Source: a virus. Taken from it: a stretch of DNA of 31,691 nt. Positions 1 through 31,691 of this stretch are shown piece after piece. How positions within the stretch are numbered: position 1 is the first letter of the stretch; the number at the start of each line of letters is the position of its first letter. The notes below the pieces were generated by a model that ran no database searches, was not told the origin of the DNA, and saw nothing but the letters and a program-made list of their open reading frames with translations. The stretch covers positions 1-31,691 of the IMG/VR virus record IMGVR_UViG_3300032291_003484; one strand, 5' to 3'. Position numbers and translations under genes: made by a program.

Positions 1-1
1 G

Positions 2-385
2 ACTCCCGAAGAGATCCAAGCCGCCATCGCTGCGGCCCTCGCGCCCTTGGCCGAGAAAATCGCGGCCATCGAGGCCGCTGTCGCGGCTGAAGCCGCCGAC
101 GAAGCCGTCGAGATGACCGACGGCATGAAGGACGAAGTGAAGAAAGCCGCCCAAGAATCCGCGCTCTCCGTGCTGCGCGAGTTCTCCGCCAGCCTTCCCG
201 CTCCGACCAAGTTCTCCGCCGCCGCCCCCGAGCCCAAGACCGAGACCTTCGAAGAGGTCGTCCGAGGCTTCAAGAAGGCCGGCAGCAAACACAACGACGC
301 AGTCCGCCAGGCTCAAAAAGAGAAGCCCGAGCTCTACGCCGCCTACCTTTCCCGCGCCCAAAAGGGCGAGGTAATTCTGTTCTAA
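2..385 (+). CDS. C-terminal end of a prohead protease/scaffold-like protein (5' partial)
   Basis: The reading frame is open from base 2, so the true start lies upstream of the window and the TTG at 47 need not be used. The visible part is Ala/Glu/Lys-rich, strongly helical and highly charged, with a Pro/Ala linker (around SLPAPTKFSAAAPEPK) and a short C-terminal helical segment ending in GEVILF. This composition, and its place directly before a decoration protein and the major capsid protein, match the scaffold-like tail of ClpP- or S49-type phage prohead proteases, or a separate scaffold protein as in lambda C/Nu3. No catalytic residues are visible because the N-terminal part is missing. The role is inferred from synteny and composition only. 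Confidence 0.55.
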   Translation, partial: TPEEIQAAIAAALAPLAEKIAAIEAAVAAEAADEAVEMTDGMKDEVKKAAQESALSVLREFSASLPAPTKFSAAAPEPKTETFEEVVRGFKKAGSKHNDAVRQAQKEKPELYAAYLSRAQKGEVILF

Positions 386-403
386 CCCTTACACCTACCT
401 ACC

Positions 404-757
404 ATGTCCACCATGTATTCCGGTAATGGCACGTTCCTCGCGAACACCACCGTTACCGCTTTCCGCGCCGTGGTGCTGTCCTCCAACGGCGGCATCACCC
501 TCAACGCCGGCTCCACCAAGCCGGACGGTTTCGCCCTGACTGACGCCGCCTCTGGCGACTACGTCTCGGTCAAGTTCCTCCACAACCCTGGCACCCAAAA
601 GGGCACGCTCTCCATCGCCCCCGTGACGATTGGCGACACCCTCTACGCCGCCAACGCCGGCAACGTTTCCACCACCGGAACCATCGCCATCGGCAAGTCT
701 CTGACCACCTCCGCCGTCACCGGCGCGGTGATCGAGTTCATCCCTAACACCCTCTAA
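404..757 (+). CDS. Capsid decoration (head-stabilising) protein
   Basis: A 117-aa protein rich in Thr, Ser, Gly and Val with a beta-strand pattern. It starts with a short N-terminal arm and then an 'FRAVVLSSNGGITLNAG' strand-turn-strand, and it has a segment (GFALTDAASGDYVSVKF) like those in small capsid cement proteins of the DUF2190/gpD type. It lies 18 nt after the protease/scaffold gene and 11 nt before the major capsid gene, the same order as lambda D then E. ATG 404 has a second ATG (413) in frame; neither has an obvious ribosome binding site. It probably binds the outside of the expanded capsid. The call rests on size, composition and position. Confidence 0.6.
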   Translation: MSTMYSGNGTFLANTTVTAFRAVVLSSNGGITLNAGSTKPDGFALTDAASGDYVSVKFLHNPGTQKGTLSIAPVTIGDTLYAANAGNVSTTGTIAIGKSLTTSAVTGAVIEFIPNTL

Positions 758-768
758 TCTTACCCGCC

Positions 769-1719
769 ATGTATTCCAATTCAGCCGCAGTATATCGCGC
801 CGACCTCGCCGGCCACGTTTTCGAGACCGAAGGCTGGGAGCGCGGCCTCATCGGCACGCTCGCCCTTCCCGTCGTGGACGTCGAGCGCCCCGAGGGTCAG
901 TATCCCAAGTTCCAGAAGCAACAGGGCCAGCTCCTGAAGACCGACGTAAAGCCCCGCGCGCCTTACTCGAACTTCGGTCGCGGCACCGCCAGCTTCGTCC
1001 AAGACACCTATGCGTGCTTGGAGTATGGATACGAGCAAGCCGTTGACGACACCATCCGCCTGAAGAACGCCACCTTCTTCGACGCCGAGGTCATCGCCAC
1101 TCGCCTCTCGCGCCGCAAGCTCCTGCTCGCCCACGAGCTCCGCTCTGCCGCCGTCCTGTTCAACACCTCGAACTTCACGAGCACGAACACCGGCACCGCC
1201 TACACCACCGCGAACATCGCCACCTTCGACGTCGGCCTCGACGTTGACGACGCGAAGGACCGCCTGACCGCCAAGGGCGAGACCGCCAACACGGTCGTGG
1301 TTCCCTACCAGGTCGCCACCCGTCTCCGCGCCTCCACCAAGTTCCAGCAGCGCGCCCGTGGCGCTGGCGTCTCCGGTGACGCCATCTTGAACCTGGACGC
1401 GAACGCGATGGCCGACGTCTTCGGTGTTGATCGCGTGCTCATCGGTCGCGCCGCCTACGACGGCGCTCCCGAGGGTGCGGCCTTCAGCTCCTCGCTCATC
1501 TGGAGCAACGCCTACATCTGGGTAGGTAACGTCGGTTCCGGCCTCCTCGATGGCGGCGCCGCCTACACGCTCAACTGGAGCCAGTATGGCAGCGTGCTCA
1601 ACGTCGAGACCTACCGCGACGAGCCGATCAAGTCGGACATCGTCCGCGCCTCCCACTCGACCGCCGAGAAGGTGGTCAACGGTGCGGCCGGCGAGCTCAT
1701 CGGCACATTGTTTAGCTGA
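769..1719 (+). CDS. Major capsid protein
   Basis: A 316-aa protein with the layout of a lambda gpE-type or HK97-fold major capsid protein: an N-terminal arm, a mixed helical/strand core and a C-terminal beta-rich domain ending in TAEKVVNGAAGELIGTLFS. Features typical of the family are an early 'YPKFQKQQGQLLKTDVKPRAPYSNF' type arm, a long helix around VIATRLSRRKLLLAHELRSA and the 'VVVPYQVATRLRASTKFQQR' segment seen in many major capsid proteins. It follows the decoration gene by 11 nt and is followed by a strong terminator, as expected for the most highly expressed head gene. Third codon positions are overwhelmingly C or G. No internal delta domain is visible, so scaffolding would come from the upstream gene. 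Confidence 0.85.
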   Translation: MYSNSAAVYRADLAGHVFETEGWERGLIGTLALPVVDVERPEGQYPKFQKQQGQLLKTDVKPRAPYSNFGRGTASFVQDTYACLEYGYEQAVDDTIRLKNATFFDAEVIATRLSRRKLLLAHELRSAAVLFNTSNFTSTNTGTAYTTANIATFDVGLDVDDAKDRLTAKGETANTVVVPYQVATRLRASTKFQQRARGAGVSGDAILNLDANAMADVFGVDRVLIGRAAYDGAPEGAAFSSSLIWSNAYIWVGNVGSGLLDGGAAYTLNWSQYGSVLNVETYRDEPIKSDIVRASHSTAEKVVNGAAGELIGTLFS

Positions 1720-1746
1720 GTTATATAGCTGATTACCAGCAACTGA

Positions 1747-1774
1747 GGAGCCCTCGAAAGGGGGCTCCTTTTTT
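1747..1774 (+). terminator. Intrinsic terminator after the major capsid gene
   Basis: A 9-bp stem (GGAGCCCTC / GGGGGCTCC, one T-G wobble) is closed by a GAAA tetraloop of the stable GNRA type and followed by six T residues. It lies 28 nt after the capsid stop codon. It would keep capsid transcripts separate from the HNH gene and the downstream head-tail genes. Confidence 0.9.
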
Positions 1775-1811
1775 GTTGCAACCCACGTCAGATTCCAAGT
1801 ATTCCTAAGGC

Positions 1812-2549
1812 ATGGGAATCACTAAATTTAACGTGGGCAGAGTTCTGACAAAAGCCGAATACGCAGAGCTTAAGGAGTGGATAAAGACGGCTAATCAAGA
1901 CAGGCACAGAAATGGAGATAGGCGTGAGGATGGCCGTGTTTTCTGTGGATACGGATATGGCTATGTAAACGGCGAATACTGGGCATCAGAAGAAACCTTT
2001 AACAAAAGGTTATCTCATTGTGCATCAAAGATGAAACTACTTTGGAAAGACCCAGGACACAGAGCTAAATATAACGAATACTGCCGAAAGAGATACGCAT
2101 CAGATCACGTGTTCAGGGCTAAGGCAAAAGTTAGGAAAGAAAAATACAGGGCCAAGCCTGAGTCTAAGCAGAAAGACAGGGATTACGCAAAGTCGTGGCG
2201 TAATAACAATCATGAGTATTACATCTCCTTGATAAAATCAAGGACGCTGAAAAAGAAGAACCAGCTTCATCCCGAGCACGACAAATCAATCGAGATGGCG
2301 TTACGCAAACGATGCAAACGGCTTAAGCTCGAAACTGGATGCAAGCATGACGTCGATCACATAATCCCGATCGCGGTTGGGGGCTGGCACCACCATGCAA
2401 ATTTGCAGATTCTTCCTTTTGACGAAAACCAGAAGAAGAAGGCCAACCCTTTTTACATCTCAACAAAATACAGAGACTTCAGAAGCGTTCCGCGCGAACT
2501 ATGGCCGGAGCAATTGGTTGACGCATATTTAGCCATCATGACCACATGA
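1812..2549 (+). CDS. Free-standing HNH endonuclease (homing type)
   Basis: A 245-aa protein. The C-terminal half carries an HNH nuclease core: H179-D180-V181-D182-H183 with the following I-I-P-I-A-V-G-G turn, N197 in HHANLQIL, and N206/K208 in ENQKKK. The N-terminal 170 residues are Lys/Arg/Tyr-rich and probably bind DNA. The gene is visibly AT-richer than its neighbours and uses codons such as aaa, aga and ata that neighbouring genes avoid. It sits alone between the capsid terminator and the head-tail connector gene, as group I-type or free-standing phage HNH homing endonucleases often do. It likely cleaves related phage DNA to spread itself; the target site cannot be deduced here. Confidence 0.85.
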   Translation: MGITKFNVGRVLTKAEYAELKEWIKTANQDRHRNGDRREDGRVFCGYGYGYVNGEYWASEETFNKRLSHCASKMKLLWKDPGHRAKYNEYCRKRYASDHVFRAKAKVRKEKYRAKPESKQKDRDYAKSWRNNNHEYYISLIKSRTLKKKNQLHPEHDKSIEMALRKRCKRLKLETGCKHDVDHIIPIAVGGWHHHANLQILPFDENQKKKANPFYISTKYRDFRSVPRELWPEQLVDAYLAIMTT

Positions 2550-2618
2550 ACGACTATTCTCAAGGCGGCGAACAGGCCGGATTTTTTCCAATGCGGCCAA
2601 TGTTATCTACGCCAGACA

Positions 2619-2933
2619 ATGAGCGACTTTGACCCCACCCAACTCAACACCGACCTCGCCGCGATCTGCGCGACCACGATGGGCGGCGAGTCCTTCGTCG
2701 TCGGTGGCGTCACCTACTCGGGCGTCTTCAACCAGACCGATCAACAGTTCTCGTTTGAGCTGGTTGGCAACCGCACCGACGCCAGCATGCTCCTGGTTGT
2801 CAATCGCGCCGCCTACACGCCGACCATCAACGCGCTCGTCTACCGCCCCTTCGACTCGGTCACCTACCGCGTCACGCAGTTCAAGCCCGACCTCCAAGCC
2901 TTCGAGATCACGCTTTCGAAGCCGACCGGATGA
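2619..2933 (+). CDS. Head-tail connector / head-closure protein
   Basis: A 104-aa acidic protein starting MSDFDPTQLNTDLAAIC, with an N-terminal helix and then alternating beta strands (SFVVGGVTYSGVF, FSFELVGNRTDASMLLVV, YRVTQFKPDLQAFEITL). Size and pattern resemble lambda gpFII-like head-tail attachment proteins, and the position after the capsid gene and before the tail-completion gene agrees. The stop overlaps the next start (ATGA, 2930-2933). No sequence motif is decisive. Confidence 0.5.
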   Translation: MSDFDPTQLNTDLAAICATTMGGESFVVGGVTYSGVFNQTDQQFSFELVGNRTDASMLLVVNRAAYTPTINALVYRPFDSVTYRVTQFKPDLQAFEITLSKPTG

Positions 2934-3769
2934 ACCTCAAGATCGAGTTTAACGATCTCGCATTCCGCGCCGCGATGAAGGAGGCGGCCGTCAAGCTGCG
3001 CGCCAACGGCCCCGAGCTGGTCAAGGAAGAAACCCGGCTTTTCATCGGCGAATACATGAAGCGGACGCCGCCCTTCATCAAGGGCAACTACGGAAAGAGC
3101 GTCGGAAGCAAGGCCGACCTCAAGGCCGGAAAAGCCGCCATCAAAGGCGACTTGAAGCAGGTGGCCGGCTTCGGCGAGCGCGGCTTTCTGCAATTCGTGG
3201 CCGACACTTTCGGCACCGTGCAGGTGAAACAGCAGCTCTTCAAGAAGGGCAGCAGCAAGCCCTTCCTCATCGACTGGGACAAGGTCGCGTTCAACATCGG
3301 CGAGCTCGCCAAGCATCACCGCTCGAAGATGAACAAATACGGCCGCCCGCCGAGCCGGCAGAAGGGCGCCGGAGGCAGAGGTCAGGGTGACAACACCATC
3401 GGCCGCTGGGTGGCGAAGGAGAAGGTGATCGTGCCGAGCGAGGTTTACTTCGGCTACCTCAAGCAACTCTACGACGCCATCGGCTCGGCCAAGGCATCGT
3501 TCAACGCGGCCGCTTTCGCGCTCGGCATGAAACGCATCCCGCCGTGGGTTCGTCGTCACGGCAACTTCGGAAGCTACTCCGAGCAGGGCGACCCCTCCAA
3601 CTTCAACGTCATCATCGGCGGCCAGTCGAAGGTGCCCGGCGCGCAGCGCACCGTCGACGAGGCCATCGCCATCCGCGCGAAGAAGTTCACCGCCGAGATG
3701 AAACGACTGATGAAAACCTTCGCCGCCACCGGCAAGATTGCCACCCGCCGCAAGTCCTTCAACACCTAG
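2930..3769 (+). CDS. Tail completion protein (gpZ / HK97 gp10-like)
   Basis: A 279-aa basic protein. The N-terminus (MNLKIEFNDLAFRAAMKEAA, then ELVKEETRLFIGEYMKRTPP) resembles the start of HK97 gp10-like and lambda gpZ-like proteins, which join the tail to the filled head. It is longer than gp10-like proteins (usually below 200 aa). The extra middle includes KHHRSKMNKYGRPPSRQKGAGG, a Gly/Arg-rich loop, and a region with conserved-looking Trp and Gly (IPPWVRRHGNFGSY). It lies between the connector and the tail terminator gene, in the lambda order FII-Z-U. Function is inferred from gene order plus the N-terminal pattern. Confidence 0.6.
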   Translation: MNLKIEFNDLAFRAAMKEAAVKLRANGPELVKEETRLFIGEYMKRTPPFIKGNYGKSVGSKADLKAGKAAIKGDLKQVAGFGERGFLQFVADTFGTVQVKQQLFKKGSSKPFLIDWDKVAFNIGELAKHHRSKMNKYGRPPSRQKGAGGRGQGDNTIGRWVAKEKVIVPSEVYFGYLKQLYDAIGSAKASFNAAAFALGMKRIPPWVRRHGNFGSYSEQGDPSNFNVIIGGQSKVPGAQRTVDEAIAIRAKKFTAEMKRLMKTFAATGKIATRRKSFNT

Positions 3770-3771
3770 CC

Positions 3772-4548
3772 ATGCCCACGATCCCGCCCACCCAATACAA
3801 GCTGACCGACAACATCCGGCAGGCCATCGTCTCCGTCATCTCCGCCGGCCAGAACTACGTGCCGAGCGTCGCCATCATGTTCAATCGGTCGGAGGTATCT
3901 GCCGACATTCCGCGCATCGAGGTGGACGTCTCGAACGTCACCCGCGCCAGCCTGCATCTGAACTCGATCCAGGTGTCGAACCAGGTCACGGTCTCCAGCG
4001 CCGGCACGGCTGGCGCCAATGGAGTCTATACCGAATCCGGCACGCACGCCGGGCGCGCCCGCTACATCAAGGGCGGATACCATATCCAGTGGGACAATGG
4101 TCAGAACCACTGGCACATCACGACCACCTCCCCGAGCTCCGTGCTCTATAACTCGACCACCTCGGTCACCTATCCGTGGCAGGGAACCTACACCGTCGGC
4201 ACCGGCTCCGGCGCGGCCCCGGCCCCGAGCGTCACGCAGGCGACGAACTGGTTCTATGACCACTTCTCGGCCGAGGTAGGAATCAAAGTCGTGACCGACC
4301 GCAACGGCGCGACCGCGGCCAACCACGACGACGTCGTGCAGTCCGTGCGCTACCTCATGTCGCGCGAGGCGCAGACGCTGATCTCGCCGGTCGTGACTTG
4401 GTATAACGTGCTGGACGTAGTCGAGGAAAGCGAAGCCCACGAAGTCATGGAGGAGACCCGCGAGGACCACAGCACCATCGGCTTCCGCTTGGAGCTCGGC
4501 ATCATTGGTTCCTCCTACGCCGTGCCGAGCGTGGGATCGGCCCTGTGA
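3772..4548 (+). CDS. Tail terminator-like protein with an inserted beta domain
   Basis: A 258-aa protein; the start at ATG 3772 is 2 nt after the preceding stop. Residues about 1-67 and 158-258 together have the size and pattern of a gpU-like tail terminator (N-terminal helix LTDNIRQAIVSVI, central IEVDVSNV, C-terminal EVMEETREDHSTIGFRLELGI). Between them, at about residues 68-157, lies an unrelated Gly/Thr/Tyr/Trp-rich segment with the pattern AGTAGANGVYTESGTH..RARYIKG..I.WDNG..HWHI. That pattern resembles an accessory surface domain found in phage and bacterial surface proteins. Gene order (after gpZ-like, before the tail tube) supports the terminator call. Confidence 0.55.
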   Translation: MPTIPPTQYKLTDNIRQAIVSVISAGQNYVPSVAIMFNRSEVSADIPRIEVDVSNVTRASLHLNSIQVSNQVTVSSAGTAGANGVYTESGTHAGRARYIKGGYHIQWDNGQNHWHITTTSPSSVLYNSTTSVTYPWQGTYTVGTGSGAAPAPSVTQATNWFYDHFSAEVGIKVVTDRNGATAANHDDVVQSVRYLMSREAQTLISPVVTWYNVLDVVEESEAHEVMEETREDHSTIGFRLELGIIGSSYAVPSVGSAL

Positions 4549-4573
4549 TTTTTGACGAATCGCCAGAAGCAGT

Positions 4574-4912
4574 ATGGCCATCCCTTACACCACCACCGCC
4601 AATCTTCCGTATGGTGCCCGCACCGTCCTAATCGACAGCACCACTTACATCGCCAACAACTTCTCGACCTCGCAGTCGCTGAACGTGATTGAGCGCACCA
4701 CCGAGCTCGGCGCACCTAACGGTGCCGTCGGTATCCAGCAGGCCCGCACCGGGTCTGCCCAGCTCCAGCTGGCCACTAGCTCGACCACCTATCCCGACGC
4801 CGGTGACAGTTTCTTCACTGATTCCGTCACCTACTTCCTGACCGAAGTCTCGCGCCCCGAAGAGGCGCAGGGTTTCAAGGTCGTGGACATCAGCTTCCGC
4901 GAATCGGTTTAA
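4574..4912 (+). CDS. Small major tail (tube) protein
   Basis: A 112-aa beta-rich protein, MAIPYTTTANLPYGARTVLI..., with a strand-loop-strand layout and the segment TTELGAPNGAVGIQQARTGSAQLQLA followed by TDSVTYFLTEV. The ring-forming tube proteins of siphoviruses have a similar all-beta character but are usually longer. It sits between the terminator and the tail chaperone position, where lambda V is found. It would polymerise around the tape measure to form the tail tube. No other protein in the window is a better tube candidate. Confidence 0.5.
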   Translation: MAIPYTTTANLPYGARTVLIDSTTYIANNFSTSQSLNVIERTTELGAPNGAVGIQQARTGSAQLQLATSSTTYPDAGDSFFTDSVTYFLTEVSRPEEAQGFKVVDISFRESV

Positions 4913-4916
4913 GCCC

Positions 4917-5585
4917 GTGCCCGTAGACGCTCAGGCACTCTGGGCGGATAAATACGCCGCCCGCTTCGCGGAGGCCCGCTTCCGCGAGGACGAGGCACGC
5001 GAGGCCGCGTTCTTCGACGCGACGCACAGGCTCTGCGGAGAGCCGGTTCGGGCCATGACGCCGCGCGACATGCTCGTGCTTCAGGCGCTCGGCTCTCCGC
5101 TGGTCTACGCGAGCGGTGAGATCACCGCCGCGCACCTCCTCCAGTTCATCTGGGCTGTTCACCAGGAGAACCGAGGCAACTGGTTCGTGCGGTTTTTTCG
5201 TCGCGGCCGAATGATCCGGCGCGTGGCGCACGAGCGCCGCAGCGAGAACCCCATCGAGGACGCCATCGCCGAGATCTCGAAATACATCTCGACCATGTTT
5301 CTCGATGCGCCCGGCGGCTCTTCCCACGAGAGCAAGCCCCTCGGCGCCTGCTGGCTCGCGCCGGCCATGGTTCGCCTCGGAAAGCATCTCGGCCCGCACG
5401 ATCCATTCAGCGGCAGCTCGTGGGCGGATGTTCCGCTGCCGCGCGTCTGGCAGTATCTCAAATCAATCTCCGCCAGCGAGGCCGGAGCAAAGTTCAAGGA
5501 TTATTCACCGTCTGATCGTATCATGTCGGAGTGGATGGAAGAGGTGAACCGCAGCATTCAAGAGGAGAAGCCAAATCATGTTTGA
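4917..5585 (+). CDS. Tail assembly chaperone-position protein
   Basis: A 222-aa protein starting at GTG 4917, 4 nt after the tube gene. It is helical, with an N-terminal charged helix (AARFAEARFREDEAREAAFF), the phrase MTPRDMLVLQALGSPLVYA and a central amphipathic region. The motif 'LTPRHFLLLEALGSPFV' and its variants occur in tail-assembly chaperones and related proteins, and this gene lies immediately before the tape measure, where G/GT-type chaperones lie. No second overlapping frame or clear slippery sequence for a programmed frameshift was found, so it appears to be a single-frame chaperone. Its end overlaps the tape-measure start by 8 nt. Confidence 0.5.
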   Translation: MPVDAQALWADKYAARFAEARFREDEAREAAFFDATHRLCGEPVRAMTPRDMLVLQALGSPLVYASGEITAAHLLQFIWAVHQENRGNWFVRFFRRGRMIRRVAHERRSENPIEDAIAEISKYISTMFLDAPGGSSHESKPLGACWLAPAMVRLGKHLGPHDPFSGSSWADVPLPRVWQYLKSISASEAGAKFKDYSPSDRIMSEWMEEVNRSIQEEKPNHV

Positions 5586-7503
5586 TCAAATCAAAGCCAA
5601 GCTCGGCTTAGACATCACCGACTTCGAGCGCGGTCTGGTTCGTTCCGTCGAACAGGCGAAGCAGGCCCAGAAGGACATCACCGCAGCCAGAACAGCGCAG
5701 GCCCGCGAGACCAATCGGTCGTTGACTGCCGATCAGGCTAAGCCCGCTAAGAGTGCGCGAGACAGCGCCTCGGTTTTCGAGCAGGCAATGGCGGCCGAAG
5801 AGGAAGCGAAGAAAAAGATTCTCCAGAATGAACAGGAGATCGCGGAAACTAAACGTCGTTACATGGAGCAGGAGGAGCGTCGTCGTCTACAGATGACCGA
5901 AAGGCTGGCGCGCGTAAGCAAGACCATCGCAGCCGCGCTCGGCCTTAACCTTGAGCAAATTTCTGAGTCCATTGCCCGGCTTATTGTAGGCTTCAGCAAG
6001 ACACAGGAGGACGCTCTCAACAGATTGGTTCAGGCTTCGAGAGAAGCTGCAAATCAACTATCACGAATTGCATTTGAGCGTCAAGGTGGGGACGATCCGG
6101 AAAAGAGAATAAAGTTGCTTGATCGAGAGCTGGAATCAGTTCGCCTTCAGGCGCAGGCGCGCACGAAACTTACTGCGGCCGAGAAATACGCCATTCTGGC
6201 AAAAGAAGGCCCAGTAACAGCAGATGCTAAAGTTGCGGCTATTGAGGAGGCTATGGCCGCCAGTCAACAGGAGGCCGCGATTCGTATTGGCCAGATCAAT
6301 CGCGAGCGGTTGATCGCTGAAGGCGACCTAAAGAAAAAGAACGCCGAAAAGGAAAAGAAGGATATTGAATCCGTCGAAAAGAGCTTCAAGGCCGCCGCCG
6401 ATGAGCGCGAAAAGCGGAAGCTCAAGGAGCTTTCCATCGACGGAAAGATTGCCAGCAAGCAGGCCGATCTTGCCAACGCGCAGAAGGCCGCGAACGACCA
6501 GACGAAAGATTCCGTCCAGCGAGCCGAAGCCGTGGCGAAGGCGCAGCAGCTTCAATCTGAGATCTCAGATCTCCAGGCTGAACGAACCGAGGCCATCGCC
6601 GATGCTGAAAAAAATCTGGCGAAGACGAGGAGAGCAAACGCCTTCAAGGACGCGAGCGAAGCGGGTAAGTTACTCATGCTACGCGAGGACATCCTGAAGG
6701 CAGAAAAGGCAGTGGCAGACGCAGGCGCTGATCAACTCAGACGCAGCAAGGCGCTTAACGCGCTGGAGGATGCCCGCGCAAATCTGAAGGATGAACAGGC
6801 CAGGCAATCGGCCAATGTGGCATCTTCTGAGAATAAAGCCGCCGATGCTGTCTCGGACAAGATCGACAATCTCTTCACGCGCGCAGCCGAGCTCGACAAG
6901 GTGGTGAAGGAAGCCAAGCGCCAGGCCGAGCTGCCAACCATGGCAGAGGTGGCTGGCGGTCAGCGCGACATCGGTTCCCGGCCGCGCGCGGACATCAAGA
7001 AGCTCGCGAAGGAGGAGGCCGCCATCAAGCGGCTGTCCGACAAGGAATCGCGCCTGAAGGATCAATTCTATGCGGCCAAGACGGAGGGAGATCGAAAGAA
7101 CATCCTGGAAGAAGGCCGCCAGAATCGCCAGCAGCTCGACGCCACACGCGCTCGCCGAGATGCGCTGCTTGCTGGATTGGCCGGAAAGATCTCCGACGTT
7201 CCCTTCGCCGAGCAAGCGAAGGAAGCCAAGGAGGCGAGAGACGCTGCCGCGAAGGCACAGGAGCAGCCGGTCGTTGCTCCGCAGCCGGTCGTCCCTCCGC
7301 AGCCCGTCGTCCCTGCGATGTCGGCCGCTCAAGCCGCAGTCGCCGCTGCTCAAAGTGCAGTGCAGGCCGCGCAATCAAAGCTCACGAGCACGGCTCCGAG
7401 TGCCCGCGCAGGCGGAACCGGAGACATAGCATCGGGCGTTTCTGATTGCGTCAGAATCCTCGGCGAAATCAAAACGCGACTCGACCCCGCCAACATCAAA
7501 TGA
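5578..7503 (+). CDS. Tape-measure-like protein
   Basis: A 641-aa, mostly helical, Lys/Glu/Ala-rich protein with long heptad-like coiled coils (about residues 15-115 and 180-560). A short hydrophobic patch lies around RVSKTIAAALGLNLEQISESIARLIVGF. A Pro/Val repeat (QPVVAPQPVVPPQPVVP) comes before an Ala/Gln-rich C-terminal helix. The N-terminus (MFDQIKAKLGLDITDFERGLV) matches the start seen in many siphovirus tape measures. A good ribosome binding site (AGGAG at 5563-5567) lies 10 nt before ATG 5578. It is short for a tape measure, which suggests a short tail. The middle of the gene is somewhat AT-richer than the head genes. Confidence 0.7.
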   Translation: MFDQIKAKLGLDITDFERGLVRSVEQAKQAQKDITAARTAQARETNRSLTADQAKPAKSARDSASVFEQAMAAEEEAKKKILQNEQEIAETKRRYMEQEERRRLQMTERLARVSKTIAAALGLNLEQISESIARLIVGFSKTQEDALNRLVQASREAANQLSRIAFERQGGDDPEKRIKLLDRELESVRLQAQARTKLTAAEKYAILAKEGPVTADAKVAAIEEAMAASQQEAAIRIGQINRERLIAEGDLKKKNAEKEKKDIESVEKSFKAAADEREKRKLKELSIDGKIASKQADLANAQKAANDQTKDSVQRAEAVAKAQQLQSEISDLQAERTEAIADAEKNLAKTRRANAFKDASEAGKLLMLREDILKAEKAVADAGADQLRRSKALNALEDARANLKDEQARQSANVASSENKAADAVSDKIDNLFTRAAELDKVVKEAKRQAELPTMAEVAGGQRDIGSRPRADIKKLAKEEAAIKRLSDKESRLKDQFYAAKTEGDRKNILEEGRQNRQQLDATRARRDALLAGLAGKISDVPFAEQAKEAKEARDAAAKAQEQPVVAPQPVVPPQPVVPAMSAAQAAVAAAQSAVQAAQSKLTSTAPSARAGGTGDIASGVSDCVRILGEIKTRLDPANIK

Positions 7504-8144
7504 GTGTTTCCTACTTCCTCGCCTCCGGCCAATCCGCGTTCACTGGCGTCGCCGTCACCGTCGGCCCGCAGGAATGGCTCGCGCCCTTCGCCGGGCAAAA
7601 CGCCCGCGTGCTCTTTCGCCAGGCCTTCCAGCAGGACATCGCGACTTGGTCGCCGATCTCACTCGATACCGCGCACCCGTCAGCAACCACTTACCTGCTC
7701 GTGCGCGAAGACGACTTCTCGGCCATCGGCGGCGGGCAGCACCGCTGGAACCGATACTACGCCTGCACGCCGCCCCAGCGCACGGAATACACGACATACG
7801 CCGCGCAGTTCCCCGGCTGGTTTGACCTGCGCGATCCCATCAACTCCACCTCGCCGGCCAAGGTGACGTATGACTATTTTCTCGTGGGCTCGGTGCCCAC
7901 CCTCTCGGCCGAGTCGCGCGTCGTGGATTCCGGTGGTCTCGACCAGCCGCTCCTCTCGGGAGTCCTCCTGAATAACGGCGGCGGCGTCCTGCTCACCACG
8001 ACCCCGAGCACCACGACCTACAAGGGCTTCGTGACCTCCGACGCCACCGCTTCGTCCTTCTCCATCACCGCCGAGCCGCAGACCCTCGCCCGCTGGGAGG
8101 GCAACTTCTACGAGCGCCGCACCATTCAGGTGAAGGCCAAGTGA
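7500..8144 (+). CDS. Minor tail / distal tail protein
   Basis: A 214-aa protein beginning at ATG 7500, overlapping the tape-measure stop (ATGA). The sequence is beta-rich with aromatic patches (QHRWNRYYACTPPQRTEYTTY, AQFPGWFDLRDP) and a Gly/Thr-rich centre (LLNNGGGVLLTTTPSTTTY). Its place just after the tape measure is where distal tail proteins (lambda M/L, Dit-type) are encoded. I do not recognise a specific family, and no enzymatic motif is visible. Confidence 0.45.
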   Translation: MSVSYFLASGQSAFTGVAVTVGPQEWLAPFAGQNARVLFRQAFQQDIATWSPISLDTAHPSATTYLLVREDDFSAIGGGQHRWNRYYACTPPQRTEYTTYAAQFPGWFDLRDPINSTSPAKVTYDYFLVGSVPTLSAESRVVDSGGLDQPLLSGVLLNNGGGVLLTTTPSTTTYKGFVTSDATASSFSITAEPQTLARWEGNFYERRTIQVKAK

Positions 8145-8148
8145 CGCC

Positions 8149-8676
8149 GTGAAGATCGAGAAGCTCACATCCGTGCCGGCCGCCTTCGAGGGCATCGCCG
8201 AGAAGGTCAACGAAGTCATCGCCGCGCATCCGCCGCTGAAGGCCGGCGAGAACGTCACTATCACGCAGTCGGAGGAGCACACGCTGATCTCTGCCGCGTT
8301 GAGTTCGGACGCCTCGATTCAACGAGTCCTTGCCTCCGGCCGCACGTTTTTTGTAAACTGGACCGGAGGCACTTCGGTGGCCGTGAGCCCCGGAGCCATT
8401 AACAACGTCTTCTATGCCGGAGGCACATTTACCGTGTCCAACGGGGACGACATTTACATAGACGCGACGGTTGACGCGGCCGGCACCGTTACGGCTTTGA
8501 CGGTTTCCATCGCCGCCTCGGTCCCGAGTAGCACTACGACGCACGCTTATACGCTTCTCGCTACGGTCGCAGTGTCCGGTGGCGCTGCTACTGTCACGCC
8601 GGTTGCGTGGAATTATTCGCAGGTTCAACGCTGCGGAAGCGGCTCGACTTACTATTGGGGCGGATTTGGCGCATGA
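8149..8676 (+). CDS. Tail-tip protein of unknown type
   Basis: A 175-aa protein with a GTG start (8149). After an N-terminal helix (VPAAFEGIAEKVNEVIAAH) it has a collar-like phrase (LKAGENVTITQSEEHTLISA) typical of phage tail proteins that carry a C-terminal beta domain. A Gly/Thr/Ser-rich all-beta region follows, ending in YYWGGFGA. It overlaps the next gene by ATGA at 8673. It is probably part of the tail tip; I cannot name a homologue. Confidence 0.45.
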   Translation: MKIEKLTSVPAAFEGIAEKVNEVIAAHPPLKAGENVTITQSEEHTLISAALSSDASIQRVLASGRTFFVNWTGGTSVAVSPGAINNVFYAGGTFTVSNGDDIYIDATVDAAGTVTALTVSIAASVPSSTTTHAYTLLATVAVSGGAATVTPVAWNYSQVQRCGSGSTYYWGGFGA

Positions 8677-10745
8677 GTGCGGGCAACAGTATTATTGGAG
8701 ACTGCGCCGATTGCTGCGCGTGCCCGAGCGCGATACTGCAGTGGGATTCTCGAAGCGCTAGCAAGACCAAGAGCGGATACGTTGGTTTTCAACACGCCCC
8801 TTGGGGAGATAGCACTGCACCAATAAAGGTATTTCGGTCAGCGACATGGTCAGGCAATATAATTAGAACGATTTATAATCCACTAGCATCATGCCCAGAT
8901 GTAGCCGCTCGGAGTCAGCGTCGTTGGGAAAAGGTGAGGGGAACGGGCACGCTTTCTGACGAAGGGGATTGTGTTAGCTCAACTATTGAGGACTCGGCAC
9001 AATCAGCATCTTGGCCAGATCCTGAGCCCGCAGAGTTTTGGGAGTCAAAAACCTGTAATAGTGGCATTACACCTTATTACGATAATGGGGTGCTAGTGTC
9101 CGATACTATTTGCAGTTTTCTTGTTTCTCTCTACCTATGCACTGATCTTGTGGCGACGCACGGTGGAACTGTCGTTACTACTGGAGACTCAATCCGAGAG
9201 TGGACGGCATCAGGAGCCTCAACATGCGTCGATACATCTAACGGTTATACTTATGAGGGATCTCGTAAGTGCGAATTGAGCGATCAATATACGAACTTAC
9301 AACTGGCCGAAGCCGCTACGTCAGCACTTCTCCCGTGGGATGATGATTGGAATGACACCTCCGGCAGCTTCGCAAACCTTGCAGCGGACGAAATGACTTA
9401 CTCAATCCGCGAGTCTCGCTACCGAATCCGTTTCAAGATTCCAGACGCAACAACTCGGAAATGCTATCGCGTAAGCTGGGTCGATCGATTCATTCCAGAA
9501 ACTGGCGCAAGCATTTCCTCGGTTGAGGTTTATTTTTCTGGAGTTTACCGCCCCACAGTCACCATTTCTGCTCCTCCTTCTGGCGGCACGCAGGCTCGCG
9601 CAGTCGCCATCATGTCCTCTACTGGAACAGTCTCTTCCATTCGCATTCTGAATCCCGGCTCACGTTACACCTCAGCGCCCGCCGTCACCGTTCAGTCGGC
9701 GATAAACAGCGGCACTACCGCAACAGGCTGGACGGCTACATTAACTGATGGTCAAGTGACTTCGATCGGCGGAGGATCTGGCGGTGACTATCGGCCCACG
9801 CTCATCTTCTCTTCTCCCCCTTCGCCTGGCACCACGGCGACAGCGACATGCACCGTCGATGAGCAAGGTGGTATCAATGCCATTTCCGTGACCGCGCCGG
9901 GTTCCGGCTACACCTCGGCCCCGACTCTCACTATCATCTCGAAGGTCTCTGGAATCACTTCTGCTAATGTTCTACTGCATCTAGGAACCGAAACTGCTAA
10001 ATGCGCGATATGGGACGGCACCACGTTGGCCGGAAAATGGTGCGTGCGCGACATCACCGGATCGGGCCACGCGCTGACCTCAATCGAAGTTGTCCATGGC
10101 GGAATCTACCTGCCCACTGTCAGCTTTTCCGGCGGCGACGGCACGGGCGCGGCGGCCTATGTTTCCGGCTTTTCGACATCTGGCGCGGTCACGGCCATCA
10201 CCGTCACCTCTGGCGGTAGCGGATACACGGCCCCGCCCACCGTGACCATCACCCGTCGCGGCTCCGGCGGCAGTGTGACCGCCGCAACCGCCACAGCGTC
10301 AATCACTGGCGATGCCGTAAGCTCAGTGACTGTATTGACCGGCGGCGCTTACCTCCCGACCCTCGCCATCACAGGCGGAGGCGGCAGCGGCGCAACCGCC
10401 ACCGTTGCCTTCGACGCCGGAAACCTCGGCAAGCTCGCCACCGTCTCACTTACCTCTGCCGGCTCTGGGTTTAACCAGAATCCTACGCTGACCCTTAGCT
10501 ACTATGGGACCGAGACGGTTCTGCTTGCCGCGCACTTCGGCACGGAAACGGAATACGTTGACGGCGCGCAGCCGGTTGGGGCGATTCCGCTCGGCTACGT
10601 GCCCGGCGTGGTCCGCACGTATCCAGTGCTCGGCGACACCGGGACCGCACCATGGAAATACTACCAGCTTTCGGTTCCTTCTTCGGACGGAACCACGCTG
10701 ACCGATAACCTTCTCGGGTTCTGCGACTGCGCCGATTGCCCGTGA
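8673..10745 (+). CDS. Large tail-tip/adhesin protein with about four beta repeats and Cys-rich ends
   Basis: A 690-aa protein. Residues about 1-280 form a unique region that is visibly AT-richer at DNA level and contains many Cys. It begins with GDCADCCACPS near residue 10. From about 9520 to 10590 there are four degenerate repeats of about 80 residues with the pattern G-x-Y-x-P-T-x-x-x-S...G-T...V-x-x-I-x-V-x-x-x-G-S-G-Y-T-x-x-P-T-x-T-I, a beta-strand repeat seen in phage and bacterial surface proteins. The last residues, FCDCADCP, echo the N-terminal Cys cluster. It is the largest protein of the tail-tip module and the best candidate for the receptor-facing tip, since no gpJ-like central fibre is visible. 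Confidence 0.55.
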   Translation: MSAGNSIIGDCADCCACPSAILQWDSRSASKTKSGYVGFQHAPWGDSTAPIKVFRSATWSGNIIRTIYNPLASCPDVAARSQRRWEKVRGTGTLSDEGDCVSSTIEDSAQSASWPDPEPAEFWESKTCNSGITPYYDNGVLVSDTICSFLVSLYLCTDLVATHGGTVVTTGDSIREWTASGASTCVDTSNGYTYEGSRKCELSDQYTNLQLAEAATSALLPWDDDWNDTSGSFANLAADEMTYSIRESRYRIRFKIPDATTRKCYRVSWVDRFIPETGASISSVEVYFSGVYRPTVTISAPPSGGTQARAVAIMSSTGTVSSIRILNPGSRYTSAPAVTVQSAINSGTTATGWTATLTDGQVTSIGGGSGGDYRPTLIFSSPPSPGTTATATCTVDEQGGINAISVTAPGSGYTSAPTLTIISKVSGITSANVLLHLGTETAKCAIWDGTTLAGKWCVRDITGSGHALTSIEVVHGGIYLPTVSFSGGDGTGAAAYVSGFSTSGAVTAITVTSGGSGYTAPPTVTITRRGSGGSVTAATATASITGDAVSSVTVLTGGAYLPTLAITGGGGSGATATVAFDAGNLGKLATVSLTSAGSGFNQNPTLTLSYYGTETVLLAAHFGTETEYVDGAQPVGAIPLGYVPGVVRTYPVLGDTGTAPWKYYQLSVPSSDGTTLTDNLLGFCDCADCP

Positions 10746-11080
10746 GCCCCGGCGTTTACATCGTTCGCGCCGACATTTGCGACGCCTGCCCGACCCCCTG
10801 CGCTCGGCAAACCGACCCAAGCCACTACGGCGATCCCTGCGTTGCCTGTCCCGCCACCCCTCCGCGCTGGGGCGCATTTGGCAAATGCGCGTCCGGCACG
10901 CGGCCCGTGCAAATACCCGCCAAGCCCGCCAGCCTGCGCGGATTGGGCGACTTGGTTGCCGTCGTTGCTGACCCCATCGCCAAGACCATCGGCCTCAATA
11001 AGTCAAAATGTGGCTGCCAGTCCCGTCAGGAGTGGTTGAATCGGGCGGTCCCATTTGCGCCCCCGGATTCCGCGCCATAA
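10742..11080 (+). CDS. Small Cys-rich tail-module protein (probable metal binding)
   Basis: A 112-aa protein with a GTG start at 10742 overlapping the previous stop (GTGA). It has CDACPTPC near the N-terminus, then DPCVACPATPPRWGAFGKC, and near the C-terminus KCGCQSRQEWLN. The paired CxxC/CxxCP pattern suggests zinc or iron-sulfur binding, and C-terminal motifs of this type recur in small phage proteins. Its last 86 nt overlap the convergent glycosyltransferase gene. Conservation of the KCGC...WLN motif would show that the frame is used to its end. Function is unknown; a role in tail-tip maturation is inferred from position only. Confidence 0.5.
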   Translation: MSPGVYIVRADICDACPTPCARQTDPSHYGDPCVACPATPPRWGAFGKCASGTRPVQIPAKPASLRGLGDLVAVVADPIAKTIGLNKSKCGCQSRQEWLNRAVPFAPPDSAP

Positions 11081-12716
11081 ACAGCGCCCGCCCCCGGTCA
11101 TATCGGTTCTCGTCGTTGTTGCGCCGATACGTCTCATCCCATTCTGCCTTCCCAAAGAACGGGTGCGCGTGCTCGAAAACCAGCGACGCGCGCCGGTCAA
11201 TCACCACGCCGTCCGCCCATGCGCGGTGCGAGAACTCGTTGTCGGAAAACACGGATTCGTAACCCTCGAAAAACAGCTCCCCCTGCGCCTCCAGCCGCGC
11301 CCGGTTCAGGATCGCCATGCAGAGGAGCGAGTCCTTGCGCGCGCCGTCCGACACCGCCAAAACAGCCGGCCCGGTCACGCCCTCGAATGCGTCCAAGATC
11401 GCCCGGTCCCACCCGGCCGGCGGCGTCCAGTCATCCGACAGCTGCACGAGGATTTGCCCGTCAGCCATCCGCGCCGCCGCATTCCACGCCCGCACGCAGG
11501 AGCCCGGCTCGACCACGACGTGCTTGAACTGCTTCGCCAGACCCATGCTGGCTTCGTCGTCGGAATCGACGGCCATGATATACTCGATTAAATGCGGATT
11601 TACTGCCGCCCCCATCCACCGCTCGCGGCACTCCCATGCCTTTTGCGCCCGACCGCGCGTCGCATGGAGCAAGGTGATTTCCGCCGGACTTTCCTCGAAA
11701 GGAGTGATTCCGTTCAACCGCTCGCACCGCTCCAGCAGGTCCGCGCCGTGCCACCCATACCACTTCGCCTCGAACGTCCACGGCCGGCGCTCGTCCGGAG
11801 GAATCGGAATCGCCACCATGCGCCGCGCCAGCTCAAGCGCCCGCATCGGCTCGCCTGCTTCGAGCGATGCCAGCACGGCACCGGCCAAGGGCTCGCGCAG
11901 CTGCGGCATCTCGACGATGCCACGAGCAAACCAGTTCAGCGCATCCTTCGGCTTCTTCGCCAGCCGGCCCATGTTCATCAGGATCTCGAAACGGAACGTC
12001 TCGTGGAGGTTCGGCCAATCCAGCGCGAGCAAGCCGAACTCCCGCGCCTTCTCTTCCGAACGCGCGTAGAAGTGCTCCTGGTGGACGTAGAAGAGCTGGG
12101 AGCCGCCGTCGCGCAGGGCATTCGAGAGAATGCGCAGGTTGCGGTCGTGGCTGCGCGGCTTCACCGCGAGCGGCGAATGAACCCAGACCGGAGCGTCAAC
12201 GGAGATCCTCTTGTCGCCCTCGCGCGTCACGAGGTTCTCGTGCACCGGAAACTGCCAGCGCCGCCCCGCCTCGAACAGGCTGCGCCGGATGCACCGCTCG
12301 CGCCACGGCGCCTTGTTCGTGCCGGGAACGTCATAGGTGAAGAGCAGGAGATCGGCCTCGGCCTTTTCACACGCCTCCAGAATCGCGCGAGGCTCGCCGC
12401 GCAGGGTGTCGTCGGCGTCAGCCCAGAAGATCCAGTCGCCCGTGGCCAACTCGAAAGCCTGGTTGCGCGCGGCCGCGAAGTTGTCGACGTGCTTCCACTC
12501 GCTCGCGCTGGCGGCGTTCCGGTAAATGCCGATCTGCAACTCGACGCCGAGTTCGCGGGCGAGCTCGTGGACGAGGTCCATCGTCGCGTCCGGCTCCTGC
12601 GCCCCGATGGCGCGAACGACGCAGAGCTCGTGGAACGAACCAGCAAAAGACCGGAGGCAGCGCTCGATATGCGCGGCCTCGTTTCCGACTATCATGGCGA
12701 GGGAGACTTTGGGCAT
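10995..12716 (-). CDS. Two-domain family 2-type glycosyltransferase
   Basis: A 573-aa protein. The start at 12716 (MPKVSLAMIVGNEAAHIERCL) is chosen because the family begins with this strand. An upstream in-frame start would cover the divergent gap. The N-terminal GT-A domain has the metal/nucleotide-sugar motif D100-A-D102-D103 (WIFWADADDTL) within about residues 1-220. A helical TPR-like middle follows (about 220-370). A second GT-A-like domain contains AVDSDDE and LVQLSDDW (about 380-500). The usual 'VVDTGS' of the first domain reads CVVRAIGA, so one common Asp is absent. It would transfer sugar to a protein, lipid or polysaccharide acceptor that cannot be deduced. It is the only minus-strand gene in the structural region. 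Confidence 0.8.
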   Translation of the reverse strand: MPKVSLAMIVGNEAAHIERCLRSFAGSFHELCVVRAIGAQEPDATMDLVHELARELGVELQIGIYRNAASASEWKHVDNFAAARNQAFELATGDWIFWADADDTLRGEPRAILEACEKAEADLLLFTYDVPGTNKAPWRERCIRRSLFEAGRRWQFPVHENLVTREGDKRISVDAPVWVHSPLAVKPRSHDRNLRILSNALRDGGSQLFYVHQEHFYARSEEKAREFGLLALDWPNLHETFRFEILMNMGRLAKKPKDALNWFARGIVEMPQLREPLAGAVLASLEAGEPMRALELARRMVAIPIPPDERRPWTFEAKWYGWHGADLLERCERLNGITPFEESPAEITLLHATRGRAQKAWECRERWMGAAVNPHLIEYIMAVDSDDEASMGLAKQFKHVVVEPGSCVRAWNAAARMADGQILVQLSDDWTPPAGWDRAILDAFEGVTGPAVLAVSDGARKDSLLCMAILNRARLEAQGELFFEGYESVFSDNEFSHRAWADGVVIDRRASLVFEHAHPFFGKAEWDETYRRNNDENRYDRGRALFMARNPGAQMGPPDSTTPDGTGSHILTY

Positions 12717-12757
12717 TCTCGCCGCGAGCCGTAAAAGTTTACGAAACGCGCGCTTGC
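12717..12757. promoter_or_regulatory. Divergent gap with a palindrome
   Basis: Only 41 nt separate the leftward glycosyltransferase start from the rightward gpW-like start. The gap holds the dyad CGTAAA-AG-TTTACG at 12730-12743, with 6-bp arms and a 2-nt centre. It must contain the 5' signals for both genes. The dyad could be an operator or a small hairpin. No consensus -10/-35 pair is clear. Confidence 0.4.
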
Positions 12758-13006
12758 ATGGCGCTCGCAAACCCCTTCATCGGCCTCGACTCGGCCACTC
12801 TAACCACGCTCAAAACGCAGGCCGTCGCGGCGCTCTCGGCGATCCTGACCAACCAGAGCTACTCGCTGAACGGACGCAGCGTCACCCGCGCCAATCTCGC
12901 CGAGGTCAAGGACATGGTCGGGCAAGTCCAAGCCGCACTCGACATCGCGAACGGCAACACCGCCGAGGTCACCTTCGTTCAATTCAACAGCCCCAACACT
13001 TGGTAA
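12758..13006 (+). CDS. gpW-like head-tail joining protein
   Basis: An 82-aa protein with an N-terminal helix (LTTLKTQAVAALSAIL), a beta hairpin around QSYSLNGRSVTRANLAEVKDMVGQVQ and a second helix. This is the helix-hairpin-helix layout and the 'NGRSVTRA-x-L' phrase of lambda gpW family proteins, which close the portal vertex and prepare the head for tail joining. It lies directly before the portal gene with 1 nt between them, exactly the lambda W-B order. Its placement after the tail genes is unusual. Confidence 0.8.
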   Translation: MALANPFIGLDSATLTTLKTQAVAALSAILTNQSYSLNGRSVTRANLAEVKDMVGQVQAALDIANGNTAEVTFVQFNSPNTW

Positions 13007-13007
13007 T

Positions 13008-15362
13008 ATGGAGCGCCCCGACATCGCCAGCATCGTTAAGAACCAGAACGCTTTCGAGCGCGCCCTCGGCGCCATCGCCCCGAGCTGGGCAACGCAGCGC
13101 CTCCGCTCCAAGATCGAGAAGCACCTTTTCGAGTATCAGGCCGCGCAGGCCAATCGGCTTTTCGCGCCGAAGACCTACGAGGTGCCGGCCGAGAGTTCGC
13201 GCACCACCCGCGAGCGCCACACCATGATGTTTGAGGCCCGCGACCTCATCGCCAATTTCTCCGTCCTCGCCGGCGTGCCGGAAAAGTTCGCTCTGAATTG
13301 CACACCGAACGAATGGAGCCCGGCCACCGGCTCGCGCGAGTATGACAAGACCGTGGCCGACTACTTTCACGCGTGGTGCAAAAAGGCCGACGTCACCGGC
13401 CGGCACAGCTTCCGCCAGCTGGTCGGCATGGCGCTGCAAATGCGGCCCGTCGATGGCGATTGCGGCTTCGCGATTCGCAAGACCGCCGACGGTATCCGCC
13501 TGCAACTGGTGCCCGCCGACCTCATCGGCAACCCGAGCGAGGTGGTGCTTTATGACAACTACGTGGACGGAATCGTCGTCGATGACTTCGGCAAGCCCAT
13601 CGCCTATCGCGTTTTTAAGCGCGACCGAAACGGCTCCTACTACGACCCCGAGGACGTCGCCGCCCGCGCGTTCGTCCACTACTTCGACCCCTTCCGCGCC
13701 GACCAATATCGCGGCGTGACCGAGTTCCACGCCGTCATCAACACGGCCCGCATGCTCAAAGGCATCCTCGATGCCGAGCAGGTCGGCGTGCGCTTCGCCA
13801 GCCAACAGGCCGCTCTGGTGTTCAACGAGCGCGGAAGCGCCTCGCCCCGCCAAGCCTTCGCGCCGATGCCTTCCGCCACGCTGGAGAATGGGCAGCAGCG
13901 CAAGGACGAGTTGTCGGACGTCGGCATGATCAAATACTTCAACACCTCCGACAAGGTCGAGGTCATGCCCTCGCGCCCGTCGTCGGCCTTCACCGGCTTC
14001 GTCGAGCATCTCATGGACGAGATCGCGATGGGCCTCGGCGTGCCGCGCGGCGTGCTCTTCGGCACCCAAGGCTACAAAGGCCCGAACGTGCGCGCCGAGT
14101 TCGCCCAGGCTGACCGCGTCTGGGATCGTCACCGTGGCGTCCTCTCCGACAAGGTTCTCGACCCGATCAAAAACGACGTGCTGCTCATCGCCATCGCGAA
14201 CGGCGAGATCCCGCCGCCCCCGGCGCAGGAGGGCGAGACCGCCGTGGATGCTCTGCGCCGCGCCCTTCGTGGCGAGTGGCGCTGGCCGGCCCGCATGTCC
14301 ATCGACGTCGGCCGCGAGTCCACGGCCAACCTCAACGAGAACCGGCAGGGCATCAAATCAGGCCAGCAGATCGCCGCCGAGAACGGCTACGATTACGAGG
14401 CCACCCTCGAACAGCTCGCCATCGAGGCCGCCAAGGTGTCGGAGCTCGCCGCCCGCTACGGCGTGCCCGAGACCGCCATCCGTCTCACCACCTCCTCGCT
14501 GCCCTCCACGCCGGCCGCCGCCGCAGCCGCGGGCGAGAACGTCGCTGCATCGGCAACCGAGGCCACCGACGGCACCGGCTCCGATGTTTCCGGTCTGCCT
14601 GTTGGCGAATCGGTAAACGGCGTCGAGACCTTCCCCGATGTCAGCGCCGAGATCGCACCGCTGAACGGCGCGCAGATCGAAGCCGTCATCTCCATCGTGG
14701 AGCGCATCCGCGCCGGAGACCTGACCGCCGATGCCGCCGCCCTGCTCATGATCAGCGCAGGCATGACGAAGGAGGCCGCGCAGAGTGTGGCTAGCAGCGT
14801 GGCGGGAATGCCAAGGCTCGCGCCAAAGCTGGCCCGCAGCTCGGCGCTCCGGTGGTTCTCCGCGCAGAAGCGCATCAAGCTCCAAGTCGACACCCAGCCC
14901 ACGCAGGAGATGGCCGCCGAGGCCGAGCGTGGTCTGGCCTGGCGTGCCGAATACAACCGGGGCGGCACCGAGGTGGGCGTGGCCCGTGCCCGCGACATCG
15001 CCAATCGCCGCAACCTCTCGCCCGACACCATCGGCCGGATGGTCTCCTACTTCGCCCGGCACGAGGTGGACAAGCAGGGCGAAGGTTGGAGTGAAGACCA
15101 AGATGGCTATCCGTCCGCCGGCCGCATCGCGTGGGCGCTCTGGGGTGGTGACGCCGGGCGCGCGTGGGCGGAGCGCAAGCAGGCCGAGCTCACCCGCGAT
15201 TCCTCGCTCTCCGACCTTCTGAATCCTCGCTCGGCCCGCGCCGCTCGCGCTTCCCGCCTCGCGTCCAGGGTGGAGAAGACGGCGACTTTACGAGCCGCCC
15301 TTGGTGAGCAGGCCGCCTCTGCCGAACGCATCAACGCAGCATTCTCACGCCTCGCAAAATGA
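13008..15362 (+). CDS. Portal protein, lambda type, with a C-terminal extension domain
   Basis: A 784-aa protein. Residues about 1-480 match lambda-family portal proteins (Phage_portal_2 type): RERHTMMFEARDLIANFS near the N-terminus, GDCGFAIRK, LQLVPADLIGNP, the HYFDPFRADQYRGV stretch and AMGLGVPRGVLFG. A low-complexity Ala/Thr linker follows (about 495-540), then a small helical domain (LNGAQIEAVISIVERIRAGDL), then an extension (about 630-722). That extension has the pattern GLAWRAEYNRGG...VGVARARDIANRRNLSPDTIGRM and GYPSAGRIAWALWGGDAGRAW, with W645 and W709/W712. I recall a similar extension attached to assorted phage structural proteins. The gene overlaps the fibre gene by ATGA. It forms the dodecameric DNA gate of the head. 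Confidence 0.88.
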   Translation: MERPDIASIVKNQNAFERALGAIAPSWATQRLRSKIEKHLFEYQAAQANRLFAPKTYEVPAESSRTTRERHTMMFEARDLIANFSVLAGVPEKFALNCTPNEWSPATGSREYDKTVADYFHAWCKKADVTGRHSFRQLVGMALQMRPVDGDCGFAIRKTADGIRLQLVPADLIGNPSEVVLYDNYVDGIVVDDFGKPIAYRVFKRDRNGSYYDPEDVAARAFVHYFDPFRADQYRGVTEFHAVINTARMLKGILDAEQVGVRFASQQAALVFNERGSASPRQAFAPMPSATLENGQQRKDELSDVGMIKYFNTSDKVEVMPSRPSSAFTGFVEHLMDEIAMGLGVPRGVLFGTQGYKGPNVRAEFAQADRVWDRHRGVLSDKVLDPIKNDVLLIAIANGEIPPPPAQEGETAVDALRRALRGEWRWPARMSIDVGRESTANLNENRQGIKSGQQIAAENGYDYEATLEQLAIEAAKVSELAARYGVPETAIRLTTSSLPSTPAAAAAAGENVAASATEATDGTGSDVSGLPVGESVNGVETFPDVSAEIAPLNGAQIEAVISIVERIRAGDLTADAAALLMISAGMTKEAAQSVASSVAGMPRLAPKLARSSALRWFSAQKRIKLQVDTQPTQEMAAEAERGLAWRAEYNRGGTEVGVARARDIANRRNLSPDTIGRMVSYFARHEVDKQGEGWSEDQDGYPSAGRIAWALWGGDAGRAWAERKQAELTRDSSLSDLLNPRSARAARASRLASRVEKTATLRAALGEQAASAERINAAFSRLAK

Positions 15363-16348
15363 TCCTCGACACCGACCTCCTTCTCGTCGCCGAACGTCTC
15401 GGCGGCGCCCTCGACCGTCTTGAAAAAATCGAGACGGACCTGCAAACGCAGGCCCTCCCCATCCAGGGTGCCGCCGCCGCGCAGGCTTCCGCCCTCACCG
15501 CGCTGGAAGCCGCCCTCGCCGGCGTGAAGGCGCTCAACCAGCACGTTCTCGGCAACGACCTCGGCGCGCTATCCGCCCGCGTGGACGAGGCCAGCAAGCA
15601 GGTCGAGGCCGAGATTCTGCGCATCGACCACGCCCTCGGCGCGACCGCCGACAAGATCGAGGCCAAGATCGAGGCTACCCGCGCCGAGCTCGCCGCTGCA
15701 ACGGCGACCCGGCACGAGTTGAGCGCCGCCCGCGAGGCGCAGGCCGAGAAGATCGAGACCGCCCGCAAGGAGTTCTCCGCTTCGCTCTCCAGCCTGCGCG
15801 CCGAGTTCGCCGAGACGGTGAAGAATTTCGCGACCCCGACCACGCTCAACCCCCGCGGCGAGTGGATCGACGGCACCACCTACGCCCGCCTCGATGTCGT
15901 GACCGTGGCCGGTTCATCGTTCGTCTCGCTGCAAGACAACAACCGCGAGAAGCCCGGCGCGCGCGGATCGACCACCTGGCAGCTCTTGGCCCGCCGGGGT
16001 GGCGCAGGTGGGGGCGGAGCTGGGGCGCAAGTCGGTTTCCCGCTCAACTTCCGCTCGCTCACCTTCGCCTCGACCATCGACGTCGGCTTCAACGACGAAG
16101 TGAACTTTCGCACCGTCGCGGTGACCGGCAACCTCACCTTCACCGGCTCCGGCTACCAAGCCGGGCGGATGTTCTCGGTGCGGCTGGTCTGCGATTCGAC
16201 GGCCCGCAATCTGACCTTCCCCGCCGGCTGGGTTTTCCTCGGCCTCAAGCCATCGGCCATGACCGCGAGCCGCACCGGCGTGCTCTCTCTGTTCTCCTAC
16301 GGCTCGGCCGAAGCCGACGTCGTGGCGGCCTACGCCGAGAACCTCTAA
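15359..16348 (+). CDS. Tail fibre-like protein with coiled coil and carbohydrate-binding module
   Basis: A 329-aa protein. Residues about 15-155 form an Ala/Glu/Lys-rich coiled coil that should trimerise. Residues about 167-212 look like a small carbohydrate-binding module of the CBM5/12 type: GEWIDGTTYARLDVVTVAGSSFVSLQDNN, then W207-Q-L-L. A Gly-rich linker (GGAGGGGAG) leads to a C-terminal beta-sandwich-like domain (about 225-329) rich in Thr, Phe and Leu. This is a common modular phage fibre layout. It overlaps the portal stop (ATGA), which is odd company for a fibre gene. Confidence 0.65.
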   Translation: MILDTDLLLVAERLGGALDRLEKIETDLQTQALPIQGAAAAQASALTALEAALAGVKALNQHVLGNDLGALSARVDEASKQVEAEILRIDHALGATADKIEAKIEATRAELAAATATRHELSAAREAQAEKIETARKEFSASLSSLRAEFAETVKNFATPTTLNPRGEWIDGTTYARLDVVTVAGSSFVSLQDNNREKPGARGSTTWQLLARRGGAGGGGAGAQVGFPLNFRSLTFASTIDVGFNDEVNFRTVAVTGNLTFTGSGYQAGRMFSVRLVCDSTARNLTFPAGWVFLGLKPSAMTASRTGVLSLFSYGSAEADVVAAYAENL

Positions 16349-16351
16349 GCC

Positions 16352-17602
16352 ATGTTCCAGACCTTAATCGACCCCGCTTTTCTCGCCTTTGAGAACGGCG
16401 GCACGCCGGTGCTGGATCTCAACTTCGCGGCCACGAAGGCGCTCGATTCGCGCATCACCTTCACGCGCGCGAGCGTTGGCACTTTCGTCGATTCGACCGG
16501 CTTGGTGCAGACCGCTTCCTCCGGCGCGGCCCGCTTCACGCATGACCCGGTCACGCTTGCCTCCTTAGGCATGATGATCGAGCGAGCAAGAACCAATCTC
16601 TTAAGCTACACCGAGCAGATTGATAATGCGGCATGGACCAAGGTCGGGTCGTCGGTAAGTGCCATTCAAATCGCATCTCCAAGTGGCGTGGTGAATGCAG
16701 ATCTTTTAATTGAAAATAGTGCGGCGAGCACGCAGCACCGAATCGCTCAATTCCCGACGGTGGTAACCGCCACCGATTACACGGTTTCCTGCTTCGTGAA
16801 GCGTGGTTCTGGATCTCGTCAATTCGGGATAATCATTGCTACAGTTGGCTCGAATGCGCGAGTCTACTTCGACTTGGATGCTGGCACCGTAGCCAATGCA
16901 GCCGCAGGGTCTGGAACTATCAAGGCGTTCCCTAATGGTTGGTTTCTATGCACCGCCACCGGAACGACCGCTGGGACGTCCGCATCCGTATATCTTCAGA
17001 TGTGCTCCAGCACGACCACCGGAGCAGAGACCTACTCTGGAGACGGAACCAGCGGACTTTATATCTGGGGAACGCAACTTGAAGCTGGTTCGTTTCCGAC
17101 CTCCTACATTCCAAACACCTCGGGCGCAGCTTCCGCAGACCGCGCCGCCGACGTGGCCGTGATGACCGGCACGAACTTCTCGACGTGGTATAACCAGACC
17201 GAGGGCACCATCGCCGCAAACGTAATCGCGGCCAACGCAGCGACCGCGACGATCCTCACCATTGACGACAACAGCCTCAACAACCGCATTTACCTGCAGC
17301 GCGAATCGGCCTCCTCGGCTGCGCGTGGAGTGGTCGTGACCAGCGGCTCGACGGTTGCTTCGTTGGGCGTTACCGGAGTCGCAACCAGCCTCGTTGCGGC
17401 CCTCTCTTACAAGCTCAATCAGTTTCACTTCTCTGCGGCGGGAGCCGCGCCAGTGACCGACACCGCCGGAGCGATTCCGACCGTGGACAGAATGCGAATC
17501 GGCAACGTGTCCGTGGCCAACTTCGAGATCAACGGCACCATCGCCCGCATCCGCTACTTCAACCGCGCCCTCGCCAACGCCGTCCAGCCCCTCACCGCAT
17601 GA
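16352..17602 (+). CDS. Fibre/adhesin protein with LamG-like halves
   Basis: A 416-aa protein. Residues about 20-80 carry a pattern common in phage tail and head-fibre proteins (LDLNFAATKALDSRITFTRAS..GTFVD, then GMMIERARTNLL). The middle (about 80-250) is a beta-rich carbohydrate-binding-like region with AAWTKVGSSV and GLYIWGTQLEAGSFPTSYIP. The last 150 residues have a concanavalin/LamG-like feel, ending NGTIARIRYFNRALANAVQPLTA. Part of the gene (about 16590-16880) is AT-richer, as exchanged receptor-binding segments often are. It likely recognises the host surface. ATGA overlap links it to the next small gene. Confidence 0.65.
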   Translation: MFQTLIDPAFLAFENGGTPVLDLNFAATKALDSRITFTRASVGTFVDSTGLVQTASSGAARFTHDPVTLASLGMMIERARTNLLSYTEQIDNAAWTKVGSSVSAIQIASPSGVVNADLLIENSAASTQHRIAQFPTVVTATDYTVSCFVKRGSGSRQFGIIIATVGSNARVYFDLDAGTVANAAAGSGTIKAFPNGWFLCTATGTTAGTSASVYLQMCSSTTTGAETYSGDGTSGLYIWGTQLEAGSFPTSYIPNTSGAASADRAADVAVMTGTNFSTWYNQTEGTIAANVIAANAATATILTIDDNSLNNRIYLQRESASSAARGVVVTSGSTVASLGVTGVATSLVAALSYKLNQFHFSAAGAAPVTDTAGAIPTVDRMRIGNVSVANFEINGTIARIRYFNRALANAVQPLTA

Positions 17603-17898
17603 TCGACTTTTACCTCCGCTTTCCCGACGAAGCCACCGCCCGCGAGCTGCTAGGCGAGGCGCTCGACGCCAATCGCGAGGCCGAGGACGGCAGCATGGTT
17701 CTGGCCTGCTTCACCGCCACCCATGCGCTCTCGCTCATCGGCGAGATCGTGCTGCCGCCGGAGACCGAAGGCGGCGAGCCAATCGAGCTTGAAGGATTCC
17801 ACGCCAACCTGCGCTTCATCCAAGACGACGCCACGCTGCCCGAGGCCCTCGCTTCGTTCGTCGTCACCCCCACCACGCCCGCCCGCGTCTGGGCCTGA
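17599..17898 (+). CDS. Small fibre-associated phage protein
   Basis: A 99-aa acidic protein, MIDFYLRFPDEATARELLGEAL..., with a conserved-looking end FVVTPTTPARVWA. Small proteins starting with 'DFYLRF' and ending in 'TPxxPxRVWA' recur after fibre genes in many siphoviruses, where their function is unknown. A role as fibre assembly partner is only suggested by position. It overlaps the fibre gene by ATGA and is followed after 2 nt by the lipoprotein gene. Confidence 0.6.
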   Translation: MIDFYLRFPDEATARELLGEALDANREAEDGSMVLACFTATHALSLIGEIVLPPETEGGEPIELEGFHANLRFIQDDATLPEALASFVVTPTTPARVWA

Positions 17899-17900
17899 CC

Positions 17901-18746
17901 ATGCGCCGGCTCCTCGCTCTCGCCACCTTCGCGGTGCTCGCGTTCGCCCTCTCCGGCTGCGCCACCCGCCGCACGCAGACCGGAGCCGTCGCCGTCCCCG
18001 CCGCGCCGGCTCCTGCGCCGATCCTCGCCGGGCACCACGAGCGCGAGCGCATCCAATGGAAGGCCGTTGAAGCCATCGACGCCGTCGTGACAGGCAACGC
18101 GGTCGAGACTCCGGTCAAGGCCGAGACCGCGAAGATCGTCGCCGCGAACAAGGTAGCGAGCGCCGACCAGCTGGACACCCTCGCCGCCGCCTTCGCGGCC
18201 ACCATCACCGCGCAGGCCGCCGAGATCGAGCGCCAGGCCGCCGCGGCGAAAGCCCAGTCCGACCATGTCGCTGACCTCACCGCGAAGATCGAGGCGCTCA
18301 AAAACGCCGAGCTCAAAACGCAGGCCCGCACGTTGCGCCTCGCTGGCCTCGGCTGCCTCGCTGCGGCCGGCCTGCTCGCCTACGCCCGGCAGATCCTCTA
18401 CGCCGCCGCCCTAGGCCTGATCGGCCTCCTCTGCCTCGGTCTGGCGCAGCTCATCTCCCAGCCGTGGTTCATGCCGGCCGTAGGCGTCGCCACCGCACTC
18501 GGCCTCATCGGTCTCGCCGTCGCAGCCTGGCGCGCCTACCAGCGCGGCACGCTGGCGAAGGACGCAGAGGCCGAGCGCGACCGCCTGCGCGCCACCCTCG
18601 GCGCGCTCGTGCCGGCCATCGACGGCGCGATGGGCGACCTCACCGATACCTCGCGCGTCGTGCTCAAGAACGCCCTCTCGACGGTCATGGACCGAGATCA
18701 CAAGGCCGTCGTGCACGAGATCCGCGCCGCCGCGAAAGCCGCATGA
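17901..18746 (+). CDS. Lipoprotein with coiled coil and three membrane segments (lysis-region protein)
   Basis: A 281-aa protein. The first 20 residues are a lipoprotein signal peptide (MRRLLALATFAVLAFALSGC) with the lipobox LSGC, so processing at Cys20 is predicted. A helical, Ala/Glu/Lys-rich stretch (about 45-135) could form a periplasmic coiled coil. Three hydrophobic segments follow (LAGLGCLAAAGLLAYA; ILYAAALGLIGLLCLGLAQLI; FMPAVGVATALGLIGLAVAAW), then a charged C-terminal helix. A lipid anchor joined by a coiled coil to membrane segments recalls spanin-like linkage of the two membranes, but three membrane segments do not fit any spanin type known to me. It could instead act in superinfection exclusion. 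Confidence 0.5.
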   Translation: MRRLLALATFAVLAFALSGCATRRTQTGAVAVPAAPAPAPILAGHHERERIQWKAVEAIDAVVTGNAVETPVKAETAKIVAANKVASADQLDTLAAAFAATITAQAAEIERQAAAAKAQSDHVADLTAKIEALKNAELKTQARTLRLAGLGCLAAAGLLAYARQILYAAALGLIGLLCLGLAQLISQPWFMPAVGVATALGLIGLAVAAWRAYQRGTLAKDAEAERDRLRATLGALVPAIDGAMGDLTDTSRVVLKNALSTVMDRDHKAVVHEIRAAAKAA

Positions 18747-18922
18747 CCCTCGCCGAAGCCATCACCATCGGAGAGGACTACCAGCTCTGGCGGCGTGGCG
18801 TCGCACATTACGAGTTCGGGCAAGATGGGTATCCTTCTTTACGATACACTCCAGAGCAATACGGACAAGCCCTCGACGTTCTCCTGCTCAACGCCCGCTC
18901 CACCCTCGAAAAAAACAATTAG
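18743..18922 (+). CDS. Small conserved-type phage protein
   Basis: A 59-aa protein starting at ATG 18743, overlapping the previous stop (ATGA). MTLAEAITIGEDYQLWRRG...YTPEQYGQALDVLLLNAR has the layout of small phage proteins with a 'WRRG' motif and a terminal 'GxAxDxLLxxAR' helix, whose function is unknown. It is soluble and mostly helical. It is likely co-transcribed with the membrane proteins on both sides. Confidence 0.6.
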   Translation: MTLAEAITIGEDYQLWRRGVAHYEFGQDGYPSLRYTPEQYGQALDVLLLNARSTLEKNN

Positions 18923-18924
18923 CC

Positions 18925-19185
18925 ATGGCCCTCACGCCTGACACCGACCTCTCCCTGACTCTCTCAGCCGCTGCGCTCGCGCTCGGCTTCGTGGCCACGG
19001 CGGTCTGGCGCGCGGCCAACTTCATCCGCGATCTGCGCGACGAGATCAAAGGTCTGCGAACCGACGTCCGAGCGGCGTGGACACGCGAGGAACATGAACG
19101 CTGGGCGTTCAGCCTGGAGCGAGAGAACACCAGGCTGCCGCTCATCGTTCCGTCGGTGCCACCTCGCCCGGTGCCGGAGTCCTGA
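18925..19185 (+). CDS. Small single-pass membrane protein (holin or spanin candidate)
   Basis: An 86-aa protein with one hydrophobic segment near the N-terminus (LTLSAAALALGFVATAVW) followed by a charged, coiled-coil-like helix (FIRDLRDEIKGLRTDVRAAWTREEHERW) and a Pro-rich tail. The layout fits an inner-membrane spanin-like protein or a type III-style small holin. Its position just after the lipoprotein gene favours a lysis role. No endolysin is recognisable nearby, so the lysis module is either incomplete here or unusual. Confidence 0.45.
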   Translation: MALTPDTDLSLTLSAAALALGFVATAVWRAANFIRDLRDEIKGLRTDVRAAWTREEHERWAFSLERENTRLPLIVPSVPPRPVPES

Positions 19186-19198
19186 TTTTTCCAATACC

Positions 19199-20020
19199 AT
19201 GACCACCCGAAAGAAACCGCGCGTCATCGTCGTTCTTTCGGATATCCACGCCGGAAGCACCGTGGCGCTCATGCCACCGGAGTTCACGACCCTCGAAGGC
19301 GTGCTCCTCGCTCAGAATCCGATGCAACGCTGGCTCTGGGAGTGCTGGCAGGACGCGCAGGCATGGATCACTGCGAGCGTCGGCACCGATCCCTACGCGC
19401 TCGTGCTCAACGGTGACCTCACCGAAGGCATCCACCACGGCACGAAGCAGGTGATTTCGCCGGACACCGGCGACCATGTCGAATGCGCCATCCACCTGCT
19501 GCGCCCGCTCGTGGCCAAGGCCGCGAAAACCTTCATCGTGAAGGGCACCGAGTGCCACACCGGCAACAACGAGATCGTCATCGGCAAGGCGATGAAGACC
19601 GAGGTCAATCCCGAGACCGGCCTGCCGGCCTGGGACCGGCTCACCATTGACGTCGCCGGCGTGCGCTGCGTCTTCCGCCACCACATCGGCACCAGCGTGC
19701 GGCGCGCGCTCTCGGCCACCCAGTTCTCCATTCATCTCGGCGAGGAACAGGTTGAGGCCGCGAACAACGGCGAGGTGATTCCGCGCGTGCTATGCTGCGC
19801 GCATCGCCACAAATTCGGCGTCTGGGAGGATGACCGCGGGCTCGCCGTGGTCTCGCCGCCGTGGCAGATGCTCAGCCGCTTCGCGCACAAGGTGGTGAGC
19901 CAAGCCCGCATCAAGCCCGGCGTCTTCATTCTTGACTGGCGCGACCGAGAGGATGGCGAGCTTCCGAAGGTTTTGAAACGCCTTTACGACACCCCCCAAC
20001 CACATGCCGTCACGCTCTAA
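19199..20020 (+). CDS. Calcineurin-like metallophosphoesterase
   Basis: A 273-aa protein. The start at ATG 19199 gives MTTRKKPRVIVVLSDIHAGS, placing the first metal motif near the N-terminus as is normal. Motifs: D15-I-H17 (SDIHAGS), N71-G72-D73 (LNGDLTEG), G116-T-E-C-H120 where most relatives have GNHE or GTxxH, and H202-R-H204 (AHRHKFG). This is the two-metal core of the calcineurin-like phosphoesterase family. Substrate is unknown; phage relatives are suggested to act on nucleotides or nucleic acid ends. It lies between membrane proteins and a winged-helix-like protein, and its end overlaps the next gene by 17 nt. Confidence 0.85.
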   Translation: MTTRKKPRVIVVLSDIHAGSTVALMPPEFTTLEGVLLAQNPMQRWLWECWQDAQAWITASVGTDPYALVLNGDLTEGIHHGTKQVISPDTGDHVECAIHLLRPLVAKAAKTFIVKGTECHTGNNEIVIGKAMKTEVNPETGLPAWDRLTIDVAGVRCVFRHHIGTSVRRALSATQFSIHLGEEQVEAANNGEVIPRVLCCAHRHKFGVWEDDRGLAVVSPPWQMLSRFAHKVVSQARIKPGVFILDWRDREDGELPKVLKRLYDTPQPHAVTL

Positions 20021-20318
20021 GCCTCCAGCCAAGACCATCGCCACCGACACCGTGGTGATCGGCAGCCGCTCCATGGAATCTTTGATCGCGGAGTTCGGCG
20101 ACCTGGTTGAGCGAGTGGGAGACAATCCGCCCAAGGGAGCGGCGACGATTCGCCAGCTCGCCCAAATTTGGAATCTCTCAATCGAGCAGACTACCGAGCG
20201 CGTTCAGCGAATGGTGAAAGACGGTCGGTTGGTCGCGGCCGGAAAGTTTCGCGTGCAGAACGGCCAACGCGGCATGCACCCGATCATGCACTACGTGCGC
20301 GCCCGCCCATGCGCCTGA
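20004..20318 (+). CDS. Winged-helix-like small DNA-binding protein
   Basis: A 104-aa basic protein. Residues about 45-95 (GAATIRQLAQIWNLSIEQTTERVQRMVKDGRLVAAGKFRVQNG) read as a helix-turn-helix with a following beta wing. The N-terminal arm is Lys/Pro-rich. It overlaps both its neighbours, so it is translated with the phosphoesterase. A regulatory role is possible but its target is unknown. Confidence 0.55.
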   Translation: MPSRSKPPAKTIATDTVVIGSRSMESLIAEFGDLVERVGDNPPKGAATIRQLAQIWNLSIEQTTERVQRMVKDGRLVAAGKFRVQNGQRGMHPIMHYVRARPCA

Positions 20319-20515
20319 CCCTTCGCGTTTCTCCTCAGGGCATGGACGGCGAGCGCGTCTACGAGTCCGAGGCAGAGTTCGCCGAAAAGACCACCCTCGA
20401 AGCCATCGAGGCCCACGCACGAACGATGCTCGCCCTCTTGGCCGGTCAGGCCAGCCGCGACTGCGAAGAGGAAGAGGATGAGGACGGCGATAATTGGAAG
20501 GAGGCGAAAGCGTGA
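20309..20515 (+). CDS. Small acidic hypothetical protein
   Basis: A 68-aa protein from ATG 20309, overlapping the previous gene by 10 nt. It has an N-terminal beta hairpin (MRLTLRVSPQGMDGERVYES), a helix and a very acidic C-terminus (EEEEDEDGD). I do not recognise a family. The strong G/C third-position bias and the GTGA junction with the next gene support that it is real. Confidence 0.5.
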   Translation: MRLTLRVSPQGMDGERVYESEAEFAEKTTLEAIEAHARTMLALLAGQASRDCEEEEDEDGDNWKEAKA

Positions 20516-20724
20516 GCACCTGGAACGGCAAGCCCATGGCCGAGGGCACCCGGCCCGGCATCCTCGACGCCGCCGAGCGGGCGTTGGCTCGCTGCGGAAT
20601 CAATACGAGCAACATCGGCCTTCCGCCGAGCCGCGTCAGGATTCTGATGGAGGAGCAGCGCAAGCTCTGGCTGCAACGCGACGCCGCAAAGCGCGCGTCA
20701 GGAGATCCAGAAAAGGCCCGCTGA
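20512..20724 (+). CDS. Small hypothetical phage protein
   Basis: A 70-aa protein starting at GTG 20512, which overlaps the previous stop. It is helical (RPGILDAAERALARCGI, then PPSRVRILMEEQRKLWLQRDAAKRA), basic and soluble. No family is recognised. Its last 89 nt overlap the end of the convergent nuclease gene on the other strand, so this is where rightward and leftward transcription meet. Confidence 0.5.
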   Translation: MSTWNGKPMAEGTRPGILDAAERALARCGINTSNIGLPPSRVRILMEEQRKLWLQRDAAKRASGDPEKAR

Positions 20725-20974
20725 GAAGCGTGGTCGGCGTGCATCTCAGCACGCACCAGCCGGCCTCGGAGGCGTGGTTGTATTTCTCGGCGTCGGCCAG
20801 GTAGCCCTTGCCTCGGGTATGCCTCCCTCCGACCCAGACTCCGCCCTCAACCTCGACGGCCACCATCAAGTCAGGCCACGCGAAGTCGAAGCGCCATTTT
20901 CTGGTGGCGTGGAAGCGGTGCTCAGTAACTGGCTCGGGCAAGCCGAGGCCGCGCAGGACATGGGAGAAGGTCAC
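20636..20974 (-). CDS. PDDEXK/Vsr-like phage endonuclease
   Basis: A 112-aa protein. Motifs fit a small DUF559/Vsr-type nuclease: H19-R-F-H-A-T-R-K-W-R-F-D30-F-A-W-P (the first catalytic Asp), V40-E41-V-E43-G-G-V-W (the E-x-E/K pair), then the strongly family-typical GGRHTRGKGYLADAEKYN (50-66) and GWCVLR. Such small nucleases are common in phage replication regions and may nick or resolve DNA. It is the last gene of the leftward early operon and overlaps the helicase start by ATGA-type spacing. Its end overlaps the convergent rightward gene. Confidence 0.8.
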   Translation of the reverse strand: MTFSHVLRGLGLPEPVTEHRFHATRKWRFDFAWPDLMVAVEVEGGVWVGGRHTRGKGYLADAEKYNHASEAGWCVLRCTPTTLLSGPFLDLLTRALRRRVAARACAAPPSES

Positions 20975-22059
20975 GCATAGCCTTCGGATCGGTAAACTCT
21001 CAGCCTAGCCCGGTGCTGGGAGTTCGCCGTCCTCGCTCCCGCATCCTCCAGCTCGATGATCAGGCCCGAAGCCTTCGAGCCGTGCGGCCGCATGACGCGG
21101 CCCACCCGCTGGATAACCCTGCCGAACTCTCGTCCGCCGCAGGCCATGATGACGACCGACGCCACCGGGCAATCGAGCCCCTCGTCGGCGAGGCTGGTGG
21201 CGACTAGGCAGCGGACTGCACTCTCGGGATCTTTGAACGCTCCGATGGTCTCTCGGCGGCGCTTCATGCCCATCCTCGAAAAGCAGGCGGCCGCGCCTTG
21301 AATCAAGCTGGCGAGCAACTCGGCATGCTCGACGGTGCCGACCAGCACCAAGACCTTCTCCCCGCTGGCTACGTGCGCGCCGGCCGTTGCCGCGATCAAA
21401 GCATTCCGGCTTTCGTCGGCACGCAGGATCTCGTGCGTCACCTGGTTGCGAAGCTGCCGCTCGCGCTCGTCGCGCATCGAGCCGAAAAACCGATTACCCA
21501 TCCGCGCCTTCACCTCGGCCTCGATCTGCGGATCAAACTCGCCGGGCTGCGAGGTGGGCAGGATCTTGAGGCGGCCGGCGACCAGCCCTCCGGCCTCCAT
21601 AACTTCGGACTTCTGGATGGTGAAAAACCCATCAGAAAAAACCTGCCGCATCACCTCATTCCGCTCGGGATTCGAGTGCCTCGGCGTGGCCGTAAAGCCC
21701 ACCAGCCGCGCGTCGGCGCGCATGGTCTGGATGAGCAGGTAAACGGTGCGGGACGGCAAATGGTGAGCCTCGTCGAGGATCACGAGGTCGTAGGCGGCCA
21801 GGCTCGTGAACGATCCGTAGCACCCGACATCAATCACCAGCCCAAACGGAAGCCCCGCCCGGGTCAGCGCATCCCGCGCCTGTTCACATTGGTCCCGGGT
21901 GTTGGCCAGCCATGCGCAGCGGCCGGAGATCTCGCCGTAGCGAGCAACGACGGCCGCTGCGATGATGGTCTTACCTGCGCCGGCCGGAGCCACGACGCAG
22001 GACATGCGGCGCCCACCAACCCACTCAACGGCGGCGGACTGGTAGGAGCGCAGGTTCAT
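20971..22059 (-). CDS. SF2 DEAD/DEAH-type helicase
   Basis: A 362-aa protein. Motif I is A24-P-A-G-A-G-K30-T31, motif II is D96-E97-A98-H99 (LVILDEAHH), motif III is F122-T-A-T (GFTATPR), and motif VI is QRVGRVMRPHG near residue 330. The start MNLRSYQSAAVEWV is the usual N-terminal Q-like region of RadD/UvsW-type phage helicases. It is compact compared with most SF2 helicases and probably acts in replication restart or recombination with the neighbouring SSB-like and Sak4-like proteins. Its start overlaps the SSB-like stop (ATGA, 22059). Confidence 0.88.
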   Translation of the reverse strand: MNLRSYQSAAVEWVGGRRMSCVVAPAGAGKTIIAAAVVARYGEISGRCAWLANTRDQCEQARDALTRAGLPFGLVIDVGCYGSFTSLAAYDLVILDEAHHLPSRTVYLLIQTMRADARLVGFTATPRHSNPERNEVMRQVFSDGFFTIQKSEVMEAGGLVAGRLKILPTSQPGEFDPQIEAEVKARMGNRFFGSMRDERERQLRNQVTHEILRADESRNALIAATAGAHVASGEKVLVLVGTVEHAELLASLIQGAAACFSRMGMKRRRETIGAFKDPESAVRCLVATSLADEGLDCPVASVVIMACGGREFGRVIQRVGRVMRPHGSKASGLIIELEDAGARTANSQHRARLRVYRSEGYA

Positions 22060-22529
22060 CAGAACGCCACCTCGTCATCGTTGACGGCCGGAGTGCGCAC
22101 GCCCGGCTTGGCGGCCGGAGCCGGAGCGCGAGTGGCGGCCCTGACCTCGCGGGCGATTCGCGACGCCTTGGCCGAGAGCTTCGCGGTCAGCGCCTCGGCA
22201 TTCGAGAGCGGGCGCGGAGCCGGGCGGAGCGAATTGATCCACTTCACGCGCGGGCGGAGATTGCCTTTGTCGTCGGCCTCGTCCTCCACCACGATCTGGC
22301 ACTGTTTGCCGATGAGCTGGTCGGGCAGCGATTCGAAGTCGTCATCGAAGCCGAAGGCATCGCGCAGGGTTTTCACGGCGCGCTCGAAAGCGGCGTCGGA
22401 GAGGTAGAGCCAAGCCGTGGTGGTGTCGCCGGCTGCGTCGAACTCGATCTGCACGCAGGGCGTGCCTTTCGAGGATTCGCTAAGGAAGGCTCCGGTAACG
22501 GTGGCCTGATGTTTTCCGATGGTGATCAT
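22059..22529 (-). CDS. SSB-like / DUF669-type protein
   Basis: A 156-aa protein. The N-terminal 110 residues are beta-rich (MITIGKHQATVTGAFLSESSKGTPCVQIEF, TTAWLYLSDAAFERAVKTL, GKQCQIVVEDE). A basic Ala/Pro linker follows, then the acidic tip NDDEVAF, which resembles the C-terminal tail of single-stranded DNA-binding proteins that recruits partners. Its place between Gp157-like and helicase genes matches the position of DUF669 or SSB-type proteins in siphovirus recombination operons. It likely binds ssDNA; this is inferred from the tail and context, not from a recognised OB motif. Confidence 0.6.
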   Translation of the reverse strand: MITIGKHQATVTGAFLSESSKGTPCVQIEFDAAGDTTTAWLYLSDAAFERAVKTLRDAFGFDDDFESLPDQLIGKQCQIVVEDEADDKGNLRPRVKWINSLRPAPRPLSNAEALTAKLSAKASRIAREVRAATRAPAPAAKPGVRTPAVNDDEVAF

Positions 22530-23035
22530 TTGATTTGGATGGTTTGTTTTGTTACGACCTCGGCGAGGCCGGAAAGGGAGTCAGCGGTGCCAGCGTCGAA
22601 GGCATCTTTGATCGCTACCTTGTCGGCCTCGACGATGACCTTCTCGCGGATGAACTGCCGAGGCAGGCTGGAGACGTCGGCCAAGAGTTGCACGCTCTGG
22701 CTCTTGCGCCACGAGATGACGACGCGCGCGTCTTTGATCTTCTCGCCGGGCGTGAGATTGCCGGCGAGGTAGGCGCGCAGCCAGTCGGCTTGGCGCTCGC
22801 AAGTCTTGCGGCGATTCCGCAAGATCAACTCCTGCTCGGCGAGCGCTTCAGCCTCGGCCTCGATGCCTTTGATCAGGCAGGCGATGGCGACGGCCTTCTC
22901 GGCGAGCGTCACCTCGGATTGCTTGAGCAGGCGCTCAAGCTGGTCAAGATGTTCGGGCGAAGCCTCGGCGTCGAAAGCCTCGTCGGCGTGCTGCCAGAGC
23001 TGCTCGATCTGGGAATTGATTTCGTAGAGCTTCAT
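22526..23035 (-). CDS. Siphovirus Gp157-like protein
   Basis: A 169-aa protein. The start at 23035 (MKLYEINSQIEQLWQHA) is chosen because the family begins exactly this way. Residues about 55-100 (EKAVAIACLIKGIEAEAEALAEQELILRNRRKTCERQADWLRAYL) and 105-125 (KIKDARVVISWRKSQSV) are the hallmark of the Gp157 family, followed by P-R-Q-F and KVAIKDAFDAG. The family is common in phage recombination operons and its function is not established. Overlaps both neighbours. Confidence 0.85.
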   Translation of the reverse strand: MKLYEINSQIEQLWQHADEAFDAEASPEHLDQLERLLKQSEVTLAEKAVAIACLIKGIEAEAEALAEQELILRNRRKTCERQADWLRAYLAGNLTPGEKIKDARVVISWRKSQSVQLLADVSSLPRQFIREKVIVEADKVAIKDAFDAGTADSLSGLAEVVTKQTIQIK

Positions 23036-23229
23036 TTGGCGGCCTCCTCGTTTCGCTTGGTGACCATTGCATCGGCGAGCTGATAACATGCGGTAGCCAT
23101 GTCTTCGGCACTGGCCGCTTGATTAAGATGTGGGTTGGCGTGTAGTCCTGCGGCGACTGCCGCCGCAAAAAAGTCGCGGAGGGTCATGCCGCTAGAAACA
23201 TCGTTCGGAAAAGCATATTGTGCACTCAT
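23032..23229 (-). CDS. Small conserved phage protein of the MTLRDFFAA type
   Basis: A 65-aa protein, MSAQYAFPNDVSSGMTLRDFFAAAVAAGL..., ending in ACYQLADAMVTKRNEEAAK. Short proteins with 'GMTLRDxFAA' and a terminal 'AYxxADAMxxxR' helix are frequent in phage early regions and have no assigned function. It lies between the Gp157-like and Sak4-like genes with overlapping stop and start codons. Confidence 0.7.
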   Translation of the reverse strand: MSAQYAFPNDVSSGMTLRDFFAAAVAAGLHANPHLNQAASAEDMATACYQLADAMVTKRNEEAAK

Positions 23230-24155
23230 TTGGCGGCCTCCTCTTGCATGCGCTTGAGAACCTTGGCGGCCTGCTGCGCGGTGAGCTCGCAGAGATCGAC
23301 GACGCGGTAGTGGTCCTGTGCCAGCTCAAGCACGCGCCTCGCCGCCGGCGACTTGGCGGCGAGCTGCTCCATCTGCTCCAGATCGCCGGCAGCAACCAGC
23401 GCCTCGGCCGCTTTGGCCGGAGCGGCGTTGATCTGCGGCGCGCGCGGTTGCACGCCCTGGAAGCAGGCCAGCACGTGCTCGGGCGAGAACGGCACCGAGG
23501 CCGGCAGGCCGAAGCGGTTTTTCGCATCCCACGCGGCGCTGTGCTCAAGGTGCAGGAGGCGCTCTTTTCCGCCGGTGGCCTTGGTGCGGCCGTCGGTGCC
23601 CTCGACGACTTGGCTGCGGAAGTTCGCGAAGCCAAGAAGGTCGGCCCACTCCTTCAGGATCGGCGCGACCTGCTTGGCGAGCTTGAGCTCGTAACGGTCA
23701 AAGCCATCGGTCTGGTCTGGTGGGCTCTGGCGCACGACCTTTGAGTGAGCCAAGAACACCACGTTTTTCCCGCGCGAAATCAGCGCCTCGGCCTTGGCGA
23801 TGACCTTCCTGAACTCCTCGGCGAGGATCACGTAACCTTTGCCGAATCCGAAGTCCTCAATCGATTTCTTGCCGTGTTTCTTGAGGACGACCTCCGCGCA
23901 AGCGGCCTCAGCCCAATCGGCAGTATCGATGACGATGGTTTCGAAGTCGGTTTGGAGGCACTCGTTCAGCGCGGCCTCAAGGTCGCCCCACGTTTCGATC
24001 TCGACGCGCGAGATATCGAGGTGGCTGGTGCCCTTTTCGAGGTCGAGGAAGAGCGGCGACGGGAGGCCGGACGCGAACGTGCTTTTCCCGATGCCTTCGA
24101 CGCCATAGATCACGGCGCGGACGGCGGTTTTAACTTTGCCTTTTGATATGTTCAT
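23226..24155 (-). CDS. Sak4-like RecA-fold ATPase (recombinase candidate)
   Basis: A 309-aa protein. The start at 24155 (MNISKGKVKTAVRAVIYGVEGIGKST) puts Walker A (G18-V-E-G-I-G-K24-S-T) close to the N-terminus as in Sak4/AAA_24 proteins. Walker B is TIVIDTADW (D77), and LISRGKNVVFLAHSKV is a typical sensor-like strand. The C-terminal 80 residues are helical and variable. Sak4-type proteins are Rad51-related single-strand annealing proteins that work with phage SSB. The SSB-like and Gp157-like genes next door fit this. A non-recombinase 'ATP-binding phage protein' remains possible. An AT-rich stretch lies just upstream. Confidence 0.75.
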   Translation of the reverse strand: MNISKGKVKTAVRAVIYGVEGIGKSTFASGLPSPLFLDLEKGTSHLDISRVEIETWGDLEAALNECLQTDFETIVIDTADWAEAACAEVVLKKHGKKSIEDFGFGKGYVILAEEFRKVIAKAEALISRGKNVVFLAHSKVVRQSPPDQTDGFDRYELKLAKQVAPILKEWADLLGFANFRSQVVEGTDGRTKATGGKERLLHLEHSAAWDAKNRFGLPASVPFSPEHVLACFQGVQPRAPQINAAPAKAAEALVAAGDLEQMEQLAAKSPAARRVLELAQDHYRVVDLCELTAQQAAKVLKRMQEEAAK

Positions 24156-24168
24156 TTTTTCGTTTATA

Positions 24169-24573
24169 TTATTTTTTGAAAGGTAGTCGGACACGAATCT
24201 TGCCGACGTCGCTCTGCAAAATTGTGAACTCATGCAGCTTATCATTCTTTGGAAGTCGTGACATCACGGCTTCAATGCCTTTAGTGGAAATCTTAATCTG
24301 CCTCTGTGAGTCTTTGCTTTTAGACTTTAGATAGCAATTAAAAGGAAGTTTATCACCAAAATATATAGTCATCGAGTTGTCTGACTCATCAAACTCAATG
24401 TCACATGCATCTCCCTCGCGAAACCTAGCAAGTGCGAGTGCTTCCTTGGAAAATGATAAAACTAAAGCGAGACGATCACTCCTTCCATTAGATCGGTGCC
24501 ACGTGTAGCTAATGTTTGTAGTTCGTATATTATTATGCGTATATTTTAGCAGGTCTGACAGTTTTGTTTTCAT
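24169..24573 (-). CDS. AT-rich hypothetical protein, likely recent acquisition
   Basis: A 134-aa protein starting at 24573, overlapping the upstream stop (ATGA). The DNA is clearly AT-richer than both neighbours and uses codons ending in A or T, so it looks transferred. It is basic, with an alternating pattern (DRLALVLSFSKEALALARF, CDIEFDESDNSMTIYFGDK, VGKIRVRLPF) that suggests a small beta-rich protein. I do not recognise a family and cannot assign a function. It sits first or second in the recombination operon, a common place for small accessory genes. Confidence 0.55.
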   Translation of the reverse strand: MKTKLSDLLKYTHNNIRTTNISYTWHRSNGRSDRLALVLSFSKEALALARFREGDACDIEFDESDNSMTIYFGDKLPFNCYLKSKSKDSQRQIKISTKGIEAVMSRLPKNDKLHEFTILQSDVGKIRVRLPFKK

Positions 24574-24737
24574 GTTTTTTTGGGTTTGGTTTTGGTGACA
24601 TCGGCCTGAACCAGGCCGATGAGAAAGAGGCGGCGCGCGACGGCGGCGGAAGGCTCGACGCCAAGCGGCGAGGCTCTGCGCACCCGCTCGAAGGCGTCGT
24701 GCTGCGCGGGCGTGATGATGAAGGAAACTTTTTTCAT
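24570..24737 (-). CDS. Short ribbon-helix-helix-like protein
   Basis: A 55-aa protein from ATG 24737: MKKVSFIITPAQHDAFERVRRASPLGVEPSAAVARRLFLIGL.... A first beta strand followed by two helices (about 10-20 and 29-42) fits a ribbon-helix-helix DNA-binding fold. It is the first gene of the leftward operon and lies next to the divergent promoter region, so it could regulate that region. The assignment is by pattern only. Confidence 0.45.
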   Translation of the reverse strand: MKKVSFIITPAQHDAFERVRRASPLGVEPSAAVARRLFLIGLVQADVTKTKPKKT

Positions 24738-24852
24738 GCGAGGCGGAAAAAGACCGCACGGCCGGTGAGCGTCAAGACCCTTTTCTTTCCAAATTGGATT
24801 TTTTTTATCCTTGATCTCGGCGCGGCTCGCGCGCAAATCCTCCGCCCCTCCA
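24738..24852. promoter_or_regulatory. Divergent control region between the two early operons
   Basis: A 115-nt gap between leftward and rightward early genes. It is T-rich (24781-24809), contains GGAT-T7-ATCC around 24797-24811, and holds GCGTCAAGACC at 24769-24779. On the minus strand this reads GGTCTTGACGC with a TTGACG -35-like hexamer. The same 11-mer followed by a similar T-rich stretch recurs at 29352. No good -10 is visible at the right spacing. Confidence 0.45.
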
Positions 24853-25062
24853 ATGCCCGCCCTTTTCCCCACCATCACCGACCACGAGTGGCGCGTCGGT
24901 CTCGCCGCAGCTCGTGCCCGGCGCGCGGTTCGCAGCGAATACTTCAAACTCCATCTCCAGAATGCTCTCGAAAAAGCCCAACAGCGCAGCCATCTCAGCG
25001 ACCGAGAAACGGCTCCTCGCCGAGATCCTGCTCAATCGGGCGGTCCTCGACCGGGCGCGTGA
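24853..25062 (+). CDS. Possible small protein overlapping the helicase start
   Basis: A 69-aa frame from ATG 24853: MPALFPTITDHEWRVGLAAARARRAVRSEYFKLHLQNALEKAQ.... Third positions are G/C-biased through about 24960, so the first 35 residues look coding. After that the frame runs inside the helicase gene and its codon pattern weakens. A small helical phage protein overlapping the helicase start by about 100 nt is plausible, but it may instead be a leader or chance frame. Confidence 0.35.
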   Translation: MPALFPTITDHEWRVGLAAARARRAVRSEYFKLHLQNALEKAQQRSHLSDRETAPRRDPAQSGGPRPGA

Positions 25063-26437
25063 CGCCGGGATCGAGCCCGGCAGCTTCATCGTCCTCGCGC
25101 ACGCCGAGGTCTGGCGCGCGTTTGGGCGGCTGGGCACCCGCGACTTCGACACGGCCGGCCTGATCGCCGACCTCCAGCAGGCCGGCACGCTCGACCAGGT
25201 CGGAGGCATGGCGTGGGTGCTTGGCCTCGAAGGTCTGGTCGCGACCTCGGCCAACGCCCGGCAGACTATCGAAGCGGTCAGCGAGGCGGCCCGCGCCCGC
25301 TCGCTGGCGAAGGAAGCCCAGCGCATGATCGAGGCGCTGGAGGGCGGCGGCGGAAAGATCCCCGAGGCCGTGCCGGTGGTGATGGAGCGCATGGCCATCG
25401 CGCTGGAAGGGAGAGGCGAACAGCCGATCCTGGAGATGCTCGATGCCCGCGCGTTCTCGCTCGGCGCGGCGCCGGCGAAGCCGAAGCTCCGCGTCTGGCT
25501 GGGTGGTGCGCAGGTCTGCACGAGCGGCAATCTCTCGGCGCTCATCGCGCAAGCCAAGGCTGGCAAGTCCACGGTGGTCGGTGCGATTATCTCGGCCTTC
25601 CTCGGTGCGTCGGAGGCGGAATCGTTCGGCTTCAAGGCGGCCAACGCCGAAGGCTTCGCCGTCCTTCATTTCGACACCGAACAATCGCTCTGGGACAGCG
25701 ACCAACTCATCCGCCGGGCAATGGCTCGCGCTCGCACGACCACGCTGCCCGGCTGGTTCCAGTCCTATCGGCTCGCCGGCCTCCAGCCAAAGCAGGTCCG
25801 CGAGTGCATCAACCGCGCCGTGGCACGCGCGGCCCGAACCTGCGGCGGCCTCGCGCTGGTCATCATCGACGGCGTCGCCGACGCGGTGGTGGACGTGAAT
25901 GACCCAGACGAGGCCAACCCCTACGTCGCCGAGCTGCATGGTCTGGCCATTGCCCGCGACTGCCCGATCCTCTCGATCATCCACCAGAACCCGAGCAACG
26001 GACTCAAGCCGAAGTCGCCGGAGTCGGCGAAGGCGCGCGGCCACCTCGGCTCGCAGCTGGAAAGGAAATGCGAGTCCAACGTCTACATCACGAAAAACGA
26101 CGACGGCGTCTCCGTGCTCTGGTCGGACAAGATGCGCGGCGCGCCGATCCCGCTCACGCGCGGCCCGGCCTTCGCTTGGAGCGACGAGCACAGCCGGCAC
26201 GTCCAGGTTGCGAATCCCTACGGAGCGGACGGCGGTGGAGCCGGAAGCGAGGAGCTGCGCGAGATCATCCGCGCAGGGTGGCCGGTGAACGGTGACTCCA
26301 TCCGCGTGATTGAGCTAGCCCGGCAGATCGCGGCTCGCGCTGGCATTTCAGAGCGCACGGCGAAGCGAAAGATCGCGGCCGCGGTCGAGGCTGGCTTGTT
26401 GGACGAGGACGGCGACGTGGTGAGCTGGGGCGAATAA
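24962..26437 (+). CDS. DnaB/RepA-type replicative helicase
   Basis: A 491-aa protein. ATG 24962 is chosen; an in-frame GTG at 24914 is possible. Residues about 10-95 resemble the DnaB N-terminal domain (ATEKRLLAEILLNRAVLDRARDAGIEPGSF). The RecA-like core has Walker A A198-K-A-G-K202-S-T, a downstream FDTEQS, and Walker B LALVIIDGVAD near residue 300, as in AAA_25/RepA-type helicases. A C-terminal helix-turn-helix (ARQIAARAGISERTAKRKIAAAVEAGLL) may bind origin DNA. It is the leading large gene of the rightward early operon. A separate primase is not visible. Confidence 0.8.
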   Translation: MLSKKPNSAAISATEKRLLAEILLNRAVLDRARDAGIEPGSFIVLAHAEVWRAFGRLGTRDFDTAGLIADLQQAGTLDQVGGMAWVLGLEGLVATSANARQTIEAVSEAARARSLAKEAQRMIEALEGGGGKIPEAVPVVMERMAIALEGRGEQPILEMLDARAFSLGAAPAKPKLRVWLGGAQVCTSGNLSALIAQAKAGKSTVVGAIISAFLGASEAESFGFKAANAEGFAVLHFDTEQSLWDSDQLIRRAMARARTTTLPGWFQSYRLAGLQPKQVRECINRAVARAARTCGGLALVIIDGVADAVVDVNDPDEANPYVAELHGLAIARDCPILSIIHQNPSNGLKPKSPESAKARGHLGSQLERKCESNVYITKNDDGVSVLWSDKMRGAPIPLTRGPAFAWSDEHSRHVQVANPYGADGGGAGSEELREIIRAGWPVNGDSIRVIELARQIAARAGISERTAKRKIAAAVEAGLLDEDGDVVSWGE

Positions 26438-26576
26438 AGCAGCGTTTAATGCTTTGGTGAATCGCTAGTTGCGGAACTGTCGATTTTTTGTGCTGGAAAC
26501 CTAAAGCGGTTTGGGTTTTGTTTGTCGCATCGAAGGGCACGACGCCCTGAGAGCAAACCACCAACACCTCCAAAAA

Positions 26577-26825
26577 ATGAAAATCCAAAACGCCATAAAC
26601 AAGCTCACCAAAGCCGGTTTCAAGATCAGCTCCGACAATCAGTTCTTCGTCGCCAAGAAAGACGGCCTCAGGAAGGTCGTCACCTTTATCCGCAACGGTC
26701 GCTCGGATGACGCCGTCTGCATCGGCTACCGCTACGAGGAAGACAAGAGCGACCCGACGACCGACTACTGCGCCACGTTGTTTTGCGACACGCTCACCAA
26801 GGCCATCCGCTGCGCCACCGCCTAA
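26577..26825 (+). CDS. Small conserved phage protein
   Basis: An 82-aa protein, MKIQNAINKLTKAGFKISSDNQFFVAKK..., continuing with RKVVTFIRNGRSDDAVCIGYRYEEDKSDPTTDY and ending FCDTLTKAI. The plan (N-terminal helix, beta meander, D-x-x-T-D-Y, C-terminal helix) recurs in short phage proteins of unknown function. Upstream, AAACC/GGTTT (26497-26512) could form a weak hairpin, but its T-tract is poor. Confidence 0.6.
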   Translation: MKIQNAINKLTKAGFKISSDNQFFVAKKDGLRKVVTFIRNGRSDDAVCIGYRYEEDKSDPTTDYCATLFCDTLTKAIRCATA

Positions 26826-26828
26826 CCC

Positions 26829-26969
26829 ATGACCAACCCTCACGCCTCTGCCCTTGGCCGCCTCGGCGGCCGGGTCGGAGGCAAATCCACCTCCATCAAA
26901 AAGCAGGCCGCAGCCCGCGCCAACGGCGCGAAGGGCGGCCGGCCTCGCAAAAAGAAAAAGACCAAATGA
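26829..26969 (+). CDS. Tiny basic protein with GGRPRKKKK tail
   Basis: A 46-aa protein beginning MTNPHASALGRLGGRVGGKS and ending ARANGAKGGRPRKKKKTK. The Gly-Arg-Pro and poly-Lys tail resembles an AT-hook, and 'ANGAKGGRP' tails recur in tiny phage and plasmid proteins. Probably binds DNA. It ends with an ATGA overlap with the next tiny gene. Confidence 0.6.
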   Translation: MTNPHASALGRLGGRVGGKSTSIKKQAAARANGAKGGRPRKKKKTK

Positions 26970-27043
26970 AAACCGCCCTTCTCACCCTCGCCCTCATCGC
27001 CCTCGCCTGGTGGTTTATCACCGGCGCACTCGATAGCCTATGA
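26966..27043 (+). CDS. Tiny single-pass membrane peptide
   Basis: A 25-aa frame, MKTALLTLALIALAWWFITGALDSL, almost entirely one hydrophobic helix. Its start overlaps the previous stop and its own stop overlaps the next start (both ATGA). This makes translation likely despite its small size. Function is unknown. Confidence 0.5.
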   Translation: MKTALLTLALIALAWWFITGALDSL

Positions 27044-27186
27044 AACCCCAATGCCACGGCGAATGGCTCCTCTGGCGCGCAGCCGAGGGCCTTCCCTACC
27101 CCGAAGACGGCGACCACGCCGCCGCCGCTGAAGAGCTGGCGGAGGAATACGCAGAGAACGTCAACCCTGAAACTGAAAAACCATGA
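27040..27186 (+). CDS. Tiny acidic protein
   Basis: A 48-aa protein (MKPQCHGEWLLWRAAEGLPYPEDGDHAA..., Glu/Ala-rich helix at the end). It is linked by ATGA overlaps on both sides, so it is part of the same translational chain. No family is recognised. Confidence 0.5.
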   Translation: MKPQCHGEWLLWRAAEGLPYPEDGDHAAAAEELAEEYAENVNPETEKP

Positions 27187-27419
27187 CCCCAACACCAATC
27201 GGAACCTTAATCGAAGATCCCACCACTCTCCCGCATCCCCGGCCGCCGCTGATGAAGCGGATATGCGTCGAGATCATGCCGGACGGCGAGCCATGCTCGC
27301 TCGTCCTCGGCTGGGTGGTTTGCGTGCCCTCGATGGCCGGCACCCTCAGCCATGGAATCTGCCAGCCGTGCTCGCTGCGCTGGCTGGAGGCTTTTTCACA
27401 AAAAAAACCAACAAAATGA
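27183..27419 (+). CDS. Small Cys-containing protein with SHGICxxC motif
   Basis: A 78-aa protein. The second half carries CSLVLGWVVCVPSMAGTLSHGICQPCSLRWL; the S-H-G-I-C-x-x-C motif is typical of short zinc-binding phage proteins. The N-terminus is Pro/Thr-rich. It may bind zinc and a partner protein; no function is known. ATGA overlap with the next gene. Confidence 0.55.
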   Translation: MTPTPIGTLIEDPTTLPHPRPPLMKRICVEIMPDGEPCSLVLGWVVCVPSMAGTLSHGICQPCSLRWLEAFSQKKPTK

Positions 27420-27619
27420 AGCCCCTCGATCAACTACTGAACTCGAACTTCAGCGCCGACCGCGCCCTACGCGAGGCCATCGTCTGGCGGCGCTCGCTTG
27501 GCAAACGCTGCACGAAATGCGGTGGCGACGTCTCACGCGCCGAGATCGACGAGCAGGTCGTCGGCTACGCCTGCACCGAATGCCCCGCCCTTTTCCCGCC
27601 TGAAAAACAAACCACATGA
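27416..27619 (+). CDS. Small two-CxxC zinc-ribbon-like protein
   Basis: A 67-aa protein. CTKCGGD and YACTECP form two CxxC pairs about 20 residues apart (the layout of a zinc ribbon), after an N-terminal helix (ALREAIVWRRSLGKR). It overlaps both neighbours by ATGA. Likely nucleic-acid or protein binding. Confidence 0.6.
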   Translation: MKPLDQLLNSNFSADRALREAIVWRRSLGKRCTKCGGDVSRAEIDEQVVGYACTECPALFPPEKQTT

Positions 27620-27822
27620 AACCATACTACTACGTTTACCGACCCGGAAATCTTCCGCCTACCATCAAGCACAAGACCTTCGCCGAGGCCCAGGCCGAAG
27701 CCGAGCGCCTCGCCGCCAAGCACGTCGGCACGCCCTTCGAGATCCTGAAGGCCGTGGCCATCTCGCAGGTGATCAGCCCTGCAACGACCCTCTTCATGGA
27801 TGGCTGCGAGGGTGGATTTTGA
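27616..27822 (+). CDS. Small hypothetical protein
   Basis: A 68-aa protein starting MKPYYYVYRPGNLPPTIKHKTFAEAQAEAERLAAKHVG. The 'YYVYR...P..KH.TFAEAQAEAERLA..HPG..FEIL' plan is frequent among short phage proteins. It overlaps the previous gene by ATGA and ends on the A of the next start codon. Function unknown. Confidence 0.6.
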   Translation: MKPYYYVYRPGNLPPTIKHKTFAEAQAEAERLAAKHVGTPFEILKAVAISQVISPATTLFMDGCEGGF

Positions 27823-28370
27823 TGACCTACCAAGACAGAACATTTTGCACCGGCGGCACGCCGCTCTGCGCCAAGTTTGCCAGCTGTCCAAAGGCGCTCA
27901 CGACCGAGCACCAGAACCGCGCCAAGCTCGCCGGCCTGCCGGTCACTCTGTTTTCGGCCCCAACCTGCATGCCCTGCTACGTCGATCCGGCCGCGCCCAA
28001 GCTGCCTCCGCCACGCGCCACCAGGTTCCCTATGTCCTCCGTGCCGGAGTCTCGCTGGCGCGAGCTATTCAGCGCCCGGCCCATGATGACGAACATGCAG
28101 ATCGCGAGGCTCATCGGCTGCTCGAACGTCTCCGTTGGCACCGTCCGCCGGCGGCTGGGCTTCGACGCCTTCCCCGCCGGCGGTCACTACCGGCGCACCC
28201 GCTGCCGCGCCGATGCCGATAGGCTGGCGAAGCAGCGCCGGCCGGGCGAGACCCTCATTGCCCTGGCCGGGCGCGTCGGCCTGACTGAGGGCCAGATCTA
28301 CCACATCGCGAACACCAATCGCGACCTGTTCCCGGCCAAGCCAGGCAACGCCGGGAGGTCGCGCAGGTGA
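27822..28370 (+). CDS. Cys-rich helix-turn-helix protein
   Basis: A 182-aa protein. The N-terminal part has CTGGTPLCAKFASCPKAL and TCMPCY, which could bind zinc. The C-terminal part has one or two helix-turn-helix-like segments (MTNMQIARLIGCSNVSVGTVRRRLGF and LAGRVGLTEGQIYHI). It is likely a regulator or DNA-binding accessory protein closing the early rightward operon. Immediately after its stop the composition turns AT-rich, marking the edge of the integron-like insertion, and the end of the gene overlaps the truncated minus-strand frame. Confidence 0.55.
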   Translation: MTYQDRTFCTGGTPLCAKFASCPKALTTEHQNRAKLAGLPVTLFSAPTCMPCYVDPAAPKLPPPRATRFPMSSVPESRWRELFSARPMMTNMQIARLIGCSNVSVGTVRRRLGFDAFPAGGHYRRTRCRADADRLAKQRRPGETLIALAGRVGLTEGQIYHIANTNRDLFPAKPGNAGRSRR

Positions 28371-28563
28371 AATGTCTCCAGTGTTTAATCTCAGAAACCA
28401 AATCAGAATCTTTATTTATGAATGACCTCAATTCCTCCAAGACCTCCAAACTGCCTTTTATCTGCTTTACGCCAAATTCAAGTTCGGGCGGTAGCAGCTT
28501 CAGCATTTCTTCCGACTCCCGAAGTAGGTTTTGGATTTCGTGGTCGTTATTTAGGGCGTCCAT
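28255..28563 (-). pseudogene. Cassette gene with truncated/replaced 3' end
   Basis: The frame starts at ATG 28563 (or GTG 28590), shortly after the attC site. Its first about 62 residues look like a real, acidic helical protein (MDALNNDHEIQNLLRESEEM, then GSLEVLEELRSFI). From about 28371 leftward it runs antisense through the end of the phage gene and becomes Arg/Cys/Gly-rich nonsense (RRCLAWPGTGRDW...). The natural 3' end and its own attC are therefore missing. The product is unknown and may still be made as a chimeric protein. Confidence 0.55.
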
Positions 28564-28605
28564 TCGATTATTGTTGGTTGGTAAAGTCACGATGCATTTT
28601 ATTCT

Positions 28606-28703
28606 GCCGAACGTCAAAGCTCAGCCGCGACTATGCTTGGCGCGGAGCCTGCGCAGCAGGATCCGTGACAAGCATAGTCGTTGGCTGCAGCGCCTGGTTA
28701 GGC
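28606..28703 (-). repeat. attC: attC-like integron recombination site
   Basis: A 98-bp imperfect palindrome. The outer core boxes are GCCTAAC (minus strand, 28703-28697, matching RYYYAAC) and GTTCGGC (28612-28606, one mismatch to GTTRRRY). Inner boxes are GCTGCAGCC and GGCTGAGC, where the left one has one extra base, as in the 2L box of true attC sites. The central 12-bp arms CGACTATGCTTG / CAAGCATAGTCG (28628-28639, 28669-28680) enclose a 29-nt spacer with its own CCTGC-GCA-GCAGG hairpin. Orientation from the extra base agrees with the flanking frames. Confidence 0.8.
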
Positions 28704-28706
28704 TCA

Positions 28707-28868
28707 TTAGGATTTTGCTTTCTGTTTTGCTACGACCTCGCGCCACTCTTCGACGCGGATCTTTCTATCAATCAGTCGCCGAATGCGATCGACGTTATAC
28801 GCGTGGTTATGATTTCTGAAATAATACAAAATAACCGTGGGTGGCCTATCTGGATAAATGGCATCCGA
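28707..28868 (-). pseudogene. 3' end of a broken cassette gene
   Basis: A frame open from 28868 to the TAA at 28709-28707 encodes 53 residues (ILYYFRNHNHAYNVDRIRR, then RKIRVEEWREVVAKQKAKS). It looks like a genuine protein end and stops 3 nt before the attC core. No good start codon lies in the open part. Across the TAG at 28871-28869 the same frame continues upstream as DWLGECLIDQEEPKRKTLFF before another stop. The gene therefore appears broken by a nonsense codon and probably a frameshift. Family unknown. Confidence 0.5.
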
Positions 28869-29068
28869 CTAAATAAAAAACAGGGTCTTTCGCTTGGGCT
28901 CTTCCTGGTCAATCAAGCACTCTCCAAGCCAGTCGGAATGTCTTGTTCTTCAGCGATACCTTCTTTTTCTGATTCATCTTCCACGAGTGGAATGCCTGCT
29001 GCATCTCGAAGTCGGAAAGTGCGGCAGCGCCGCGCAAAGGCCCGCGAATGAGGCGCACGCGGACACGA

Positions 29069-29196
29069 TTGGACAAACCCGTGCCGAAAATTAAGCCGCA
29101 ACCAGTCAAACGGTTGCGGCATTTTTTTACAAGATTGGACAAGCTGGACAAACTTTGGACAAAACTTTTGTCCAGTGGACAACATGCCTTGTCCAA
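29069..29196. repeat. Cluster of TTGGACAA-type short repeats
   Basis: Seven copies of an octamer related to TTGGACAA occur in 128 nt: direct at 29069, 29135, 29144 (CTGGACAA), 29155 and 29175 (GTGGACAA), and inverted (TTGTCCA) at 29168 and 29189. The copies at 29168 and 29175 form the perfect dyad TTGTCCAGTGGACAA. Spacing is irregular. Candidate roles are iterons of an origin, operator sites or subterminal repeats of a mobile element. Confidence 0.7.
29095..29128 (+). terminator. Intrinsic terminator
   Basis: A perfect 9-bp stem GCCGCAACC / GGTTGCGGC with an 8-nt loop is followed by A and seven T residues. It would stop rightward transcription just downstream of the cassette insertion. The A/T-rich left side (AAAATTAA) may give weak activity leftward. 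Confidence 0.85.
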
Positions 29197-29399
29197 ATGG
29201 TGCAAGCTGGTGCGGCATCGCTGGTTGCGCTGTTTTGTATCCGTGCCGCAATTACAAAAAACCCAGTCAGAAAGTGGTAAGGCGGCGCGGGCGCTTACGC
29301 TGCGCCGCCTTCCCTGACAGGGCGGATTCTAAAAACGAAGTTAGAGACGACGCGTCAAGACCTTTTTTTCGATCAAAGCGGGTTCTTTTTTTCTTTTGA
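29184..29399 (+). CDS. Possible small Cys-rich protein
   Basis: A 71-aa frame from ATG 29184 (in-frame GTG at 29175). The first 25 residues, MPCPNGASWCGIAGC...YPCRNYKK, have the compact C-x7-C-x4-C-x5-C layout of small Cys-rich phage proteins. The rest runs through a strong hairpin (29279-29311) and a T-rich control stretch and ends in Phe repeats, so the true protein may be shorter or absent. Confidence 0.3.
   Translation: MPCPNGASWCGIAGCAVLYPCRNYKKPSQKVVRRRGRLRCAAFPDRADSKNEVRDDASRPFFRSKRVLFFF
29279..29311. other. Strong hairpin without T-tract
   Basis: AAGGCGGCGC and GCGCCGCCTT form a perfect 10-bp stem around a 13-nt loop. It is followed at once by a smaller CCCTG-A-CAGGG dyad. There is no T-run right after it, so it may be an RNA structure or a factor-dependent stop rather than an intrinsic terminator. 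Confidence 0.6.
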
Positions 29400-29452
29400 A
29401 ATCTTTGATTTATTGCTTGCAAACAATCAAACGAGCCCGCAAGGTCTGGCAC
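29396..29452 (+). promoter_or_regulatory. Promoter/operator region of the last rightward operon
   Basis: An AT-rich leader with a TTGAAA -35-like hexamer (29396-29401) and a nested dyad at 29404-29431: outer arms TTTGATT / AATCAAA, inner arms TTGC / GCAA around TT. It begins 49 nt before the first ATG. No consensus -10 is obvious. The dyad is a good candidate operator for one of the small DNA-binding proteins in this operon. Confidence 0.55.
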
Positions 29453-29632
29453 ATGAACAACGCAATCACCGCCCGCCTGTCCTCCCTAAGCACCGACGAG
29501 ATCGCCGACATCGCTGCCAAGATGGCCAACAACCCAAGCGACGAAGCAACCATCGTTTTAGAGGCTGCCCTTAACGTCCTCGAAATCAAAATGACCGAAG
29601 CCGATTTCGTCCGTTTCTGCGAAAAGCTCTAA
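29453..29632 (+). CDS. Small acidic hypothetical protein
   Basis: A 59-aa helical protein, MNNAITARLSSLSTDEIADIAAKMANN...ALNVLEIKMTEADFVRFCEKL. It is the first gene after the operator-like dyad. Its stop shares a base with the next start (TAATG). Such short helical proteins are frequent as the first gene of phage operons, but no function is recognised. Confidence 0.6.
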   Translation: MNNAITARLSSLSTDEIADIAAKMANNPSDEATIVLEAALNVLEIKMTEADFVRFCEKL

Positions 29633-29817
29633 TGAAGAGGGCGCTGGCAATGGAGCATCTGCGCTGCGCCTTTCGGCGCGGCGATTTGGAAACCGCAACG
29701 CGAGTTTACATTACGCACCGCATCTCATGGCAAACATACCGGCAAGTTCAACGCGAGGTGGCCGAAGAAAAGGGGCAGGCCGTCCGCTTGCCCCAGCCCG
29801 CGCCGGAATCACGGTGA
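29632..29817 (+). CDS. Small basic hypothetical protein
   Basis: A 61-aa protein (MKRALAMEHLRCAFRRGDLETATRVYITHRISWQTYRQVQREV...). It is helical and basic. Its last 91 nt overlap, in another frame, the start of the next gene. Both look plausible; the overlap suggests dense coding or that one is translated weakly. Confidence 0.45.
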   Translation: MKRALAMEHLRCAFRRGDLETATRVYITHRISWQTYRQVQREVAEEKGQAVRLPQPAPESR

Positions 29818-29933
29818 GGGTAGACACCGCCACCGCCGCCCGTTTCGTGGCCTATTGCGCGGCCAGCAAGATGAGCCAATCGCAGGCTTTCGCCGAGTGG
29901 GTTCGCCGCCTGCCGAACGCTGGGCAGCTCTGA
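29727..29933 (+). CDS. Ribbon-helix-helix-type DNA-binding protein
   Basis: A 68-aa protein. The N-terminal arm STRGGRRKGAGRPLAP is the 'GGRRKGAGRP' basic motif seen before many small RHH repressors. It is followed by a strand (GITVRVD) and two helices (TAARFVAYCAAS, SQSQAFAEWVRRL). It likely acts as a dimeric repressor; the nested dyad at 29404-29431 is a possible site. Confidence 0.6.
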   Translation: MANIPASSTRGGRRKGAGRPLAPARAGITVRVDTATAARFVAYCAASKMSQSQAFAEWVRRLPNAGQL

Positions 29934-29944
29934 GCACCATTTCC

Positions 29945-30187
29945 ATGAGTTCCGCCCTCGCTCGCTTCCTCTCGCAACGCGCCAAAGCCCTCGGGCCTTC
30001 GGCCCTACCCGCCGCTCCCGCGGGCGAACCGGGCAGGTTTACGCCGGCTCCGTCGGTCGTCTCGGCCCCGGCCCGGCCTGAGCCTCCCGGCGACTGGACT
30101 ACGACCTGGAGCGACGGGCAAGTGATCGCCGAGCGCATGGTCGGCGGCCGGCGGCGCGTGTTCTCTTATTTGCGAAATAAAAATTGA
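29945..30187 (+). CDS. Small hypothetical protein with Pro/Ala linker
   Basis: An 80-aa protein from ATG 29945 (MSSALARFLSQRAKALG). It has an N-terminal helix, a Pro/Ala/Ser-rich centre and a C-terminal beta patch (DWTTTWSDGQVIAERMVGGRRRVFSYL). No family recognised. The AT-rich stretch just after it (30178-30204) may contain a promoter for the next gene. Confidence 0.5.
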   Translation: MSSALARFLSQRAKALGPSALPAAPAGEPGRFTPAPSVVSAPARPEPPGDWTTTWSDGQVIAERMVGGRRRVFSYLRNKN

Positions 30188-30218
30188 TTTTTATCCTTTT
30201 TTATGCACGCCTAATGGC

Positions 30219-30419
30219 ATGCCTCGTGGTCGTCCTCGTCTCCCTGATCATCTCCGGCCCGTCGTGGTCGCTCTGCGGCTCCGGCCGGATCTCGTTGCGC
30301 GCATCGACGCCCTCGCGGCCGAGAAAGCCATGACCCGCGCCGTCTGGATCTCCAGCACCCTCTCCCATGTCACCGCTCCTCTCAATCCTCACTCCAGCGA
30401 TCCCCGAGCGGCTGCATAG
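30219..30419 (+). CDS. CopG/ribbon-helix-helix-like protein
   Basis: A 66-aa protein starting MPRGRPRLPDHL, another basic arm, followed by VVVALRLRPDLVARIDALAAEKAMTRAVWISSTL. This is strand-helix-turn-helix as in CopG-like regulators. Its last 53 nt overlap the glycosyltransferase start. It is the second RHH-like protein in this operon. Confidence 0.6.
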   Translation: MPRGRPRLPDHLRPVVVALRLRPDLVARIDALAAEKAMTRAVWISSTLSHVTAPLNPHSSDPRAAA

Positions 30420-30960
30420 CCTTCGGCGACTCTCTGACGCCCTCGAGCCGCAGTTGCGGCTCTTTCCTCATTCCGTCGAATGGCTCGCCCTCGTCGATCC
30501 AAGAGGCCAGCGCACCATCGGCGAGAAGCGCGACGAGCTGGTCCAGCTCGCCCGCGGTCAGTTCATCGCCTTCGTGGACGACGACGATTTCGTGCAGGCC
30601 CACTACGTTGCGTCGTTGGTTCAGGCCATCTCCGAGATCGTGGCCAACTCCGAGCCGGTGGACGTCGTGACGTTCCGCCAGGAGGCAATCTGGTGCGGCC
30701 TGCGGTCGGAGGTGCGATTCAACCTGCGCGCCGGCAACGAGGCTTTCAACCCGGGCGGCGTGACTCAGCGCGCAGCCTGGCATGTCTGCGCGTGGCGCGC
30801 TTCGCTGGCCAAGCGCTTCCATTTCGAGGCCTCGAATTACGGCGAGGACTGGAGCTGGGCCCGCCACCTGAACCTCGACGCCCGCTCCGAGCGGCACATC
30901 CCCGACATCCTTCACACCTACGTCCACGACCCAGTCATCTCTGCCGCACCCGCACCATGA
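30367..30960 (+). CDS. Glycosyltransferase family 2-like protein
   Basis: A 197-aa protein. The N-terminus MSPLLSILTPAIPERLHSLRRL matches the first strand of GT-A enzymes. GEKRDELVQLARGQFIAFVDDDDF (residues 52-75, D71-D74) is the classic GT2 metal/nucleotide-sugar motif. The C-terminal half (YGEDWSWARHL) contains the ED-type catalytic acid region. It is short but appears complete as a single-domain transferase. The acceptor is unknown; this is the second GT gene in the window. Confidence 0.8.
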   Translation: MSPLLSILTPAIPERLHSLRRLSDALEPQLRLFPHSVEWLALVDPRGQRTIGEKRDELVQLARGQFIAFVDDDDFVQAHYVASLVQAISEIVANSEPVDVVTFRQEAIWCGLRSEVRFNLRAGNEAFNPGGVTQRAAWHVCAWRASLAKRFHFEASNYGEDWSWARHLNLDARSERHIPDILHTYVHDPVISAAPAP

Positions 30961-31187
30961 ACCACGAAGATAACCTCCTTGCCCGTGCCCACCGCTCCAT
31001 CCGCCTACTTGAGACCCGCAAGAAGGCCGTGCTGAAGGAGCACGCCGAGCGCATTAAACGCCTGCGCAACGCCTGCGACGTGATCGTCGCCGATAGTCTC
31101 GAGCCCGAGGCAACGCTGATTGATACCCGCCGCACCATCGATCCCGAGGTCATGGCGCTCATCGACGCGCCAGACGAAGGGCTCTGA
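30957..31187 (+). CDS. Small helical hypothetical protein
   Basis: A 76-aa protein overlapping the glycosyltransferase stop (ATGA). It is a charged helix or coiled coil (RAHRSIRLLETRKKAVLKEHAERIKRLRNACD) followed by an acidic tail. It sits between the glycosyltransferase and the helix-turn-helix gene. Function unknown. Confidence 0.5.
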   Translation: MNHEDNLLARAHRSIRLLETRKKAVLKEHAERIKRLRNACDVIVADSLEPEATLIDTRRTIDPEVMALIDAPDEGL

Positions 31188-31188
31188 G

Positions 31189-31614
31189 ATGCTCACCATC
31201 TACCAGCAGCCCATCACGCCGCCGGATCGCGGCGAGCGTGCCGAGCAATCGGTCGAGGCCGAGCTTGCGGCCATCGCGGCCGAGATCGCGGCCCGGCTGG
31301 ATGAGATGGAGGGGTTGAAGCTCATGAGCGGTGGTGCGTTCGTGTCGAAGCTGGCTTCGTGCCGGTCGATCTCGCCGGTGGCGTTCAGGATGACGCTTCA
31401 GCTTTTATCGGGTAACACCCTGCCGCTGCTGTCTTATGGTGAACGCGCCCAGGCGCGTGGAGTCAGCAAGCAGACCGTTTACCTTGAGACCAAGAATGCG
31501 TTTGAACGAGTGCGGCACATTTTTCCTGATCTGGTCGTGGCGCTCGAAAGAATGCAGAAAAACGCCCTTGCCCACGAAGATCCGACCTCTAATGCCGATG
31601 CTTTGCGCGACTAG
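31189..31614 (+). CDS. Helix-turn-helix protein, possible small terminase subunit
   Basis: A 141-aa protein starting at ATG 31189, 1 nt after the previous gene. The N-terminal half is helical and acidic (AEQSVEAELAAIAAEIAARLDEM). Residues about 80-115 (SYGERAQARGVSKQTVYLETKNAFERV) read as a helix-turn-helix. Size and layout fit a small terminase subunit, and the absence of terminase genes elsewhere in the window makes the next gene downstream a likely large terminase. A late-gene regulator or sigma-like protein is the main alternative. Confidence 0.4.
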   Translation: MLTIYQQPITPPDRGERAEQSVEAELAAIAAEIAARLDEMEGLKLMSGGAFVSKLASCRSISPVAFRMTLQLLSGNTLPLLSYGERAQARGVSKQTVYLETKNAFERVRHIFPDLVVALERMQKNALAHEDPTSNADALRD

Positions 31615-31667
31615 GCAAGAATTGCCTCCCCCCCCCCGGGGGGGGGATAGGGAAACTTTTGCCTAGT
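31610..31667. repeat. C10G9 palindrome inside a 9-bp inverted repeat
   Basis: Ten C followed by nine G (31628-31646) form a near-perfect homopolymer palindrome. It is flanked by ACTAGGCAA (31610-31618) and TTGCCTAGT (31659-31667). The left arm contains the stop codon of the helix-turn-helix gene. It could be a terminator-like structure, a packaging/cos element or partly a sequencing artefact of the homopolymers. Confidence 0.65.
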
Positions 31668-31691
31668 GGCGTCAGGTCGGGTTTCGTTACC

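Follow-up and report, generated by a model that had tools for sequence, protein, structure and literature searches.

A solitary integron attC site of the Opitutaceae type in a phage genome

A complete integron attC site of 98 nt lies at positions 28606-28703, on the minus strand, of a 31,691-base virus record (the whole of this stretch of DNA is called the window below). It is a genuine member of the subtype used by the chromosomal integrons of Opitutaceae (Verrucomicrobiota). We favor an origin, with a probability of about 0.85, in which this Opitutaceae-type attC and a slice of about 681 bp of a cassette array were acquired by illegitimate recombination and not through insertion by the integron integrase (IntI).

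The record encodes a major head protein, a portal protein, helicases and a Sak4-type annealing protein, and both flanks of the site are collinear with related viral contigs, which bears out an earlier note that had placed an attC in a phage genome. A search of the 31.7-kb record with TIGR02249 at E 0.001, a loose threshold at which ordinary tyrosine recombinases are also matched in all 14 control genomes, detected no integron integrase; no other tyrosine recombinase was matched either. The record, which may be incomplete, thus holds neither a complete integron, defined by intI with its attI, nor a CALIN (at least two attCs without intI): its one site is a solo attC. The attC subtype suggests Opitutaceae as the probable phage host, and distant capsid and portal relatives lend this weak support; these relatives in Opitutaceae genomes, which for the capsid include G076 and G046, share only about 23-33% identity with the phage proteins. 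The window also carries, at 10995-12770 on the minus strand, the strand opposite to that of the structural genes, a 591-aa two-part glycosyltransferase-like gene, with PHROG glycosyltransferase matches over residues 20-328 and 364-558.

The attC site and its relatives in Opitutaceae

The site has the following elements, with its top strand corresponding to the minus strand of the window:

28606-28703, minus strand: attC site, 98 nt (covariance model, 94/98 identity, fold)
28697-28703, minus strand: R'' box GCCTAAC (sequence; columns mostly invariant in an alignment of Opitutaceae sites)
28683-28691, minus strand: L'' box GCTGCAGCC, with one extra base (sequence and fold)
28619-28626, minus strand: L' box GGCTGAGC (sequence and fold)
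28606-28612, minus strand: R' box GTTCGGC, expected cut G^TT

Read along the minus strand, the order is GCCTAAC, CAGGC, GCTGCAGCC, stem and loop, GGCTGAGC, TTTGAC and GTTCGGC, that is, R''-L''-stem-L'-R', with CAGGC as the spacer between R'' and L'' and TTTGAC as that between L' and R'. The bounds are exact, as the span runs from one core box through to the other. GCCTAAC matches RYYYAAC; GTTCGGC departs from GTTRRRY at one position (C for R), and the same variant is also found in intI-linked Opitutaceae arrays. The inner boxes differ by one extra base in L'', the top-strand G at 28688, which is unpaired in the folded strand. The bottom strand (plus strand of the window) folds at -36.8 kcal/mol, with a z-score of -7.1 against dinucleotide shuffles; for a longer minus-strand stretch, z is -4.3 against such shuffles. 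The paired core boxes, asymmetric inner boxes and palindromic arms noticed earlier can therefore all be read in the sequence, and the bottom-strand folding that had been proposed as a check gave the expected unpaired base in L'' of a foldable single strand.

A covariance-model search had also been proposed. We used a model, R1, trained on 26 attC sites from Opitutaceae arrays. It matches the window strongly, with 107.8 bits on the minus strand (E about 2e-30, a rough value) versus 46.2 bits on the plus strand, a difference that makes the orientation clear, and it scores at one place only, 28606-28703. Both sides have changed with pairing kept at 18 of the 33 pairs of the model, which also detects attCs of gammaproteobacterial arrays (L031, L074). 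Because the training sites were found largely with motifs from the window's own site, we read the R1 score as subtype membership and not as an independent discovery; given this choice of training sites and the rough E-values, our argument leans less on the score than on the arrays and the intI beside them.

The nearest relative of the site, identical at 94 of 98 positions and of the same length, is found in an Opitutaceae MAG (L081), where it separates two cassette ORFs and a further attC of this type comes after it. The central 35-mer of the site is present in six of 120 Opitutaceae genomes. One of these, G076, has five matches at 1294-1303 kb and an intI at 1305.6 kb (TIGR02249, 383 bits against a cut-off of 265); R1 gives 22 matches in this genome, and all those among the matches listed fall at 1294.7-1304.6 kb, in one cluster beside intI. 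Two further genomes (G046 and G094) each have an attC site and intI on one contig, and R1 reveals array clusters in three others (G119, G036 and G002). The sites in bacterial genomes stand in tandem, after each ORF and in a single orientation. Elsewhere in these Opitutaceae, G065:C1 and G051:C1 each carry several near-identical partial TIGR02249 matches (frames of 335-342 aa), suggestive of a family of recombinases or transposases present in multiple copies.

A degenerate 20-mer of the R''-L'' end, scanned against genomes, was found in 95 stretches; these come from many phyla, and many can be seen to be cassette arrays in tandem. An Rfam search of the window gave no match, and neither the R''-L'' pattern nor the exact L'-R' end was found in viral contigs. 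A 17-mer from the central loop had one viral match (L100), which lies within unrelated sequence and was set aside as due to chance.

The insert and the related phages

Comparison with two close viral relatives of the window, L003 and L004, delimits the segment that contains the site:

27822-28370, plus strand: phage gene directly upstream of the insert, with weak helix-turn-helix similarity, conserved in L003 and L004
28368-28370, plus strand: TGA that marks the left junction and ends the upstream phage gene as its stop codon (from comparison with L004 and L003)
28371-29051, no strand assigned: 681-bp insert, an internal piece of cassette-array DNA whose right edge could be off by several bases
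28371-28563, minus strand: next cassette gene, 5' part only (MDALNNDHEIQNLL...), interrupted by the left edge of the insert
28707-28868, minus strand: upstream cassette gene, 3' part only, 53 codons without a start; TAA 3 nt before R''
29049-29051, plus strand: second TGA, right junction (compared with L004)

L004 has the empty site (9215|9218): the sequences corresponding to window positions 27821-28370 and 29066-29370 abut there, with 2 bp between them. At the same spot, L003 has an unrelated stretch of 862 bp with a different gene. Taken together, the empty site and the other sequence identify 28371 to about 29051 as an insert at a naturally variable spot. Its GC content is 47.7%, versus 62.4% in the rest of the window; since about 2.6% of stretches of this length elsewhere in the window are equally low, composition alone is weak evidence. 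The TGA at both junctions forms a 3-bp microhomology that is compatible with microhomology-type joining, and could be due to chance. No core box (RYYYAAC/GTTRRRY) was seen at either edge, and neither plasmids nor phages gave a BLASTN match to the insert.

Two other segments distinguish the window from its relatives. Positions 29371-29939 are also absent from L003 and L004, whose flanks join with about 4 bp of overlap, which makes the region a mosaic hot spot. About 176 bp at 23050-23225 are missing from both relatives as well; the flanks there overlap by about 18 bp, in what looks like an insertion or a deletion between 18-bp direct repeats.

Along the minus strand, the insert reads as the 3' end of a gene, an attC and the 5' end of a gene, the order and normal orientation of an ordinary array (L120, L166, L121). 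The earlier note had described a cassette-like frame stopping 3 nt before the site and another of the same orientation beginning after it; both frames are there, the second starting at 28563, 42 nt beyond R', and both proved to be truncated. The upstream fragment is possibly already decayed, and it has no meaningful family match. The insert thus lacks what makes a mobile gene cassette, an intact ORF with G^TT at one end and attC at the other. We do not claim an AbiU2/HEPN identity for the downstream fragment, whose Pfam score of 22.1 bits is below the cut-off of 26.8, and PADLOC and NCBIfam gave nothing meaningful for the cassette fragments. A plus-strand ORF spanning the whole insert (28422-29051) was rejected: its attC part is the antisense of the repeat, and the minus-strand frames are, by eye, more protein-like. 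The search for the flanking cassettes in host integrons suggested by the earlier note brought no support: their proteins were found in none of 160 Opitutaceae genomes and none of 388 genomes of the phylum, and no donor with both flanking genes was seen among them, an empty result that shows little as the search had no positive control.

Routes of entry into the phage

In the scenario that we favor, an ancestral phage would have recombined illegitimately, perhaps in a microhomology-type event, with array DNA whose source was probably the host. An internal slice of about 681 bp, comprising the tail of one cassette gene, an attC and the head of the next, would have landed just behind the stop codon of a phage gene. 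The position of the left edge inside a minus-strand cassette ORF and the lack of a core box at the edges argue for such a capture rather than for an IntI-mediated insertion. An intact attC, a subtype that adjoins intI in hosts and the ability of IntI to act on secondary sites of the G^TT type speak for an alternative, in which IntI would have inserted one or more cassettes at a secondary site of the phage and later deletions would have trimmed the ends. We consider this unlikely. Had IntI inserted a single cassette, the phage sequence would be expected to start again at the G^TT of R' (28611-28612). R' is followed instead by 235 bp of foreign sequence that stops within an ORF, and the insert would have had to be trimmed twice, in separate events, to reconcile this, and the edges without boxes, with the action of IntI.

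In topological terms, a circular phage genome that has one attC amounts to a single large cassette, and the phage might use the site as its attachment site, lysogenising into the integron array of the host by means of the host IntI. CTX-type phages use the host XerCD, and this use of the attC would be analogous. The lack of any matched tyrosine recombinase in the record leaves room for such a use, as does a Vibrio prophage bounded by attC sites (PMC9892861). The site is absent from close relatives of the phage, however, and we regard the proposal as very improbable. Still less weight is given to an assembly of phage and bacterial DNA into a chimeric contig. The record is a metagenomic contig without a coverage figure, but the backbone on the two sides of the insert is that of the same phage and is collinear with L003 and L004, such that a chimera would need two joins at one phage locus; the different insert of L003 further indicates that this locus varies naturally. 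The least credible alternative is that of a dispersed palindromic repeat (REP/BIME/MITE-like) merely resembling an attC, which was raised in the earlier note. In its favor, the site forms a long, imperfect palindrome, and many phyla have the core 20-mer. Nevertheless, the site occurs once in the window, its core boxes are conserved and its stems covary, and bacterial sites of the same type follow ORFs in tandem and in one orientation. REP and BIME copies are dispersed genome-wide in intergenic spaces; the host sites are clustered in arrays, and the adjacency of these arrays to intI in several genomes in practice excludes a repeat of this kind.

Under the favored capture by illegitimate recombination, the insert is at present probably cargo without function for the phage. 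The attC is a putative substrate that could be used if the phage enters a cell with an active integron integrase, and the entire circular genome would then act as a single cassette. The phage has no intact cassette to deliver: with truncated genes on both sides, one attC and no intI found, the idea of a movable cassette in this phage is not supported.

Integron components in other phages

An L'-R' end pattern was found in 37 viral contigs, many of them with model-supported attC arrays. Several of these arrays are worth mentioning on their own account. L208 represents the early part of a temperate phage genome, with genes for integrase, RecT, exonuclease, RusA and dUTPase, and has at least eight sites between small genes. 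In L207 (9678-13493), a 172-kb viral contig with PhoH and Clp protease genes, attC sites flank a restriction-modification pair, in which an N6/N4 DNA methylase accompanies a restriction endonuclease of the HindIII family (PF09518, E 6e-106). Five phage or viral attC-like arrays (L208:318-3266, L192:1421-4747, L194:268-3701, L209:997-2559 and L184:158-1787) look mostly inverted relative to flanking genes, with gene stops in or near the R' box. When the longest ORF between neighboring sites was compared with the attC orientation, 14 viral arrays gave 35 inverse and 19 normal intervals, a count in which intervals within a contig are non-independent and many ORFs are short, versus 1 inverse and 34 normal intervals in four bacterial arrays. 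We take this inversion as a lead and not as a result. With such longer attC arrays in phage contigs, a role of phages in carrying cassettes can be tested directly.

Phage-borne attC sites are not new as such. In the survey of Qi et al. (2023, PMC9892861), 21 phages had integrons or parts of them, including complete integrons, CALINs and attCs that were active experimentally, being recombined with IntI1; phages of Vibrio, Shewanella, Tetrasphaera, Polaribacter and Pseudoalteromonas are among its cases. Thus, the suggestion in the earlier note that phages can carry and move cassettes holds as to carriage, which was already known, and is not supported here as to a movable cassette. The same survey described Vibrio phages with fragments of sedentary integrons, proposed off-target homologous or illegitimate recombination as the entry route, and does not mention Verrucomicrobia in its text; a literature search for integrons combined with Verrucomicrobia or Opitutaceae returned nothing relevant. 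As it required at least two attCs per CALIN, solo sites such as ours would have been overlooked.

The closest bacterial counterparts are the sedentary chromosomal integrons of Opitutaceae, with an array in G001 (L081-L120) and the intI-linked arrays of G076, G046 and G094. The phage attC resembles their sites in length (98-99 nt), core boxes, extra L'' base and central TTGTCACGGATCCTGCTGCGCAGGCTCCGCGCCAA motif; it differs from their arrays in being single, inside a phage, between truncated cassettes and with no intI detected. Like the phages of Qi et al., some of which carry attCs from sedentary integrons of their hosts, the window contains a phage-carried attC for which an illegitimate entry route is suggested; unlike them, it is solitary, of the Opitutaceae type and from a lineage absent from that paper. 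It is a further example of a phage-borne attC: a phage whose hosts are likely Verrucomicrobiota would have taken up part of a host integron array, and related phages, with an empty site in L004 and a different insert in L003, can be compared directly.
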